Below, one piece after another: positions 1 through 64,000 of a stretch of 64,000 bases of DNA. This DNA is from Segetibacter sp. (lineage in GTDB: Bacteria > Bacteroidota > Bacteroidia > Chitinophagales > Chitinophagaceae), in the NCBI GenBank assembly GCA_028288485.1, contig JAQBNO010000142.1:1-64000 (forward strand), written 5' to 3'. Positions within the stretch are counted from its first letter, which is position 1; each line of letters opens with the position of its first letter. The notes beneath the pieces were generated by a model. It was not told where the DNA came from and did no database searches. It saw only the letters and a program-made list of their open reading frames with translations. The position numbers and the translations under genes were made by a program.

Positions 1-382
1 TGCAGGTGGATGGATCTTGTTTGGGATACAGTTCATCTGGCAGTTCCCTCACTTTTGGGCCATCGCATGGGTTGCCCACAATGACTATAGCAAAGCCGGC
101 TTTAAGCTCTTGCCTGCAGATAAAGGACCAACAAAGTTTACTGCATTACAGTCGATAATGTATTCAATAGTAATGGTGCCGGTTGGAATGTTGCCTTATT
201 ACTTTGGTATGACTGGAAATGTAAGTTTATGGATAGTAATTGCTTGCAATTTATTTATGGTGGTACAGTGTATGCGGTTATACATTGAAATGGATGTAAA
301 AGCTGCAAGACGTGTAATGTTCAGCAGTTATATTTATCTACCTATAGTTTTGCTTGCATTACTGGCAGATAAGATTAATTGA
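1..382 (+). CDS. ctaB: Protoheme IX farnesyltransferase (heme O synthase), C-terminal part, cut by the window edge
   Basis: Membrane prenyltransferase that adds a farnesyl group to heme b to make heme O for the terminal oxidase. Only about the last 125 residues are present: the reading frame is open to base 2, so the start lies outside the window. The visible part has the conserved segment around AGFKLLP after a DYSKAG stretch and three to four hydrophobic spans typical of the UbiA fold; the catalytic Asp-rich motifs lie upstream. It is followed on the same strand by cytochrome oxidase subunits, the usual Bacteroidota order. Family call is confident; the partial state is due to the window edge, not to decay. 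Confidence 0.9.
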   Translation, partial: AGGWILFGIQFIWQFPHFWAIAWVAHNDYSKAGFKLLPADKGPTKFTALQSIMYSIVMVPVGMLPYYFGMTGNVSLWIVIACNLFMVVQCMRLYIEMDVKAARRVMFSSYIYLPIVLLALLADKIN

Positions 383-426
383 GTATAGAGAATGCGCAAC
401 AAAAAGCCGTTGAAATATTATTATAA

Positions 427-487
427 GTACAAGAGTGCGACGCAACGATGTAATATTCATTAACCGTCGCTGGGTCAATAAAATAAA
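427..487 (+). repeat. Dispersed intergenic repeat, copy 1 (core variant A)
   Basis: Begins GTACAAG, has the core GAGTGCGACGCAACG followed by ATG and an AT-rich middle, and ends in a GGGTC plus A-rich tail. It sits between ctaB and the first subunit III gene. Member of the family described in the findings. Confidence 0.8.
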
Positions 488-498
488 AAATAAAAGAG

Positions 499-1083
499 AT
501 GATGGCTACAGTGAGTGAACAACAACGTAAAAGAATTCATCCACATAAATTTGCGCTATGGGTGGCAATGGCAAGCATATTAATGATGTTTGCAGGCTTT
601 ACCAGTGCGTATATTGTTAAAAGGAGTGATAGTAACTGGCTCGAATTTAGTCTTCCGCCGGTATTCTGGTATTCGACGTTTGTAATATTGTTAAGCAGTC
701 TTACCATGTACCTTGCCGAAAAAGCTTTTAAAGCCCGAAATATCGGTCGTTACCGGCTACTGATTACAGTTACTGCTGCTTTAGGTGTTTTATTTACCGT
801 GTTACAATGGTCAGGTTTTGATTACCTGCAGGCGCATGGGGTAAAATTAATCGGAAGCAACAGCAATGCGGCCGGATCGTTCCTCGGTGTGATCACTGGC
901 GTTCATATACTACATGTATTGGGTGGTGTGGTTGTATTGTTGACCATGTTTATAAGGGCCTTTAACAGGCGTAAGAAGAATTATAGTAGTATAGCTATAG
1001 AAGTCGCGAGTACCTACTGGCATTTTGTTGATGCTATCTGGATATACCTTTTTATCTTTTTCAACATAGTCAGGGCCTCATAA
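499..1083 (+). CDS. Cytochrome c oxidase subunit III family protein (194 aa)
   Basis: Integral membrane subunit of a heme-copper terminal oxidase. Five hydrophobic spans are visible, at about residues 18-40, 53-75, 84-105, 127-150 and 168-191. The C-terminal half carries the subunit III signature GVHILHVLGG and a final helix with TYWHFVDAIW. At 194 residues it is near the usual length of the short, five-helix forms. The start could be either of two adjacent ATG codons (499 or 502). It precedes a second subunit III-type gene by 145 bp; two consecutive COX3-like genes are normal in Bacteroidota caa3-type loci. Role in proton-pumping respiration is inferred from the family. Confidence 0.9.
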   Translation: MMATVSEQQRKRIHPHKFALWVAMASILMMFAGFTSAYIVKRSDSNWLEFSLPPVFWYSTFVILLSSLTMYLAEKAFKARNIGRYRLLITVTAALGVLFTVLQWSGFDYLQAHGVKLIGSNSNAAGSFLGVITGVHILHVLGGVVVLLTMFIRAFNRRKKNYSSIAIEVASTYWHFVDAIWIYLFIFFNIVRAS

Positions 1084-1177
1084 AGTGTGCGGGTTATAGT
1101 AGGCACGGGCGGGAAATTATTCGTAGAGATAGTTATTAGTATTAAGAATATTTTAAAATTAGTACCGTTTTTTAGTG

Positions 1178-1205
1178 TTGGTTTCGACACGGACAAATAA
1201 ATTTG
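1178..1205 (+). promoter_or_regulatory. Bacteroidota-type promoter before the second subunit III gene
   Basis: TTG at 1178-1180 and TAAATTTG at 1198-1205 fit the -33 TTG / -7 TAnnTTTG pattern of Bacteroidota sigma factor promoters, with a slightly short 17-base spacer. The ATG follows 24 bases after the -7 element. Confidence 0.5.
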
Positions 1206-1228
1206 CATACCAAACTTAAACAGAACAC

Positions 1229-1909
1229 ATGGAAACAACAGCAGTAGCAGCAGATACTAAATGGTGGAACGGAGGTAAAAGTCCCTTCAATGTGGAGTAT
1301 GGGAAATTGATGATGTGGTATTTTTTAATGAGCGACTCTTTTACTTTTGGCGCTTTTCTTATTGCTTACGGCACCGTTCGTTTTGCCAGTAATGGCTGGC
1401 CCGACCCAAATGAAGTTTTCAGATCTTTTCCGGGTGCTTCTGAAGGAGCTAATGCCCCATTGGTTTTCGTAAGTGTTATGACCTTTATTCTGATTGTTAG
1501 TTCGGTTACAATGGTACTTGCAGTTCATGCAGGGCATGAAAGGAATAAAAAGCAGGTAGCTAAATATTTGCTCTGGACTATTATCGGTGGCCTTATGTTT
1601 TTAGGTTGCCAGGCGTGGGAGTGGAATCACTTGCATCATGAAGGTGCCTGGTGGGGAAGAAACCCTTTTCCCAATTCTGACGGCACAGGGTCAACTTCTA
1701 ATTTTACTAACTTCTTTTTTACTATTACTGGGTTTCATGGTTTTCACGTTTTCTCCGGTGTGATAATAAATATTATCATGTTGATAATGACACTCACTGA
1801 TACTTTTGAAAAGAGGGGACACTATCTAATGATCGAAAAAGCCGGGTTATACTGGCACTTTGTAGACCTGGTTTGGGTATTTGTATTTACGTGCTTTTAT
1901 CTGCTTTAA
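1229..1909 (+). CDS. Cytochrome c oxidase subunit III (226 aa)
   Basis: Second COX3-like membrane subunit. Hydrophobic spans lie at about residues 27-47, 76-100, 110-130, 160-185 and 205-225. Family marks are FHGFHVFSGV and the last helix with EKAGLYWHFVDLVWVF, in which the conserved Glu and His of subunit III are present. The N-terminus is hydrophilic and the first ATG follows a good TAAATTTG promoter. It is 25 bp from the subunit IV gene, so the two are probably cotranscribed. Confidence in the family is high; which of the two subunit III proteins is the main structural one cannot be told from sequence. Confidence 0.92.
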   Translation: METTAVAADTKWWNGGKSPFNVEYGKLMMWYFLMSDSFTFGAFLIAYGTVRFASNGWPDPNEVFRSFPGASEGANAPLVFVSVMTFILIVSSVTMVLAVHAGHERNKKQVAKYLLWTIIGGLMFLGCQAWEWNHLHHEGAWWGRNPFPNSDGTGSTSNFTNFFFTITGFHGFHVFSGVIINIIMLIMTLTDTFEKRGHYLMIEKAGLYWHFVDLVWVFVFTCFYLL

Positions 1910-1934
1910 ACTAATTCATTATTAAAACTAATTT

Positions 1935-2375
1935 ATGGAACATACCACAACTTCACATGCTGCACACGATAACCACGGTGGAACAAAAGAGATCTGGAGA
2001 ACGTTCTGGATCCTATTAGGCCTCACGATTGTGGAACTAATATTAGGCTATATAATGATTGGAGTTGAAAGTAACGGCGGCCGTCTTGCTTTAAAGGGCG
2101 CAATTATTATTTTAATGTTGGCCAAGGCATTTTATATCGTTGCTTATTTTATGCATTTAGGCTCAGAGATAAGGAACCTTATAATGACTATAATTGTTCC
2201 CCTGGCACTGTTAATTTGGGGGATAATAGCTTTTTTATACGATGGCCATTCTTACAGAAGTAACAGGAACACGTACGATAAGTATACCAGGGAGCAAAGC
2301 CAGATAAAATCTACCGATAAAAGGGCTGATGAAAAAGGTGCCCATGGCGAGAAGAGAACAGGAGCGATGGAGTAG
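1935..2375 (+). CDS. Cytochrome c oxidase subunit IV, bacterial type (146 aa)
   Basis: Small accessory subunit of the caa3-type oxidase. After a His-rich hydrophilic N-terminus there are three membrane spans (about residues 22-43, 52-73 and 82-103) with the family feature of a central helix ending in YFMHLG. The C-terminal 40 residues are charged and probably face the cytoplasm. This tail is longer than in many homologues, and I cannot assign it a role. It follows subunit III by 25 bp and ends just before a strong terminator, closing the oxidase operon seen here. Confidence 0.88.
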   Translation: MEHTTTSHAAHDNHGGTKEIWRTFWILLGLTIVELILGYIMIGVESNGGRLALKGAIIILMLAKAFYIVAYFMHLGSEIRNLIMTIIVPLALLIWGIIAFLYDGHSYRSNRNTYDKYTREQSQIKSTDKRADEKGAHGEKRTGAME

Positions 2376-2404
2376 GAGGATAATTTATTTTAATAAAAGA
2401 ACCT

Positions 2405-2438
2405 GAAAAAACCATCGCTTTCCGGCGATGGTTTTTTT
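2405..2438 (+). terminator. Rho-independent terminator after the oxidase subunit IV gene
   Basis: A perfect 9-bp stem (AACCATCGC with GCGATGGTT) with a short loop is followed by a run of seven or eight T. It ends the oxidase subunit operon, although scoI starts only about 12 bp later. Confidence 0.85.
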
Positions 2439-2449
2439 GTATAAATAAC

Positions 2450-3175
2450 ATGAACAAAAAAGCTTTTATTGCTATTTGCTTAGCCCTTTTTATCCCTGTA
2501 ATTAGTTATTATATAGTGAAAGGCGTAAGCGGAGATGCTGTTGATATACCACGACGATTTTATATGGATTCTGTTGTTGAGAAAACGGTGGATGGCAAAA
2601 CAACAACCGACACGGTTTGGCACAAAACAGGAAACATAACACTCGTTAACCAGTTAGGAGATACTGTTAGCTTGTACGACATACAGGACCGCATTATTGT
2701 TGCCGATTTCTTTTTTACCCGCTGCCCGAACATTTGCCCGAAAATGACGCAAAACATGGCAAAGCTGCAACAGTCTTTCTCCCAAATGAAACAAGGTAGA
2801 AAGGTGATCGACTCTTCCATCGTACGCTTCCTGTCTTTCTCTATCGACCCTGAAAGAGATTCTGTAACAGCGTTAAAAAGCTATGCCGACAAATTCGGGG
2901 TTAATCACGACAACTGGTGGATGCTTACCGGGAATAAAAAAACGATTTACGACTTTGCTTTAAATGAAGTGAAGTTAGGCCTCGAAGATGGTGAAGGGGT
3001 GGATACTTCTTTTATACACTCACAAAAATTTGTATTGCTCGATAAAAACTACGTAGTAAGAGGTTATTACAATGGTCTTGAGAAAGAGTCCCTCGCTCTG
3101 TTAGCAAAAGACATTGGATTATTAATGCTTGAAAAAGATAAGAAAAATAAAAAGAGCATTTTTCAACCACAGTAA
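2450..3175 (+). CDS. SCO1/SenC family copper chaperone (241 aa)
   Basis: Thioredoxin-fold protein that delivers copper to the CuA site of cytochrome oxidase subunit II. One N-terminal membrane anchor (about residues 5-24) places the domain on the outer face of the inner membrane. The copper ligands are visible: the CxxxC pair Cys92 and Cys96 in RCPNICP, and the distal His190 in FIHSQKFVLL. A loop of about 25 residues with TTTD repeats precedes the core. It starts immediately after the oxidase terminator, so it may use its own promoter or read-through. Function is confident from motif and context. Confidence 0.9.
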   Translation: MNKKAFIAICLALFIPVISYYIVKGVSGDAVDIPRRFYMDSVVEKTVDGKTTTDTVWHKTGNITLVNQLGDTVSLYDIQDRIIVADFFFTRCPNICPKMTQNMAKLQQSFSQMKQGRKVIDSSIVRFLSFSIDPERDSVTALKSYADKFGVNHDNWWMLTGNKKTIYDFALNEVKLGLEDGEGVDTSFIHSQKFVLLDKNYVVRGYYNGLEKESLALLAKDIGLLMLEKDKKNKKSIFQPQ

Positions 3176-3199
3176 TACGCTTTATTTAACCTGATATTT

Positions 3200-3784
3200 A
3201 TGATAGCCGCAACCATTCAAAAGAACGATAAAAAAGCTTATTGGCTTATTGGAATATTTTCTGTTGTTGTTTTTACCGCCGTCCTTGCTCTGGGCAAATT
3301 TAAACTCGATGTTCAGCCAGGTTTCGACATACATATTTTTGCTAAAATCAACGCATTTGTAAACGGTGCTGTAGCCGTTTTGCTGATAGCTGCGCTAATC
3401 GCCGTAAAAAATGGAAAATACAAGTTGCATAAGAATATTATGATTACTGCAATGTTGTTATCCATTCTTTTCCTCGTTTCGTACATAGCCCATCATTTGC
3501 TGGCGGGTGAGGCAAGGTTTGGCGACCTTGATCATGACGGAATGGTAAGTGCTGAGGAAAAATTGCAGGTGGGTGCGGCTCGAATTGCCTATCTCGTTTT
3601 ATTGGCAACTCATATTGTGCTTGCTGCCGTTATTCTGCCGTTTATTTTATTCACAGCTTACCGTGCCTTGACTTCCGAATGGCCGGCTCACAAGAAGCTG
3701 GCAAAGTATACCTGGCCATTGTGGCTATACGTTGCGGTTACAGGACCAATTGTTTATTATTTGATCAGCCCTTATTATACGTAG
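3200..3784 (+). CDS. DUF420 membrane protein with an EF-hand-like loop (194 aa)
   Basis: Five membrane spans at about residues 14-33, 49-69, 79-100, 128-152 and 171-190, with the KINAFVNG and HHLLAGEARFG segments typical of DUF420, a family linked to cytochrome oxidase maturation. It follows the SCO gene by 24 bp, matching that role. The unusual part is the loop between spans 3 and 4, which contains DLDHDGMVSAEE. That string fits a canonical 12-residue EF-hand calcium loop, with Asp at positions 1, 3 and 5, Gly at 6 and Glu at 12. Whether it binds calcium is inference; a single loop without clear flanking EF helices is also possible. Confidence 0.85.
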   Translation: MIAATIQKNDKKAYWLIGIFSVVVFTAVLALGKFKLDVQPGFDIHIFAKINAFVNGAVAVLLIAALIAVKNGKYKLHKNIMITAMLLSILFLVSYIAHHLLAGEARFGDLDHDGMVSAEEKLQVGAARIAYLVLLATHIVLAAVILPFILFTAYRALTSEWPAHKKLAKYTWPLWLYVAVTGPIVYYLISPYYT

Positions 3785-3871
3785 TGACTCCGGCTGCAAA
3801 AGTTCGGAAACGTCAAATGTGAAACCTGAAATACAACTTCAGCCGCGTTTCATTTTATTTGATTGCATGAA

Positions 3872-3931
3872 TTTTTTTATGGGGCCGACATTTTATCTTG
3901 TTTTGACTTTTGTTGCGTCGCACTCTTGTAC
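3872..3931 (-). repeat. Dispersed intergenic repeat, copy 2
   Basis: Reverse orientation: head GTACAAGAGTGCGACGCAAC read on the minus strand, tail CCCATAAAAAAA. It occupies most of the space between two convergent genes, DUF420 and the acetyltransferase. Confidence 0.8.
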
Positions 3932-3980
3932 TGGTAATCTTTGAGCCCCTTTTTAAGTCTTCTGTTATATTAAAACGGAA

Positions 3981-4580
3981 CTATTCATGTGATCCTTCAA
4001 TATTTAATTTTCGGACCACTTTGGCGGGGTTCCCTACAGCTAATGTGTCATCCGGAATATCTTTGGTTACAACCGATCCTGCTCCGATAACACAACGGTT
4101 TCCTATTGTAACTCCGGGGCAAATAATAGCGCCACCTCCAATCCAGCAATCATCGCCGATTGTTACAGGTTTAGCATTTTCAACCGTTCGCCTGGTTTCA
4201 TAATTTAAGGGGTGAGTTGCAGTATAAATTTGTACACCAGGTGCGAACAAAACGCGTGAACCGATAGTTACTTTCATTACATCTAAAACCACACAGTTCA
4301 CATTAAAGTATACGTTCTCGCCACAAACAATATTATAACCATAATCACAATGAAATGGAGGTTCTATATATAAACTGGCAGGTGCGTACGGAATAAGTTC
4401 GGCTATTATCGATCTGGCATTGCCGCTAACCACGTATTCGGTTACATTCAATTGATGTAATAGCCTTTTTGCTTTTAACCGCTCACTCACCAACACTTCG
4501 TCAGAAGCAAGATAGGGTTCACCTGATAACATTTTTTCTTTTTCCGTTTTCATATCTCCCGATTTAACGAATTGTCGCAT
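3981..4580 (-). CDS. Maltose/galactoside O-acetyltransferase family (LbH-MAT), 199 aa
   Basis: Acetyl-CoA-dependent O-acetyltransferase of the left-handed beta-helix type. The N-terminal Mac domain (KEKMLSGEPY and the helices after it) is followed by hexapeptide repeats, clear in CWIGGGAIICPGVTIG and RCVIGAGSVVTKDI. The catalytic His of this family is His123 in ATHPLNYETRR. The acceptor may be a sugar but cannot be fixed from sequence. The frame opens at 4580; a second Met at residue 10 (4553) is an alternative start and better matches the length of homologues. It stands alone, convergent with the DUF420 gene. Confidence 0.88.
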   Translation of the reverse strand: MRQFVKSGDMKTEKEKMLSGEPYLASDEVLVSERLKAKRLLHQLNVTEYVVSGNARSIIAELIPYAPASLYIEPPFHCDYGYNIVCGENVYFNVNCVVLDVMKVTIGSRVLFAPGVQIYTATHPLNYETRRTVENAKPVTIGDDCWIGGGAIICPGVTIGNRCVIGAGSVVTKDIPDDTLAVGNPAKVVRKLNIEGSHE

Positions 4581-4693
4581 TATTAAAAATTAAAAGTTAC
4601 ATCTCTTATTCCCGGTAAATTATAACATTTGTTCACGAGATACGCTGTGCCGCATTTTTTTGATCATCGTTTTTCCACGCCTTTTTAATTTAC

Positions 4694-5296
4694 TTAAATT
4701 ACCATAGTCCTGAATGTCAGGTTTATTCTTGGCCTGGTTATTTTCTTCGTTGTTGGCAGCCTGTGCAGCCAATGGGTTTGAGTAGTATCTTTCATAACCA
4801 GCAGGCTGCCATTTTCCAGTACAAGAGAAGTTATTTCATTTGTCTTTTTATGCTTAAATAAAAATTTTCGTTCTGCTCCAAAACTTAACGATGCGATCGT
4901 GGCATTTCTTCCCAATGATTTTTCGTCGTCGCTGTGATAAGCCATTCCTTCATCACCGTTATGGTATAAGTTCAATAGACACGAGTTGTATGTTACCCCA
5001 GTAATTTCTTCCGTAATTTGCTTAAGCTCCAGCAATTCTTTGGTCCATGCCAATGCTTGTTTTGTAATATTTGAATAGGTATAGAGGTAGCCGGAGTCGC
5101 CATACCACGCCGCTTTTCTTTTAGTTATAATATGTTTGCCGAAAATAACAGCTTCATCGTTTTTCCATTCGATAGTATCTAGAAGTCTTTCATAATAATT
5201 CAGTGCCTCTTTTTGCTTAAGCACTTTACCGTGGTAGTTTACAACACCATCGTACGGCAGCAGGTTAACTATTTCAGCAGGATTAAATAAGTCCAT
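4694..5296 (-). CDS. alkB: AlkB-like Fe(II)/2-oxoglutarate-dependent DNA dealkylase (200 aa)
   Basis: Oxidative demethylase expected to repair 1-methyladenine and 3-methylcytosine type lesions. The iron ligands are visible as H121-x-D123 (YHSDDE) and His178 in HWLHRLP; the 2-oxoglutarate arginine lies in RINLTFR (Arg190 or Arg196). I start the gene at the Met of MDLFNPAEI rather than 27 codons upstream, because homologues begin there and the upstream residues lie inside the preceding gene in another frame. Its start overlaps the end of the Ada-like zinc protein by 14 bp, so the two are probably translationally coupled. ada lies further upstream on the same strand. Confidence 0.9.
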   Translation of the reverse strand: MDLFNPAEIVNLLPYDGVVNYHGKVLKQKEALNYYERLLDTIEWKNDEAVIFGKHIITKRKAAWYGDSGYLYTYSNITKQALAWTKELLELKQITEEITGVTYNSCLLNLYHNGDEGMAYHSDDEKSLGRNATIASLSFGAERKFLFKHKKTNEITSLVLENGSLLVMKDTTQTHWLHRLPTTKKITRPRINLTFRTMVI

Positions 5297-5528
5297 TCTT
5301 CCAGTTTTTATAATCACTATATAAACAATGTCCGCAAGGACGAAAGCCTTGTTGTATAGCTTCATTTTTTGATTCAAAAAATACCCGGTTTTCTTTCTTC
5401 ATTCGTTTTCCTGATTTACAATTGAGTTTGCCGTAGATTTTTAGCTTTGTATTTCCGCCTAAAATAACCACTTCCTGCCTTATTAACTTCATGAGTCGCG
5501 GATCATTTATTTCTACATGAGGTATCAA
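5283..5528 (-). CDS. Stand-alone Ada-type zinc-binding domain protein (81 aa)
   Basis: Small protein resembling the N-terminal metal-binding domain of Ada, which in E. coli Ada accepts methyl groups from DNA phosphotriesters. The run LKIYGKLNCKSGKRMKKE, then NRVFF, EA and GFRPCGHC, matches that domain. Three cysteines are visible (Cys37, Cys65, Cys68); the fourth ligand of the four-Cys Ada site is not evident. It overlaps the alkB start by 14 bp on the minus strand. The nearby Ada lacks exactly this domain, so the pair looks like a split Ada. Whether this small protein accepts methyl groups or only binds zinc and DNA is open. Confidence 0.75.
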   Translation of the reverse strand: MIPHVEINDPRLMKLIRQEVVILGGNTKLKIYGKLNCKSGKRMKKENRVFFESKNEAIQQGFRPCGHCLYSDYKNWKNGLI

Positions 5529-5610
5529 AACAATGTTATTTATTAATACGTGAAATAATCATTCGGGCGATCCTTCGAATCTATAAATCCTGGTTCTTTA
5601 CGGTTCTCCG

Positions 5611-5755
5611 GTACAACTGTGCCGCCCTTCGGTAAAACCACGGTATCCTTCGAAAGTGATTAGGGCAAGAACTGCCACGCTGAATAATGCGATACAGTAA
5701 AAGCGAGCGTGGCAACGATGTTTAATAGCAAAACCCTGTTCGGGCCATAAAAAAC
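5611..5755 (+). repeat. Dispersed repeat, long composite copy 3
   Basis: Two head motifs in one element: a first GTACAACTGTGCCGCCC and, about 85 bp on, a second head with the variant core GCGAGCGTGGCAACG and the tail GGGCCATAAAAAA. An internal perfect inverted repeat TGCCACGCT / AGCGTGGCA can form a stem. It lies between the Ada-zinc gene and ada. Confidence 0.75.
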
Positions 5756-6613
5756 TCAATTGAAGTCGGAGCCTAAAGTATCTGTATGCGCAGCTTCCCA
5801 CCCAATGATGGCGGTTTTACGAGCACTTCCCCAGTGGTATTGCCCAAATAAGCCGGTTGATTGAATGATACGATGACAGGGAATTAAAAACGCAACCGGG
5901 TTATCGCCAATAGCGGTACCGACTGCTCTTGAAGCTTTTGGTACCGCTATTTGTTTTGCAATATTTCCATACGTCGTCAACTGTCCCATTGGAATTTTCA
6001 AAAGTGTTTCCCATACTTTCAATTGTAATTCGGATCCTTTTAAGTGCAGCTTTATTTGGCTGAGTTTGCTCCAGTCGTGCGTGAAAATCCAGAGTACATT
6101 TTGTTGCGCAAGGTCAAGCATCTTCGTATACGTAGCTTTGGGAAATCTGGTTTCCAACGCCTGTAAAGCGTAGTGTTCATCGTCAGCAAAAGCTATATGA
6201 CAAATTCCCTTCGCAGTAGATGCTACGAGAATATTTCCAAAAGGGCTTTCAGCAAAACTGTAATTGATGGAGAGATTTTCGCCCCCGTTTTTATATTCTC
6301 CCGGTGTCATTCCTTCAATGTTTATAAATAGATCGTGCAGCCGCCCTGTTCCCGACAAGCCTGTTTCAGCCGCAGCATCAAACAATGTACCGTGGTTATG
6401 CAACATTTTTTTGGCATACTCGATCGTCAGGTATTGCACGAATTTTTTAGGACTAACACCGGCCCAATCGGTAAATAACTTTTGGAAATGAAAAGGGCTT
6501 ACATTTATTTTTTCCGCCACTTCTTCCAAATTAGGCTGCGATTTGAAATTGCTTTTTATATATTCAATAGCTTCTGCAATGCGGCGATAATTGATTTCCT
6601 CCTGCACTTTCAT
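5756..6613 (-). CDS. ada: Ada-like AraC regulator / O6-methylguanine-DNA methyltransferase lacking the zinc domain (285 aa)
   Basis: Fusion of an AraC-type helix-turn-helix (about residues 8-105, with SPFHFQKLFTDWAGVSPKKF) and an O6-alkylguanine methyltransferase domain (about 120-280). The suicide cysteine is Cys246 in FLIPCHRII. It is expected to remove alkyl groups from guanine O6 and to act in transcription. The N-terminal phosphotriester-sensing zinc domain of classical Ada is absent; a stand-alone version is encoded about 230 bp downstream. I choose the Met at 6613 because a strong promoter (6634-6664) lies just upstream and the frame-open extension does not look coding. Confidence 0.88.
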   Translation of the reverse strand: MKVQEEINYRRIAEAIEYIKSNFKSQPNLEEVAEKINVSPFHFQKLFTDWAGVSPKKFVQYLTIEYAKKMLHNHGTLFDAAAETGLSGTGRLHDLFINIEGMTPGEYKNGGENLSINYSFAESPFGNILVASTAKGICHIAFADDEHYALQALETRFPKATYTKMLDLAQQNVLWIFTHDWSKLSQIKLHLKGSELQLKVWETLLKIPMGQLTTYGNIAKQIAVPKASRAVGTAIGDNPVAFLIPCHRIIQSTGLFGQYHWGSARKTAIIGWEAAHTDTLGSDFN

Positions 6614-6633
6614 TTTCGTGTAATTTAATGAGA

Positions 6634-6664
6634 CAAAAGTAGAATTGCAGGTAGCTGTGGCCAA
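6634..6664 (-). promoter_or_regulatory. Promoter of ada
   Basis: On the minus strand TTG (6664-6662) is followed after 20 bases by TACTTTTG (6641-6634), a full match to the Bacteroidota TTG / TAnnTTTG pattern. It sits 20 bases before the chosen ATG and rules out the longer upstream start. Confidence 0.65.
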
Positions 6665-6816
6665 CCCGAAAATTGCGAACTTTAAAACAAGGTTGTTTTT
6701 AGAATTTTTCAAGTTATGCTTTGCGCCTATGATAAGTTCAAGTGCCAAACCTGTAAGGGTAAAAACTTATTCCTTTTAGTGCTTTCCCTCGCTAACTTTA
6801 TCGCCAATTTTATCTT

Positions 6817-8925
6817 ATGTACTCGAAGGACCAGGTAGTTGAACTGCAAAAACTTACACAACAATTAGTTGAAGGAAATCATACTGAAAAGGCTTTTGAG
6901 ATTGTAGAGAACCTGCGAAACGTTCTGCAGTTTCACGAGCATCGCTATTATATATTGAATGATCCGTTGATCTCTGATACCGAATATGACCAGTTATTTA
7001 AGTTATTGGAGAAAATAGAAAAAGCAAACCCTGAACTCGTTACTGCAGCTTCGCCAACCCAACGTGTAGGAAACAGCCTCAACGCCTCTTTTAAAGCAGT
7101 AGCGCACCTGGTACCCATGCTTAGCCTCGAAAATAGCTATAATGCCGGAGACCTGGTAGACTGGGACCGTAAGGCAAAAGAAGTTGCAAAAAAAGATGAA
7201 CTTGAATATTGCATCGAACCAAAGTTCGACGGTGCAAGTGTTTCACTAATTTACGAAAATGATCATTTGGCCAGGGGAGCTACAAGAGGCAATGGTATGG
7301 AAGGTGACGATATCACGACTAATATTAAGCAGATCCGTTCAATACCGCTTACGGCTGCTTTTAGTAAATATGGCATTCAGCAAATAGAGATCAGGGGCGA
7401 AATAATGATGTCGAAAAAAGCATTCAAGGAGTATAACGATCAACTGGTGTCACAAAATATTGCACCGCTTGCCAACCCAAGAAATGCAGCTTCAGGAAGT
7501 CTACGCATGAAAGATCCCAAAGAAGTAGGTCGTCGCAGGCTCGAAGCTTTTCTGTATAATGCAAGTTATTATATAAGAACTAAAGAGCCGGTTGCTCCTC
7601 AAAACGAAGAACTGTTGCACAAACATTCAGGCATTTTACAAATGCTGTGGAATGTCGGTTTCAGAAGCCCTATGAACGAAATGAAAGTGGTGAAAGGCAT
7701 CCAGGCAGTCATTGACTATTGTAACGAATATGAAGGAAAAAGGGACAACCTTCCTTATGAGATTGATGGGATGGTTATCAAGGTGAATGACCTGGATCTG
7801 CAGGACAAAATGGGAATGACAACGCATCATCCCCGTTGGGCTATCGCTTATAAATTCAAAGCACGGCAGGCAACCAGTAAACTGCGTAAGGTAGAGTTCC
7901 AGGTGGGAAGAACAGGTTCAATAACCCCGGTAGCTAAAATTGACCCTGTTTTTATTAGCGGAGTTACAGTTGGGTCTATCTCACTATTTAATGAAGACGT
8001 AATCAAGGAAAAGGATTTAAAAATAGGTGATACGGTATTGGTGGAGCGTGCGGGTGATGTTATTCCCTACATAGTAAAGTCGCTGAGTGAGGTAAGAGAT
8101 GGGAGCGAAGAAGAGATCGTTTATCCTAAAGTATGCCCCGTGTGCAATAGCGAATTATACAAGGAAGAAGGCGAGGCTGTATGGCGTTGTATAAATATTG
8201 AATGCCCCGCTCAAGTGGTTGAAAGAATGATCCACTTTGTAAGCAAAGACGCAATGGATATTAAAAGTTTTGGCGAAGCTAATGTTCGAAAATTTTATGA
8301 GCTGGGGTTACTAAAGGATATTCCCGGCATTTATACACTTGATTTTGCTGCTATCGGTAAAATGGCCGGTTTTGGTAAAAGGTCAATTGATAATTTACAG
8401 GCAGCAATTGAAGAGTCGAAACACCAGTCGTTGAACCGCCTGATTTTCGCCCTGGGCATTCGCTATGTTGGTGAAACAACGGCAAAGGTTTTAGCGAACT
8501 GCATCAGCCACCTTTTACACCTGAAAGATTTTTCTGAAGAGAAACTCCAGACGTTGGAAGATATCGGCGTAAAGGTTGCCAAAAGCGTACATACGTTTTT
8601 TCAGAATGAACAAAACATTGAAATGCTTCAACAACTTGAACAGTTAGGTGTTGAAATGAATAATAAAAAGAACGCAGTAATTGCAAAGGGTGGCTTAGAT
8701 GGCCAGACATTTTTATTTACCGGAACACTCAACAAGCTCAAGCGCACTGAAGCAGAGGAAATGGTTGAGTTACACGGAGGAAAGTTACTGGGAAGTGTAA
8801 GCAGTAAATTAAATTACCTGGTTGCCGGCGAAGCCGCAGGAAGCAAGCTCGAAAAAGCTAAGAAAATACATACGGTTAAAGTTATTAGCGAGGATGAGTT
8901 TTTGAGTTTAATTGAAAGTAACTAA
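6817..8925 (+). CDS. ligA: NAD-dependent DNA ligase LigA (702 aa)
   Basis: Essential ligase that seals nicks during replication and repair using NAD+. The adenylated lysine is Lys136 in EPKFDG. Domains in order: Ia and adenylation (1-330), OB fold (about 335-410), a four-Cys zinc finger (CPVCNSEL through INIECPAQ, about 437-465), helix-hairpin-helix region, and a C-terminal BRCT domain (about 625-700). Length is slightly above the usual 670. It stands alone; no partner gene is close on the same strand. Confidence 0.97.
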   Translation: MYSKDQVVELQKLTQQLVEGNHTEKAFEIVENLRNVLQFHEHRYYILNDPLISDTEYDQLFKLLEKIEKANPELVTAASPTQRVGNSLNASFKAVAHLVPMLSLENSYNAGDLVDWDRKAKEVAKKDELEYCIEPKFDGASVSLIYENDHLARGATRGNGMEGDDITTNIKQIRSIPLTAAFSKYGIQQIEIRGEIMMSKKAFKEYNDQLVSQNIAPLANPRNAASGSLRMKDPKEVGRRRLEAFLYNASYYIRTKEPVAPQNEELLHKHSGILQMLWNVGFRSPMNEMKVVKGIQAVIDYCNEYEGKRDNLPYEIDGMVIKVNDLDLQDKMGMTTHHPRWAIAYKFKARQATSKLRKVEFQVGRTGSITPVAKIDPVFISGVTVGSISLFNEDVIKEKDLKIGDTVLVERAGDVIPYIVKSLSEVRDGSEEEIVYPKVCPVCNSELYKEEGEAVWRCINIECPAQVVERMIHFVSKDAMDIKSFGEANVRKFYELGLLKDIPGIYTLDFAAIGKMAGFGKRSIDNLQAAIEESKHQSLNRLIFALGIRYVGETTAKVLANCISHLLHLKDFSEEKLQTLEDIGVKVAKSVHTFFQNEQNIEMLQQLEQLGVEMNNKKNAVIAKGGLDGQTFLFTGTLNKLKRTEAEEMVELHGGKLLGSVSSKLNYLVAGEAAGSKLEKAKKIHTVKVISEDEFLSLIESN

Positions 8926-9059
8926 ATTAAATTGCAGAACCTTTTAAGTTTATTCTAATGGAACGCATTTGTTTAATATAATGAACGAGATAGAACCGGG
9001 ACATGCGGTAAGTGAAGAGCTATCTGCAATAAGCACAACTACGAAACTTAATGCCTTGC

Positions 9060-9290
9060 ATTAACTGAAGAAGTTGCTATGTATGTGGAAAATTTTGAAG
9101 TAGATAAGGAATATGCAAAATACCTTTTCCAATGGCATTTTTATTTTATTTACAAGTCCTCAAGAACTTCGACTCTTTTCTGGAGCAACCTTGGCAGTTC
9201 AGAAGAAATGAATGCTTCATACTGGAGTAAATCAAGAGCGTTATCAGCTTCGTTTATCCCATAAGGTATCAGCAACTACTACCATAATTT
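9060..9290 (-). pseudogene. Possible remnant of a PIN-type toxin or similar small gene
   Basis: Directly after the decayed UPF0175 gene, the minus strand has an ATG with MVVVADT, resembling the start of PIN-domain proteins that usually follow UPF0175 antitoxins. The frame stops after 13 codons. A further open stretch (DNALDLLQYEAFISSELP) follows out of frame with its own stop. This suggests a heavily deleted gene, but the toxin assignment rests mainly on the neighbour and seven residues. Confidence 0.3.
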
Positions 9291-9497
9291 AAGTTAGAGG
9301 AGCGATTCATCATAATGAAGAGAAATTTCGCGCCTGTCTAATTCTTTTCATAAAATTAAGCCAGTGCAGTCCGGCAAGGAAGCCGCTTTGCGTAGAGAAA
9401 GTCATTCCTTTATAAAAAGCATAACCGCAATTTCAAGATTAAGTTCAGCTTCGGTAAATGCTGAAGCATTGATATACGAGTTCTCTATCGTAATCAT
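9291..9497 (-). pseudogene. Decayed UPF0175 family (antitoxin-type) gene
   Basis: Reading the minus strand across frames recovers a UPF0175-like protein. It begins MITIENSYINASAFTEAEL and continues with NLEIAVMLFIKE before a stop. In a second frame there is GFLAGLHWLNFMK, and in a third HYDESLL followed by TAA. These are the N-terminal, middle and C-terminal signatures of this small HTH family, often the antitoxin partner of a PIN-type toxin. At least two frameshifts separate them, so the gene is dead. The rest of the 8926-9629 gap holds nothing else I can support. Confidence 0.6.
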
Positions 9498-9629
9498 TTA
9501 AATTCTTTGTATAAAATTAATGAAAAATGGTACACTCCTCCGCAGCGAACCAGCTTTTTAATAAAACAGGTTTTCTGTTATAAATATTTGTTGCTTTGCA
9601 AGCATATTTTTACTTATGAAAAATTACAA

Positions 9630-10295
9630 ATGCTACAACCATCCACGCTTACCTATATAAAAGACCTCACTGCAAATAATAACAAACCCTGGTTCGAAGA
9701 GAACAGGAATGCTTTCAACAACGCAAAAGATGACTTCCAAAAACTGGTAACGGAAATCATAACCACGTTTGGAACGGTTGATCCCGATATCGCGCCCCTT
9801 GAAGCTAAAAATTGCATTTTCCGTCAATACCGCGATGTTCGTTTCAGTAAAGACAAAACGCCTTACAAGCATCACATGGGTGCAAGCTTCGACAGGGGAG
9901 GAAAGAAGTCGGGCTTTGCAGGTTATTATTTGCATATTCAACCCGGAAACAAAAGCATGGCAGGTGGCGGCATCTGGATGCCGGAAGGTCCGGCTCTTAA
10001 AAAAATAAGGCAGGAGATCGATTATGGCTGGGATGAATTCAGCGACATTATCAACAAGAAAGAATTCAAATTGGTTTACGGCGAGTTGCAGCAAGGCGAA
10101 TTCAAACTCAGCCGCGAACCCAAAGGCTACGAAAAAGATAATCCCGCTATAGAATATTTAAAATTAAAAAGCCTCGTAGCAATCCGTCCGCTTACTGACG
10201 AAGAACTTGTTTCGAAAGACTTGTTACAAAAAATTATGCAGGCTTTTGAAGCCCTGATGCCACTGCTAAAATTTATAAATCGTTCTTTAGAATAA
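9630..10295 (+). CDS. DUF2461 domain protein (TIGR02453 family), 221 aa
   Basis: Soluble protein of unknown biochemical function, recognised by NNNKPWFEENR near the N-terminus, FRQYRDVRFSKDKTPYK (about residues 66-82), the glycine-rich GGGIWMPEG and the C-terminal KG(Y)EKDNP segment. I start at the Met of MLQPSTLTYI; the open frame extends 41 codons upstream but that part has no family similarity. Length fits the family. It is 7 bp from the alkyltransferase-like gene, so the two form an operon, which hints at, but does not prove, a link to DNA repair. Confidence 0.85.
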   Translation: MLQPSTLTYIKDLTANNNKPWFEENRNAFNNAKDDFQKLVTEIITTFGTVDPDIAPLEAKNCIFRQYRDVRFSKDKTPYKHHMGASFDRGGKKSGFAGYYLHIQPGNKSMAGGGIWMPEGPALKKIRQEIDYGWDEFSDIINKKEFKLVYGELQQGEFKLSREPKGYEKDNPAIEYLKLKSLVAIRPLTDEELVSKDLLQKIMQAFEALMPLLKFINRSLE

Positions 10296-10302
10296 TAAGA
10301 TT

Positions 10303-10683
10303 ATGAAAAAGAACAATTCAGGTTCGGAATTACCGGTTGCGGATAATAGTAAGCACTATTCTTTTTTCCAGGACGTTTGGGATGTTGTAAGGCAAATCCC
10401 CGAAGGAAGGGTTACTACTTACGGCGCTATCGCGAGTTATCTTGGCACAAAGTCATCTGCAAGAATGGTAGGCTGGGCGATGAATTCCAGCTTTATGGTT
10501 AGCCCGAAAGTGCCGGCTCAACGGGTAGTTAACAGGGCTGGACTTTTATCGGGTAAGGCTCACTTTGCCACTGCCACATTAATGGAAGAACTTTTGCAAA
10601 AAGAAGGAATACAGGTAGAGGCTGACAAAGTTGTAGATTTTGGAAAAGTTTTTTGGGACCCTGCAATAGAACTGAAGACTTGA
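10303..10683 (+). CDS. Alkyltransferase-like protein (ATL/MGMT fold without the active cysteine), 126 aa
   Basis: Matches the DNA-binding domain of O6-methylguanine methyltransferase: VWDVVRQIPEGRVTTYGAIA, then ARMVGWAM and PAQRVVNRAGLLSG. The PCHR active site is replaced by PAQR, so Ala72 stands where the methyl-accepting Cys would be. Such ATL proteins bind O6-alkylguanine and hand the lesion to nucleotide excision repair rather than reversing it. It follows the DUF2461 gene by 7 bp. It is the fourth alkylation-linked gene within 6 kb, after alkB, the Ada-zinc protein and ada. Confidence 0.85.
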   Translation: MKKNNSGSELPVADNSKHYSFFQDVWDVVRQIPEGRVTTYGAIASYLGTKSSARMVGWAMNSSFMVSPKVPAQRVVNRAGLLSGKAHFATATLMEELLQKEGIQVEADKVVDFGKVFWDPAIELKT

Positions 10684-10697
10684 AATATCGGAATTCA

Positions 10698-10755
10698 TTT
10701 TTGTTTACCAGCTATTTCCCTTTCTGCAGCCCCGGTTGTGTCACTCACTTTTACT
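10698..10755 (-). repeat. Dispersed repeat, copy 4 (core variant B)
   Basis: Minus-strand copy with head GTAAAAG and core GTGAGTGACACAACC, ending in AAAAATG. It fills the gap between the ATL gene and the CocE-type hydrolase. Confidence 0.65.
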
Positions 10756-10828
10756 GTATCTTTTCATAGCCGCGAGATAATGCCTTAAAACCTGTTTAAA
10801 TCACCGATACTTCAACAGAAACACATCA

Positions 10829-12661
10829 ATGAGATACTTTTTCTTCTTTTTATCCATTATTAATATATCGCTCCTTTCATGTGCCCAGTCGGGAAAAGTC
10901 CAATATACCAAGATTGAAAGAATGATTGCGATGAGGGATGGCGTCAAACTTTTTACAGCTATTTACATCCCTAAAAATAGTTCCGTTAAGATTCCAATAC
11001 TCCTGGAACGAACACCTTACTCCTGCAATCCATACGGCGAAGATAAGCAGCGGGCTCAGTTAGGTCCGAGCAGGTTGTTCGCAGGTGAAGAATACATACA
11101 TGTTTACCAGGATGTAAGAGGACGTTACATGAGCGAAGGAAAATTTGAAGAAACAACCCCACATATTGCCAATAAAAGATCGAATAAAGACGTGGATGAA
11201 AGTAGCGATACTTACGATACCATCGAATGGCTTCTCAGGAACATCGAAAATAACAATGGAAAGGTGGGGATGTATGGCATTTCTTATCCGGGGTTTTATG
11301 CCACGGCCGCTTTACCCAATGCTCATCCTGCACTAAAAGCAGTTTCTCCCCAGGCACCTGTTACAGATGAATTTGAAGGTGACGATGCTTATCATCGCGG
11401 CGCTTTCTTCTTAATGGATAACTATAGCTTCATGAACGGCTTCGACTACCCAAGAGATACTCCGTGGACTTCATACCCGCCCTTTTGTAGCCAGGAAATA
11501 CCAGACGCCTATACTTATTATTTAAAGATGGGACCAATTAAAAACGCTAATGAACTTTGCTTCGATAATAAAAGTAAGATCTGGAACGAGTACCTGCTGC
11601 ACGATACAAAAGATGAATACTGGCAAACGAGGGACATTCGTCAGCACCTGCAAAATATAAAACCTGCCGTTTTGGTTGTAGGCGGATGGTACGATGCTGA
11701 GGACTTGTTTGGAGCATTAAAAACTTATGGAGCCATTGAAAAACGAAATTCAAAAAATAATAACCGGCTTATTATGGGCCCCTGGACCCATGGTGGTTGG
11801 GCCAGGGGAAACTGGAGCGGTTACTCGACAATAGATTTTCAAACCAATACTGCTGCTTACTTTCAAAAGGCCGAGTTCGATTTCTTTACTAACTACTTAA
11901 AAGGAGCCGGAGATCTTACTGCTGCCGAGGCAACAGTTTTCGAAACAGGAAGCAACAAATGGAAAGAATATCCTGTTTGGCCGCCCGCAAATGCTAAGCC
12001 TGTTAACTGGTTCTTAGGTAACACCAAAACACTTTCTTTTACAGCCACAAATACTGCTTCCGGTTTTGATGAATATGTTTCTGATCCTGCAAACCCGGTT
12101 CCTTATATGAACACTAACCGGGGCGGAAGAAATAATGAATATATGGTAGCAGACCAGCGGTTCGCTTCAGCGCGAAAAGATGTGTTGAGTTATGAGAGCA
12201 AGGTATTAGAAAACGATGTTACGCTATCGGGTCCAATAACTGCGCACCTGTTTGTAAGTACCACCGGAACTGATGCAGATTTTGTTGTAAAAGTAATTGA
12301 TGTATTACCTGATACAGCCGGCCGGGAAAATCAAAAAGATGTTGCAGGCATGCAACGACTTGTCAGGGCTGAAGTGTTGAGAGGAAAATTCCGCAATAGT
12401 TATTCAAACCCCGAGCCATTTGTTCCGGGTAAAATAACCGAAGTGAAATATGAATTAAATGACGTTGCACACTGTTTTAAGAAAGGGCATAAAATAATGG
12501 TTCAGGTACAAAGCAGTTGGTTCCCTTTGGTCGACAGGAACCCACAGAAGTTTATGAGCATACCAAAAGCAGATGAAAAGGATTTCCAGGCTGCTACCAT
12601 GCGTATTTACCATGATGCTGCACATCCATCGTCAATTGAGGTTTTACAGTTAACCAGGTAA
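10829..12661 (+). CDS. CocE/NonD (X-Pro dipeptidyl-peptidase S15) family hydrolase, secreted (610 aa)
   Basis: Exported serine hydrolase. The N-terminus has a lipoprotein-type signal (hydrophobic run then LLSCAQSG, Cys18), so it is probably anchored in an envelope membrane. The alpha/beta-hydrolase domain carries the nucleophile Ser152 in GISYPGF, the acid region in GGWYDAED and the catalytic His region in PWTHGGW. A C-terminal jelly-roll domain (from about 375, with VTLSGPITAHLFVSTTGTDA) completes the S15/CocE layout. Substrate may be an acyl peptide or ester such as a beta-lactam-like acyl compound; sequence does not decide. It stands alone, 28 bp before a methyltransferase. Confidence 0.88.
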   Translation: MRYFFFFLSIINISLLSCAQSGKVQYTKIERMIAMRDGVKLFTAIYIPKNSSVKIPILLERTPYSCNPYGEDKQRAQLGPSRLFAGEEYIHVYQDVRGRYMSEGKFEETTPHIANKRSNKDVDESSDTYDTIEWLLRNIENNNGKVGMYGISYPGFYATAALPNAHPALKAVSPQAPVTDEFEGDDAYHRGAFFLMDNYSFMNGFDYPRDTPWTSYPPFCSQEIPDAYTYYLKMGPIKNANELCFDNKSKIWNEYLLHDTKDEYWQTRDIRQHLQNIKPAVLVVGGWYDAEDLFGALKTYGAIEKRNSKNNNRLIMGPWTHGGWARGNWSGYSTIDFQTNTAAYFQKAEFDFFTNYLKGAGDLTAAEATVFETGSNKWKEYPVWPPANAKPVNWFLGNTKTLSFTATNTASGFDEYVSDPANPVPYMNTNRGGRNNEYMVADQRFASARKDVLSYESKVLENDVTLSGPITAHLFVSTTGTDADFVVKVIDVLPDTAGRENQKDVAGMQRLVRAEVLRGKFRNSYSNPEPFVPGKITEVKYELNDVAHCFKKGHKIMVQVQSSWFPLVDRNPQKFMSIPKADEKDFQAATMRIYHDAAHPSSIEVLQLTR

Positions 12662-12689
12662 CCTTTCATAACATTTATTGCTTTTAATC

Positions 12690-13304
12690 ATGAAAAATAA
12701 GCTGCAGGAATCGTTTGGAAACATTGACATCTACCTCTTCGACCAACTCTTAAAAGGCACTTTCGATGATTGCAAAAGCGTTATCGATGTTGGCTGTGGC
12801 TATGGAAGGAATATTGTTTATTTCCTCAAAAGTGGTTTTGAAGTATTTGGTGTGGACCAAAATGCAGCGGCTATCGGGGAAGTTAAAAAGTTATCTAAAC
12901 AATTAGCTCCCGCTAACCCCTTAGAAAACTTTCGTGTTGCTCTTGCAGAAGCTCTGCCATTCGGCGATTATACTTTTGATGTCGCTATTAGCAGTGCCGT
13001 GTTTCACTTTGCGAAAAGCGAGGAACATTTCGACAGGATGGTTAGATCAGTTTGGCGGATTTTAAAACCTGGGGGATACATGTTTGCAAGGTTGGCATCG
13101 AACATCGGGATAGAGAACCTGGTAGTGGATTTGGGTAATGGCAGGTGCCGGCTCCCGGACGGCTCTGATCGCTTCCTGGTTGATCAGCAAACTTTACTCG
13201 ATTACACAAAGAAATTAAACGGCCAATTGTTTGAGCCAATTAAAACAACTAATGTGCAGAACTTAAGGTGTATGACAACCTGGTGCGTTCGCAAGATGGG
13301 TTGA
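12690..13304 (+). CDS. Class I SAM-dependent methyltransferase (204 aa)
   Basis: Rossmann-fold methyltransferase. Motif I is VIDVGCGYGRNIVYF near residue 35, the acidic residue after strand 2 is in VFGVDQNAAAI, and the post-motif region AISSAVFHFAKSEEHFDRMV resembles ubiquinone/menaquinone-type small-molecule methyltransferases (Methyltransf_11). I start at MKNKLQESFG. The substrate is not recognisable. It follows the S15-family gene by 28 bp on the same strand and may be cotranscribed. Confidence 0.82.
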   Translation: MKNKLQESFGNIDIYLFDQLLKGTFDDCKSVIDVGCGYGRNIVYFLKSGFEVFGVDQNAAAIGEVKKLSKQLAPANPLENFRVALAEALPFGDYTFDVAISSAVFHFAKSEEHFDRMVRSVWRILKPGGYMFARLASNIGIENLVVDLGNGRCRLPDGSDRFLVDQQTLLDYTKKLNGQLFEPIKTTNVQNLRCMTTWCVRKMG

Positions 13305-13373
13305 TATAAATCATACGTCTAAGAATGTACCGGCTGTTGTTTTCGCCTTCCTGTTTCAACAGCATTACTACCC

Positions 13374-13432
13374 TTGAAGAGTGCGACGCAACCGGGGCCA
13401 CATGGTAATTCAACTACCGGGCACAAAAAAAA
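13374..13432 (+). repeat. Dispersed repeat, copy 5 (core variant A)
   Basis: Degenerate head, core GAGTGCGACGCAACC, then ACCGGGCACAAAAAAAA tail. It lies in the 301-bp gap between the methyltransferase and the NUDIX-fold regulator. Confidence 0.75.
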
Positions 13433-13522
13433 TCAAAACGTGAACAGTTTTCCAACTTCCATTTGTTCAATTGCCTCTATATTTTGTTCTAATAGTGGTC
13501 GCAGAATTATCATGTATTATTT

Positions 13523-13540
13523 ACACAATATAAATTGTGT
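13523..13540. promoter_or_regulatory. Palindrome upstream of the NUDIX-fold regulator, candidate operator
   Basis: Perfect inverted repeat ACACAAT-ATAA-ATTGTGT, 66 bp before the regulator's ATG. A related palindrome lies at 14466-14482 between the regulator and susC; both share the half-site ATTGTGTA/T. Autoregulation is inferred. Confidence 0.5.
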
Positions 13541-13605
13541 TACTTTAACAGCCGATTTTCTGTTTATTTCTTCAACACCAAAGCAGTGCTTTAATAAATT
13601 GCTAT

Positions 13606-14352
13606 ATGAACACAGACGACACTTTAACTCCGCTTAACCGCAGCCGTAGTATTTTAATAGCTGAACCTACAAAATTAGTTACTTCATACCCTGCTTTCCC
13701 CATAACCGTTGATTGTGTAATTTTTGGCTTCGAAGAAAATGAACTGAAAGTATTATTAATAAGAAGTGACCTTCAATATTTTGAAGGAAAGTGGTCTTTG
13801 TTGGGAGATGTACTAAAAGAAACAGAAGCATTAGATGACGCAGCCTACCGCGTTCTATGTCAGAGAACTGGTATGACCGATGTTTTCCTGGAACAGGTTA
13901 AAACATTTGGTAGTCCGAGTCGCCATCCCGGTGGAAGAGTTATTACGATTGCCTATTGCTCACTACTGAATATTCATCACCATGAGTTGAAGATCTATGA
14001 TAATGAACTGCACTGGCACAACGTAAAAAACCTTTCTGACATGGCTTTCGATCACCAGCTGATTGTGGAGGAGTGTTACCAGTGGTTACAGAAGCGCATA
14101 CAGGAACATCCGCTCGCCTTTAATTTATTACCCGAAAAATTCTCCTTAAGAGAGTTGCAGAATTTGTATGAAGCAATCCTGGGGGTTGAGCTCGACAGGA
14201 GAAATTTCAGGAAAAAGTTTTTTGCGATGGATTTCTTAATTGATATGGAGGAATTTGAAGAAAACGTTCCTCATCGACCCGGAAAACTCTACAAATTCAA
14301 TTTTGATAAATACGAAAAAAACAAACGGAAGTGGTTTGCTATTGATTTCTAA
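13606..14352 (+). CDS. NrtR/AraR-type transcriptional regulator with a degenerate NUDIX domain (248 aa)
   Basis: N-terminal NUDIX fold (about residues 28-150) followed by a winged-helix domain (about 165-245, with FSLRELQNLYEAILGVELDRRNFRKK), the NrtR layout. The NUDIX box is broken: the segment LLGDVLKETEALDDAAYRVL and the following CQRTG lack the second Gly and the catalytic Glu residues of the REUXEE core. Hydrolysis is therefore unlikely, and the domain probably senses a sugar-derived ligand, as in the AraR regulator of Bacteroides. It sits just upstream of a Sus locus on the same strand and is flanked by two palindromes, so control of that locus is likely. Confidence 0.85.
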   Translation: MNTDDTLTPLNRSRSILIAEPTKLVTSYPAFPITVDCVIFGFEENELKVLLIRSDLQYFEGKWSLLGDVLKETEALDDAAYRVLCQRTGMTDVFLEQVKTFGSPSRHPGGRVITIAYCSLLNIHHHELKIYDNELHWHNVKNLSDMAFDHQLIVEECYQWLQKRIQEHPLAFNLLPEKFSLRELQNLYEAILGVELDRRNFRKKFFAMDFLIDMEEFEENVPHRPGKLYKFNFDKYEKNKRKWFAIDF

Positions 14353-14465
14353 GTAACCCTTCCAATACCAAATTAATCACAATCCTTTCACTCCGCGGGT
14401 ATCTTAAGCAATACTTGAAAAAAATTGTAGTGATTTATAAAGGGAGATTAAAAAAATACTATTAT

Positions 14466-14482
14466 TGTGTATAATTTACACA
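14466..14482. promoter_or_regulatory. Palindrome between the regulator and susC, candidate operator
   Basis: Inverted repeat TGTGTA-TAATT-TACACA, preceded by ATTG and similar in half-site to the palindrome at 13523-13540. It lies about 415 bp before the susC start; control of the Sus genes from here is inferred. Confidence 0.45.
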
Positions 14483-14513
14483 TTGAGTTGTAGTTAACGA
14501 AAGGTTGCTGTAT

Positions 14514-14703
14514 ATGAAATTTATATTTACACTCTTTTTTTTAGCATTCCTTCTTTCCGCCAACAGCCAGGAATGGGTTAAATGGAAAGCGACGTCCGAG
14601 CACGGAGGATGTTAAAAACAGGGCCTGCACCAACAGTTCCGGAAGTTACCATTTCAAAACACTTGTTGACTGTGCTGAAAAACCTTGACCGACTCTTGTT
14701 CAG
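14514..14703 (+). pseudogene. Remnant of a small exported protein
   Basis: An ATG at 14514 opens a clear signal peptide (FIFTLFFLAFLLSANSQE) and stops after 33 codons at 14615. In the next frame the sequence continues as NRACTNSSGSYHFKTLVDC and stops again. This looks like a frameshifted small secreted protein; I do not recognise the family. The rest of the 14353-14897 gap shows no gene. Confidence 0.35.
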
Positions 14704-14897
14704 CTTTTTGAACACCAGCAGGGCCGGAATTTGATTGGGAACTATCAATAAAAGTTGCGTGAAAAAAGCAGCGTTGTGATGTAATTATTGCCTTATCTCA
14801 ATAGGAATTATCATTGAGAATATTGACCCGTAATCCTTAGAAAACTACAAAGATCTATTGTTTTATTACCAAAAAATTTTTTTTAAACCTTAGAATT

Positions 14898-17897
14898 ATG
14901 ACGATTAAAAGACTGCTTTACGCAATTGTCTTGCCTTTGCTTTTATTTTCAGCACAATTGATTGCGCAAGAAAGAGTAGTTACCGGAAGAGTAACAGATA
15001 CGAGTGGTGCACCTGTGGCCAACGCCTCGGTATTGGTAAAAGGCGCTAAAACAGGAACACAAACTTCTGCCGATGGAGCGTTTTCAATAAGAGTTCCTTC
15101 AAATAACGCCTCATTGGTTATTAGCTCTGTAGGCTTTGGGACACAGGAAGTAGGCGTTGGAAGTGGCGAGGTTAGTGTTTCTCTTCGTTCAACTAATGCT
15201 GCGCTAAATGACGTAGTGGTGGTAGCGTATGGTACAAGAAGGCGGGGTGATTTAACAGGGTCGGTTACTGCCATTACTGCAAAAGATTTTCAAAAAGGAG
15301 TTATTACCTCGTCGGAACAGCTGTTACAAGGTAAAGTTGCAGGATTGCAGGTTACCACAGGCGGCGGCGCAGCAGGAGGCGGAAGCAGGATCAGGATTCG
15401 TGGCGGTGCTTCCTTAAATGCAACCAATGACCCTTTAATTGTTATTGATGGGGTTCCGGTAGAAAGTAATGGCATAGCCGGTTCTGCTAATCTTCTCAAT
15501 ACCATCAACCCTAACGACATAGAATCGATGTCTGTACTGAAAGACGCATCAGCAAGTGCGTTATATGGTTCAAGAGCATCAAACGGCGTGTTGATTATTA
15601 CAACGAAAAAAGGTGCAAGAGGTAGAGTAAAACTCAACTTCAACACCCAGGCGTCAGTTGCAGAAGTTGTGAAAACAATTGACGTCCTTACTGGAGATGA
15701 AATTCGTGCTATTATTAATGCAGATGCAATAGCTACCGGGAATAACACCTATAAAAATATTTTGGGAACCGCGAATACTGACTGGCAAAATGAGATTTAT
15801 CAAAAAGCCTTTACCACCGATAATAACCTGAGCGCAAGCGGTACTCTAGGTAATGTTTTACCATTTCGTATTTCAGCGGGTTATTTAAGGCAGGACGGAA
15901 TTTTGAAAACAGATCATTTTGATCGCTTGTCTTCTGCATTAAACCTGTCACCACGTTTTTTTGCGGATCATTTATCTGTAAACCTGGCTGTAAAAGCAAG
16001 TCAAACAAAAAACCGGTTTGCTAACGGGGGCGCGGTAGGTTCTGCCGTTAATTTCGATCCAACTCAGCCGGTACTTGCAAATAATAAATTCGGCGGTTAT
16101 TACGAATGGTTGCAGACAAATAGTTTCCCCATTGATCTTGCCACCCGTAACCCGTTAGCCTTGCTGAACCTGAGAGATAATACTTCAACCGTTAACAGGT
16201 TGGTTGGAAACGTTCAACTCGACTACAAACTACACTTCCTCCCAGATCTGCATGTTCTGGTTAACCTCGGCATGGACTATTCAAGTGGTAAGGGAAATGA
16301 CAATATCGACTCTTTATTGGCGACTAACTATAAAACGGGCGGTAGCAGAACATATTACGAGCAAAAGAAGAAAAACTATTTGGCGGATGTTTCTTTATTG
16401 TACACAAAAGAATTACCCTCTATCAGAAGCAAGTTCGATTTGTTGGTGGGTCATAGTTACCAGGATTTCATCACTGAAGTTAGTAATTTTCCAAGGTTAA
16501 GTTACAGGGCTCTCGCTGATCCAGCTAACCCCGGCAAACGTGACACTATAGCTGGCTCTGAACCAACTTTCCTGAATGATGAACCTCAATATCGTTTGGA
16601 GGGCTATTTAACAAGGTTGAACTATACCTTCAACGACAAGTATTTGTTGACTGCTTCTCTCCGTCGCGACGCAAGTTCACGGTTTTCTCCACAAACTCGC
16701 GTGGGTTATTTCCCGGCAGTTGCTCTTGCCTGGAAATTAAGAGAAGAGTTCTTTAAAACAAGCCCGGCAATAAACGATCTGAAGTTAAGGCTAACCTGGG
16801 GGCAAACCGGTCAGCAGGATATTGGTAGCTTATATCCTTATTTGCCACGTTATTCCCAAAGTAATGGTACAGCTCAGTACCAGTTTGGTAATACGTATTA
16901 TAGTTTTCTTCGTCCTTCGGCTTATGACGCCAACATTAAATGGGAAACTACTACCACTATTAATGCCGGTTTAGATTTCGCATTTGCAGCTAACAGGATC
17001 TCGGGTTCCGTTGATGTTTACCGGAAAAGAACGAAAGACCTGTTGAGCGTTATACCGGTTGCCCCAGGAGCTAATTTTGATATTGCCTTGTTAACCAATG
17101 TAGGGAACATGGAAAATAAAGGGGTTGAATTTACACTAAATACAACACCTGTACGACATTCGGATTTTAGCTGGGATTTTGGATTTAACGTAACCTACAA
17201 CCAGTCGAGAATTACAAACCTTTTAAAACAGCAGGATCCTAATTTTAAAGGAATTGATGTAAGTGGTATTAGCGGAGGTACAGGTAATAATATAGGTAAA
17301 TTTACAGTGGGCTATAGTCCTTATTCTTACTTTGCTTACAGGCAGGTCTACGACAGGAACACAGGGAATCCGATCGAAGGTTTATATGATGACGGGAACC
17401 GTGATGGCAAGGTAGATGACGCCGACCGTTACCTGTATAAAAAACCTGCTCCTGATGTATTGGCAGGTATCAACAGCCAGGTAAATTATAAAAAGTGGAG
17501 TGCCGGCATTTCGGGCCATGGCTCTTTTGGAAACTATTTGTATAACAACTATAATTCTAACAGCGGTATTCAAAGAACAATAAAAAACCCGCTGAATTTT
17601 ATTGGCAATGCCTCCCGCAATTATCTCGCTACCCGGTTTGTTAACAACCAATACCTGAGTGATTATTATATCGAGAATGCTTCTTTCTTCAGGTTAGACA
17701 ACCTTAATGTTGGCTACAACGTAGGTAAGGTATTCAAAAACGCTGCTAACCTTAATATAATGGGAAGCATACAAAACGTGTTTATAATTACAAAATATTC
17801 AGGGTTGGATCCTGAAAGCTCAAACGATACAGGAGTAGATAATACAATTTATCCACGTCCCCGTATCTACTCAATTAGGTTTAACCTTGATTTCTAA
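14898..17897 (+). CDS. SusC/RagA family TonB-dependent outer-membrane transporter (999 aa)
   Basis: Outer-membrane channel that imports oligosaccharides or other large ligands with energy from TonB/ExbBD. After a signal peptide (cleavage near AQERV) comes a carboxypeptidase-D-like domain (about 25-105, starting VVTGRVTDTSGAPVANASV), then a TonB-box-like DVVVVAYGT, the plug (about 115-235, with the SusC signature LKDASASALYGSRASNGV) and a 22-strand barrel ending in FNLDF. No anti-sigma-interacting N-terminal extension is present, so regulation is more likely by the nearby NUDIX-type regulator. It is followed by SusD at 17 bp. The cargo is not fixed by sequence. Confidence 0.95.
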   Translation: MTIKRLLYAIVLPLLLFSAQLIAQERVVTGRVTDTSGAPVANASVLVKGAKTGTQTSADGAFSIRVPSNNASLVISSVGFGTQEVGVGSGEVSVSLRSTNAALNDVVVVAYGTRRRGDLTGSVTAITAKDFQKGVITSSEQLLQGKVAGLQVTTGGGAAGGGSRIRIRGGASLNATNDPLIVIDGVPVESNGIAGSANLLNTINPNDIESMSVLKDASASALYGSRASNGVLIITTKKGARGRVKLNFNTQASVAEVVKTIDVLTGDEIRAIINADAIATGNNTYKNILGTANTDWQNEIYQKAFTTDNNLSASGTLGNVLPFRISAGYLRQDGILKTDHFDRLSSALNLSPRFFADHLSVNLAVKASQTKNRFANGGAVGSAVNFDPTQPVLANNKFGGYYEWLQTNSFPIDLATRNPLALLNLRDNTSTVNRLVGNVQLDYKLHFLPDLHVLVNLGMDYSSGKGNDNIDSLLATNYKTGGSRTYYEQKKKNYLADVSLLYTKELPSIRSKFDLLVGHSYQDFITEVSNFPRLSYRALADPANPGKRDTIAGSEPTFLNDEPQYRLEGYLTRLNYTFNDKYLLTASLRRDASSRFSPQTRVGYFPAVALAWKLREEFFKTSPAINDLKLRLTWGQTGQQDIGSLYPYLPRYSQSNGTAQYQFGNTYYSFLRPSAYDANIKWETTTTINAGLDFAFAANRISGSVDVYRKRTKDLLSVIPVAPGANFDIALLTNVGNMENKGVEFTLNTTPVRHSDFSWDFGFNVTYNQSRITNLLKQQDPNFKGIDVSGISGGTGNNIGKFTVGYSPYSYFAYRQVYDRNTGNPIEGLYDDGNRDGKVDDADRYLYKKPAPDVLAGINSQVNYKKWSAGISGHGSFGNYLYNNYNSNSGIQRTIKNPLNFIGNASRNYLATRFVNNQYLSDYYIENASFFRLDNLNVGYNVGKVFKNAANLNIMGSIQNVFIITKYSGLDPESSNDTGVDNTIYPRPRIYSIRFNLDF

Positions 17898-17914
17898 TTC
17901 AAAAAGTGATTATT

Positions 17915-19540
17915 ATGAATATTCGAACTATAAAAAATTTGATCGTCGCAGTTGTTGCAATAAGTTTTGCAACCTCCTGCGCTAAAAAACTAGACCTGTT
18001 TCCGGTTAATGATCTTACCCCGGAAAAAACGTATTCTACAGCGGCAGGTTATAAAAGTGTGCTGGCAAAAATATACGCAGGCCTTGCAATTACCGGTAAT
18101 GCTGGTCCTGCAGGAGCGCCGGACATTGGAGGAGGACTGGATGAGGGATCGCAGGTTGCATTTATTCGCGGTTTTTTTAATTGCCAGGAATTACCTACCG
18201 ATGAAGCTGTTGTTGCATGGAACGACCAGACCATCCACGATTTCCACAATTTACGGTGGACAAGTGCTGACCCTTTCTTAAAAGGGATGTATGCCCGTCC
18301 CATTTATAATATTACCATAGGAAACGAATTCTTAAGAGAATCAACCGATGAAAAACTCGCTTCGCGCAATATCACTGGTAACGACGCGGCTGAAATTAAA
18401 AAAGCCAGGGCTGAAGTTCGTTTTCTACGCGCTTTTAATTATTGGGTTATGATGGATCTTTTTGGTTCATCTACGTTCATTACCGAAGCCGATGAAATAG
18501 GTACCAGTCTGCCAAAACAAATAAAAAGAGCCGATCTTTTCACCTACATCGAAACTGAATTAAAGGCAATTGAGACCGATCTTGCTCCTGTTAAAACGAT
18601 TGAATATGGAAGGGTTGACCAGGGAGCAGCGTGGGCATTGTTGGCACGTATATATTTGAATGCTGCTGTTTATACAGGAACACCGAAATACACAGAGGCA
18701 GTTACCTATGCTAAAAAAGTAATTGGCGGCGGTTATCAATTGAGATCGGGTTATCCAAAACTATTTATGGCTGATAATGATAAACAGAAGGATGAGTTTA
18801 TGTTTACCATCAATTGCGATGGACTACGCACCCAGGCATATGGCAATACGTCATTTCTTATCCACGCGGCGGCGGGAGATGATCATGACGAGTATGGTAC
18901 AGGAAGTGGGTGGAACGGCTACAGGGCCACGGCTGCTTTGGCTAATTTATTTGCTGATAAATCAGGTGCTACCGATAAAAGGGCATTATTTACTACTTCC
19001 AAATTCACTCCTTCCCCTTCACAGATGGCGATGCCGGATATAACAGATTTCAAAAATGGTGTTCATGTTAAGAAGTGGGTAAATATTCGTTCAGATGGTG
19101 GCGCGGTATCGGATGTAAACAGGGATTTCGCCGATATTGATTTTCCCGTATTCAGATTATCTGAAATGTACCTGATCTATGCCGAAGCATTCCTTAGGGG
19201 TGGTACAGGAGCCGATGCTGCTACTGCATTAGATTACATGAATAAAATCCGCTTTAGAGCGTATGGCGATAGTTACGGACCAGGTGATGCAGGTAAGCTG
19301 AATCCTACAGATTTAACCTTGAAAACTGTGTTGGATGAAAGAGGAAGGGAATTATATTGGGAAGGACATCGGCGTACAGATTTAATTCGATATGGTTTAT
19401 TAACAACTGCTACCTATTTATGGCCATGGAAAGGCGGAGTTGCGTCGGGAACAGCAGTAGATGCAAAATATAATCTATTCCCGGTTCCGGCCGCAAACAG
19501 AACTGCTAATCCTAACCTGGAGCAAAATCCTGGTTTCTAA
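17915..19540 (+). CDS. SusD/RagB family outer-membrane lipoprotein (541 aa)
   Basis: Ligand-binding lid of the SusC transporter. The lipobox Cys is in FATSCAKK, followed by the typical LDLFPVNDLTPEKTY N-terminus; TPR-like helices fill the middle (ARAEVRFLRAFNYW; QGAAWALLARIYL) and the C-terminus has the DERGRELYWEGHRRTDLIR signature. I start at the third Met because the signal peptide begins there; the frame opens three codons earlier. It is coupled to SusC by a short gap, and the SusE gene follows within about 30 bp. It binds glycans at the cell surface. Confidence 0.95.
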   Translation: MNIRTIKNLIVAVVAISFATSCAKKLDLFPVNDLTPEKTYSTAAGYKSVLAKIYAGLAITGNAGPAGAPDIGGGLDEGSQVAFIRGFFNCQELPTDEAVVAWNDQTIHDFHNLRWTSADPFLKGMYARPIYNITIGNEFLRESTDEKLASRNITGNDAAEIKKARAEVRFLRAFNYWVMMDLFGSSTFITEADEIGTSLPKQIKRADLFTYIETELKAIETDLAPVKTIEYGRVDQGAAWALLARIYLNAAVYTGTPKYTEAVTYAKKVIGGGYQLRSGYPKLFMADNDKQKDEFMFTINCDGLRTQAYGNTSFLIHAAAGDDHDEYGTGSGWNGYRATAALANLFADKSGATDKRALFTTSKFTPSPSQMAMPDITDFKNGVHVKKWVNIRSDGGAVSDVNRDFADIDFPVFRLSEMYLIYAEAFLRGGTGADAATALDYMNKIRFRAYGDSYGPGDAGKLNPTDLTLKTVLDERGRELYWEGHRRTDLIRYGLLTTATYLWPWKGGVASGTAVDAKYNLFPVPAANRTANPNLEQNPGF

Positions 19541-19570
19541 TTGCTCACTGAATTAAAAAAAACTACTAAT

Positions 19571-20410
19571 ATGAAAAGTTTTTTGAAAATAATGCTCTTT
19601 TCATCTTTCCTTGTTACAGCCTTGGGGTCATGTAAAAAAGATGAAAAGAAAGACTTCTTTGAAGGAGGAAAGGCACCTGTATTAACTGGATCAGTTTCAG
19701 GTAATATTCCCCTGTCTTTCACAAACGCCGACGATCCGGCAGTGAAATTCTCCTGGACCAATCCTGATTATTTATTTACCACGGGTACCAGTTCGCACGA
19801 TGTAAGCTATATATTAGAAATAGACACCGCCGGTGCTAATTTCACTAATCCCAACAAACAGACAGTCTCAATAAGTAAAGAGCTAACTGCTTCCTTTACT
19901 CACAGCGTTTTCAACGATTATTTACTTAACCAGCTGGTTTTAAGACCAGGAATGCCGCATAATCTTGAAGTGCGGGTAAAATCAACTTTAGGATCTAATA
20001 ATTCTGTTCCGCTGGTTTCTAATGTTTTGAAATTTAGGGTAACCCCTTATGCCATTCCGCCTAAGGTAACTCCGCCTGCATCGGGCCGACTCTATATAAC
20101 CGGAAGTGCTACACCCGGTAATTGGATGGGTGGAGGAGATGCTGAAAAAGTTGACCAGCGGTTTACAAAGATCAGCGACACACAATATGAAATCATTATT
20201 CCGTTAACAGGTGGCGCATCATATGTTTTTGTATCAGTATATGGTAATTGGGATAATAAGTATGCTATTAGTATTAAGAACGATCCTAATTCTGTAAATG
20301 GTGGCGACTTTAAGGCTGGTGGCGAAGATATTCTTGCTCCTGCTGCCTCCGGCAAATATAAAATTGTTGTTGACTTTCAACGTGGCAAATTTACTGTTAC
20401 ACCCCAATAA
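19571..20410 (+). CDS. SusE-type outer-membrane lipoprotein (279 aa)
   Basis: Surface glycan-binding accessory of the Sus system. Lipobox Cys in TALGSCKKDEKKD, then a SusE N-terminal fibronectin-like domain (about 35-165; PAVKFSWTNPDY, SYILEIDTAG), and one C-terminal starch-binding-like domain beginning RLYITGSATPGNWMGGG. I start at MKSFLKIML because this gives a clean signal peptide; the open frame begins 10 codons earlier. It lies between susD and a paralogous protein, in a single operon. The ligand is presumably the same as that of SusC/D. Confidence 0.88.
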   Translation: MKSFLKIMLFSSFLVTALGSCKKDEKKDFFEGGKAPVLTGSVSGNIPLSFTNADDPAVKFSWTNPDYLFTTGTSSHDVSYILEIDTAGANFTNPNKQTVSISKELTASFTHSVFNDYLLNQLVLRPGMPHNLEVRVKSTLGSNNSVPLVSNVLKFRVTPYAIPPKVTPPASGRLYITGSATPGNWMGGGDAEKVDQRFTKISDTQYEIIIPLTGGASYVFVSVYGNWDNKYAISIKNDPNSVNGGDFKAGGEDILAPAASGKYKIVVDFQRGKFTVTPQ

Positions 20411-20419
20411 ATTATAAAC

Positions 20420-21502
20420 ATGAAACATATATCAAGACTACTTCTCATGGCTGCTACCATTGCAAGTTTTGGGGCCTGTGATAAGGTAGACGATCTTCCA
20501 CTTCATCAAAAGGCTACTCCTTCTTTGCTGACAACTTCTGCCACCACCCTTGCACCTCCTCGTGCAGATTCTGGTAAAAGCATACTTACCCTTAACTGGA
20601 CCTATCCAAACCACGCAGCTGCCGATCCAAATTCAATTAAGTATATTATCGATATTGACTCGGCGGGTAAAAATTTCTCTAGTCCGCTTACTAAAGTGGT
20701 TATCGGAAGTTTAACAACCACCTATCTCGCAAAAGATTTCAATAATTTTTTACTTGCAAGAGGATATACTCCTGCTGTTCCTGTCGATCTGGATGTACGG
20801 CTTACTTCATCATATGGCAATAATAATGAAAGAACCAGCTCAAACATTTTGAAGTTGAAGTATACGCCCTATGCAATCAGGACTATCGTTAATTATAGCT
20901 TTCCTAAAGCTTTACGGGTTGCAGGAAATTACCAGGGATGGGCTCCCGGTACAGCGCCTAAAATTGTTGATAGCACCGCTTCAGGAACAACAGGCACTAA
21001 ATACGAAGGTTATATAAACTTTACCAATGCCAGTCCCGAATTTAAATTTGTAAAAGGCGACGACTGGCCGGCAGGCGATTTTGGCGGTGCGGGGGCAAAT
21101 AAGTTAGGAGGCGGCGACAACCTAAAGTTAACCGATGGCCAGGGTGTGTATTTGATAAAAGCCAACACCCGGGCACTAACATGGTCCGCTACAAAAATTA
21201 ACTCGTGGGGTGTAATTGGAAGTGCCACACCTAATGGTTGGAACGCATCTACTCCAATGACTTTGAATGCTGACGGCACCTATTCAGTTACTGTTGCGCT
21301 TACCGGCGGTAATGACATAAAGTTTAGGGCGAATGATGCGTGGGATATTAATTTTGGGGATAATAAAGCGAACGGTGGACCTGATAATGTACCTGACTAT
21401 GATAGCAACGATAATATCGCGATAGCCACTTCGGGAACTTATGTAGTTACTTTAGACCTGTCGAGAGCCGGAAATTATTATTATACTTTGAGAAGACTGT
21501 AA
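20420..21502 (+). CDS. SusE/SusF-like outer-membrane lipoprotein (360 aa)
   Basis: Paralogue of the preceding protein with the same N-terminal domain (LNWTYPNHA, KYIIDIDSAGKNF) but two C-terminal binding modules instead of one, starting near LRVAGNYQGWAPG and WGVIGSATPNGWN. A lipobox Cys is in ASFGACDKVDD. Such proteins add surface binding sites for glycans beside SusCD. It is 9 bp after the susE gene and closes the Sus operon at a terminator. Confidence 0.86.
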   Translation: MKHISRLLLMAATIASFGACDKVDDLPLHQKATPSLLTTSATTLAPPRADSGKSILTLNWTYPNHAAADPNSIKYIIDIDSAGKNFSSPLTKVVIGSLTTTYLAKDFNNFLLARGYTPAVPVDLDVRLTSSYGNNNERTSSNILKLKYTPYAIRTIVNYSFPKALRVAGNYQGWAPGTAPKIVDSTASGTTGTKYEGYINFTNASPEFKFVKGDDWPAGDFGGAGANKLGGGDNLKLTDGQGVYLIKANTRALTWSATKINSWGVIGSATPNGWNASTPMTLNADGTYSVTVALTGGNDIKFRANDAWDINFGDNKANGGPDNVPDYDSNDNIAIATSGTYVVTLDLSRAGNYYYTLRRL

Positions 21503-21525
21503 TAGTTTGAACATATAAAAAGTAT

Positions 21526-21559
21526 AGGGTTGTCTTTAATAAGGACAGCCCTTTTTTTG
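21526..21559 (+). terminator. Terminator of the Sus operon
   Basis: A stem pairing AGGGTTGTCTTT with AAGGACAGCCCT (two G-T pairs) is followed by a run of seven T. It lies 24 bp after the SusF-like gene. Confidence 0.8.
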
Positions 21560-21609
21560 TACTTAACTTTTGTAATTCTCTGCAACATCGTTGTGTCACT
21601 CACTTTTAC
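21553..21609 (-). repeat. Dispersed repeat, copy 6 (core variant B)
   Basis: Minus-strand head GTAAAAG with core GTGAGTGACACAACG; its A-rich tail overlaps the T-tract of the Sus operon terminator. Confidence 0.7.
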
Positions 21610-21741
21610 TTTCATCCTTAATTCGGCTTATTTGTCTCTTCAATTAGCCGTTGAATATTGTACTTATCTTCCCGCTATATTTATAAAAGCACGCAATTTC
21701 TACAACTTTCCTAATAAAGTGCCGCTCAATTATGCGTTGCC

Positions 21742-21803
21742 GATGAACGGATTGCGACGCAACGATGATGCCTCCCGAACTCAAGCTCGTATTATAAAAA
21801 CGT
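21742..21803 (+). repeat. Dispersed repeat, copy 7 (GATGAACGG head)
   Basis: Carries GATGAACGGATTGCGACGCA then ACGATGATGC; the same 30 bases occur in reverse at 58470-58499. The head differs from GTACAAG copies and corresponds to an internal junction of the long forms. The 21503-21944 gap holds only the terminator, two repeat copies and the promoter. Confidence 0.7.
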
Positions 21804-21917
21804 CCTTCTAATCGTTCAGTCGCCATGATACGAATAGGCTGGTAACTAAAAAGTTCGCTACAGTCTTATTTGTGTAAGAGATATTTTATTAAAAGGATTT
21901 CTTCCTGGGGCAGAAAC

Positions 21918-21925
21918 TATATTTG
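21918..21925 (+). promoter_or_regulatory. -7 element before the glycosidase gene
   Basis: TATATTTG, a full TAnnTTTG match, ends 19 bases before the ATG. No clear TTG is seen at -33, so another factor may be needed. Confidence 0.4.
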
Positions 21926-21944
21926 TAATTCCTGAATCTACTAT

Positions 21945-24542
21945 ATGCATTTGTCATCTAAAAGCTGCCGGAACGTGTTACTTGTGTGTTCCCTTTGTCT
22001 GCCCCTTTTGAAAACGGTCGCACAAACCGGGAAACCGGTAAAAGGCAACCTGGTATATGTAGACAAGAACGGCGTTCTTCGTTACACAAAAGGCAATGCC
22101 GAAGCTGCTTTTTTCGGAGTTAATTACACCGTTCCTTTTGCCTATGGTTACCGGTCTGTAAAACGGACTGGCATCGAATTGGAGCAGGCCATTGACCACG
22201 ACGTGTATCATTTGGCGAGATTGGGTTTGGACGCCTTTCGCGTTCACGTATGGGACTGGGAAATAACTGATTCGTTAGGGAATTTGTTAGAAAACGAACA
22301 CCTGCGATTGTTTGATTACCTGCTGGCAAAACTGGAAGAACGAAATATAAAGATCTTAATAACGCCAATTGCTTTCTGGGGTAACGGTTATCCTGAAAAA
22401 GATGAAAGAACAGGCAGCTTTTCGAACGTTTATGGCAAGGGACCTTCAGTGGTAGCGGAAGCTCCCATTAAAGCACAGGAGAACTATATGAAGCAGTTCT
22501 TTTCACACGTAAATCCTTATACTAAGCTTACTTACACAAATGATCCCGGCGTAATTGCTATGGAAATTAATAACGAACCACATCATTCAGGTCCTAAAGA
22601 AAGAACGACAGAATATATCAACAGGCTTGCTGCCGCCGTAAGAAGCACCGGGTGGACAAAACCCGTCTTTTATAATATCAGCGAATCTCCCACTTATGCC
22701 GATGCTGTTGTAAAATCGAATGTAGATGGCCATAGTTTTCAGTGGTACCCTACAGGTCTCGTTGCCAACCATACTTTGGAAGGAAATTTTTTGCCTCATG
22801 TCGACAAATACCATATCCCTTTCGATACCATTCCTGCTTTTAAAAAACGGGCAAAAATGGTATATGAATTTGATGCAGGAGATGTGTTGCAATCGTATAT
22901 GTACCCGGCAATGGTGAGAAGTTTCAGGGGCGCGGGCATGCAATGGGCAACACAATTTGCCTACGATCCAATGGCAACGGCCTATGCAAATACCGAATAC
23001 CAGACACACTATGTAAACCTGGCGTATACACCTTCAAAAGCCATCAGCCTGATGATTGCTTCAAAAGCTTTTCACAAGCTTCCCCGTTTAAAATCTTATG
23101 GCACCTACCCGGCTGATAGTTTATTTGATGTTTTCCGGGTAAGCTATAAAGCGCAATTAAGCGAAATGAATTCGCCGGAAGAGTTTTATTACTCTAATTC
23201 AACTTCCACCCAACCTGTAAACATAAATAATCTTAAACATATAGCCGGGGTAGGAAATTCTGCGCTTGTACAATACAAAGGGTACGGTGCTTATTTTCTC
23301 GATCAGGTTGCACAGGGCGTATGGAGATTAGAACTAATGCCCGATGCCATTCACATAAGAGACCCTTTTGAAAAGGCTTCACCAAAAAAAGAAGTTACCA
23401 GAATACAATGGTTAAAACAATCAATGCAAATCATGTTACCTGATCTTGGTACTGATTTTACAATTTCAGGATCAAATCCCGGTAATAGTTATTCCACTAC
23501 TTCTTCAGCAAATACATTCGAAATTTCTCCTGGAACATATATACTGAAAAGCAAAGCAAAAAGTGGATTTGCAGTTGATGCAAATTCCAAAGTAGGATTA
23601 TTAGGATTGAATGAGTTTGTGGCTCCTCAACCTGTTAACGGCGATGTTTATGTAACTCATCAACCTCACTCCGAAGTTTCTCCAGGAGTTCCGTTTACTA
23701 TTGCTGCTAAAATTGTAGGTGTTAATGCCGGTGACAAGGTTTCTGCTGAGCTGCGGAACTCTTCAGGCAAATGGAAAACTATTCAATTAAATCCAACTTC
23801 CGGTTATGATTATAGTGCAGAGGTTCCTGCAGATATAGTTACTCCTGGCCTGGTTAATTATCGCATCATCATTCACAAAGGGGGTAATGATTTCGTTGTT
23901 TTTCCCGGTGCTCAAAAAGAAGATCCGTATGCCTGGGATGCATATGAAAGTGAAAGCTGGGAAACTTTTGTAGCACCATTGAATGCTCCGTTGGTCTTAT
24001 TCAATGCAAATGATGACAGGAGGAAATTGGATATTTACAATCCTTCGTGGAGAAACAACGTGATAGAATATATAACAGCAGAAACTCCGGGCCAGCTTGT
24101 TTTAAAAGCAACAATGAATAAAAGAGCACCGCAACAAACTTTTGGCTGGCAACAGGTCATTTCAGGTAAGTTACAGGTTAGACAATCAGAAATCGGATCT
24201 TTTAATGAAATAGTGGTTAAAGCAAGAACGAAGGGTGACTTGCCAGTAGATATAAAAATAGTTTTACTTACTAAAGATGGTTTGGCTTTTGCAACTCATG
24301 TAAGCGTTTCTAACCAGTTTAAGAACATAGCCGTTCCATTAGATTCATTTAAAGCAGATTCTACTTTATTGTTGCCGAGGCCTTATCCGGGCTTTCAGCC
24401 ACTTATGTTTAAAGCTGCAGCAACAGCGAGTTTCAGATTAAGAGATATAGAGAAAATGCAGGTTTTCATGGGAGAGGCAGCTAATAATATTGAAACTTCA
24501 ATTCTGGAACTTGAGTCTATCTTTTTAGATAAGCGTAAGTAA
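21945..24542 (+). CDS. Secreted clan GH-A glycoside hydrolase (GH5-like), 865 aa
   Basis: Exported glycosidase with a signal peptide (about 1-27, cleaved near TVAQTG). The N-terminal TIM barrel (about 35-390) has GVNY at strand 1, FRVHVWDW at strand 2, the acid/base Glu211 in EINNEPH after strand 4 and the likely nucleophile Glu308 in MVYEFDAG at strand 7, the clan GH-A arrangement. The C-terminal 450 residues are beta-rich and include a module near residues 700-860 that looks like a carbohydrate-binding domain. The exact family and substrate are not clear. Its place between a Sus locus and galactonate genes suggests a galactose-containing glycan. Confidence 0.75.
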   Translation: MHLSSKSCRNVLLVCSLCLPLLKTVAQTGKPVKGNLVYVDKNGVLRYTKGNAEAAFFGVNYTVPFAYGYRSVKRTGIELEQAIDHDVYHLARLGLDAFRVHVWDWEITDSLGNLLENEHLRLFDYLLAKLEERNIKILITPIAFWGNGYPEKDERTGSFSNVYGKGPSVVAEAPIKAQENYMKQFFSHVNPYTKLTYTNDPGVIAMEINNEPHHSGPKERTTEYINRLAAAVRSTGWTKPVFYNISESPTYADAVVKSNVDGHSFQWYPTGLVANHTLEGNFLPHVDKYHIPFDTIPAFKKRAKMVYEFDAGDVLQSYMYPAMVRSFRGAGMQWATQFAYDPMATAYANTEYQTHYVNLAYTPSKAISLMIASKAFHKLPRLKSYGTYPADSLFDVFRVSYKAQLSEMNSPEEFYYSNSTSTQPVNINNLKHIAGVGNSALVQYKGYGAYFLDQVAQGVWRLELMPDAIHIRDPFEKASPKKEVTRIQWLKQSMQIMLPDLGTDFTISGSNPGNSYSTTSSANTFEISPGTYILKSKAKSGFAVDANSKVGLLGLNEFVAPQPVNGDVYVTHQPHSEVSPGVPFTIAAKIVGVNAGDKVSAELRNSSGKWKTIQLNPTSGYDYSAEVPADIVTPGLVNYRIIIHKGGNDFVVFPGAQKEDPYAWDAYESESWETFVAPLNAPLVLFNANDDRRKLDIYNPSWRNNVIEYITAETPGQLVLKATMNKRAPQQTFGWQQVISGKLQVRQSEIGSFNEIVVKARTKGDLPVDIKIVLLTKDGLAFATHVSVSNQFKNIAVPLDSFKADSTLLLPRPYPGFQPLMFKAAATASFRLRDIEKMQVFMGEAANNIETSILELESIFLDKRK

Positions 24543-24633
24543 CATGGATGACATTTTAGAGGTTCTTTTTTAGTAGTGATAGAATGAATGTAGATAATTC
24601 CGGTATTGTGATTGGTGCATAGGGAATCTTCAA

Positions 24634-24694
24634 GTAAAAGTGAGTGACACAACGATGTTCAAGAAGGATAATAAGTTGGTCTGCGCAAGAAAAA
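24634..24694 (+). repeat. Dispersed repeat, copy 8 (core variant B)
   Basis: Head GTAAAAG, core GTGAGTGACACAACG, then GATGTTC and an AAGAAAAATG tail; between the glycosidase and the aldolase gene. Confidence 0.7.
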
Positions 24695-24802
24695 TGCATG
24701 TAGAGCCAGGCAGTATAATAGTATTGTGAGATTATATGGGGTGGCGTTTTCTGCAAACAAAACAACCGACCAAACGACCGAACAACCTAATAAAATAATT
24801 CA

Positions 24803-25432
24803 ATGACCACCCTATCTCAAATATTAGAAACCAAAATAGTAGCGATCATCCGCGGAGCAAATCCAAAAGATGTTATAAAGATTGCCAAAGCACTGCACGA
24901 AGGCGGGGTAAAGGCGCTGGAGATAACCCTCAATTCACCAAAAGCATTATCAGTCATTGAAGAAGTTTCAGACCAGCTAGGGCACCAGGTATTGGTAGGC
25001 GCGGGAACAGTACTGGATGCTGAAACTGCAAGAGCCGCAATTACAGCAGGCGCAAAATTTATCATTTCACCCACGGTAGATGTAAAAACAATTAAGATGA
25101 CGAGGCGCTACGGTATCGTTAGTATTCCCGGTGCTTATACACCTACTGAAATATTAACCGCTTATTCTAATGGCGGAGATATTATCAAAGTTTTTCCGGC
25201 CTCGGGAGGTGTACAATATATTAAAGACATTCGCGGACCACTTGCTCACATTCCATTAATGCCTACAGGTGGAGTTAGTCTCGAAAACATCAAAGAGTTT
25301 CAAAAAGCTGGCGGGGTAGCTTTTGGTATTGCAAGCGCATTGGTTGATACAAAAAATGAAATAACCGAAGAATATCTACAACAACTAACAGATAAAGCCC
25401 GTAAGTTTATACAGGCAGTTGCTTCACTTTAA
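24803..25432 (+). CDS. dgoA: 2-dehydro-3-deoxy-6-phosphogalactonate/gluconate (KDPGal/KDPG) aldolase (209 aa)
   Basis: Class I aldolase that splits 2-keto-3-deoxy-6-phosphogalactonate (or the gluconate epimer) into pyruvate and glyceraldehyde-3-phosphate. The Schiff-base lysine is Lys129 in IIKVFPAS, with Glu40 in ALEITLNSP and Arg17 in AIIRG. Length is standard. The neighbours, galactonate dehydratase 11 bp downstream and KDGal kinase beyond, favour the galactonate pathway over Entner-Doudoroff. The symbol reflects the KDPGal aldolase part only; the E. coli dehydratase is a separate gene. Confidence 0.88.
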
Positions 25433-25443
25433 TAAACAACACT

Positions 25444-26592
25444 ATGAAGATTACCGGGTACGAATTATTCACTGTTCCACCACGCTGGTTGTTTTTGAAA
25501 ATTGAAACCGATGAAGGAATTACCGGCTGGGGCGAACCTGTAATTGAAGGCAAGGCAGCAACTGTAAAAACAGCCGTTGATGAATTAATGGAATACCTTA
25601 TTGGTAAAAATCCAATGAATATCGAGGACCATTGGAACGTGATGTATCGGAGCGGTTTTTACCGGGGCGGTCCTATTTTAATGAGTGCCATCGCAGGTAT
25701 CGACCAGGCTTTGTGGGACATCAAAGGGAAATTCTTTAATGCTCCTGTTTATCAATTGTTAGGCGGGAAAGTAAGAAATTCAATAAAAGTATATTCGTGG
25801 ATTGGGGGAGACCGTCCTGCAGAGGTTGGCGCCGCAGCAAGAGAAATGGTTGACAGGGGCTTTACAGCCGTTAAAATGAATGCTACAGAAGAACTGCAAT
25901 ATGTAGACACTTACCGTAAAATTGATGAAGCTGTTAAGCGGATTGCTGCAGTTCGTGAATCGGTAGGACCTGATATCGGTGTGGGTGTAGACTTTCATGG
26001 GAGGGTTCATAAACCGATGGCAAAAATACTGGCAAAGGAACTGGAGCCTTTTCATCCGATGTTTATTGAAGAGCCGGTGCTTCCCGAAAATAATGAAGCC
26101 CTACGTGAAATTGCCCATCATGTATCCATTCCCATTGCTACAGGCGAACGCATGTATTCGCGATGGGATTTCAAAAAGTTGCTGGTAGATGGATACGCCG
26201 ATATTATTCAACCCGATGTTTCACACGCCGGAGGTATTACCGAATGTAAAAAGATATTGTCGATGGCGGAGGCTTTCGATGTAGCTGCTGCTCCACATTG
26301 CCCGCTGGGTCCCATTGCGCTTGCCGCTTGCCTGCAGGTAGATGCAACTTGTCACAATGCTTTCATCCAGGAACAAAGCCTGGGCATACATTACAACAAA
26401 GGAAGCGACCTGCTCGACTACCTGGTCGAGAACCAGGTTTTCAAATATGAAGAGGGCTACGTAAAAATCCCGGATGGTCCTGGTCTTGGTATTGAAATAA
26501 ATGAAGAGCACGTACGTAAGATGGCAGCAATAGGCCATAACTGGAAAAATCCCATTTGGAGGCACAAAGATGATAGTATAGCAGAATGGTGA
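25444..26592 (+). CDS. dgoD: D-galactonate dehydratase (382 aa)
   Basis: Enolase-superfamily dehydratase converting D-galactonate to 2-keto-3-deoxygalactonate. Metal ligands and catalytic residues are in place: Asp183 and His185 in VDFHGRVH, Glu209 in FIEEP, Glu235 in TGERM, and His285 in APHCPLGP, positions identical to those of the E. coli enzyme. Length (382) also equals E. coli DgoD. It is 11 bp after the aldolase gene, so they share a transcript. The assignment is among the firmest in the window. Confidence 0.93.
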
Positions 26593-26643
26593 GACGAAGG
26601 AGAGTTACAGGTTTCGGCTTGCAGGTTCCGGATTTTATGTTCC

Positions 26644-26795
26644 TTTTTTTTGGTACCGGCATTCGTATTTTATAGCATCATCGTTGCTTTCAATAAAGCG
26701 GAACAGTTCAACTTTCCATTTTCAATTTAACAGTGCTTACGAGTTCACACCGCGCAAGGTTGAAGGGTCGCATTTCGTTCAACGGTTATACCCGT
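26644..26795 (-). repeat. Dispersed repeat, long composite copy 9
   Basis: Read on the minus strand it runs from GTTGAACGAAATGCGACC through a roughly 80-bp insert to GAAAGCAACGATGATGC and a tail ending GCCGGTACCAAAAAAAA. Its insert aligns with the one at 33759-33898. It splits the galactonate operon between dgoD and dgoK. The nearby 26833-26886 holds a CTTTGTG-rich phrase often seen between Bacteroidota genes. Confidence 0.65.
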
Positions 26796-26909
26796 ATTGA
26801 GCTTCGTTTGTTGCAACTTATTCGGCCATAAACACAGGTTAATCTTTGTGAAACTTCGTGTCCTTTGTGCATCCGTGGTTCAAAGAATCGTCAAACCAAA
26901 CATTAAGTG

Positions 26910-27878
26910 ATGAATCGATTTTTAAGTTGCGACTGGGGTACTACGGCTTTTCGGTTAAGGCTTGTAGGAGCCGCAGGTTTAAAAATAATTGCAGAGGAAA
27001 GTACCAAACAAGGTATTGCAGAAACGTTTCAGTTGTGGAGGCAAACCGAAAGAAGCGAAGACATGCGGTTGCCATTTTATCTTGACATTATTTCCAGGCA
27101 TATTCAAACTATTGAAGAAAAGACACGCACTTCTTTAGAGGATCTGCCACTGGTTATCTCGGGTATGGCCTCATCCACAATTGGTATGATCGACCTTCCT
27201 TATAAAAAACTTCCTGTTTCTGTTGACGGTTCAGATCTTACAATTCATACTATTGAATCAACAGGTCAATTCAAAAATAAAGCTTTCATAATCTCGGGTT
27301 TAAGAACCGACGATGACGTTATACGGGGTGAAGAAACCAAACTGGTCGGTTGCGCTGCTAATTCTTTCAACCAGGGAGATCAGATTTACATTTTCCCCGG
27401 AACGCATCCAAAACATGTGGAAGTAAAAAATGGTGTAGCAACCGGTTTTAAAACCTATATGACAGGAGAATTTTTTGAATTGCTGTCAAAGAAAAGTATC
27501 CTGTCTGTTTCGGTTAAAGAAGGGGAAGGTTTAGAATCGAAAAAAAGTTTACAAAGTTTTAAAAACGGAGTAAAGGATAGCATTAACTCGAACCTTTTGC
27601 ACAATTGTTTTCTTGTGAGAACCAATGATGTTTTTAAGAAGCTTACTGCGGAAGAGAACTATCATTATTTAAGCGGCCTGTTAATTGGAGCGGAGCTGGG
27701 CAGTTTAATTAACAATTCCACCCAAATTACAGTTATTGGTGGTGCTGCCTTAAGTGCTCAATATGTTACCGCTCTTCAGGTTCTTGATTCGTCAAAACAA
27801 GTAACGACCGAAGACGCCGATGAGGCATTGATAAAAGGCCAGGTCCAGGTATATAGAAAGCTTATGAATATTTTATAA
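26910..27878 (+). CDS. dgoK: 2-dehydro-3-deoxygalactonokinase (322 aa)
   Basis: ATP-dependent kinase making 2-keto-3-deoxy-6-phosphogalactonate, the step between DgoD and the aldolase. The N-terminal phosphate-binding motif is LSCDWGTTAFRLRLV, followed by the family segments ISGMASSTIGM and FPGTHPKHVEVKNGVATGF with the conserved MTGEFFELL. A GTG directly before the ATG also opens the frame; I use the ATG. It is separated from dgoD by 317 bp holding a long repeat copy, so it may have its own promoter. Confidence 0.92.
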   Translation: MNRFLSCDWGTTAFRLRLVGAAGLKIIAEESTKQGIAETFQLWRQTERSEDMRLPFYLDIISRHIQTIEEKTRTSLEDLPLVISGMASSTIGMIDLPYKKLPVSVDGSDLTIHTIESTGQFKNKAFIISGLRTDDDVIRGEETKLVGCAANSFNQGDQIYIFPGTHPKHVEVKNGVATGFKTYMTGEFFELLSKKSILSVSVKEGEGLESKKSLQSFKNGVKDSINSNLLHNCFLVRTNDVFKKLTAEENYHYLSGLLIGAELGSLINNSTQITVIGGAALSAQYVTALQVLDSSKQVTTEDADEALIKGQVQVYRKLMNIL

Positions 27879-27889
27879 CGCTTTTAAAA

Positions 27890-28034
27890 CTAGTCCTGAA
27901 AGGGCGATAGTACGTTTGCCAGGGCGTAGCCCAATGCAACAAAAAGTTCATAAACTAAAAAGCCCTGAAAGGGCCAAATCAAAAGCTGCAATAAGTGGCT
28001 GTATGTTTCGTCAGCCCTTCCAGGGCTTTTAGCG
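27890..28034. repeat. CCCTGAAAGGGC-type repeats with a long hairpin
   Basis: Three copies of a CCTGAAAGGGC or CCAGGGC motif occur here. AGCCCTGAAAGGGC (from 27959) pairs with GCCCTTCCAGGGCT (ending near 28029) with one mismatch; TTTT follows. It may end the dgoK transcript or be a REP-like element. The loop of about 42 bp is long for a terminator. Confidence 0.5.
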
Positions 28035-28172
28035 CAGTTCTCCTGATTTGAATACTACCTTATGCCGGTCAAATTCAATTTAAGTTAATCCAATTCCTCC
28101 CTTTTTATCGAATTTTCCTGTTATCACTTGCTGTAAATTCCTTTACATTTACCGATTTACAATAGTATATAT

Positions 28173-29048
28173 ATGCTTCATTCAATGACGGGTTTTGGAA
28201 GGGCCGAACAGGCAGTTGGCGATAAAGTTTTTTTGGTAGAAGTGAAATCTCTGAACGGGAAACAGTTTGATCTAAGAATTACTATTCCTCCCTTACTGAA
28301 ACCTTTTGAATTTAATATCAGGAATATCTTACAGGAAAGGCTCGTGCGCGGGAGTGTTGAATGTATTATTTACATCAAACAAAATGGATCAGCCCAGCCG
28401 GTTACGATAAATAAAGAACTGGCAAAAGCATATTACCAGCCAATAGCCGAATTGTCAGCAGAGTTAAATTTAAACCCGGGTGATGTGTTAAGCGCATTAC
28501 TTAAACTTCCGGAAGTAATTACACCATCCAATATTGTTTTAACCGACGAAGACTGGGTTGGTTTTGAACTTGTTTTAATAAGTGCAATTGACCAGTTAAA
28601 GGAACACCGGGCAGATGAAGGAAAGTCGTTGGAAGAAGAACTTTCGTTAAGAATTGAGAATATTTTGGTGAATGCTGAAAAGATTGTGGTACTCGAACCA
28701 CAACGCAAGCAAAGGATAAAAGATGGATTAGTTAAAATACTGGAAGACAGCGTAGGAAAAGACAATTACGATTCAAATCGCCTAGAGCAGGAACTGATCT
28801 ATTACATCGAAAAGATGGATATCACCGAAGAACAGGTAAGACTGAAAAACCACTGCAATTATTTTAAAAGCATATTAAATGAAGTGGAAGATGGTAAAGG
28901 CAAGAAATTGTCCTTTATCATGCAGGAAATTGGAAGGGAGATAAATACAACCGGGTCAAAAGCGTATGACTCCGAAATGCAGAAAAGCGTGGTTCTGATG
29001 AAAGATGAACTGGAAAAAGCAAAGGAACAGGTGCTGAATGTGCTGTAA
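28173..29048 (+). CDS. yicC: YicC family endoribonuclease (291 aa)
   Basis: Conserved RNase of the YicC/YloC family. The diagnostic N-terminus MLHSMTGFGRAE is present, as are the C-terminal DITEEQVRLKNH and EIGREINTTGSKA segments. Length matches the family (about 290). In many Bacteroidota it precedes gmk; here the next gene is gldH, 301 bp on. The gap contains a separated inverted repeat (GAGCGTTGAA near 29098 and TTCAACGCTC near 29165) and a dispersed repeat copy. Confidence 0.93.
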   Translation: MLHSMTGFGRAEQAVGDKVFLVEVKSLNGKQFDLRITIPPLLKPFEFNIRNILQERLVRGSVECIIYIKQNGSAQPVTINKELAKAYYQPIAELSAELNLNPGDVLSALLKLPEVITPSNIVLTDEDWVGFELVLISAIDQLKEHRADEGKSLEEELSLRIENILVNAEKIVVLEPQRKQRIKDGLVKILEDSVGKDNYDSNRLEQELIYYIEKMDITEEQVRLKNHCNYFKSILNEVEDGKGKKLSFIMQEIGREINTTGSKAYDSEMQKSVVLMKDELEKAKEQVLNVL

Positions 29049-29275
29049 AGCCGCGGGTGGCTGTTAGGAAAAGGGCGGGGATTTGGTGATTGAAAACCGA
29101 GCGTTGAAAGTTGAGAATTCAGCATTGAAAATTTTCACTGCGATTATAAAAGAATAATCAATATTCAACGCTCGCTTGTTCAATATAAAATGAAGAATGA
29201 GAACAGCCTTAACTGAGTTCCCCGGCAAAGGGGGGGTGAATTATAATAACGATCAAGGCTGCCTAGCAATTTTCC

Positions 29276-29333
29276 GTACAAGTGAGTGACACAAGGATGT
29301 TGACATCTATTCTTCTGCCGGCCACCAAAATAA
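29276..29333 (+). repeat. Dispersed repeat, copy 10 (core variant B)
   Basis: Head GTACAAG, core GTGAGTGACACAAGG, tail GGCCACCAAAATAAA; it ends about 10 bp before the gldH promoter. Confidence 0.75.
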
Positions 29334-29342
29334 ACTTCTACA

Positions 29343-29371
29343 TTGTATAATGTGTCTGCCTTCTATCTTTG
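29343..29371 (+). promoter_or_regulatory. Promoter of gldH and the two-component genes
   Basis: TTG (29343-29345), an 18-base spacer and TATCTTTG (29364-29371) make a full Bacteroidota promoter. It overlaps the first ATG of the gldH frame, so translation must start further down, probably at the TTG codon at 29386. Confidence 0.6.
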
Positions 29372-29385
29372 TAAAAAATACCCAT

Positions 29386-29844
29386 TTGAATAAGTTTTGC
29401 TATTTTTTGCTTTTAATAATCGCGTTGGCTTCGTGTGAAACAATTAACATTTATGAGAAGACAGCAACTTTTTCGAGCCATAGCTGGAAAAGTGCAGAGA
29501 AACCTTCCTTTACTTTTGAAATAACCGACACAACCTCACTCTATAATATTTTTTTCGTGCTGAGGCATGAAGATGCTTACAACTACAATAATATCTGGAT
29601 CAATCTTACCGTAAAAAGCCCGGTTGATGTAGTTACAATCAGGCGCGAATTCATTTTAGGTGATAACAGGCAAGGGTGGTTTGCAAGCGGAATGGACGAT
29701 ATTTTTGAGCATAGAACCCCATTTAACAAAACGCCTGCTCCATTACATAAAGGTACCTATACTTTCACCCTTCAACAGGATATGCGGGAAGACCCGCTCG
29801 ACCATATAATTAATGCCGGTATCAGGGTTGAAAAGGTAAAATAA
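29386..29844 (+). CDS. gldH: Gliding motility lipoprotein GldH (about 152 aa)
   Basis: Envelope lipoprotein required for gliding and type IX secretion in Bacteroidota. It has a lipoprotein signal (FLLLIIALASCETI) and the GldH segments IYEKTATFSSHSW, YNIFFVLRHEDAYNYNNIW and MREDPLDHIINAGIRVEK. The frame is open from an ATG at 29350, but that codon lies within the promoter. A TTG start at 29386 fits both the promoter and the signal peptide. It is 3 bp from the histidine kinase gene, an arrangement suggesting cotranscription. If the 29350 start is right the protein has 164 residues. Confidence 0.85.
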   Translation: MNKFCYFLLLIIALASCETINIYEKTATFSSHSWKSAEKPSFTFEITDTTSLYNIFFVLRHEDAYNYNNIWINLTVKSPVDVVTIRREFILGDNRQGWFASGMDDIFEHRTPFNKTPAPLHKGTYTFTLQQDMREDPLDHIINAGIRVEKVK

Positions 29845-29847
29845 ACT

Positions 29848-30843
29848 ATGCGTACTTTTAAAACCAGGAAACTTGCTACTATTACAATTGTCTACTGGTT
29901 TTTGCTGTTATATATTACAGCTATGCTTGTTTGGTGGTACATTTCGTTGCAACAGCAAAACGATAAAATGACGGATCTTTTGCTGAACGAACTGCGGCAC
30001 GACGAGCCAAATTATTACAACAAAGTTGAAGGCATACTGGATCAGAAAAAGAGGAAGACAGCACAGTATATAGGAGAAGGCAGTATATTTTTAGCATTGA
30101 TATTATTTGGAGCTGGCTACGTTTACCGCATCATCCGCAAACGGCTTACGCTTTCGTTACAGCAACAAAATTTTATGATGGCAGTTACTCATGAGTTGAA
30201 AACGCCTATTGCTGTTGCCCGGCTTAACCTCGAAACTCTTCAAAAAAGAAGGCTCGAGGAAACGCAGCAACAAAAACTCATTAACATCACACTACAGGAG
30301 GTTAACCGGCTGAATTCTTTGTGTAATAATATCTTACTTGCTTCACAGTTGGATGCGGGAGAATATAAAATTTCTAAAAATGAATTTGACCTGAGTGAAT
30401 TGGCAGAAAGAGTATTCTCAGAATTTAGTGTAAGAAATGCGGGCCGTGAATTAAAAGGGCATTTCGAAGAGGGCATATTGATTACCGGCGAACAATTACT
30501 GTTAGAAATGCTTATGAGCAACCTGGTGGAGAATGCATTAAAGTATTCGCCGAGGAATGCAACGATAACTATTGATTTATTTCAAGATAACGGTGGTATT
30601 TATTATACCGTAAAAGATGAGGGACCGGGAATAGCTGAAGAAGAAAGGGAAAAGATTTTTGAAAAGTTTTACCGGGTAGGCAACGAGGCTACCCGTACAG
30701 CCAAAGGAACCGGACTGGGATTGTATTTATGTAAGCAGATTGCAAAAGATCATAACGCAACAGTAAGCGTACGGAATAATCAACCAAAAGGATCTGTTTT
30801 TACAGTTACTTTTCGCCACCCTTCACCGGAGAGAAGAAAATGA
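29848..30843 (+). CDS. Two-component sensor histidine kinase (331 aa)
   Basis: Membrane sensor with two spans (about residues 10-32 and 77-95) enclosing a short extracytoplasmic loop of about 45 residues, too small for a typical sensor domain. There is no clear HAMP domain. The HisKA domain has the phosphorylated His115 in VTHELKTP, and the HATPase domain shows the N box NLVENALKYSP and G boxes DEGPGIAEEE and GTGLGLYL. It follows gldH by 3 bp and precedes its response regulator by 21 bp. The layout resembles RprX-type sensors; the signal is unknown. Confidence 0.9.
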   Translation: MRTFKTRKLATITIVYWFLLLYITAMLVWWYISLQQQNDKMTDLLLNELRHDEPNYYNKVEGILDQKKRKTAQYIGEGSIFLALILFGAGYVYRIIRKRLTLSLQQQNFMMAVTHELKTPIAVARLNLETLQKRRLEETQQQKLINITLQEVNRLNSLCNNILLASQLDAGEYKISKNEFDLSELAERVFSEFSVRNAGRELKGHFEEGILITGEQLLLEMLMSNLVENALKYSPRNATITIDLFQDNGGIYYTVKDEGPGIAEEEREKIFEKFYRVGNEATRTAKGTGLGLYLCKQIAKDHNATVSVRNNQPKGSVFTVTFRHPSPERRK

Positions 30844-30864
30844 ATTTAATGCACAACACTTATT

Positions 30865-31575
30865 ATGATAAGGCAGCAAAGTAAAGCGAACATTTTATTA
30901 GTTGAAGATGAGGAGAACCTGCACGATGCACTTAAGCTGAATCTTGAGCTGGAGGGCTATGAAATAACGTCTGCTTACGATGGTAATGAAGCCTTGAAAG
31001 CTGTAAAGGATGAATATTTCGATTTAATTATCCTCGACGTGATGTTGCCGCATGTTGACGGCATTACTGTAACAGAAACCATTCGCATACAAAATAACGA
31101 AGTTCCGATTCTTATCTTAAGTGCTAAGAATACCAGTGCCGACAGGGTTTTAGGTTTGAAAAAAGGTGCAGATGATTATATGGTGAAGCCATTCAACCTC
31201 GAAGAGCTTTTATTACGGGTAGACAAGCTGATCCTAAAAAATAAAAAGCTGAACGACAAAGAAACTGTGGGAGATATTTATGAGTTTGGTAACAATAAGG
31301 TCGATTTCAAAGCGCAGGTTGCAACTACCTGGAATAACGCTACCATAGAATTAAGCAAGAAGGAAGTGATGTTGCTTAAGCTACTGATTGAAAACCGGAA
31401 CGAAGTAGTGACCCGCGAAAAAATATTGCAATCGGTTTGGGGTTATAATGTTTTTCCAACTACGCGAACCATTGATAATTTTATTCTCAACTTCCGTAAG
31501 TACTTCGAAAAAGACAGCCGAAGCCCCGCTTTTTTCCAATCGGTGCGAGGGGTGGGATATAAGTATACCGAATAG
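30865..31575 (+). CDS. OmpR/PhoB-type response regulator (236 aa)
   Basis: Receiver domain (about 8-122) with acidic residues in LLVEDEENL, phospho-acceptor Asp58 in LIILDVMLP and the conserved Lys in DYMVKPF, joined to a winged-helix DNA-binding domain (about 140-235) ending SVRGVGYKY. It is the cognate partner of the kinase encoded 21 bp upstream. The target genes are not evident; the operon with gldH hints at envelope or motility control, which is inference. Confidence 0.93.
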   Translation: MIRQQSKANILLVEDEENLHDALKLNLELEGYEITSAYDGNEALKAVKDEYFDLIILDVMLPHVDGITVTETIRIQNNEVPILILSAKNTSADRVLGLKKGADDYMVKPFNLEELLLRVDKLILKNKKLNDKETVGDIYEFGNNKVDFKAQVATTWNNATIELSKKEVMLLKLLIENRNEVVTREKILQSVWGYNVFPTTRTIDNFILNFRKYFEKDSRSPAFFQSVRGVGYKYTE

Positions 31576-31675
31576 CCGTTTGTCGACAGCCCCGCAGTGG
31601 ACAAACTCCAACGGGTGATAAATATTAACGCAATCCTGCCGTTATATATAAAACTTCCAGGCTTTTTAAGGGTAC

Positions 31676-33469
31676 CTAACCATTCTTTTCAAGCGAATTA
31701 AGTACCTGTATCGCATCCAGCCTATGCTGCATCGCTTCTTCAATAGTATACATTGGCGTGTACATTCCCAGGCTACAGTTATCCAGTAATCCCTTTAATT
31801 GTAATAAAGAGGTGGCATTTTCGGGATGTTGCTGAATATAAAATGGTAATTGGCCCGGCACCAGGTTGAACTTGCAATCAAGGTAGGCATGAAGGTTTTT
31901 GCACAGCTGCTTATAGAATTGCGAACTGTCATTATCGGGCTGCAATTCACGTATTGCATATAAATATTCCGACGCATCAGGCTTTTTAAATTCTTCTTTT
32001 ACATCCTCTTTGCCGGGCATGGCACCGCTGACTGGTATGGGACTTTTTTGTCTCGCATTATACCAAACAAATCCTATAACAATGGCCAGCAGACCTGCTC
32101 CTAAAATTATATAAAGCCGGTTTTGAAATCCTTCTGCGTCGGTGGACTTGTGTAAAGTGCGTAAAAAATTTTTACTTCCTTGTGCAACGTTTAAGGTGAG
32201 GGCACGTGTTGATTTGGTGATGTATTTGTTTGCGTTTACATCAAAATAGGTAAACTCTACAGGAGGAATTGTATAGTACCCCTTCTTATCTACTATAAAA
32301 GGAAATGTAAACGTCTTCCTGCTTTTAACCGGGAAATCCGATTTATCATCCTCATTCTGCTGCGAGGCATCAAAAGCCTCAATGCCGCGCGGCCATTTTA
32401 TAACAGGAGTGTTTATTTGTTGCAGGTTTCCTTCGCCATGAACTGCAAACAGTAGCTTATTCGTCTTATTGGTTGTTAAACCCTCGTTGCCGGTGCTGAT
32501 AGCAATACTAAAATTTCCAATTGCGCCGCTAAACTCTGAAGTGCCTATAGTCGGTACCGCTGGTAACGGTTTTACATCAACTGTTTCAGGTTTGTTTTGG
32601 ATGGTTACCAATTGTTCCTCCACTGGTATCGAAGGATTGTTATAATACAGGTCGCGGTAATTTAGTTGTGCGGCATTGTAAAACGACACCTTGTTTTCAA
32701 CACTCACCTGAGGTAAAACGAGTTTTCCTGCCTCGAGAGGAACGAGTTGCACTTTCCTGATAACAAAAACATTGTATTCTGTTCCATTTATTTTTTCGAT
32801 GTGCTGGTCCTGTTCATCCCCGGTAAGTTCTACTACTGTACATCCGCTGAACTGAGGTTGTTTCACAACTTTCGATTTAGACCGTAGCCTTGTGCAGAGT
32901 TTATAAGTCGCCAAAATAGGTTCGCCAACATAGCAGGTTCGTTTACTAAGCTCCAGCCTTATTAAAATATTGTTTTTTATTTTATCAATCGCCTTTTCTC
33001 CCTTCTTTAAATATTGGCTGGCAGGAAGTTCATCCTCAAAAGGAAACTGGTCGAATAACGAAGGTTTGGGCGCCTGTACCGGTGGATTGCTTCCCGGCAG
33101 GTGATCGGTGTTCTTAACCTTTATTATTATTGTATTGCTTCGTTGCGGTTTGTTATCGATAAGCGCAGTTGCTCCGGGCACAAGCAGCGTACCTGTAGTG
33201 GTAGGCTGAACGATAACCGAATATACCATTTGTTGTTTTATCTGGTTACCGGTTGCCACTGTACTGCTGCTCAAATTCGGCCCCGATACTACAGTCCATT
33301 TAGTAAAAGCGGGAAGGACAAACTGGTCCATTTCAACATCTTCCGCTATATACTCAATCTGTAAAACATCCTTTTTCCCAATAGTTGTAGCCGAAACTTT
33401 GGTAGAAAAAGATTGCCCGAACGACACTTCACCCAGGAGTAACAGGATTAAAAATAAATATCTGGTCAA
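31676..33469 (-). CDS. batD: BatD family protein (597 aa)
   Basis: Envelope protein of the Bat (aerotolerance) family. It has a signal peptide (about 1-18), an extracytoplasmic beta-rich region with repeated Ig-like modules (FSTKVSATTIGKKDVLQIEY; ISTGNEGLTTNKTNKLLF), a membrane span near residues 450-470 and a cytoplasmic tail with LQPDNDSSQFYKQLCKNLHAYL. The start is a TTG codon 15-20 bases after a TACTTTTG promoter element. Unusually it is not beside batA, batB, batC or batE, at least within this window. Function is poorly understood. Confidence 0.82.
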   Translation of the reverse strand: MTRYLFLILLLLGEVSFGQSFSTKVSATTIGKKDVLQIEYIAEDVEMDQFVLPAFTKWTVVSGPNLSSSTVATGNQIKQQMVYSVIVQPTTTGTLLVPGATALIDNKPQRSNTIIIKVKNTDHLPGSNPPVQAPKPSLFDQFPFEDELPASQYLKKGEKAIDKIKNNILIRLELSKRTCYVGEPILATYKLCTRLRSKSKVVKQPQFSGCTVVELTGDEQDQHIEKINGTEYNVFVIRKVQLVPLEAGKLVLPQVSVENKVSFYNAAQLNYRDLYYNNPSIPVEEQLVTIQNKPETVDVKPLPAVPTIGTSEFSGAIGNFSIAISTGNEGLTTNKTNKLLFAVHGEGNLQQINTPVIKWPRGIEAFDASQQNEDDKSDFPVKSRKTFTFPFIVDKKGYYTIPPVEFTYFDVNANKYITKSTRALTLNVAQGSKNFLRTLHKSTDAEGFQNRLYIILGAGLLAIVIGFVWYNARQKSPIPVSGAMPGKEDVKEEFKKPDASEYLYAIRELQPDNDSSQFYKQLCKNLHAYLDCKFNLVPGQLPFYIQQHPENATSLLQLKGLLDNCSLGMYTPMYTIEEAMQHRLDAIQVLNSLEKNG

Positions 33470-33490
33470 TAGTTTTAATATTGGTTAAAG

Positions 33491-33498
33491 CAAAAGTA
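33491..33498 (-). promoter_or_regulatory. -7 element of the batD promoter
   Basis: TACTTTTG on the minus strand, 21 bases before the TTG start codon. A weak T-rich match lies in the -33 region. Confidence 0.45.
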
Positions 33499-33758
33499 GC
33501 GTATAGCTAAAAGGAAAATTTCGAAAGCGGGTTAACCCGTAGTTAAAAATAAAGATTTGTTGCTAAGTAAAGTTTTTGCCGCGATGGAAGCACGAGGGTG
33601 TCTTAAGAAGTTAATTTACTATTCCATGTCGTTGACTAAGTATCGGGTGATGCCAGGCTGAGCCTGTCGAAGCCTTATCGCAATAGGAATAATTAGAACC
33701 CCAGACGATAACCCCAGGGTGACAAACGTTAGGTAAACGGCATTGATCTATTAGTGTT

Positions 33759-33898
33759 CTTTTTTTGGTTACCGGCATTTAAACACCGATGAATCATCGT
33801 TGCTACGCTCAGTTCAACTTTTTATTTTTAATTGAACAGGGCGTAGCAGTTAACCCTGGGCCGCGTCGAACGGTCGCATTACGTTCATCGTTTGTACT
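33759..33898 (-). repeat. Dispersed repeat, long composite copy 11
   Basis: On the minus strand it begins GTACAAACGATGAACG, continues AATGCGACC, an insert with inverted segments, then GCGTAGCAACGATGATT and a tail GCCGGTAACCAAAAAAA. It aligns with 26644-26795. The whole 33470-34119 gap has no gene; it also holds a GGCTGAGCCTGTCGAAGCC phrase near 33657. Confidence 0.7.
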
Positions 33899-34119
33899 GC
33901 TATCACGCTTTCTTAAAGGTCATGGGCGTAGTAGAATTGGCAGCACTTTCTACGAATTCGAACTTATTGTCGCGTTACTGGTACGACTTTTAGCCGGGTC
34001 TGAGTTGATGGAGGCATGATGTTAAAAACATCCTTTACTCAGAAGCGGCCTAATTCTAATTTTTTGTTTCAATAATATTACAGATATTTAAATCTTCTGT
34101 TTACCTTAATTTCAGCTAT

Positions 34120-34719
34120 ATGAATTACAATAAAAAAATTCTTATTCTCACCGGTGATTCCGGTGAAAGTTTCGAGATACTCTATGCATCTCACCGCTTA
34201 TTGGAAGCAGGCTATCAGCCTGTAATTGCAGCGCCTGCAGTAAGAAGGCTCAATTTGGTCATTCACGATTTTGAACCGGGCTGGGATACGTATGTAGAGC
34301 GGAAAGGTTATATTTTGGAATCAGAGATTTCGTTTGACGATGTAGATCCCGCAGATTACCATGCACTACTTATTCCGGGCGGCAGAGCGCCGGAGTTTTT
34401 ACGCAACGATCAACGGGTGATCAACATTGTAAAGGAGTTTTATAACAGTAACAAATACGTTTTTGCTATCTGCCATGGCGTGCAGATCTTAGTTACTGCA
34501 GGTCTGGTGAAGGGTAGAAATATCGCCTGTTACGAACACGTAAAGTTTGAAGTCGAATCAGTAGGCGGTATATACATTTCCGACGACCAGGCCGTACAGG
34601 ACGGAAAAATTATTACCGGCAAAACCTGGCAATCTCAACCCGAATTCTACAGGCTGGTATTTAGCTGCCTCGAAAAAACAAAAGAAGCAGAACCGGAAGC
34701 CCAGCTTGCTTTAAATTAA
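34120..34719 (+). CDS. DJ-1/PfpI family protein (199 aa)
   Basis: Class I glutamine-amidotransferase-like fold, the family of intracellular proteases, glyoxalases and chaperones such as YhbO. The nucleophilic elbow cysteine is in FAICHGVQIL, followed by GLVKGRNIACYEHVK. The N-terminus KILILTGDSGESFEILYASHR is typical. It is 9 bp before the alpha/beta hydrolase, so they form a bicistron. Activity cannot be specified. Confidence 0.88.
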   Translation: MNYNKKILILTGDSGESFEILYASHRLLEAGYQPVIAAPAVRRLNLVIHDFEPGWDTYVERKGYILESEISFDDVDPADYHALLIPGGRAPEFLRNDQRVINIVKEFYNSNKYVFAICHGVQILVTAGLVKGRNIACYEHVKFEVESVGGIYISDDQAVQDGKIITGKTWQSQPEFYRLVFSCLEKTKEAEPEAQLALN

Positions 34720-34728
34720 CCGGTCTCG

Positions 34729-35592
34729 ATGCATGTTTATAAGCAGTACGACCAGGCTTCTCTCGACAGCCAGTATAATAACCGGCTTCACGTTCGTGGT
34801 TTTGCCGATTACCTTAGCCGCTGGGAATTGCTGAGCCGGGAAACGGAAAACAAGCTTCCGGTTATAAAAGACATTGCATATGGAAATATGCAGCGGGAAA
34901 CACTTGATATATTTCCCGCTGCATTACCCGGGTCAAAAACACTCGTCTTTATTCATGGCGGTTATTGGCAAATGCTCGACAAGCGAATGTTTCACTTTGT
35001 TGCCGGTGCATTACATGCTTATGGAGTTACCACGGTTTTAATAAACTATCCACTTGCACCCGGTGCTTCAATGGATGAAATTGTAGTAGCATGCAGGGAG
35101 GCAATTACCTGGATATACAGAAATATTTCAAGATTTAACGGTGATCCCGGGCAATTATATGTAACAGGTCATAGTGCGGGAGGACATTTGGCGGCAATGC
35201 TGCTGACAACAAATTGGAAGCTTTTAAACGATGATCTTCCCCGGGGCCTGTTGAAAGGATCTTGTATGATTAGTGGCTTGTTTAACCTGGTCCCAATCCA
35301 ACAATCTTATCTCAACCAGGTTTTGAAGATGGACCTGGAAACTGCAAACAGGAACAGCCCGGTCCGTCTTGAACCCAAAAACTTTTGTCCGTTAATTATT
35401 GCAGTGGGCGCAGCCGAAACACAGGAGTTTAACGATCAAAGTAAAGAATTACATGCAAAATGGATTGACAAAGGAACAGAAATTGAATATTTGCAGTTGC
35501 CCCAACTAAACCACTTTTCCATTATAGAATCGATTCGCGATCCCAAATCCGTACTTCATCTTGCTATGTGCGAGATGATGAAGTTGCATTAG
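34729..35592 (+). CDS. Alpha/beta hydrolase, kynurenine formamidase-like (287 aa)
   Basis: Serine hydrolase with the oxyanion motif HGGYWQM (about residue 75), the nucleophile Ser in VTGHSAGGHLAAM and a catalytic His in LNHFSIIE. The spacing and the HGGYW form resemble arylformamidase (kynurenine formamidase) and related esterases. The start is an ATG 9 bp after the DJ-1-type gene. No other tryptophan-degradation gene is in the window, so a formamidase role is only a possibility. Confidence 0.8.
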   Translation: MHVYKQYDQASLDSQYNNRLHVRGFADYLSRWELLSRETENKLPVIKDIAYGNMQRETLDIFPAALPGSKTLVFIHGGYWQMLDKRMFHFVAGALHAYGVTTVLINYPLAPGASMDEIVVACREAITWIYRNISRFNGDPGQLYVTGHSAGGHLAAMLLTTNWKLLNDDLPRGLLKGSCMISGLFNLVPIQQSYLNQVLKMDLETANRNSPVRLEPKNFCPLIIAVGAAETQEFNDQSKELHAKWIDKGTEIEYLQLPQLNHFSIIESIRDPKSVLHLAMCEMMKLH

Positions 35593-35803
35593 GCGTTTAC
35601 CTGCAACCGTACATATAAACATTCTGTTTTTGAAACAGAGGGGAAGCTAATAGGTTCACTGATACCTGCTCCCTTTTAGAATTTAAAATTTTCTTCTCAT
35701 AATTATTCCGATGCTTTCTATTCCACCAGGAAAGTGCTTTTCTTTTCTATAAAGATGCCTGCATAAAAGGTTGATGAAGCAAAAAGTTATTGATGGACAA
35801 ACG

Positions 35804-35850
35804 TAAAAAGAAAGAGGGTAAATTTCTTTCGGTTCACCCTCTTTCTTTTG
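35804..35850. terminator. Bidirectional terminator between two convergent genes
   Basis: A long stem pairs AAAAGAAAGAGGGT with ACCCTCTTTCTTTT around a 16-base loop; A/T runs on both sides allow termination in both directions. It lies between the hydrolase and the small minus-strand gene. Confidence 0.75.
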
Positions 35851-35868
35851 GTTTACTCTATTTAGAGA

Positions 35869-36138
35869 TTATACTTTGTTTAAGATTTTTGCATCAGGCT
35901 TGCCTATTACACCGGCTTGTTCCATAGTTTCCTTCAGTTCAGGATTTGATAAAAATCCCTGGACTGCTTCTATGCCTGGGAATTCAGTAGTTACTGTTAC
36001 ATTGTTTGGATTATCAACTGAAGTATACACTCCTGTTGTTTTTACACCTGCCCGTGCACGAAGCGGCTCTCCCAGGTCAAATTGTTTTTTCCAGTTAGAA
36101 AAGTCTTTTACCTCGTGTGTTAAAATTACCGTCACCAT
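35869..36138 (-). CDS. Small dimeric alpha-beta barrel-like protein (89 aa)
   Basis: Short soluble protein starting VTVILTHEVKDFSNWKKQFD with a following VYTSVDNPNNVTVTTEFPGIEAVQGFLSNPEL, typical of small ferredoxin-like proteins in the DUF3764 or antibiotic-monooxygenase-like group. It stands alone with a strong terminator 3'. I do not recognise a specific function. Confidence 0.7.
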   Translation of the reverse strand: MVTVILTHEVKDFSNWKKQFDLGEPLRARAGVKTTGVYTSVDNPNNVTVTTEFPGIEAVQGFLSNPELKETMEQAGVIGKPDAKILNKV

Positions 36139-36360
36139 AGTTTGTTTTGGTTTTATATATGAGAAATATAATGATATTTAGGGCCTAAGTGTAACTGATT
36201 TGCTTTTATTCATAAGCTTATATTATTAAACCGGTCGGAGTGTCGTGTATAAGCTTGTTAAGCAGCAGCATCTTTATTTTTTAGTAGAACTTAAATTTGT
36301 AGTGTGCCAGGTTATTGCTATTGTAAAAGCTAATCAAATGCTCTATTTGAGATTTTTGTT

Positions 36361-36739
36361 TTAAGTCGTCAACCCGAAGTATCCTGCTTTACTTGTTATT
36401 TTCATTACTAACCCGGTTTTGAGAGAGGAATACATTAAATAAAGACCAACGGATAAGGGAAGCACAGGCAACACAAATTGCTCTCCATAAAAAACATGAA
36501 TTGTATGTCCGATAAAGTATTCATACAAAAGGCGGATATAGAAAATAGAAACCTGTGCTTACCAAAACAATTCCAAATATTAATGATAACAACCACTTCC
36601 TTATTTGTCTTCCTGTTTTAATTACAATTGTATCTATTGATTCAAAAGGAATGGTTTGATAGTTGTAAACACTTCGAAGCAAATGAATTCCTGGTTCTGA
36701 GATTCCAAGTTGCGCTGTTTCAAATTTGTAGGAATTCAT
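36361..36739 (-). pseudogene. Frameshifted small membrane protein gene
   Basis: The first open part (36739-36521, 72 codons) has a soluble start and a membrane span LLSLIFGIVLVSTGFYFLY, then stops. If one base at the stop is skipped, the next frame continues with EYFIGHTIHVFYGEQFVLPV, a second hydrophobic stretch (LPLSVGLYLMYSSL) and KITSKAGYFGLTT to a TAA at 36361. The joined product would have about 125 residues and two membrane spans. It is either a recent frameshift mutation, a sequencing error or recoding. I do not recognise the family. Confidence 0.55.
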
Positions 36740-37019
36740 AAAGTTCGAAAGGGTGAAATTGAGTTCTGCTATAGCTTCTAACGCGAAAATTGTTTAGTAG
36801 TATTGGCATCTAAAATACTGATTCTTTTTGTTGAATTTTTATTAATGTGTGAGATCTACTAGTGATATCATTGATTCTCCTGTCTTTATTCACTCTAAAA
36901 TGCAGGTTTAAAAAAGTGAATTTGGATTTGCTTGTCGTTGTATCACCCTTTTAAATAACTTTTTCTTGAGTAGTACTGGAAATAACAATTTAAATAACAC
37001 CCCTGCTATTTCAAGTTCT

Positions 37020-37385
37020 ATCGCACCTTGGCTTTCAGTAAGCAATAGTGTGAGAGCAATTGATTTTTATAGTCAGCATTTGGAGCGATTGAAGTGTATC
37101 GACTGGAAGTGCAGGATGGAGGCATGATAGCAAGACTTTCAGTTAATGCTGCAGAATTTTGGGTGAGCGAAGAATCAACCGGTAGTTTAAGTCCGGATGC
37201 GCCGGGAGGAGGATCTGTCCGAATGATCTTAACCGTATCAGAGCCCGGACACTGGGTTTATTCAAGCTTTGCAAGCCGGGGCAACAGAAGTTTTGCCGTG
37301 GCGGAGGGACATGGCTGGACATTAGGTCGATTTGTTGATCCGTTTTGACTTCATTGGAAAATAGGTCGTCCTCCAGCAGCGTAAT
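37020..37385 (+). pseudogene. Decayed VOC (glyoxalase/PhnB-like) family gene
   Basis: Pieces of one VOC protein are spread over three frames: IAPWLSVSNSVRAIDFYSQ, then AFGAIEVYRLEV with DGGMIARLSVNAAEFWVSEE and VRMILTVSEP, then FIQALQAGATEVLP, and finally VAEGHGWTLGRFVDPF with a TGA replacing the Gly before LHWKIGRPP. The order and spacing are those of an intact homologue. Three frameshifts and one stop make it non-functional. It has no intact partner nearby. Confidence 0.75.
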
Positions 37386-37450
37386 AACGTAGTTGTAATG
37401 ATTAAGCCTTAGTTGTATGAAGTTTCCCCAAAGACGCAAAGGAATACAAT

Positions 37451-37544
37451 GTAAAGGCGAAAAGATGCAAAGGTGAAAAGATGAAAAGATGAAAAGATGC
37501 AAAGATGCAAAGGCGAAAAGATGCAAAGGCGAAAAGATGCAAAG
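37451..37544. repeat. Degenerate tandem repeat, unit about 8 bp (GAAAAGAT/GCAAAGGC)
   Basis: About twelve units of an 8-bp purine-rich motif alternate between GAAAAGAT and GCAAAGGC or GCAAAGAT. It follows a CGCAAAGG phrase also found near 43680. No ORF on it looks coding. Confidence 0.75.
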
Positions 37545-37569
37545 AACTTGTTGCCATTCAGATTTAAAT

Positions 37570-37736
37570 GTACAAGAGTGCCACCCTTCCACAAGCTCGG
37601 TACCCTTCGCCGGCCTCCGGGGGTAACCGTTCGGCTATCCCGCAGTAAAAACCGGATGCTGAATAATGCGTTACAGTACAAGCGAGCGTGGCAACGGCTG
37701 TTACATAGCAGTACAATAGCCCGGTCCATAAAAAAT
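37570..37736 (+). repeat. Dispersed repeat, long composite copy 12
   Basis: First head GTACAAGAGTGCCACCCTTC, then about 85 bp, then CTGAATAATGCGTTACA and a second head GTACAAGCGAGCGTGGCAAC with tail GGTCCATAAAAAAT. It shares this architecture and CTGAATAATGCG with 5611-5755. Confidence 0.8.
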
Positions 37737-37773
37737 ACAAGCAGTCAGAAAAAGAAGGTTTTGGAAATACTCC

Positions 37774-39858
37774 TTACGTTTCCACTACATGTTCGGTAAC
37801 ATGTATCGTTTTTTGGTGCAGGTAATTATAAATCTCGATCTGCGACCTTACTTTCTTTTCCTCGTTGCAGGTAACGTAATTATTAGAAAGTTCATTATCT
37901 AGCCATCTTGCTTTTACATTATCGCGTAGTTGTATCGAAATAATGTCTTTTAATTCATCAGCAATATGTTTGTCGAGGACGGGTACAGCGGCTTCAACAC
38001 GATGATCAAGGTTTCGAACCATCCAGTCGGCAGAAGAAATATAGACCTTTTCCTTACCGTCGTTGTGAAAGATCAAAACACGGGCGTGTTCAAGATATTC
38101 GTCGACAATACTGATAGCGGTAATTGGTTTTTTAAACTTGGGATTTTCAATTGCAGCACAAAAAATTCCGCGCACGATCATTTTTACCGATACGCCTGCG
38201 TGTGCTGCTTCATATAGTTTTTCGATTAAAGCAGCATCACTCAACGAGTTCAATTTTACGATAATAGAAGCTTCTTTTTTTGCCTTGGCATTTTTTATTT
38301 CACGGGCGATGAGCGCATTAATTTCACGCCGCATGTTCGTAGGACAAACCATTAGCGTTTGGCAAAGCTTAAGAGGCTGGTTTCCTCCTTTCGGGTTCTC
38401 GAGGTAATTAAAAATCTTGTTGATGTCGGCCATAATATGGCGATTGCTGGTAAGCAAACAATGGTCGCCATAAATACGGGCTGTTTGTTCGTTAAAATTC
38501 CCGGTGCTAACAAAGCCATATTGAAATACGTGGTTGGCCACCCGCTTTTTTATGATACAAACTTTTGCATGAACCTTCAGGTTCTCTACGCCTATCAATA
38601 CTTTCACACCTTCTTCTTCAAGCCTGCCTTTCCAGAAAAGGTTCGCTTCTTCGTCGAACCGCGCTCTCAATTCAAGCATTACGACTACTTCTTTTCCGTT
38701 ACGGGCAGCATTGATGAGCGCATTGATAATTTTAGAATTGGGGGCGAGACGGTAGGCTGTAATTTTTATCACTGTTACCTGCGGATCCATCGCTGACTCG
38801 CGTAGCAGGTCGATGATGGCATTGAATGAATGATATGGGAAATGAAGCATCACATCTTTTTCCAGTATTACATCTGTTACCCGCAGTATATGAGAAAAGG
38901 AAGGATGCATGATCGAGTTGCGCCGGGTGCTTTTAGAACTCCACACGTCGGGAAAACTCATAAAATGGCGGAAATTATGGATACGGCCTCCTGGTATAAT
39001 ATTGTCTTTCCGCGAAAGGTTTAGTTTACGAATCAGGTACTCAAGCAAACCTGCATCCATTTCTTTGTCGTAAACAAAACGAACTGTTTTTCCTTTACGC
39101 CTGTTTTTTATGCCTTTTTCTATTTTTTGGATAAGCGAAGTGGAAATGTCGTTATCAATGTCGATTTCAGCGTCTTTCGTTACCTTAAAAACATGGGAGT
39201 CGAAATGATCAAAGCCAAAATACGAAAAGATAGAAGGAAGGTTGAAGCGGATCACATCTTCCAGCAAAATAATATATTGTTCTCCTGTTACAGATGGGAG
39301 CAATATAAATCGGCCTACCGAACGTGTTGGTATTTCAATTAGCGCATATTTCTGGTCGTAAGCGCTGTCTTTTTTTCGCATAACTACACCTAAGTAGATC
39401 GACTTTTCTCTTAAGTATGGAAACTGGGGGATGCTTTCAACCAACAGGGGAATTACGTTACTTCTGACTTCTTCTTCAAAGTACTTTTTTACAAAATGCT
39501 GCTGCTCGCTATCTAATTGTTGTTCGTTTACAATAAAGATCTTTTCATTTGCCATCTCTTCAAGTATGCCTTCCCAGATGCGGTGAAATTCGTTCTGCTG
39601 CTGCAATACCACTGTTTGAATGTCGTCGAGGATCTTGAGAGGGTTTTCCTCCATGTGCATATTTTTGATGCCCAGCGATGTCATTCTTTTTAAAGTAGCC
39701 ACACGAACCCTGAAAAATTCATCAAGATTGTTTGAAAAAATTCCAAGAAACCTAATTCTCGCTTTTAGGGGAACAGCAGGGTCGTTAGCTTCCTGCAATA
39801 CTCTCGCATTGAAACTTAGCCAGCTTAAATCGCGGGGAATAATTTTGTGTTTGCTCAT
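37774..39858 (-). CDS. ppk1: Polyphosphate kinase 1 (694 aa)
   Basis: Reversible synthesis of inorganic polyphosphate from ATP. All PPK1 domains are present: N-terminal helical (DLSWLSFNARVLQEAND), head (up to about 310), and the two C-terminal catalytic domains. The phospho-histidine is in NLKVHAKVCII and the second conserved region is AARIYGDHCLLTSN. Length is standard. A TATATTTG promoter element lies upstream on the minus strand. It stands alone. Confidence 0.96.
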   Translation of the reverse strand: MSKHKIIPRDLSWLSFNARVLQEANDPAVPLKARIRFLGIFSNNLDEFFRVRVATLKRMTSLGIKNMHMEENPLKILDDIQTVVLQQQNEFHRIWEGILEEMANEKIFIVNEQQLDSEQQHFVKKYFEEEVRSNVIPLLVESIPQFPYLREKSIYLGVVMRKKDSAYDQKYALIEIPTRSVGRFILLPSVTGEQYIILLEDVIRFNLPSIFSYFGFDHFDSHVFKVTKDAEIDIDNDISTSLIQKIEKGIKNRRKGKTVRFVYDKEMDAGLLEYLIRKLNLSRKDNIIPGGRIHNFRHFMSFPDVWSSKSTRRNSIMHPSFSHILRVTDVILEKDVMLHFPYHSFNAIIDLLRESAMDPQVTVIKITAYRLAPNSKIINALINAARNGKEVVVMLELRARFDEEANLFWKGRLEEEGVKVLIGVENLKVHAKVCIIKKRVANHVFQYGFVSTGNFNEQTARIYGDHCLLTSNRHIMADINKIFNYLENPKGGNQPLKLCQTLMVCPTNMRREINALIAREIKNAKAKKEASIIVKLNSLSDAALIEKLYEAAHAGVSVKMIVRGIFCAAIENPKFKKPITAISIVDEYLEHARVLIFHNDGKEKVYISSADWMVRNLDHRVEAAVPVLDKHIADELKDIISIQLRDNVKARWLDNELSNNYVTCNEEKKVRSQIEIYNYLHQKTIHVTEHVVET

Positions 39859-39871
39859 ACTAATGATTCTT

Positions 39872-39879
39872 CAAATATA
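39872..39879 (-). promoter_or_regulatory. -7 element of the ppk1 promoter
   Basis: TATATTTG on the minus strand, 13 bases before the ATG. No TTG is visible at -33. Confidence 0.4.
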
Positions 39880-40077
39880 ATAACGCCTTTTTTTACCCGA
39901 TATTCGCTTTCTTTCTCCGGATCGAGCGAATTATAAAGCCGGGAAAAGAAAAAGCACTATTAAATTTACTAATTAACTCTGTCAGCGACAAAATTGTTTA
40001 TAGCAGTATGAAAAGTTCATACCATACTTTACCAGGCACATTTACAATAAGATAACAAAGCGAAAGCGTATGTAGCG

Positions 40078-40200
40078 ATGAAAAGCCTATCAGGTAGAGC
40101 AACTGGTGCTATTAGGAAAAGGAATCGTTTGAAGCAATTAGAAGCCGAAAATGTTTCGAAAAAAGAAAAAGATGTGGAAGTAGGACCCGGTGGTTTGTAA
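40078..40200 (+). CDS. Possible small basic protein (40 aa)
   Basis: ATG-initiated frame encoding a very basic peptide (SGRATGAIRKRNRLKQLEAE) ending VGPGGL. No family is recognised. It is listed because the gap 39859-40290 holds nothing else. A weak candidate. Confidence 0.25.
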   Translation: MKSLSGRATGAIRKRNRLKQLEAENVSKKEKDVEVGPGGL

Positions 40201-40290
40201 GGAGCGTGGGGGAGTAGTTGTTATTTAAATCCCGGTGGTTTACGGTATTTAAATAACACGGCGGCAAAGAAAAGCAGTAAATTCTAAAAA

Positions 40291-40497
40291 TTATTTCGTT
40301 TCGGTGGCAATCGAAGACGTAGTTGTATTGGTCGGTTGGTACCGGTTTTCTTCAGCTGAATAAGCGTAAGGACTGAATTCCAACAAGGCATTTTTCAGCT
40401 CCTCGTCAGTAGTAGTATGATTTTGATCTCTTAAGTGGCGATGCGCTAACTGCCTGATTGTTTCGCCCTTACTACCTTGATTGATTCCTGTATGCAT
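40291..40497 (-). CDS. Hypothetical small protein (68 aa)
   Basis: Hydrophilic, with a helical middle (GETIRQLAHRHLRDQNHTTT; DEELKNALLEFSPYA) and a Thr/Ser-rich tail. No family recognised and no membrane span. It starts with a normal ATG. It is isolated between ppk1 and the phosphatase gene. It may be real because the internal composition is protein-like, but support is limited. Confidence 0.45.
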   Translation of the reverse strand: MHTGINQGSKGETIRQLAHRHLRDQNHTTTDEELKNALLEFSPYAYSAEENRYQPTNTTTSSIATETK

Positions 40498-40686
40498 AAA
40501 TAAGTTATTAAAATGACAAAGAAGAACCGCAAATAAAAGTCGAATTGAAAGTCAAAGCTAGTATTCAATAGGAATTAATTATTAATTCTTATCCACATGC
40601 TAACTAGTATAATATTTTCATGTAGAACGGGCACAAAGGCTCAACAAAAGAGCTGGCTGAATAGTTATGCCTCATACGGGAAATAT

Positions 40687-40745
40687 TTTGGTACCGGCTT
40701 TTGTACCTTGTAGCGTCATCGTTGCGTCGCATTCCGTTCATCCTT
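40687..40745 (-). repeat. Dispersed repeat, copy 13 (GATGAACGG head)
   Basis: Minus strand: GATGAACGGAATGCGACGCA then ACGATGACGC, with tail GCCGGTACCAAAAT. It lies in the 318-bp gap before the YncE/phosphatase gene. Confidence 0.75.
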
Positions 40746-40815
40746 TTGCCGGTAATGCAGCTATGTGTAATGTTTTTTTATTTATTCTGAAACCAACCGT
40801 CGTCTTCTAAACATT

Positions 40816-43527
40816 ATGAATACATCTATTAAAGCGCTCCTTTCAGTTCCAGCTATTTTCTTTACACTTAATACCGAGGCGCAAAAAAAGCTACAAATTT
40901 TAACTGTGCCCGGTCAATACGAATTCACACACATCAACAAAAACGGTAAAACGGTTTTGCCAAGTGGCCGGTATGTTACTCCTGCCGGTCAAACTATTCA
41001 AATTACCCACGATCCATTTGGTTTGGCCGTTTCACCCGATGGAACAAAAACTGTCACTCTTCATAATGGTGTTTTTACAATAATCAATAACGCGACATTA
41101 AGTAAAACAAGAGTACCATCTTATGATAATAGTATTACCTCTCCATTATCGAACGGCTCATTTTTGGGTGTGGCATTTTCTTCGGATTCGAAAATTGTGT
41201 ATTTGAGCGGCGGAGATAACGGGGCAGTAATTATTTACGACATCGATAAACTGCAACGATTAGATTCCATTTCGTTGAATGGTACGATTGACGGGACAGA
41301 TTATGATGATAGCTTTACTTCCGACTTGTTATTTAATGAAGACAACCACGAACTATTGGTATTGGACCGGGGCAACTTTCGTATGGTGCGCCTTGATGTA
41401 AATACGAAGAAAATAACAGCTTCCATAAACACAGGCCGTCAACCTTTTGGCCTTGCTATAAGCCCCGATCATACAGTAGCTTTTGTTGCTAACGTTGGGG
41501 TTTACGATTATCCTTTATTAACGGGTCTTACTGAGAAAAATAAGGACAGCTTACTATTGCCTTTTCATCCTTACGCCGACAATTCGAAGGAATCCATTGA
41601 AGGGTATGAATACAAGGGAAGAAAAGTGCCGGGTGTTGGAAGCCCTTTAGCACCAGAAGCAATGAGCGTTTACACCATCGATCTTTCAACAAATAAAGTA
41701 ATAGACAGGTTTAAGCCGGGACACCAGGTCGGGCAGATGGTGGAAGATGCCGAAGTTGTTGGCGGTGCAAGTCCAAACTCGATTGCAGTAGGCAGCAAAT
41801 ATGCATATGTAAGCAATGCCACCAACGATAATATTTCAATAATAGATTATCGCAACCATAAAATTGTTGGACACATTCCTATCAGGGTAAATAGGCTGAT
41901 CGATCGTTATCGTGGCTTATTGCCTTTTGGAGTTTGTTTAAGCAAAGATGAAAAAACGTTGTATGCAGCATTATTAGGGTTTAACGCGATTGCCGTAATT
42001 GATGTTGATAAGAAGGTAACGACCGGATTAATTCCAACAGGTTGGGGACCGGCGAGGGTTCAATTAAGCAAAGACGAAAAAGAGCTTTATGTAATCACCT
42101 GCCGCGGCTACGGTGCCGGCCCGAATGGAGGAAAAGATTTTATTGCTCCTGTCCAGGGAACTTATATCGGCGATATTCAATTAGGTTCTTTTCAAAAAAT
42201 ACCGATGCCGGAAGTGAAACAGTTGGCTGCTTATACCAAACAATCGGTTGATAACACCTTTATTCGGATGACGGTACAGGATGATCTTCAAAATCCCCTA
42301 CCGGTATTGCCGGGTCTTAGAAATAGTCCTATTAAACACATCGTTTACATAACAAAAGAAAACAGGACATACGATGAGGTAATGGGACAGTTGCCATCCG
42401 GTAAAGGAGATTCAACACTGGCTCGGTTTGGTGTGCGTGTAAATATCAACGATAAAAGTGGAAATGTTACAAATGCACACGTTGCTCCCAATCATTTAAA
42501 GGTTGCTATGGAGTTTGCATTTGCTGATAATTTTTATTGCGACAGCGATGCCTCTATTCACGGTCATCACTGGATGATGGGAGTAATACCGAACGAATGG
42601 GTAGAAACAAATTCAAGCGTAGATAAAACAGCCAAAATTTTTTCAAAAGCGCCGGGCAGAAGGTTCCCCGGGTCGACCGGAAGTATAGACCCTGAAGATT
42701 ATGCTGAAAGAGGTGGTTTGTGGGAAGCTTTGGAGCGTAGCAAAGTTTCTTTTTACAATTTCGGTGAAGCAAACGAAACCGCACACGTTCGCGAAGAATG
42801 GAACGATACTGCAACAGGCGCTGCTCATGCCGTTATGGTGCCGATGCAGAAAGCTTTATGGAGCAGAACCAGTCATGATTATGCAGGCTACAATACCAAC
42901 ATTCCCGACCAGTTTCGGATGGAACAGTTTGAACGGAACTTCACCAAAATGTGGCTGACAGGCAAACAGAAAATGCCGCAGTTAATTACCATGCAGGTTC
43001 CGAATGACCACACCGCCGGCCCGCGGCCTAAAGACGGTTATCCATATCGTCATTCTTACGTTGCAGATAACGACCTTGCTGTTGGCCGGATTTTGCATTT
43101 CCTTTCCCGCACGCCTTACTGGAAGAACATGCTGGTAATTATAACAGAAGATGATCCGCAGGGAGGCGTAGACCATGTTGATGCACACAGGAGTATCTTA
43201 ATGATGGCCGGCCCTTACGTTAAAAGAGGTTATACATCTCACACCCACGCCAACTTTGGATCGATACTTAAAACATTGTACAACATTTTGAATATACCTT
43301 ACGTGAACCAGTACGATGCAACTGCTTCATTATTGCGCGACTTTTTTACAGGTAAACCTGATTATACTCCGTATACTTTGGTCATGCCTTCTAAAAGCGT
43401 CTTCGATCCACAGGAGGCCATGAAGCGATATAACAGGAACATCGACTGGCGGAAAATTATGAAGGGACCGGAAATGGATGACGAAGATGACCAGCGTAAA
43501 GATCATTATAAGCAAAAGGGGGAATAG
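40816..43527 (+). CDS. YncE-type beta-propeller fused to a phosphoesterase (alkaline phosphatase family), 903 aa
   Basis: Exported two-domain protein with a signal peptide (about 1-22). The N-terminal half (about 60-450) has seven-bladed propeller repeats such as FGLAVSPDGTKTVTL, QPFGLAISPDHTVAFVANVG and ISIIDYRNHKIVGHIPI. The C-terminal half (about 500-880) is a phosphoesterase of the phospholipase C/alkaline phosphatase type (IKHIVYITKENRTYDEVMGQ; DNFYCDSDASIHGHHWMMG; VIITEDDPQGGVDHVDAHR). Such fusions are common in Bacteroidota; the substrate is unknown. It stands alone, followed by CGCAAAG-type repeats. Confidence 0.85.
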   Translation: MNTSIKALLSVPAIFFTLNTEAQKKLQILTVPGQYEFTHINKNGKTVLPSGRYVTPAGQTIQITHDPFGLAVSPDGTKTVTLHNGVFTIINNATLSKTRVPSYDNSITSPLSNGSFLGVAFSSDSKIVYLSGGDNGAVIIYDIDKLQRLDSISLNGTIDGTDYDDSFTSDLLFNEDNHELLVLDRGNFRMVRLDVNTKKITASINTGRQPFGLAISPDHTVAFVANVGVYDYPLLTGLTEKNKDSLLLPFHPYADNSKESIEGYEYKGRKVPGVGSPLAPEAMSVYTIDLSTNKVIDRFKPGHQVGQMVEDAEVVGGASPNSIAVGSKYAYVSNATNDNISIIDYRNHKIVGHIPIRVNRLIDRYRGLLPFGVCLSKDEKTLYAALLGFNAIAVIDVDKKVTTGLIPTGWGPARVQLSKDEKELYVITCRGYGAGPNGGKDFIAPVQGTYIGDIQLGSFQKIPMPEVKQLAAYTKQSVDNTFIRMTVQDDLQNPLPVLPGLRNSPIKHIVYITKENRTYDEVMGQLPSGKGDSTLARFGVRVNINDKSGNVTNAHVAPNHLKVAMEFAFADNFYCDSDASIHGHHWMMGVIPNEWVETNSSVDKTAKIFSKAPGRRFPGSTGSIDPEDYAERGGLWEALERSKVSFYNFGEANETAHVREEWNDTATGAAHAVMVPMQKALWSRTSHDYAGYNTNIPDQFRMEQFERNFTKMWLTGKQKMPQLITMQVPNDHTAGPRPKDGYPYRHSYVADNDLAVGRILHFLSRTPYWKNMLVIITEDDPQGGVDHVDAHRSILMMAGPYVKRGYTSHTHANFGSILKTLYNILNIPYVNQYDATASLLRDFFTGKPDYTPYTLVMPSKSVFDPQEAMKRYNRNIDWRKIMKGPEMDDEDDQRKDHYKQKGE

Positions 43528-43671
43528 GGGCAGTTGGTTGAATAGTGGCTTTGATAGGTTAATGATTTTGTGTAGCGGTCGCAATAACTCCTTTCAAACA
43601 TCGTGGAGTTTAGCCTGAGGAATCGAAGGGTCACTCTCTTGTACTTGTTTATTAGTTGCAGCAAATTGGAT

Positions 43672-43895
43672 TGCGCCAAGACGCAAAGGAATGGAACGCA
43701 AAGAAGAAAAACGTGCGGCTTTGGTCTTGCTTTATTTCCACTCGTCAAGCGTTCGTTAAGTAGCTGCCGACAATCATTTTTTTGATCCTGGAAATGTATT
43801 TCGTAGTGTTCTTTGTGATTTCTTTGCGTGCTTAGTGTTCCACAAAAGGAGCACAAAGAACACGAAGTATTACACAAAGTGCATGAAGAAAAAGA
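43672..43895. repeat. CGCAAAG-type intergenic repeat patch
   Basis: Several CGCAAAG and CACAAAG phrases in both orientations (for example AGACGCAAAGGAATGGAACG and GGAGCACAAAGAACACGAAG). The same phrase begins the tandem repeat at 37430-37450. No gene is seen in 43528-44083 apart from this and repeat copy 14. Confidence 0.5.
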
Positions 43896-43970
43896 TACCT
43901 TAATTCTATTTTCCAGGTTTTACAACGCTTCTAAGCACCCAATGTAGATTGTCGAATAGCGATAAGAAAA

Positions 43971-44030
43971 GTACAAGAGTGCGACGCAACGGCTGCATAA
44001 TAGTACTAACAAATGCCGGGTCGACAAAAA
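43971..44030 (+). repeat. Dispersed repeat, copy 14 (core variant A)
   Basis: A clean copy: GTACAAGAGTGCGACGCAAC, GGCTGCATAATAGTACTAAC, then GCCGGGTCGACAAAAA. Located 54 bp before the phosphatase gene. Confidence 0.85.
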
Positions 44031-44083
44031 CCTTCTCCTAAGGAATTGGGGGCATAAATAACAACAACAGCATCAAAAATAAA

Positions 44084-45328
44084 ATGAAGAAAATAAGTAT
44101 ACAACTATGTTTCCTCGTATGCGTGTTAACTGCAATGGCGCAGGGTAAGCAACGGAAAGTGGTATTTATAATTGTAGATGGTATTCCGGCAGATGTTATT
44201 GAAAAGGTTGCTACACCAAGTATCGATGCAATCGCAAAAGAGGGTAAATATATGCGCGCTGGCGTAGGGGGCGAAAAAGACGGTTACTCGCAAACACCTA
44301 CCATCTCTGCTGTTGGGTATAATAGTTTATTAACGGGTACCTGGGTAAATAAACACAACGTTTGGGATAACGATATTAAAGAACCCAATTATAATTATTG
44401 GAGCATCTTTCGTTTTTTGAAGGAACAATACGGGGCTAAAAAAACAGCCATCTTTTCAAGCTGGACCGATAACAGGACTAAACTGGTTGGTGAAGGACTT
44501 TCGAAAACCGGTAAAATAAAACTTGATTATCATTTTGATGGCTATGAACTTGATACTATTAAATTTCGGCAGGATGAACAACGCGATTTTATGCGCCGGA
44601 TTGATGAAACAGTTACAGACGCAGCCAGCAAAACCATAAAAAATGATGCGCCGGATTTATCGTGGGTCTACCTCGAATACACCGATGATATGGGGCATAT
44701 GTATGGCGACAGCCCGCAGTTTTATAAAGCCGTAGAGTTGATGGATAAGCAGGTAGGAAGAATTTGGGGCGCTATTGAATACAGGAGAAAACAGTTTAAT
44801 GAAGAGTGGTTAATGGTAATCACAACCGATCATGGCCGCGACGAGAAAACAGGAAAGGGACACGGCGGACAAACACCAAGGCAACGAAATACGTGGATAG
44901 TAACGAACCTGCAGAATATAAACAACTATGCAAAATATTACCAGCCTGCAATTGTTGACATTATGCCTACCATTGCCCGTTTTATGAATATTAATATTGA
45001 TAAACGACAGGCTTGGGAAATAGATGGAACGCCTTTGGCAGGACCAATCTCGGTTGCAGAACTGAAGACTAACCTAATACAGTCACACATAGATATTTCG
45101 TGGAAAGCAATGCAGCCAAATGGGAAAGTGAAGGTATGGCTGGCTACAACAAACGATTTTAAAACAGGAAAACAAGATAGTTATTCATTAATGACAGAGG
45201 TGCCGGTTATAAATGAACATGCTTTGATTGATGTAAGTAAATTGAAATCCTCATTCTATAAAGTGGTATTGGAAGGCGAAAATAATGTGATGAATAAATG
45301 GTTGATGATTGAAAATGAAGGGAAGTGA
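44084..45328 (+). CDS. Alkaline phosphatase superfamily / nucleotide pyrophosphatase-like protein (414 aa)
   Basis: Exported phosphodiesterase-like enzyme with a signal peptide (about 1-19, cut near MAQGKQ). Metal and catalytic motifs: VVFIIVDGIPADVI (Asp), SQTPTISAVGYNSLLTGTW (likely Thr nucleophile region), TDDMGHMYGDS and ITTDHGRDE with KGHGGQTP for the zinc ligands. A C-terminal beta domain of about 80 residues follows. The substrate may be a nucleotide or phosphonate or a phospholipid headgroup; not fixed. It is the second phosphatase-superfamily gene in 5 kb but is not in the same operon as the first. Confidence 0.85.
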   Translation: MKKISIQLCFLVCVLTAMAQGKQRKVVFIIVDGIPADVIEKVATPSIDAIAKEGKYMRAGVGGEKDGYSQTPTISAVGYNSLLTGTWVNKHNVWDNDIKEPNYNYWSIFRFLKEQYGAKKTAIFSSWTDNRTKLVGEGLSKTGKIKLDYHFDGYELDTIKFRQDEQRDFMRRIDETVTDAASKTIKNDAPDLSWVYLEYTDDMGHMYGDSPQFYKAVELMDKQVGRIWGAIEYRRKQFNEEWLMVITTDHGRDEKTGKGHGGQTPRQRNTWIVTNLQNINNYAKYYQPAIVDIMPTIARFMNINIDKRQAWEIDGTPLAGPISVAELKTNLIQSHIDISWKAMQPNGKVKVWLATTNDFKTGKQDSYSLMTEVPVINEHALIDVSKLKSSFYKVVLEGENNVMNKWLMIENEGK

Positions 45329-45445
45329 TTCTCTTTTGTTAGCTTAGACGATAATTCAACGACCAATAATGGGGCGATCATCGAAAAACTTAATATTAGA
45401 TTAAGCAACATTTGCGGAAATTTACGATAATCTAAATTATAAATA

Positions 45446-45823
45446 ATGAAAGACAAGAAACACAAATACCTCGAAGACCTTTTAGATGAATACATCGATC
45501 TGCAGGATGAGCAAATAGAAATTCCTGCACTGGTAGAGAAAGCGCAGAAAAAATTCAGCCAGTACGTGTCTTCCGACACAGATGCGATTTATAAGCATTC
45601 AGATGCTGAGGACTTATATAAAGTGTATATAACGATAAAAAAGCATGAAGAAAGAAAAGCAGAGATTCACGCGGAATTGACAGAAGTTGAAGAAGTGCTG
45701 AAAGGTTTCCTTACTTCCTTAAAAGGTGGCAAAGTATCGTACGAGAAAAAAGATGATAATGATAAATCGAAGGTTACTTTCCTGTTCTGGCTCGAAGACG
45801 ACCAGGTAAAATGTAACAGGTAG
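45446..45823 (+). CDS. Hypothetical coiled-coil protein (125 aa)
   Basis: Soluble, highly charged protein with predicted helices throughout (YLEDLLDEYIDLQDEQIEIP; KVYITIKKHEERKAEIHAEL) and a C-terminal beta-like stretch KVTFLFWLEDDQVKC. No catalytic motif. It looks like a conserved small Bacteroidota protein, but I do not recognise a function. A strong terminator follows about 100 bp later. Confidence 0.65.
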   Translation: MKDKKHKYLEDLLDEYIDLQDEQIEIPALVEKAQKKFSQYVSSDTDAIYKHSDAEDLYKVYITIKKHEERKAEIHAELTEVEEVLKGFLTSLKGGKVSYEKKDDNDKSKVTFLFWLEDDQVKCNR

Positions 45824-45922
45824 TTTGATGATATTTACTTAACCAGGATCTTGCTTTGTTACAAAATCAAGTGGTAATCTTGTAAAGAAAATCAGCACTC
45901 TTTCATACGGCAAACAATCGTT

Positions 45923-45958
45923 AAAGCCCGCCCTGTTCGCAGGGGGGCTTTCTTTTTT
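45923..45958 (+). terminator. Terminator
   Basis: Stem AAAGCCC (then CCCT) with AGGG and GGGCTTT, one bulge, loop GTTCGC, then CTTTTTT. It ends the transcript of the small coiled-coil gene. Confidence 0.75.
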
Positions 45959-46008
45959 AGCAGAAACTATGGTCGAGTTTCGCTTTGCCACCGCATGTGG
46001 CGGTGCTT

Positions 46009-46452
46009 CTATTTTAAAAGCTTCGGTATAAGTTTAAAAGCAACAACAAGAGGTATACAGGTAAGTATAACTCCTGCAATAATTAAACTCCACTTTCAAC
46101 CCGGTTTAAGTAGGAAAACGTAAGCAAATGAAATTAAAAGAATGCAAAAACCCGTTCCTAATGCTCCGGTTATTGTAATCCATGTCCTGGTTTCACTAAA
46201 TAAAGTGCCCTACCAAAGCTGCGACTCCCAGTCTTTAATTTCATCAACATCTTTGTATTTCTCTATTAAATGATTATATACTGCTTTTATGTATAAGCTA
46301 AATTCTAAAACTTCCAGGTCGATTAACATCGATAATAAAGGAAGAGAAATTAACCTGCAGCCAACGATTGTTTCCTTGTTAAAACCGACATCTGCTATTT
46401 TATCACTAAAAATAGCTATGGCAATGATTGCTCCTAATGTCGATAAGATAAA
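46009..46452 (-). pseudogene. Decayed membrane protein gene with two in-frame stops
   Basis: One minus-strand frame stays open apart from a TAG and a TGA. It encodes LSTLGAIIAIAIFSDKIADV, RLISLPLLSMLIDLEVLEFS, YNHLIEKYKDVDEIKDWESQ, TAG, then TWITITGALGTGFCILLISF, TGA, and KWSLIIAGVILTCIPLVVAF to a final TAG. Hydrophobic periodicity indicates three or four membrane spans. No start is seen, as a TAA precedes it. Family unknown. Confidence 0.55.
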
Positions 46453-46475
46453 TTAAGGAAGTAACATGCTTGTTA

Positions 46476-46907
46476 CTATTGTTGCCGCTCAATTATTGCC
46501 AAAGTTGTAGTGTCTTTTGTTCCGTTGAAAAACCTCTCTAAGACTAACTGGAATACCGGATCGGCATTATGTACCGAAGCAAATAATGTCATAGATGATT
46601 TCAGCTTTACATCATCAGGGCTTCCAAATATCGTGTTCGCATTATTACTTTCAAGTTTAAGCAATTCATTACTAATCTCAATTAGCCTGCTACCTAATAC
46701 GGGGTGGCTCAAAAATTCTTCCGCTTCATTAATGTCTTTTATTGCATAAAACTTTGAAGTCTCACTAAAGCCTAAACCTAGAATTTGAGGAAAGATATAC
46801 CACATCCAATGGCTGCGTTTTCTGCCATTCTTAATTTCTGCTAAAGCAGCCGAGTAGTCTGCCTGCTGTGCGTCAAGAAATCTTCTTAGATTGTTTTCGT
46901 TGGTCAT
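46476..46907 (-). CDS. DUF1810 family protein (143 aa)
   Basis: Complete DUF1810 (calpastatin-like) domain: NLRRFLDAQQADYSAALAEI, GRKRSHWMWYIFPQI, SKFYAIKDINEAEEFLSHPV, IFGSPDDVKLKSSMTLFA and FNGTKDTTTLAII. I start at MTNENNLRRF, where the family begins; the frame is open for another 81 codons upstream through a GNAT domain without a stop. It may therefore be made as its own protein or as the tail of a fusion. The biochemical function is unknown. Confidence 0.82.
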   Translation of the reverse strand: MTNENNLRRFLDAQQADYSAALAEIKNGRKRSHWMWYIFPQILGLGFSETSKFYAIKDINEAEEFLSHPVLGSRLIEISNELLKLESNNANTIFGSPDDVKLKSSMTLFASVHNADPVFQLVLERFFNGTKDTTTLAIIERQQ

Positions 46908-47425
46908 TTCCTTTATGTTGGTGGATGTAATATTTAGAGTATAAAGCCAATATCGTTTCCCAAATCTATTGGGAATTTCTTTAAGAATTGTAAACCCGGG
47001 GCTTTCATAAATATGCCTCGCTGCATCCATGAGTTCTGACGTATGAAGTGCTATCGTTTTTTCATTCAAATCTTTCGCTTTTTCGAGGCACGTCTGAGTT
47101 AGTGTTTTTGCAATACCTTGACCCGTATAGCCTGGATGTACTCCAACCATTCTTATGTAACACCAATCCTCCTCGTGAATATCAGCCGGTTTCCACTTGG
47201 TATCAGGAAGGCCGTTCCGACAATAGTGGTATCATGCAGACAGACAAATGAGGCCGATTTTACAATCAGTTCTAAAAATGCTTCTTCGTCATTCAAAAAT
47301 CTATTTAAAGTTTCCCGATGTTCAGGACTTAGAATTGTTGAATATGGGCCATAAGCAAATACAAGAGAAGAACCGATTACAAAAACAGTATTTTGTACCA
47401 TCTTGTTCATTATTCCACCGATCAA
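46908..47425 (-). pseudogene. Frameshifted GNAT acetyltransferase, continuous with DUF1810
   Basis: The N-terminal part in one frame runs ILSPEHRETLNRFLNDEEAF to VGTAFLIPSGN, then goes out of frame after one lost base near 47195. In the next frame it continues PADIHEEDWCYIRMVGVHPG, YTGQGIAKTLTQTCLEKA (the acetyl-CoA-binding loop) and YESPGFTILKEIPNRFGKRY, and then reads straight into DUF1810. The GNAT is probably inactive unless the frameshift is an assembly error. Confidence 0.65.
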
Positions 47426-47744
47426 TATTTTGTAACTTCTCCGTTAATGCGATTTTAGGGGTACGACTTAATTTTGAGTATTGATTGCTCAAAGTCTGCT
47501 TTAATTGTTCGTTTTTTTGTTCCGTATTTTCGTTTTTTATGCCGGTCGTTCGGGTTTTTACATTTGCCACCAACACTTAGATATAAGCCACCAACATTCC
47601 CGCCCAAAAATTAACCCATTGATTCCTAACCTACTTCATGTCGCATTTCCACATCGTCGTGACGGAAAGCAGTCTGTCGTTCCTGCCTCTTTTCATGCGC
47701 TTGCAACCGGTTTCTACTGCAGCTTCGCCGAAATGGGCGCAATG

Positions 47745-47804
47745 GTAAAAGTGTGCGACGCAACGACCGTTTAATAGTAATCCTTCCGCCCGGTACCTAA
47801 AAAT
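47745..47804 (+). repeat. Dispersed repeat, copy 15 (core variant A)
   Basis: Head GTAAAAG, core TGTGCGACGCAACG, middle ACCGTTTAATAGTAATCC, tail GCCCGGTACCTAAAAATT. It lies 100 bp before dnaX in the 480-bp gap 47426-47904, which has no gene. Confidence 0.75.
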
Positions 47805-47904
47805 TAATAACAAAACTTAACCTGATTTGTGAATAAACTCGGTTTCGTGCTTGCCCAAACTTTGCTAATTTGCAGTTCAATACAGTATTGAGAGCGAGAA
47901 TATT

Positions 47905-49779
47905 ATGGAAAAGTTTATTGTTTCGGCCCGTAAGTACCGGCCCCAGAATTTTAATACGGTTGTGGGGCAAAGTCATATTACCACTACCTTAAAAAATGCC
48001 ATCCGCAACCAGCAGTTGGCGCACGCCTTTTTATTTTGCGGTCCGCGTGGCGTGGGTAAAACTACCTGTGCCCGTATCCTGGCAAAAACAATTAACTGCG
48101 AAAATATTAGCACCGATGGCGAGGCTTGTAATACTTGCCATAGTTGTGTGTCGTTTAACGAAGGAACCTCACTTAATATTCACGAGCTTGATGCGGCCAG
48201 CAATAACTCGGTAGATGACATCCGGGCATTGGTTGACCAGGTACGTTTTGCGCCACAGGCAGGAAAATACAAAGTGTATATTGTGGATGAGGTACACATG
48301 CTTAGCGCAAGTGCCTTCAATGCATTTTTGAAAACACTGGAGGAACCTCCGTCGTACGCCATTTTTATATTGGCAACTACTGAAAAACATAAGATCATTC
48401 CGACCATCTTAAGCCGTTGCCAGATCTTCGATTTTAAGCGCATTACCAATAACGATACAGTTGATCATTTGCAGGAAATCGCCGGCAAAGAAGAAATTCG
48501 CGCCGAAAAAGCTGCGCTGCAGGTAATTGCACAAAAGAGTGAAGGTTGTATGCGCGACTCGCTGAGTATCCTTGATAAAATTGTAAGTTTTACCAACGGC
48601 GAGGTTACTTACCTGAACACCCTGGAGCACCTGAACATTCTTGACCATGATTATTATTTCCAGATGCTGGATGCACAGTTGAACCAGGATATGGCAGGTT
48701 CAATGTTGTTATATGACCAGATAAACCGTAAAGGTTTTGAAGGCGACCTTGTGCTGAACGGCTATGCCGAGTTTGTGCGTAATGTACTGGTTTGTCAAAA
48801 TCCCCGTGCCGCTTCTTTGCTCGATGTGGTGGAAGGGTTACAATCGAAGTATGTTGATGCGGCGAAAAGGGTAAGTCCTGCTTACCTGGTGAGTGCTTTA
48901 AATATTTTAAACGAAGCCGAGATCAACTACAAAATGGCCCGTAACAAAAGGCTGCATGTAGAAATGACGATGATCAAGCTTACTTTCCTACAGCAGGCGA
49001 TCGAATTGTCGTTCGATTCCCAATCCGCTACTCTTATAAAAAAAAAGCGGGTTAACGGACCGGTAGCTGTAAAGTTTGATCCCTTGCAATCACTCCAGAT
49101 CGCTTCTGCTGCTACGACCCTGCCGGGTCCAGGCGGAGGTAGCAAATTGTATATTCAAACTCAAACTCCCGCTGCAACCGCAGTTGCGCAACCAAAGCCG
49201 GTGGCTGAACAAAAGAAACAGTTAGCCGAAGTTGCCTATTTACAATCGCAGCAGGAAACGGTAGATACGTTAACTGAAGTTGCCGAAAAACCTATACCTC
49301 CCAAAGCTAAAATACCGGCAACAGGTAAAAAATCTTTGCTGGAAAGCCTGCGTGACCAACACATTACCAACAAGGTAAGCGTAAATAAAAAGGACGCGGT
49401 TCCGGTTACCGAAGAAAACTTACATGAACATTGGAACTGTTTTACGGACAAACTTAAACAGCAGTTTAAACATTCGGTAGTAACAGTCTTTAATATAGCC
49501 AGGCTGCAGGTAGTAAACGAGCAGCATTTTTCTGTAACAGTATCTACCAGTCTTGAGCAAAAGTTTATCGAACAGGAAAAGCTGTCCCTGCTGGAATATT
49601 TGAAAGACTGCTTCCAAAACCGTTATATAGGTTTTACGATACATATCGACGAGACGCCAAAAGAAATAGTAATTTCTGAAGTTACTTTGACTACAAGGGA
49701 GAAATACAACAAGATCATTGAGGAATACCCGATGGTAAAAGAGCTAAAAGATAGGTTGAAACTGGAGCTGGATTATTAG
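47905..49779 (+). CDS. dnaX: DNA polymerase III subunits gamma and tau (624 aa)
   Basis: Clamp-loader ATPase. Walker A is GPRGVGKTTCAR near residue 45, followed by a zinc module with three or four Cys (CENISTDGEACNTCHSC), Walker B VYIVDEVHML and the SRC motif LSRCQIFDF. The AAA+ and collar domains end near residue 375; the rest is a Pro/Gln-rich linker and a C-terminal tau-like domain. A run of nine A at 49038-49046 lies exactly at the end of the collar and a stop is seven bases beyond in the -1 frame, so a short gamma form of about 380 residues is possible (see findings). Confidence 0.95.
   Translation: MEKFIVSARKYRPQNFNTVVGQSHITTTLKNAIRNQQLAHAFLFCGPRGVGKTTCARILAKTINCENISTDGEACNTCHSCVSFNEGTSLNIHELDAASNNSVDDIRALVDQVRFAPQAGKYKVYIVDEVHMLSASAFNAFLKTLEEPPSYAIFILATTEKHKIIPTILSRCQIFDFKRITNNDTVDHLQEIAGKEEIRAEKAALQVIAQKSEGCMRDSLSILDKIVSFTNGEVTYLNTLEHLNILDHDYYFQMLDAQLNQDMAGSMLLYDQINRKGFEGDLVLNGYAEFVRNVLVCQNPRAASLLDVVEGLQSKYVDAAKRVSPAYLVSALNILNEAEINYKMARNKRLHVEMTMIKLTFLQQAIELSFDSQSATLIKKKRVNGPVAVKFDPLQSLQIASAATTLPGPGGGSKLYIQTQTPAATAVAQPKPVAEQKKQLAEVAYLQSQQETVDTLTEVAEKPIPPKAKIPATGKKSLLESLRDQHITNKVSVNKKDAVPVTEENLHEHWNCFTDKLKQQFKHSVVTVFNIARLQVVNEQHFSVTVSTSLEQKFIEQEKLSLLEYLKDCFQNRYIGFTIHIDETPKEIVISEVTLTTREKYNKIIEEYPMVKELKDRLKLELDY
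49038..49055 (+). promoter_or_regulatory. Candidate frameshift/slippage site in dnaX (A9 with -1 stop)
   Basis: Nine A residues read as ATA AAA AAA AAG in frame; shifting back one base gives AAA GCG GGT TAA, so termination follows within three codons. This is like the E. coli and Thermus dnaX gamma sites, but no strong downstream stem was found. Confidence 0.5.
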
Positions 49780-49833
49780 GGTTTTTTGGTGACCCGCAGT
49801 GTATCTTGTGGCCGGCCTGATGTACTTTACTGT

Positions 49834-49891
49834 TTTTTTATTATACCTACTTCAGTACGAACCGGCAACATCGTTGTGTCACTCACTTCTG
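49834..49891 (-). repeat. Dispersed repeat, copy 16 (core variant B)
   Basis: Minus strand: head GCAGAAG, core GTGAGTGACACAACG, GATGTTGCCGG, tail ATAATAAAAAAACAG. It lies in the 327-bp gap between dnaX and the E2 gene, otherwise empty. Confidence 0.65.
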
Positions 49892-50106
49892 CCGCAGAAC
49901 TTTATGCAACTGGTTCACTTATTATTAATAGACGGTTATATTAATGGTTGTTGCGAAAATCGTCCTTCAGCATTTTTCAAGGAAATTTTATTACCCATCT
50001 TGCCTTTAATTCATTTTCATGTAATTTCACGGCTCAAAAAATAACGCAATAACGATTTGCAGAAACACGGCATTCTCTGTTACAGCGTTTACCAAAATAT
50101 ATAAGT

Positions 50107-51870
50107 ATGGCGGAACCGATATTAATGCCCAGGTTGAGCGATACCATGACAGAAGGAGTGATAGCTGCATGGCATAAAAACGTAGGAGATACAGTGAAGA
50201 AAGGCGACTTACTTGCTGAGATCGAAACTGATAAAGCTACCATGGAACTTGAAAGTTACCAGGAAGGCGTATTGCTGCATCGCGGTGCTGCAGACGGGCA
50301 GAAGTTACAGGTAAACGACCTTTTGGCGATTATTGGTAAACAGGGTGAAGATGTAACCACTCTTGTTTCACAACATAGTGGTAATGGTGCGCCAGCCGCA
50401 GCTCCTGCTACTGAAGCTCAGCCGCAACCTGCACCAGCCCCGGCACCACAGGCACAAGCTGCACCTGCTCCCGAAGCGCCTGCTGCGCAACCACAAGCTC
50501 AGCCTTCTGCCGCACCATTAGATATATCTAAAATGGAGGAAGTGGTTTTAATGCCGCGCCTAAGCGATACCATGACGGAAGGTGTAATTGCTGCATGGCA
50601 GAAAAATGTAGGTGATGCAGTAAAAAAAGGCGAAGTGTTAGCTGAAATCGAAACTGATAAAGCTACCATGGACCTTGAAAGTTATAAAAACGGAACGTTA
50701 TTATACCAGGGTGCAAAACCGGGGGAAAAGATTGCGGTTAATGAACTGCTTTGCATAATAGGTGACCCCGGAATGAATATAGATGCGATTGTTGCCGCTT
50801 CAAAAGGTGGTGCAGTTGCTCAACCTGCTCCGGCAGAAGAAGCGCCTGCTGCTCAACCACAGGCTGCAGCCGCACAAGCATCGTCTGCACCTCAACCCGT
50901 AGCACAACCTGTTGTAAATGAAGGACGCATCATAGCTTCTCCGCTGGCTAAAAAGCTAGCAGAAGAAAAAGGCGTTGATTTACGTTATGTAAAAGGTTCC
51001 GGCGATAACGGTCGAATCGTTAAACAGGATGTAGATGGTTTTCAGCCGGCACAGCAACCAGCAGCTCAACAACAGCCGGCACAACAACCAGCTCAACAGC
51101 AACCTGCGGCTCAGCAGGAAGCACCTGAACCTGCACCTGCAAAAGCGGCAGAACAAAAACCTGCAGCTCAGCAAACTTCTATCGGACAGGTGAGCTTCGA
51201 GGAAGTTCCGGTTTCGCAAATGCGTAAAGTAATTGCTCGCCGTCTTGCTGAAAGTAAATACTCTGCTCCGCACTTCTATCTCACTATGAGCATAGATATG
51301 GATAATGCGGTGCAAACACGGGCAAAGCTGAACGAGATGTCTCCTGTGAAAATCAGTTTTAACGACCTGGTACTTAAAGCGGCGGCTGTTGCGTTAAAGC
51401 AGCATCCTAAAGTTAATAGTAGCTGGTTAGGCGATAAGATCCGCATCAACCATCATGTAAATATAGGTGTGGCAGTTGCGGTGGAAGAAGGGCTGCTTGT
51501 TCCGGTAGTTCGTTTTGCCGACGCAAAAGGGCTTAGCCAGATCTCTGCCGAAGTAAAACAATTTGCACAAAAAGCAAAAGATAAAAAGTTGCAACCCGCC
51601 GATTGGGAGGGAAGCACATTCACTATTAGTAATCTCGGCATGTTTGGTATAGATGAATTCACGGCGATCATCAATCCGCCCGATGCCTGTATTTTAGCTA
51701 TTGGTGGAATTTCACAGGTGCCCGTTGTTAAAAACGGCCAGGTAGTTCCTGGAAATGTTATGAAAGTAACACTCAGTTGCGATCATCGCGTTGTAGACGG
51801 CGCTACAGGCGCTGCATTCCTTCAAACCGTTAAGAGTTTGTTGGAAGAGCCTTTGAGAATGCTTGTATAA
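50107..51870 (+). CDS. pdhC: Pyruvate dehydrogenase E2, dihydrolipoamide acetyltransferase (587 aa)
   Basis: Core of the pyruvate dehydrogenase complex, moving acetyl groups to CoA. Two lipoyl domains (about 1-77 and 138-215) each carry the lipoylated Lys in EIETDKAT; they are joined by Ala/Pro/Gln-rich swinging linkers (for example APAPAPQAQAAPAPEAPAA). A peripheral-subunit-binding domain (about 280-315, ASPLAKKLAEEKGVDLRYV) and the catalytic domain (about 355-587) with LSCDHRVVDGATGA, the active-site His, follow. Duplicated lipoyl domains in E2 are usual in this phylum. E1 and E3 genes are not adjacent. A terminator follows. Confidence 0.94.
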   Translation: MAEPILMPRLSDTMTEGVIAAWHKNVGDTVKKGDLLAEIETDKATMELESYQEGVLLHRGAADGQKLQVNDLLAIIGKQGEDVTTLVSQHSGNGAPAAAPATEAQPQPAPAPAPQAQAAPAPEAPAAQPQAQPSAAPLDISKMEEVVLMPRLSDTMTEGVIAAWQKNVGDAVKKGEVLAEIETDKATMDLESYKNGTLLYQGAKPGEKIAVNELLCIIGDPGMNIDAIVAASKGGAVAQPAPAEEAPAAQPQAAAAQASSAPQPVAQPVVNEGRIIASPLAKKLAEEKGVDLRYVKGSGDNGRIVKQDVDGFQPAQQPAAQQQPAQQPAQQQPAAQQEAPEPAPAKAAEQKPAAQQTSIGQVSFEEVPVSQMRKVIARRLAESKYSAPHFYLTMSIDMDNAVQTRAKLNEMSPVKISFNDLVLKAAAVALKQHPKVNSSWLGDKIRINHHVNIGVAVAVEEGLLVPVVRFADAKGLSQISAEVKQFAQKAKDKKLQPADWEGSTFTISNLGMFGIDEFTAIINPPDACILAIGGISQVPVVKNGQVVPGNVMKVTLSCDHRVVDGATGAAFLQTVKSLLEEPLRMLV

Positions 51871-51903
51871 ATTAGAACCACGATGAGCGATTTATAAAAG
51901 ATT

Positions 51904-51933
51904 AAGGTGAGATTTTAGGTCTCACCTTTTTTT
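51904..51933 (+). terminator. Terminator of the E2 gene
   Basis: Perfect 9-bp stem AAGGTGAGA / TCTCACCTT with a 7-base loop and seven T. Confidence 0.88.
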
Positions 51934-51985
51934 GTTTTTGGGCCTGTCTTCAGTGGTACTATTAAACATTGTTGCGTCGCACACT
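51926..51985 (-). repeat. Dispersed repeat, copy 17 (core variant A)
   Basis: Minus strand: GAAGTGTGCGACGCAACAAT, GTTTAATAGTACCACTG, tail GGCCCAAAAACAAAAAAA, which overlaps the T-tract of the E2 terminator. Confidence 0.8.
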
Positions 51986-52098
51986 TCAACAATTCGCTCA
52001 GCCATCAGCTGGCATTCGTTGGGTCCTTTTTGGTCCTTGATGCCCTTAGTGTTCCTTTTCGGTGCCGGGGGATATGGGCTGAAATAGTGATGCGAATT

Positions 52099-52752
52099 TT
52101 ACGATCTCTCATATGGAAAGTTGCGCGCTACTTTGCGCATCATTCTTTCCATAACTTCATTTGCAGAACTTGTTACGTGTTCGTTCATTTCTTTATAAAA
52201 GCGCCACAGTAGTTCTCCGTCTGACCCGTTGTAAATTTGCATGGTAAGTGAACTGCTTCCTGTTTTGCCAAATGCCGAACCAAATAAAACACTTTTCACA
52301 ATTGCACCTCCTTCGCTGCTGGTTCTTTCGTAGGTGAACGAACATTTTACAACTGCATCTACCCCTAATGCTTTGCAAATAGAATCTTCAGTTAACTCGT
52401 TCAATTTGTCATAAAGCCCTTTTTGCTTTAGCAGTGCATTTGTTTTTTCAACATCCTGGAAGCTTACGGTATAGTCTGCTGACTTGCGTAATAAATAAGT
52501 ATACATTCCCTGTTGCATACTTGCTGCCATATTTTTTTGGTCCAGCTCGTTGGCTTCCTTTTCAAAATACTTAGGAAGCTTTTTGTAAGAAATGGTAGCC
52601 TTAAATGGTAGTATAGCTACTTTCTTATGCCTTAAAATTTCTGACTGCATTGTAGGTGCTGCGTATACCTGTTTACTGCCTTCAAATTGTGCTATACCTG
52701 CCGTATGTGCTAAAATGGCGATTAAAATAATGAGTGTTTGCTTTAGTTTCAT
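52099..52752 (-). CDS. Exported protein of uncertain function (217 aa), LpoB/CsgG-like fold suspected
   Basis: Has an N-terminal signal peptide (LIILIAILAHTAGIAQ) without a lipobox. Sequences such as HKKVAILPFKATISYKKLP, LGVDAVVKCSFTYERT and SLTMQIYNGSDGELLWRFYK resemble the anticodon-like fold of secreted proteins in the LpoB/CsgG/GNA1162 group. That link is only by motif shape. No neighbour suggests a role: it is flanked by repeats and the E2 gene. Confidence 0.65.
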   Translation of the reverse strand: MKLKQTLIILIAILAHTAGIAQFEGSKQVYAAPTMQSEILRHKKVAILPFKATISYKKLPKYFEKEANELDQKNMAASMQQGMYTYLLRKSADYTVSFQDVEKTNALLKQKGLYDKLNELTEDSICKALGVDAVVKCSFTYERTSSEGGAIVKSVLFGSAFGKTGSSSLTMQIYNGSDGELLWRFYKEMNEHVTSSANEVMERMMRKVARNFPYERS

Positions 52753-52952
52753 GTATTAAAAATTTAGTACAAAACAAAGCATTGTTAAGAGATTTATGAA
52801 ACCGCTTATCAAGCGCCTCTTCCTTTAATAAAATAGAAAAGCTGTCTCAAAAGGGAACCTTATTCAATCAAATTGCATTCGGCGTTGGCGGGTTAGGGGG
52901 CATGCTGGAAATTGAACGCCACTCTGCCAAGCGCTAAAAAACAGTATTTAAT

Positions 52953-52982
52953 AAAAAAGGCCTTCTTTCGGAAGACCTTTTC
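52953..52982 (-). terminator. Terminator of the DUF4394 gene
   Basis: Stem AAAAGGCCTTC pairing with GAAGACCTTTT (one mismatch), with an A-run on the plus strand, i.e. a T-run after the stem on the minus strand. It follows the DUF4394 gene by about 20 bp. Confidence 0.7.
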
Positions 52983-53003
52983 TATAACTTGTCTTTATAA
53001 GAA

Positions 53004-54587
53004 TCAGAAGCCAAGACCAAGAGTGAAGCCAGCTATCTGTCCCGGCAAATCGCCCCCTGCTTTAGCTCGTCCGTTATTAATATCAATGTTGTAAATACGC
53101 GTTTTTCCTGATACTGTAAACAATCCATAAGCCATGTTGCTTGTTCCGCCAATATCAAAGCCATTGTTGGCATCTACATTTATACCAAGATCTCCCACCA
53201 CCGATAAGGCTCCTGCATTTGGTGGATTCTGGATGTACAACTTATCTTTTGCAGCATCTATTACGTAAAGTGTAGTAGTTGTTGTTCCCGCAAAATTATT
53301 TGCATACGCCGCTGCGCTAACAGAAGGAGTTCCCGGGTTTAATGAGCCGTCGACTGTAGTCATGCCATCCTTAGGATTTACACGTAGATTTTGGCCGCTG
53401 TTACTCACTATTCTTATCCGGTCGACAACGGGGTTGAAGTCGACACCAAAAGAAGTACCCATTAAAGGTGTAGATAGTGCAGCTACAAAAGAAGCAGCTC
53501 CACTCGATGCATTAATTGTATAAAGCCGGCTATTGCTGCCCAATCCATACAACTGCCCGTTAACAGGACGAAAATCAATACCCACCAGCTTTTCCCCGGA
53601 TTGTAACCCTGTTATTGGCTTCGCGATGGTATTAGAAGTTCGGTTCGGATTAAAGATGACAAGATCAGTAGCGCTAATTGCATAAGCTACCGGTAGTGTA
53701 GCAATGGCAATTCCATAATACATAGTACTACGGTTAAATTTATCAATCTTTTTTGCCTTACCGGTATTTAAATCAATAGAAAATAGAGTGCTTTTCCGGT
53801 TAACCTGGTAAATAGCAAGAGCGGTATTTTCAGAATATCCTGAATTCTTAGATGAAGAGTAAGCGTTATCTGACGCAGTGGGAGGCGCAATATCAAAACC
53901 CCCTTCTCCTTCCAGGTTGATATTTAGGGAACCTATTTCTTCAAGTGTACCATTGTTTGGCGGATTTTGCCTGTACAGTTTATCTGTCTTTACATCAATA
54001 TCATATAAGGTAGTAGTGGCTGCACCAGCCACATTATTGCTATAGGCTACTGATGTTACCATAGCATTTGGTGCCCCGTTAATATTACCATCAATGGCGG
54101 CAACAGTACCGGTTTCAGGGTTAATCCTAAGGTTTTGCCCCGTGCTGGTTACAACTCTTATCCGGTCGACAGTAGGGTTAAAATCAAAGCCTGCAATAGT
54201 ACCTGCTAACAGAGGGGTGAAAGGCCCTGAACCAATTGCACGTGCCATGCCCGATTTTGGATCAATTACATATATCCTGCTGCTGCTTCCTAACCCATAT
54301 AGCTGCCCTGTTGCCGGACGAAAATCAATGGCTAAAATTTTTTCACTCGTTCCCAACCCGGTTATGGTGGCTGAAGCGATCAAATCTCCGTTGTTATCCA
54401 TTGAAAACTTGTCTAACTTATTTCCCTCACCTAAAGCATAAAAGGTCACATCCGGGTCTTTTTCTCCGTGTCTTGCACTATATGCCAGAGCCGAGTTGGG
54501 TAAGTCATCGGATTGAAGGTCTTTTTTGCAGGAGGATGCAAATAGAATTAATGCCGAAAGCCCCATAATGGGAGAAAACTTTTTCAT
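53004..54587 (-). CDS. DUF4394 protein with two repeats, lipoprotein (527 aa)
   Basis: Lipoprotein signal (ALILFASSCKKD) followed by two tandem DUF4394 domains (about 45-270 and 285-525). Each repeat carries EKILAIDFRPATGQLYGLGS or EKLVGIDFRPVNGQLYGLGS, then DRIRVVTSTGQNLRINPETG or DRIRIVSNSGQNLRVNPKDG, and YRQNPPNNGTLEEIG or YIQNPPNAGALSVVG. Beta-rich, propeller-like. Function unknown; often associated with surface or extracellular proteins in Bacteroidota. Isolated between a terminator and a 690-bp gap. Confidence 0.8.
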   Translation of the reverse strand: MKKFSPIMGLSALILFASSCKKDLQSDDLPNSALAYSARHGEKDPDVTFYALGEGNKLDKFSMDNNGDLIASATITGLGTSEKILAIDFRPATGQLYGLGSSSRIYVIDPKSGMARAIGSGPFTPLLAGTIAGFDFNPTVDRIRVVTSTGQNLRINPETGTVAAIDGNINGAPNAMVTSVAYSNNVAGAATTTLYDIDVKTDKLYRQNPPNNGTLEEIGSLNINLEGEGGFDIAPPTASDNAYSSSKNSGYSENTALAIYQVNRKSTLFSIDLNTGKAKKIDKFNRSTMYYGIAIATLPVAYAISATDLVIFNPNRTSNTIAKPITGLQSGEKLVGIDFRPVNGQLYGLGSNSRLYTINASSGAASFVAALSTPLMGTSFGVDFNPVVDRIRIVSNSGQNLRVNPKDGMTTVDGSLNPGTPSVSAAAYANNFAGTTTTTLYVIDAAKDKLYIQNPPNAGALSVVGDLGINVDANNGFDIGGTSNMAYGLFTVSGKTRIYNIDINNGRAKAGGDLPGQIAGFTLGLGF

Positions 54588-55033
54588 TGTGTAAATTTTA
54601 ATTTAAAAAAATGTTAACGATGAATGTACGAGGAAGGGTTAACGAAAGATTTGAAGAACAATTAATATTAATATCGGTGGCTGGCTTAAGGAGTGATGTC
54701 ATTTTTAAAACGGCAATAGAATTATTAAAGTAATTCATAAGGCCAACCAGCATAAGAATAAACCACAGAATTGCTTAGAAGTGAAGAAGGCGAGGTGACC
54801 GAAAACAAGGAGGAAAAGATGTAGAACGATATTTGGAAACTAAAAAGCAAAAAGGGTTAGGAGATTTATGCCGGCGGGTAAAGAAAGTGATTGTTCAGTT
54901 TTGCAGGCTATACCGCACAACCTCATGAAAAAGCCGTAAAAGGTAGAAAAAAAGCCATGTGCCTTTTAAATTGAATTATACTTCCCGCCTGGAAAGTTTG
55001 ACATAGCGCGCTGTTGATTAGAGATATCAAAGA

Positions 55034-55091
55034 TATAAGAGTGCGACGCAACGATGTTAAATAGAAGCAATAAAGACGGGCTCAAAAAAAA
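55034..55091 (+). repeat. Dispersed repeat, copy 18 (core variant A)
   Basis: ATAAGAGTGCGACGCAACG, ATGTTAAATAGAAGCAATAA, GACGGGCTCAAAAAAAAT. It lies within the 690-bp gap 54588-55277, which otherwise shows no gene. Confidence 0.8.
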
Positions 55092-55218
55092 TCATTGTAC
55101 ATTCTTATGCGCCGCGAAGTATAGAACTACAGTTCCTAATACCGTTTCATTGCAACAAGTTATAATACAACCGCTGATACCTTGTTTGCCTTAAAACCAT
55201 ATATGTTCCTATACCAGA

Positions 55219-55260
55219 CAAAAGAGGTTGCCTCAACCTGATGAGACAACCTCTTTTTTA
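55219..55260. terminator. Terminator-like hairpin after the outer-membrane barrel gene
   Basis: AAAAGAGGTTG pairs with CAACCTCTTTT around a 16-base loop; A and T runs flank it, so it may act in either direction. It is just 3' of the minus-strand barrel gene. Confidence 0.75.
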
Positions 55261-55277
55261 AATACTGTTGGTTAAGT

Positions 55278-55985
55278 TTATAGTTTCAAACCTAGTGTAA
55301 AACTTAGGACCCTGTTTTTGCCTCTGTCATTGGTGCCATTATCTGCTCCTGAATTTATTTTTGTAATCCCGTAACCATAATTGGCGCCGATAGTAAATCT
55401 TGTAAATTCAAATCCTGCTAAAGCGTTTAATCCATAATCAAATCTTTTAAGCTTTCCATATCCATTGTTTTCTTCCTGTGCAGTGGTGGGGTCATCCTTA
55501 CTGAATTCAATATCCCTGCTGGTAAACGTTTGTAGTCCGAATACTTTCGATTCAACTTTGTTTTTACCTGTTATACCCATTGCACCATAAGGACCGGCAC
55601 CAATGTAAAATTTCGAATTTTCGGTTAAGGCGATCTTGCCCACAAGGTTTAATGGTATCTCAAGATACATCGGATTAGAGGTTGCTTTATAGTAAGAATT
55701 ATCAGTGGGCTGACCAACCTGGGTTTTTGCTCCTTTACCTGTGTATGTTGCTCCGGGCTGAAAAGAAAGTCCTGCACCAAGCGGAAGATCAAAAGCAATA
55801 CCTACGTGAAAACTTGTAAGAGTATTTGCTTCGTCAACCCGCCCATTTTCCGTAACAGATATATTAGCCTGGTTGAGCCCACCTCTTATGATAAAACTAC
55901 CTTCATTCGCCGAACCCTTGGTTTGCGCAAACACACCTAGTGACATCAATGAAATGACTGTTGCACTCAATATTTTCTTCTTCAT
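55278..55985 (-). CDS. Outer-membrane beta-barrel protein (235 aa)
   Basis: Signal peptide (VISLMSLGVFAQTKGS) and an all-beta body with alternating aromatic strands: NEGSFIIRGGLNQANISVTE, TSFHVGIAFDLPLGAGLSFQ, SKFYIGAGPYGAMGITGKNK, RFTIGANYGYGITKI, and a C-terminal RVLSFTLGLKL, typical of the porin-like small barrels of Bacteroidota (PF13568-type). No specific substrate. Ends before a hairpin terminator. Confidence 0.85.
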   Translation of the reverse strand: MKKKILSATVISLMSLGVFAQTKGSANEGSFIIRGGLNQANISVTENGRVDEANTLTSFHVGIAFDLPLGAGLSFQPGATYTGKGAKTQVGQPTDNSYYKATSNPMYLEIPLNLVGKIALTENSKFYIGAGPYGAMGITGKNKVESKVFGLQTFTSRDIEFSKDDPTTAQEENNGYGKLKRFDYGLNALAGFEFTRFTIGANYGYGITKINSGADNGTNDRGKNRVLSFTLGLKL

Positions 55986-56324
55986 TTTCTTTGGTTTAAC
56001 TGTTTTTGAGACAATAACTAATACTATGCCACCTGGCTGGTTTTAGGCAAAAAATAGTCTGCAGCCTTCATTTTTCATCCCTATTCGTAGGAATGAAAAA
56101 GGCAGTGTGGGTAAGTTTATTAAAACGCCCAGGCAATTCACACTTGTATTCGGCATGTTTTATAAACATGGGGCAGAATTGAAAGAGACTTCGATGCTTG
56201 TCGGGTGGGGGGCGGTGAATTAAATTCTGTGCAAGGCCGAAAATGCCGTTTTTGCTATTCGCGTAATAGAGTATGGATGAACTTTTGTTGCTGTTGTGCG
56301 AGAGGTTAAGGTTATCCTGTATAT

Positions 56325-56369
56325 ATGTTTCAATATTTATTGAAAGTTTAGAAAGAATGATTATATTTG
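56325..56369 (+). promoter_or_regulatory. Promoter and operator of the GbsR-type gene, possibly leaderless
   Basis: TTG (56340-56342), 19 bases, then TATATTTG (56362-56369): a full Bacteroidota promoter. The ATG is only five bases further, so the mRNA may have almost no leader. An ATGTTTCA-N8-TGAAA palindrome (56325-56345) overlaps the -33 element and matches the one at 56929-56960. Confidence 0.6.
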
Positions 56370-56373
56370 TAGT

Positions 56374-56880
56374 ATGAATTTAACGGATGCAAAAGCACAA
56401 TTTATTCAAAGTTGGGGTATCATGGGAAGCCAGTGGGGTATTAACAGAACAATGGCACAAATACATGCCCTCTTAATTATTGCCGCTCATCCCTTAACCG
56501 CCGAAGAGATTATGGAGCAGTTGAGTATCAGCCGGGGTAATACCAACATGAATGTTCGCGAGTTGATAGATTGGGGCCTGCTGCAAAAGGTTATTGTGCC
56601 AGGTGAAAGAAAGGAATTTTTTACTGCTGAAAAAGACATCTGGAAAGTAGCAACACTGATTATGTACCAACGTAAAAAAAGAGAGTTGGACCCGATGGTT
56701 AAAGTGTTGAACCAGTTAAGTGAAGTAGAAGGTGATAAAAATGATGCTGACGTAAAAGCTTTCACCGAAACGATTGGTAACATTAAAAAATTTACAGGGC
56801 AGGCAGAGAAAACCTTAGATACAATGATCAAAGCTGAGGAGAACTGGTTTTGGAGTAGTTTTCTTAAATTGTTTAAATAG
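56374..56880 (+). CDS. GbsR/MarR-type transcriptional regulator (168 aa)
   Basis: Winged-helix repressor. The Bacteroidota-type N-terminus KAQFIQSWGIMGSQWGINRT, HTH segments with LTAEEIMEQLSISRGNTNMN and VRELIDWGLLQKVIV, then a dimerising helical tail. Homologues act near redox or envelope stress genes. The promoter contains a palindrome, also found before the following gene, so this protein probably represses both its own gene and its neighbour. Start at the first ATG is supported by the promoter position even though the leader would be very short. Confidence 0.88.
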   Translation: MNLTDAKAQFIQSWGIMGSQWGINRTMAQIHALLIIAAHPLTAEEIMEQLSISRGNTNMNVRELIDWGLLQKVIVPGERKEFFTAEKDIWKVATLIMYQRKKRELDPMVKVLNQLSEVEGDKNDADVKAFTETIGNIKKFTGQAEKTLDTMIKAEENWFWSSFLKLFK

Positions 56881-56928
56881 CCTTTCGACGAGGCGATTTT
56901 AAGCCGCAATACGCGGCTTTAATTAAGT

Positions 56929-56960
56929 TCTAATGTTTCAGTTGTTATTGAAACATTAGA
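56929..56960 (+). promoter_or_regulatory. Operator before the four-span membrane gene
   Basis: Perfect 12-bp inverted repeat TCTAATGTTTCA / TGAAACATTAGA with an 8-base spacer. Geometry and half-site match the palindrome at 56325. An approximate promoter (TTG then TATAAATA) follows. Confidence 0.7.
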
Positions 56961-56984
56961 AAGAAAAGTATAAATATTTCAAAT

Positions 56985-57353
56985 ATGAGAGCTTTTAAAA
57001 AGATAGATCTATTGATACAGGTAATGCTGGTGATTGTATTTACGATAATTGAAATTGTACATTCTAAAAGCCTGTTCATCTTAGCCCTGTATATACTGGG
57101 AGGATGGCAGTTAATAAGCATGTTAATTCATTGGGCCAACAAGTGGCATCCCATGAAGGGCGGGAGACGGTTCAGTTTTCAAATAGTCTTCGTCGCATTA
57201 TTTGTATTGGCAAGTTTGGCAGAACTGGTTTTTCAGAAAGTCTTTTTACAACATTTCCTTCTGTTCACCCTGCCCGTATTATCAATCTACTATAGCTACA
57301 TCTGTTATATGGAGATCTTCTATTACAGCAAAAGACCTTTAGAGCTGATTTAA
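56985..57353 (+). CDS. Four-span membrane protein, unknown function (122 aa)
   Basis: Four hydrophobic spans at about residues 8-25, 30-48, 65-82 and 88-108, with short charged linkers (IHWANKWHPMKGGRRF). No family recognised. It lies directly downstream of the GbsR-type gene with its own copy of the operator, and 12 bp before the decayed epimerase, so these three formed one regulatory unit. Confidence 0.7.
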   Translation: MRAFKKIDLLIQVMLVIVFTIIEIVHSKSLFILALYILGGWQLISMLIHWANKWHPMKGGRRFSFQIVFVALFVLASLAELVFQKVFLQHFLLFTLPVLSIYYSYICYMEIFYYSKRPLELI

Positions 57354-57365
57354 AAAAGATGGTTT

Positions 57366-57979
57366 ATGAAAAACAAGAAAATTGTTATTGCCGGAGGCAC
57401 CGGCTTCATGCGACAACACATTGCCAGTTATTTCGGCGCAGGCAACAATGTAGTAATCTTAAGCAGAAAACAAAAGCACGCCGCAAACAATGCTTTTAAG
57501 AGTTTTACAAGTGTAAGCTAGCCAACTTCAAACAACGGGGTAGTCGAGTGGAATGGAATGGAAAGGAAAGGATGCGGGCGTGTGAACTAAGGAAATTGGC
57601 GGCTGCGACCCGGTGATAAATCTCCGGGAAAATCAGTAAACTGCCGTTACACCAGCAAAAATAAAAAGGAGATCTTCGATAGCAGGACGAATTCAATAAA
57701 GGCAATAGCGGAAGCAATCGGCGACGCCGTTGCCCGTCGAAAGCGGCGGATCAATGCATCACAGGTAACAAATCGCTGCTCCCTGCATATGAATGGATGT
57801 TGAAACCTGGTGCTGCAGTAATTGGTGCCGAACCTGAATTAATTTTAAAAAGCCGGTGAGTGGTTCCTGTAAAGCTTTTAAAGGAAGGGTTTAAATTTTC
57901 ATACCCCGACATTGATGGTGCTTTTCAAAACGTTGTATCACAGGTTCAACGAAAGAAATACACTTATTTTAATTTTTGA
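57366..57979 (+). pseudogene. Decayed TIGR01777 family NAD(P)-dependent epimerase
   Basis: The intact start NKKIVIAGGTGFMRQHIASY (nucleotide-binding Gly motif) reaches a stop after about 50 codons. Further pieces follow in other frames: AGKSVNCRYTSKNKKEIFDS with RTNSIKAIAEAI, then SLLPAYEWMLKPGAAVIGAE and VVPVKLLKEGFKFSYPDIDG ending YTYFNF and TGA. Much of the middle is deleted. The family is clear, the gene is non-functional. Confidence 0.75.
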
Positions 57980-58048
57980 GTTAGTTTTAGCGTTACTCCA
58001 TGGTGCAATTCTTGTGGTTGTAAATGCACCATTAAATAAAACTATTAC

Positions 58049-58414
58049 ATGGCAAAGAAGAAAACGTTAGTACTGGGAGCATCCACCAATCCTTCAAGAT
58101 TCAGTTATTCCGCTATCAATCGTTTAACTGCTCATCAACACCCTGTTGTTGCAGTCGGGCTTAAAGAAGGCAAAGTCGGAAATGTAAATATTGTAACGGG
58201 ACAGCCAAAAGAAGAAGATATAGACACAGTAACTTTATACCTCAATCCCACCAATCAAAAGCCTTATTACGATTATATCTTAACCCTCAAGCCTAAACGA
58301 ATCATCTTCAACCCCGGTACCGAAAATGATGAACTGGAAGAATTGGCGCGCAAAAATGGTATAAACCCGGTAGAGGCGTGTACACTGGTGATGTTAAGTA
58401 TTGGACAATACTAA
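58049..58414 (+). CDS. CoA-binding domain protein (121 aa)
   Basis: Small Rossmann-fold protein of the CoA-binding (YccU-like) family: KTLVLGASTNPSRFSYSAIN at the N-terminus, HPVVAVGLKEGKVGNV, and the C-terminal IIFNPGTENDELEELARKNG and EACTLVMLSIGQY. Full length. It binds CoA-like nucleotides in related proteins; the cellular role is unknown. It follows the decayed epimerase on the same strand. Confidence 0.88.
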   Translation: MAKKKTLVLGASTNPSRFSYSAINRLTAHQHPVVAVGLKEGKVGNVNIVTGQPKEEDIDTVTLYLNPTNQKPYYDYILTLKPKRIIFNPGTENDELEELARKNGINPVEACTLVMLSIGQY

Positions 58415-58440
58415 AGTAGCTAAACAATAAAGTGTAGTAT

Positions 58441-58500
58441 TTTTTAATACCCGCTTGATCTTTCCATAGCATCATCGTTGCGTCGCAATCCGTTCATCTG
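58441..58500 (-). repeat. Dispersed repeat, copy 19 (GATGAACGG head)
   Basis: Minus strand: GATGAACGGATTGCGACGCA, ACGATGATGC, tail GCGGGTATTAAAAA. The core of 30 bases equals that at 21742-21771 in reverse. A separate half head GTACAAGTGAGAGACATC follows on the plus strand at 58528, giving a composite arrangement. Confidence 0.7.
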
Positions 58501-58626
58501 TATCTCATTGTTGATCTTACATTTACGGTACAAGTGAGAGACATCACCAAAGGGATCCATTTGGACAACCCCAAATGCACAAACAACAAATGCGGGGAAA
58601 CAAAGAATTTCTAAAACTAATTTTCG

Positions 58627-59469
58627 TTAAAGATCTTCTAACTTAAAAGTCTCCTTAACTCGTATCCCTTTTTCAGTGTTCTGAAGTGTGCAACATTCTA
58701 CTCTTGCATCGTGTTCGAAAAACAGGACGTAATCTCTTTCAACCGCTTCCTGTAAAAATGTTTTCTTTTCGGTGAGTGTTTTCAAAGGAAACATGTCGTA
58801 ACTCATTACGTACGGTAAAGGCAAATGCGCCGTCGATGGCAACAGGTCGGCCATATAAACGATTGTTCTGCCTTTGTAATTAATAACCGGTAACATCATC
58901 GCATCAGTATGACCATAGGCAAACTTTAATGTGATCGCTTCATCAAATATTGAGGCACCTTCTTTCACTTCTACAAATTGCAACCGGCCGCTGTCTTCAA
59001 TTGGTAAAATATTTTCTTTTAGAAAGGATGCTTTCTCACGGTCATTAGGTTCTGTTGCCCACTTCCAGTGTTGTTCATTACTCCAGTACGTTGCATTTTT
59101 AAAAGCAGGTATTAACTGGTCGTCTTCTTTTATAATACTGCCGCCACAATGGTCGAAATGAAGATGTGTATGAAACACATCCGTAATATCGTCCCTGGTA
59201 AATCCATGCTTTGCAAGTGAGCCTTCCAAAGTATCGTGGCCATGTATATAATAGTGACTGAAGAATTTTGCATCCTGTTTATCACCCATTCCTGTATCCA
59301 CCAGGATTCTCCTGTCCCCGGTCTCGATTAATAAGCAACGTAAAGCCCACGTACACATATTATTTTCATCGGCCGGATTTAATTTGTTCCAGATGCTTTT
59401 TGGAACTACTCCGAACATGGCACCGCCGTCCAGTTTAAAGTAGCCTGCATTTATAACGGTTAATTTCAT
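58627..59469 (-). CDS. Metallo-beta-lactamase fold hydrolase (280 aa)
   Basis: MBL-fold hydrolase with the zinc motif HTHLHFDHCGG, the preceding VDTGMGDK region, and later metal ligands in FAYGHTDAMML and FFEHDARV. Related proteins include lactonases and thioesterases; the substrate is unknown. Its start overlaps the stop of the MFS transporter gene by four bases (ATGA), so it is coupled to a transporter and may act on the transported compound, which is inference. Confidence 0.85.
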   Translation of the reverse strand: MKLTVINAGYFKLDGGAMFGVVPKSIWNKLNPADENNMCTWALRCLLIETGDRRILVDTGMGDKQDAKFFSHYYIHGHDTLEGSLAKHGFTRDDITDVFHTHLHFDHCGGSIIKEDDQLIPAFKNATYWSNEQHWKWATEPNDREKASFLKENILPIEDSGRLQFVEVKEGASIFDEAITLKFAYGHTDAMMLPVINYKGRTIVYMADLLPSTAHLPLPYVMSYDMFPLKTLTEKKTFLQEAVERDYVLFFEHDARVECCTLQNTEKGIRVKETFKLEDL

Positions 59470-60785
59470 TTCGCTAAGTTTAGTACACGTTCCTGTTTTT
59501 CTTTTTGCAAGGTCACAAATAATGCAATAAACCCGGCAATAAAAAACACAATTAATGCAAGAACAGAATTACGCATATCGCCTGTTATCTGTTGAACAAG
59601 TCCAAAGCTAAACATCCCTATAACAATGGCTATTTTTTCTGTAACATCGTAGAAGCTAAAGAACGACGCTGTATCATGTGTTTGCGGCATTATCTTTCCG
59701 TAAGTAGACCTGCTTAAAGACTGGACGCCTCCCATTACCAATCCTACTGAAACAGCGATAATGTAAAATTGCATTTCAGTAGTGATGAAAAAGGCAGCAA
59801 TACATATAGTGATCCATATTAAAACTACCAGCATCAAAACACGGAAGTTTCCAAAGTTCTGCGACAATTTGGCCATGATATACGCCCCGGCTATGGCAAC
59901 TATTTGAATTAATAATAACGCAATAATCAGTTTTCCTGTAGGTAAGCCTATAACCTGGCTCGCAAACAAAGTTGCTGCAAGCATTACCGTTTGAACGCCC
60001 ATGCTATAAAAGAAAAATGAAAGCAGGAAGGTTTTTAAAACAGGCATCTGTTTTACTATTTTCCAAACTTTTTTCAGCTCTGTAAACCCGTTTGTAAAAA
60101 TGTTGTTCCCTGTATTTTGCTTTGCGGGAGTTCCTGGCGGCAGGCGTGCAAAAGCAATTTGTGCAAAGCTCACCCACCATATTCCTACCAAAAGAAATGA
60201 TAGTTGCGGAGCGAAAGATGGATCTTTTATTCCAAACCAGCCCGGTTCCATTACAAACAGGAAGCACACCAACTGGAGTATGATACTTCCGGTGTAACCA
60301 AATGCAAAACCTTTCGCGCTTATACGGTCCTGGTCTTTTTCTGCGGCAATTTCGGGCAGGTAAGAGTTGTAGAAGACAAGGCTGCCGCAGTAGCCTATGG
60401 CAGCGAGCATACAACAAATAATTCCCAGGTAAAGCGTGTCAATAGTAAACCAGAATAATAAACAGCAGGCGAGGCCGCCGAGGTAACAGAAGAACTTCAT
60501 AAAGCTCTTCTTGTTGCCTTTATAATCGGCAATGGAAGAAAGAATGGGAGAAAGGAGCGCAATGATAAAATAGGCTGCTGCAATAGTGTAATTATATAAA
60601 GAAGCACTTTCAAACTCGGTTCCTAAAAACCGCACTTTATGGCTAACTGCACTACCGTTATTTGTGGTAGTGATGGCATCATAATACGCGGGAAAGATGG
60701 TGGTAGTAATAACAAGGTTATAAGCACTGTTAGCCCAGTCATACATTGCCCACCCGTTAATAACTTTTTTAGAAGCAGTTGGCAT
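59466..60785 (-). CDS. MFS transporter, UMF1/Atg22-like (439 aa)
   Basis: Twelve membrane spans with the UMF1-family N-terminus INGWAMYDWANSAYNLVITT and the conserved GYCGSLVFYNSYLPEIA and RISAKGFAFGYTGSIILQLV segments. UMF1 relatives export amino acids or peptides; the cargo here is not known. It is overlapped by the MBL-fold gene downstream. The upstream region is a long tandem repeat and gives no clear promoter. Confidence 0.87.
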   Translation of the reverse strand: MPTASKKVINGWAMYDWANSAYNLVITTTIFPAYYDAITTTNNGSAVSHKVRFLGTEFESASLYNYTIAAAYFIIALLSPILSSIADYKGNKKSFMKFFCYLGGLACCLLFWFTIDTLYLGIICCMLAAIGYCGSLVFYNSYLPEIAAEKDQDRISAKGFAFGYTGSIILQLVCFLFVMEPGWFGIKDPSFAPQLSFLLVGIWWVSFAQIAFARLPPGTPAKQNTGNNIFTNGFTELKKVWKIVKQMPVLKTFLLSFFFYSMGVQTVMLAATLFASQVIGLPTGKLIIALLLIQIVAIAGAYIMAKLSQNFGNFRVLMLVVLIWITICIAAFFITTEMQFYIIAVSVGLVMGGVQSLSRSTYGKIMPQTHDTASFFSFYDVTEKIAIVIGMFSFGLVQQITGDMRNSVLALIVFFIAGFIALFVTLQKEKQERVLNLAK

Positions 60786-60852
60786 AAAGATGCTTTTGGT
60801 TCTTTAAAGATAGGGAAGGGGGAAGTTATTTATATAGACGGGGAAATTAAAG

Positions 60853-61126
60853 TTGAAAGGGTGATGAGTTGAAAGGGTGTAAGTTGAAAAGTTGAAAAGG
60901 TGAAAGGGTGATTGGTTGAAAGGGTGAAAGGGTGATTGGTTGAAAGGTTGAAAGGGTGAAAGGGTGATTGGTTGAAAAGTTATAAAGGTGAAAGGTTGAA
61001 AGGTTGAAAGGTTGAAAGGGTGAAAGGGTGAAAGGGTGATTGGTTGAAAGGTTGAAAAGTTGAAAGGGTGATTGGTTGAAAAGTTAAAAAGGTTGAAAGG
61101 TTGAAAGGTTGAAAGGTTGAAAAGGG
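60853..61126. repeat. Tandem repeat, unit about 8 bp (TTGAAAGG), about 33 units
   Basis: Units of TTGAAAGG, GTGAAAGG and GTGATTGG in a higher-order pattern (GTGATTGGTTGAAAGG recurs several times). Length about 275 bp between the MFS gene and uppP. It is a likely variable-number locus. The ORF read through it (FQPFNLSTFQ) is low-complexity and not a gene. Confidence 0.8.
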
Positions 61127-61141
61127 GAATGGCGTTACAAG

Positions 61142-61200
61142 GTACAAGAGTGCGACGCAACGGAAGTTTAATAGCAGACGTAAAGTCTGGCTCATAAAAG
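61142..61200 (+). repeat. Dispersed repeat, copy 20 (core variant A)
   Basis: GTACAAGAGTGCGACGCAAC, GGAAGTTTAATAGCAGACGT, then CTGGCTCATAAAAG. It lies between the tandem repeat and uppP. Confidence 0.85.
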
Positions 61201-61277
61201 CCTTGCTTACCTCGTCTTAAATTCCTGAGTTTTTCGAAGCCTGCTTTCCGCCTTCCCTACACTCTTTGCCTTACACC

Positions 61278-62078
61278 TTACTGCAGATAGCCGGTATAAA
61301 TCAGCACGAGTAAAACAGCTCCGACAATAATGCGGTACCAGCCAAAAAGCTTGAAACCGTAACGTTGCAGGTAAGTAATAAAAAATTTGATGGCGAGAAG
61401 CGCCACAATAAATGCTACCAGGTTCCCAACACCAAGAAGCATAAGGTTGTGCTTGTCTACCAGTACTTCACGATGGTCCTTGTACGTTTTCAGCAGCTTA
61501 TAACCGGTTGCAGCAGCCATAGTAGGAACCGCCAGATAAAAGGAAAACTCGGCCGCCAATTTACGGGTAAGTTTCTGTTGCATACCTCCAATAATCGAAG
61601 CGGCACTGCGGCTAACGCCCGGTATCATTGCTATACATTGCCAGAGACCGATAATAAAAGCTTTGGAATAGGTAATATGCCTTTCTCTTTCGATCACCGG
61701 GTGGTTAAATGCTTTATCAATAAATAATAAAATAAAACCGCCGGCCAGTAAGGTTATCGCAACAGTCGTCGGACTTTCAAGTAATTCATCAATTTTTTCT
61801 TCAAGCAAAAACCCGATGCCTAATGCGGGGATTACCGCGACGACCAGTTTCAGGTAAAACTGCCATTTAGTAAAATCAAAAAACTTTCTCCAGTATAACA
61901 CAACTACACTTAAAATGGCTCCCAACTGTATGGCAACCGTAAAAAGCTTTGTAAAAACATCGTCTTTTGGCAACATCAATAGCCTTTCGGTAATGATCAT
62001 GTGACCGGTAGATGAGATGGGTAAAAATTCCGTGATCCCTTCTACTATTGCAATGATGATGCTTTCAATTAAGGTCAT
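61278..62078 (-). CDS. uppP: Undecaprenyl-diphosphatase UppP/BacA (266 aa)
   Basis: Integral membrane phosphatase that recycles undecaprenyl pyrophosphate for peptidoglycan and other envelope polymers, and confers bacitracin resistance. Motifs [15 protein letters not shown] and [14 protein letters not shown] are complete, with eight or so membrane spans. It is downstream of DUF3098 and ftsX on the minus strand, a common Bacteroidota order; a hairpin lies between it and DUF3098. Confidence 0.95.
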
Positions 62079-62116
62079 GACAGTTTAATCCTGGTTTTAA
62101 TATGAAATATAAATAC

Positions 62117-62146
62117 ATTAAAAAAGGCGATGATCGTCATCGCCTG
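62117..62146 (-). terminator. Hairpin between DUF3098 and uppP, terminator-like
   Basis: Perfect 9-bp stem AGGCGATGA / TCATCGCCT with a 3-base loop, followed on the minus strand by six T. It may reduce read-through from DUF3098 to uppP. Confidence 0.7.
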
Positions 62147-62165
62147 GTAATGTAACTAAGTACAC

Positions 62166-62486
62166 TTATTGTTGAACTTTTGGCCTTTTAAAAATGGCAA
62201 ATATTTCTATGCCTAAACCGGCCAATATTAAAATAGGAGCAATGGTAATACGCGAGGTGCTGTAAACAAGATTATAATCAAACTGGTTTGGATCGGAGTT
62301 TTTTCCGCCTGCCATTACAATCATACCGATTGCAATCACAACTGCACCAATTCCCATCCACAAATAATTGTCTTTTTCAAACAGTGGAAGTCTCGCTTTC
62401 TGTTTTGCAGCAGCACTTTCTCTCAATGTAGATGACCTTATTGTAGACGCAGATGTTGGTGGAACCACCACTTTCCTTTCAGCCAT
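62166..62486 (-). CDS. DUF3098 membrane protein (106 aa)
   Basis: Small protein with two membrane spans (about residues 45-63 and 82-100), the typical PLFEKDNYLWMGIG start of the family core and GLGIEIFAIFKRPK at the end. It lies 211 bp after ftsX, the conserved order in this phylum. Function unknown; the neighbours suggest cell envelope or division. Confidence 0.88.
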   Translation of the reverse strand: MAERKVVVPPTSASTIRSSTLRESAAAKQKARLPLFEKDNYLWMGIGAVVIAIGMIVMAGGKNSDPNQFDYNLVYSTSRITIAPILILAGLGIEIFAIFKRPKVQQ

Positions 62487-62697
62487 TGTTATATTTTTAG
62501 AAGATGCAAAGTAATGTAAATTAGTGAAAGGTAGGTAGTGAGCCGTAAGTGAGGGAAACGTTAAACTTCAAACTCATACTATCTACGAAATACACGCCGT
62601 AACATGAAAATAAATATTTGAATTGTTAGCACCAAAGTTTCAATTGGCAATTTGAAATGCCCTGCCTCCACCGGAAGGAGAGGGACCGGGGCTGAGG

Positions 62698-63576
62698 TTA
62701 ATAAAGATCATCCAGGCTCATTTTCAAATACTTGATTACACTGCGGTGTGTACTATACAGCGATATTCCAACTCCAATCAATACCATTCCGCCAAACAGA
62801 ATCAAAGTAAGCTTTGTATCGCGGATAGCCGTCAGTTGGGGAAACTGGCGCTCGGCCCATTGAATAAGAATAAACAACAAGAGTATCGCTATTCCCGAAC
62901 TGATCAATCCATTTACTATTGCCCTAACTCCCATAGGTCGCGCAATGAAACTTCGGGTAGCGCCCACCATTTGCATGGTTTTTATTAAGAAGCGGTTACT
63001 GAACATGGCGAGGCGAATAGTGTTGTCGATGCTTACTATAACAATGGTACAAAGTACTACCGCTACCACAATAAATATCAATCCAAGTTTGCCGGCTCTT
63101 TCGTTCAGGTTATTCACCAGCAGTTTTGGGTATTGAAGTTCGTCGAGTTGGCTGCCCCATTTACTCACAATGTCGGCCGAGATCTTATTAAGACTGTCCT
63201 GGTTTACATAAGCAGACCGTGCATAAAAGTCGATGCTTTCGGGCAACGGGTTATAATCGAGAATCTTGGCCCAGTCTTCATTATTTCCCTCTTTGCTCCA
63301 AATAGTTTTTGCGGCCTCTTTATTGGTATATTGCACGTCTTTGGCATACGGTTGGGCCGCTATATATTGCTGGATCTGGTTAATTGTATCCCTGTTTATG
63401 GTTCGTAGATAAGCGCTTATGCGGATGTCCTCCTTGAAAGATGCACCTGCAGATTTGAAGTTTAGAAAAATCCAACCTAGGATTCCCATGATTAAAAGAA
63501 CGAGTGCGACGCCTACAATACTGTAAATATAACTGGGCTTACTGCGTTTACTCGATGCTTTTCCAAATTGCGCCAT
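62698..63576 (-). CDS. ftsX: Cell division protein FtsX (292 aa)
   Basis: Permease-like partner of FtsE, with four membrane spans (about residues 17-39, 170-195, 220-245 and 263-285) and an extracytoplasmic domain between spans 1 and 2 (FKEDIRISAYLRTI through SKWGSQLDELQYPKL). The C-terminal part has IRLAMFSNRFLIKTMQMVGA, the FtsX signature. I start at MAQFGKASSK: a TACATTTG promoter element at 63604-63611 lies inside the longer open frame. ftsE is not in the window. Confidence 0.92.
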   Translation of the reverse strand: MAQFGKASSKRSKPSYIYSIVGVALVLLIMGILGWIFLNFKSAGASFKEDIRISAYLRTINRDTINQIQQYIAAQPYAKDVQYTNKEAAKTIWSKEGNNEDWAKILDYNPLPESIDFYARSAYVNQDSLNKISADIVSKWGSQLDELQYPKLLVNNLNERAGKLGLIFIVVAVVLCTIVIVSIDNTIRLAMFSNRFLIKTMQMVGATRSFIARPMGVRAIVNGLISSGIAILLLFILIQWAERQFPQLTAIRDTKLTLILFGGMVLIGVGISLYSTHRSVIKYLKMSLDDLY

Positions 63577-63603
63577 GTGGGTTATTTGAGTTTGGTACGG
63601 TTG

Positions 63604-63611
63604 CAAATGTA
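63604..63611 (-). promoter_or_regulatory. -7 element of the ftsX promoter
   Basis: TACATTTG on the minus strand, 27 bases before the chosen ftsX ATG. Confidence 0.45.
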
Positions 63612-63718
63612 GTGGATTGAGGTCTAAAACCTTATTTTTGCCACCACGCCTGCCATTTAATTAACGAGGGTAAATTACATACTTGCTGCATCAAAGCAGT
63701 TAAAGAATTGTTACGGTT

Positions 63719-63776
63719 TTTTTGTTAGCAAGCCAATGAATAACAATTATACATCCGTTGCGTCGCACTCTTGTAC
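63719..63776 (-). repeat. Dispersed repeat, copy 21 (core variant A)
   Basis: Minus strand: GTACAAGAGTGCGACGCAAC, GGATGTATAATTG, tail GCTAACAAAAAAACCG. The remaining bases to 64000 show purine-rich repeats (GAAGGCAGAAG-like) and no gene. Confidence 0.8.
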
Positions 63777-64000
63777 TTTTAAAGCTTTCGGCATCGATGG
63801 GAAGGAGGGTAGAAGGCGTAGGGTTTAAGGCAGAAGGTTTTTACGGACCGGGCTTAGATGAAAGGCAGACGTTAAAGTGTAGGAGGCAGAAGGAATATAA
63901 AACGACAAAAGGTTTACTGAAATACTGGTTTTTGCACTAAAAAGGTAGAAAACGAAAGAACAATTAAATAACTAAATGCCCGGCCTCCCTCTCCTTTGCA

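Follow-up and report, generated by a model that had tools for sequence, protein, structure and literature searches.

A conserved A-run past the collar domain of dnaX in Segetibacter and other Bacteroidota: a probable site of programmed transcriptional slippage

Described dnaX slippage systems and the Segetibacter gene

The closest described system is the dnaX gene of Thermus thermophilus, in which transcriptional slippage occurs at a run of nine A residues (A9) (Larsen et al. 2000, as described in PMC1088944 and PMC5009743). A related set of genes was collected with GeneTack in 2013. According to the text of that survey (PMC3711429), it comprises 17 two-ORF dnaX genes from 12 genera, including Chlorobium and Chloroherpeton, mostly with ten A's and all with a -1 shift, and 0 of the 17 were annotated in RefSeq; the authors suggested transcriptional realignment and took mixed shift direction as a sign of this process. 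The third system is E. coli dnaX (gamma: 431 aa), which carries an A_AAA_AAG heptamer with six A's (A6), followed by a nearby -1 stop and a stem-loop.

We analyzed a 64,000-nucleotide stretch of Segetibacter sp. (hereafter, the window; positions 1 to 64,000 of contig JAQBNO010000142.1, assembly GCA_028288485.1) that includes the clamp-loader tau/gamma gene, dnaX (Table 1). Its product aligns with E. coli tau (E 1.4e-70), and its Pfam content is that of clamp-loader subunits (AAA+ ATPase, lid, and domain III). An earlier note on this DNA, made from the letters alone, had pointed to nine A residues at 49038–49046 as a candidate slippage site. The run was confirmed at this position, with codon 378 (ATA, 49036–49038) of a 624-codon ORF at its start, as was the claim that the gene has no further long A-run (all others in window dnaX are six A or fewer). 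Read in the -1 frame from 49038, the sequence is AAA AAA AAA GCG GGT TAA, in agreement with the K-K-K-A-G-stop of the note; this reading ends at 49055, and the tail of the product is I-K-K-K-A-G. The size of the short product needed a minor correction, from about 382 residues and about 42 kDa to a computed 383 aa and 42.9 kDa for a message with ten A's, and the predicted product of an eight-A message is 386 aa. Because stops are near in both other frames, either shift would give nearly the same short protein.

The A9 begins 14 codons beyond residue 364, where Pfam ends domain III, and 19 residues beyond the point at which the alignment to E. coli domain III stops (query 359 = E. coli 356). The note had placed the site at the same position in the protein as in E. 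coli; this holds only roughly, as the E. coli site lies about 50 residues deeper in the linker.

Table 1 Features of the dnaX gene in the window
Feature	Position	Strand	Product or remark	Pfam
dnaX, clamp-loader tau/gamma gene	47905..49779	+	624 codons in frame; tau, 70.2 kDa	PF13177, PF22608, PF12169
AAA+ ATPase part, residues 22–180	47968..48444	+		PF13177
Domain III (collar), residues 245–364	48637..48996	+		PF12169
Candidate slippery A9 run	49038..49046	+	with the next G, 0-frame heptamer A_AAA_AAG at 49041–49047	
Tau-specific linker and C-terminal tail	49048..49776	+	missing from the predicted short form; C-terminal part conserved	
-1 frame stop TAA	49053..49055	+	383-aa short form predicted after a -1 ribosomal shift or from a message with one extra A	
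+1 frame stop TAG	49064..49066	+	386-aa short form predicted from a message lacking one A, 387-aa form from one with two extra A	

Downstream of dnaX, an ORF at 50107–51870 (+) encodes a dihydrolipoamide acyltransferase (E2) with two lipoyl, E3-binding, and catalytic domains. On the other side, a single ORF at 46476–47150 (-) has a GNAT-type acetyltransferase end (PF00583, residues 2–53) leading into a DUF1810 domain, and a separate 90-aa ORF lacking a Pfam hit lies just upstream of it (47153–47425, -); the region 46476–47425 (-) is perhaps a broken or fused GNAT gene.

The window dnaX shares with the Thermus gene, as described, a sense-strand run of about nine or more A's, tau in frame, early stops in the two alternative frames (here TAA at 49053 and TAG at 49064), and a short gamma-like product, which is predicted in our case. 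Thermus belongs to a different phylum and its slippage was measured, whereas slippage in the window gene, whose run lies at codon 378 of 624 just past domain III, is predicted. Relative to the GeneTack genes, as that survey describes them, the arrangement in the window is reversed, with tau in frame and an ORF that reads through to 624 aa. With E. coli dnaX, it shares the heptamer in the 0 frame, a nearby -1 stop, and two products alike in kind (the short form again being predicted), but the two genes differ in run length (A6 versus A9 in the window and A9–A11 in relatives), in the position of the site, and in the stem-loop, which is found only in E. coli.

Based on these comparisons and those given below, we consider it probable (about three chances in four) that the A9 serves programmed transcriptional slippage (realignment) as in Thermus dnaX. 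In this model, RNA polymerase would add or drop A's at the run, giving a mixed mRNA pool in which messages with 9 or 9+3n A's would encode tau, and those in the other two frames would reach an early stop and encode a gamma-like subunit of 383–387 residues (AAA+ domains and collar, without the tail). In E. coli, the tau tail binds the helicase and the polymerase.

Conservation of the run and of the stops beyond it

According to the earlier note, an A-run interrupted by synonymous changes in close relatives would refute slippage. In the genus (10 genomes including that of the window; dnaX readable in nine), no such interruption was found, and 9/9 readable species keep both A9 and the -1 stop. 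Codons 378–381 read [AG]TA AAA AAA AAG in all nine, followed by [CA]GG and an invariant GTT. The -1 stop (TAA, TAG, or TGA) is built from Asn, Ser, or Asp codons (AAY, AGY, GAT) after the GTT, and the Gly, Pro, and Val codons past the stop site vary while the run is unbroken.

Beyond the genus, the run is mostly kept, with rare exceptions. Among 39 near-relative genomes (including the window's own), a strong dnaX match was present in 36 and absent in three that are 71–75% complete. Each of the first 30 loci has A9–A11 no more than 31 codons from where the domain III alignment ends, as well as a -1 stop within six codons, and five of the six further loci also have A9–A11 (the sixth is truncated), giving 35/35 readable loci. 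Of the 28 nearest loci among those from genome contigs (L185–L212, 68–83% identity), 27 carry A9–A11; the exception within the family is L205, a Chitinophagaceae metagenome assembly in which the site reads AAG AAA AAA. A second exception, L322, belongs to the same order as the window and has A7 only. The dnaX sequence of another family member, L018, is identical to that of Terrimonas ferruginea (Chitinophagaceae), which puts the family of the window at Chitinophagaceae. These sequence comparisons support slippage at the window A9 and the predicted gamma-like short form. The genome contains 244 A9 positions in 6.38 Mb (overlapping positions counted on both strands), about one per 52 kb per strand, and the chance of A9 somewhere in the 1.9-kb dnaX is about 4% (much lower at this exact spot); a chance origin of the run is excluded because it is conserved in relatives.

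The phylum sample was assembled from the first 30 near-relative loci, to which were added all 117 matches of a class search (119 genomes), the six loci left from the near-relative search, 80 loci from genome contigs, and 59 loci hand-picked among the matches listed by a phylum search (196/198 genomes matched). The hand-picked loci comprise 48 from other classes (one to a few per family) and 11 from the class or order of the window, and four families (f84, f94, f100, f103) are absent from the sample. Truncated rows (L048, L123, L148, L150, L255) and duplicates (L189, identical to L018; L254, identical to L075) were removed before counting, leaving 282 dnaX genes (234 of the class Bacteroidia and 48 of other classes). 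In each gene, the longest A-run was taken from a zone of -6 to +50 codons around the end of domain III.

A run of A9–A11 is the longest in this zone in 231/282 genes (Bacteroidia: 207/234; other classes: 24/48), although these counts are non-independent because the sampled genes are related. The run is A9 in 65 genes, A10 in 155, and A11 in 11, whereas A8 is the longest run in none of the 282 genes and the remaining 51 have A7 or less. Control zones of equal length inside domains I–III contained one A9 in 1,112 zones (223 genes at that stage). The run begins in all three codon phases (phase 0: 44; phase 1: 104; phase 2: 80; n = 228), implying that the nucleotide run is conserved rather than one peptide or one heptamer frame. 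Thus, a slippage-prone length is held whatever the codon phase, a criterion that we added to those of the Thermus type. On a gene tree (FastTree), run presence changed at least 27 times (shuffled mean 47.3), run phase at least 39 times, and run length at least 48 times, counts that are inflated by tree error.

The other-frame stops were compared to an expectation obtained by synonymous resampling of the downstream codons with each gene's own usage. Of the 186 tau-in-frame genes, 175 have a -1 stop no more than three codons past the run (94.4 expected, sd 5.4), and 153 have a +1 stop no more than six codons past it (90.8 expected, sd 5.6). Both stops (-1 within six and +1 within ten codons) are present in 170/186 genes, compared to 59.2 (sd 5.5) expected. 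In an earlier subset of 161 in-frame genes, 94% had a -1 stop within three codons, versus 24% at random tau-tail sites.

The 51 run-less genes include half of the sampled other-class genes. A common substitute for the run (A8, T8, G7, C7, or longer) was sought along their tails and none was seen; the tails contain A8 in L070, L073, L243, and L276, five G or C runs, and 15 in-frame A_AAA_AAR heptamers. Individual genes differ in what they carry instead. A10 lies 97 codons past domain III in L076 and A9 lies 110 codons past it in L231, as if the site had moved. Instead of an A-run, L258 (uncultured Bacteroides sp.) has a G7, placed ten codons past domain III and one codon ahead of a -1 stop; this may be a slippery site of another kind. 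In L147, from a 0.5-Mb genome, dnaX ends three codons past the aligned core; neither run nor tau tail was found in it, and this dnaX is apparently gamma only.

Relatives with the short form in frame

An inverted arrangement was found in 42 of the 231 run-bearing genes, among them those of Fluviicola chungangensis (L261) and Jiulongibacter sediminis (L262). In these genes a stop closes the templated frame right behind the run, so that the short form is the default. (Three further genes, L051, L212, and L220, have the run but their ends lie off the stretch; they are counted in the 231 and are outside the 186 and the 42.) Like the GeneTack genes as described, the inverted relatives have a poly-A junction with gamma in frame and tau reached by a shift.

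The counterpart of the C-terminal region of window tau sits in another frame in these relatives, namely the -1 frame in 39 genes and the +1 frame in three. Using a profile of the tau C-terminal region built from in-frame genes, the tail was located in 41/42 (38 at -1; three at +1: L082, L096, L203), and in all 41 no stop interrupts the alternative frame between a point inside the run and the tail. In the 42nd gene, L279, the tail was found in the -1 frame via the tail sequence of its sister (79% identity, E 1e-103). The two frames overlap by a median of 28 nt (range 13–232; 90 nt or less in 35/41), and this short overlap places the shift at or very near the run in most inverted genes. Since the tau tail can be reached only by a shift, slippage must operate in the inverted relatives if tau is made in them.

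The arrangement flips at least 26 times on the gene tree, compared to a mean of 38.9 and a minimum of 33 in 200 shuffled sets. Even close pairs can differ in arrangement (L279/L280 and L077/L241), and all four of these genes have A10 in the context GAA AAA AAA AAG. An inverted state is common to related species in three cases (L117 and L119; L141 and L142; L143–L145). The three +1 genes carry A10 (L082) or A11 (L096, L203), and an assembly error of one A would make each an ordinary in-frame gene; mixed shift direction is therefore weak evidence in our sample. When an inverted genome is annotated by simple ORF calling, the short protein alone is obtained, with the tail as a separate ORF.

Polymerase or ribosome, and what the site may mean

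The main alternative, which we regard as unlikely, is that the ribosome makes a programmed -1 shift at A_AAA_AAG, like that in E. coli dnaX, and so yields the same kind of short form. The E. coli heptamer is present in the same frame in the window with a -1 stop two codons on, so a ribosome could slip there and contribute to the short form. Moreover, -1 stops are nearer than +1 stops, and a -1 shift is needed in 39/42 inverted genes. The window genome adds a further E. coli-like condition that counts against the polymerase, because the only tRNA-Lys among 35 tRNA hits has a UUU anticodon, although this list looks incomplete and tRNA-Lys content does not decide between polymerase and ribosome. 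However, the heptamer needs just 6–7 A's, yet the observed floor is nine and A8 is never the longest run in the zone.

Stimulatory elements of the E. coli type were also sought. No stem-loop was detected in nucleotides 4–36 after the window run (z = 0.23, MFE -4.8), whereas the E. coli control gave z = -2.56 (MFE -19.1), and the whole set showed no excess (mean z -0.08 in 228 genes versus -0.09 at control sites). This 33-nt fold window was picked because it recovered E. coli (other short windows gave E. coli z-scores of -1.20, -2.33, and -2.10), and a first 60-nt window was uninformative, with a z-score of only 0.06 for the same control. A Shine–Dalgarno-like element about 10 nt upstream scored 0 in the window; this is a weak test because E. 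coli itself scores only 4. By the same weak score, matches of at least 5 nt occur in 9/228 genes versus 6/228 controls, and those of at least 4 nt in 54 versus 37 of 228.

A second alternative, which we consider very improbable, is that the Lys-Lys-Lys stretch is simply part of a basic linker, encoded with AAA-biased codons, and that cells make no short form. KKK is indeed common at the site and AAA is favoured, so that synonymous resampling alone gives A9 or longer in 68.5 of the 186 tau-in-frame genes, compared to all 186 observed (these genes were pre-selected for the run). Nevertheless, the phase and the encoded residues vary while the run is kept, for which reason the basic-patch explanation was rejected; in addition, the other-frame stops are far nearer than expected, and the inverted genes need a shift to reach the tau tail. 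It is scarcely credible that the frame differences are DNA indels, with the run acting as a phase-variable repeat or arising as an artefact of assembly: homopolymers are indel-prone, draft or metagenome assemblies are the source of some inverted genes, and a one-base error would bring the three +1 genes into frame, but dnaX is essential, run length is confined to 9–11 in the sample, related species have a common inverted state, the alternative frames are arranged about the run with a short overlap, and the window A9 matches that of eight other species of the genus.

Transcriptional slippage at the A9 accordingly remains our preferred reading of the window. Three sequence features point to the polymerase: a floor of nine A's, the use of any codon phase, and a missing E. 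coli-type stem-loop. We infer the slipping agent (polymerase rather than ribosome), the tau:gamma ratio, and the stability and use of the short form. Extended to the phylum, it is rather likely that polymerase slippage in dnaX is old and spread across Bacteroidota in the broad sense, with the run and its stops under selection and the in-frame product nearly free to flip.

Slippage in dnaX and the two-ORF form were already known, and what appears to be new is the spread of the run and the repeated flips of the in-frame product. No paper in the open-licence literature was found to describe a dnaX run conserved across Bacteroidota or a default product that flips repeatedly, although species of this phylum may be named in the supplement of PMC3711429.

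A review (PMC5009743) recounts a considerable controversy over the role of gamma beside tau in E. coli before that role was settled. That most sampled members of the phylum keep the run, and that the default product has flipped repeatedly, speaks for the importance of both forms. The flipping dnaX genes provide many natural replicates for testing the roles of the two forms. If our reading is correct, dnaX of Bacteroidota would in effect be read as a pool of frames, not as one frame.
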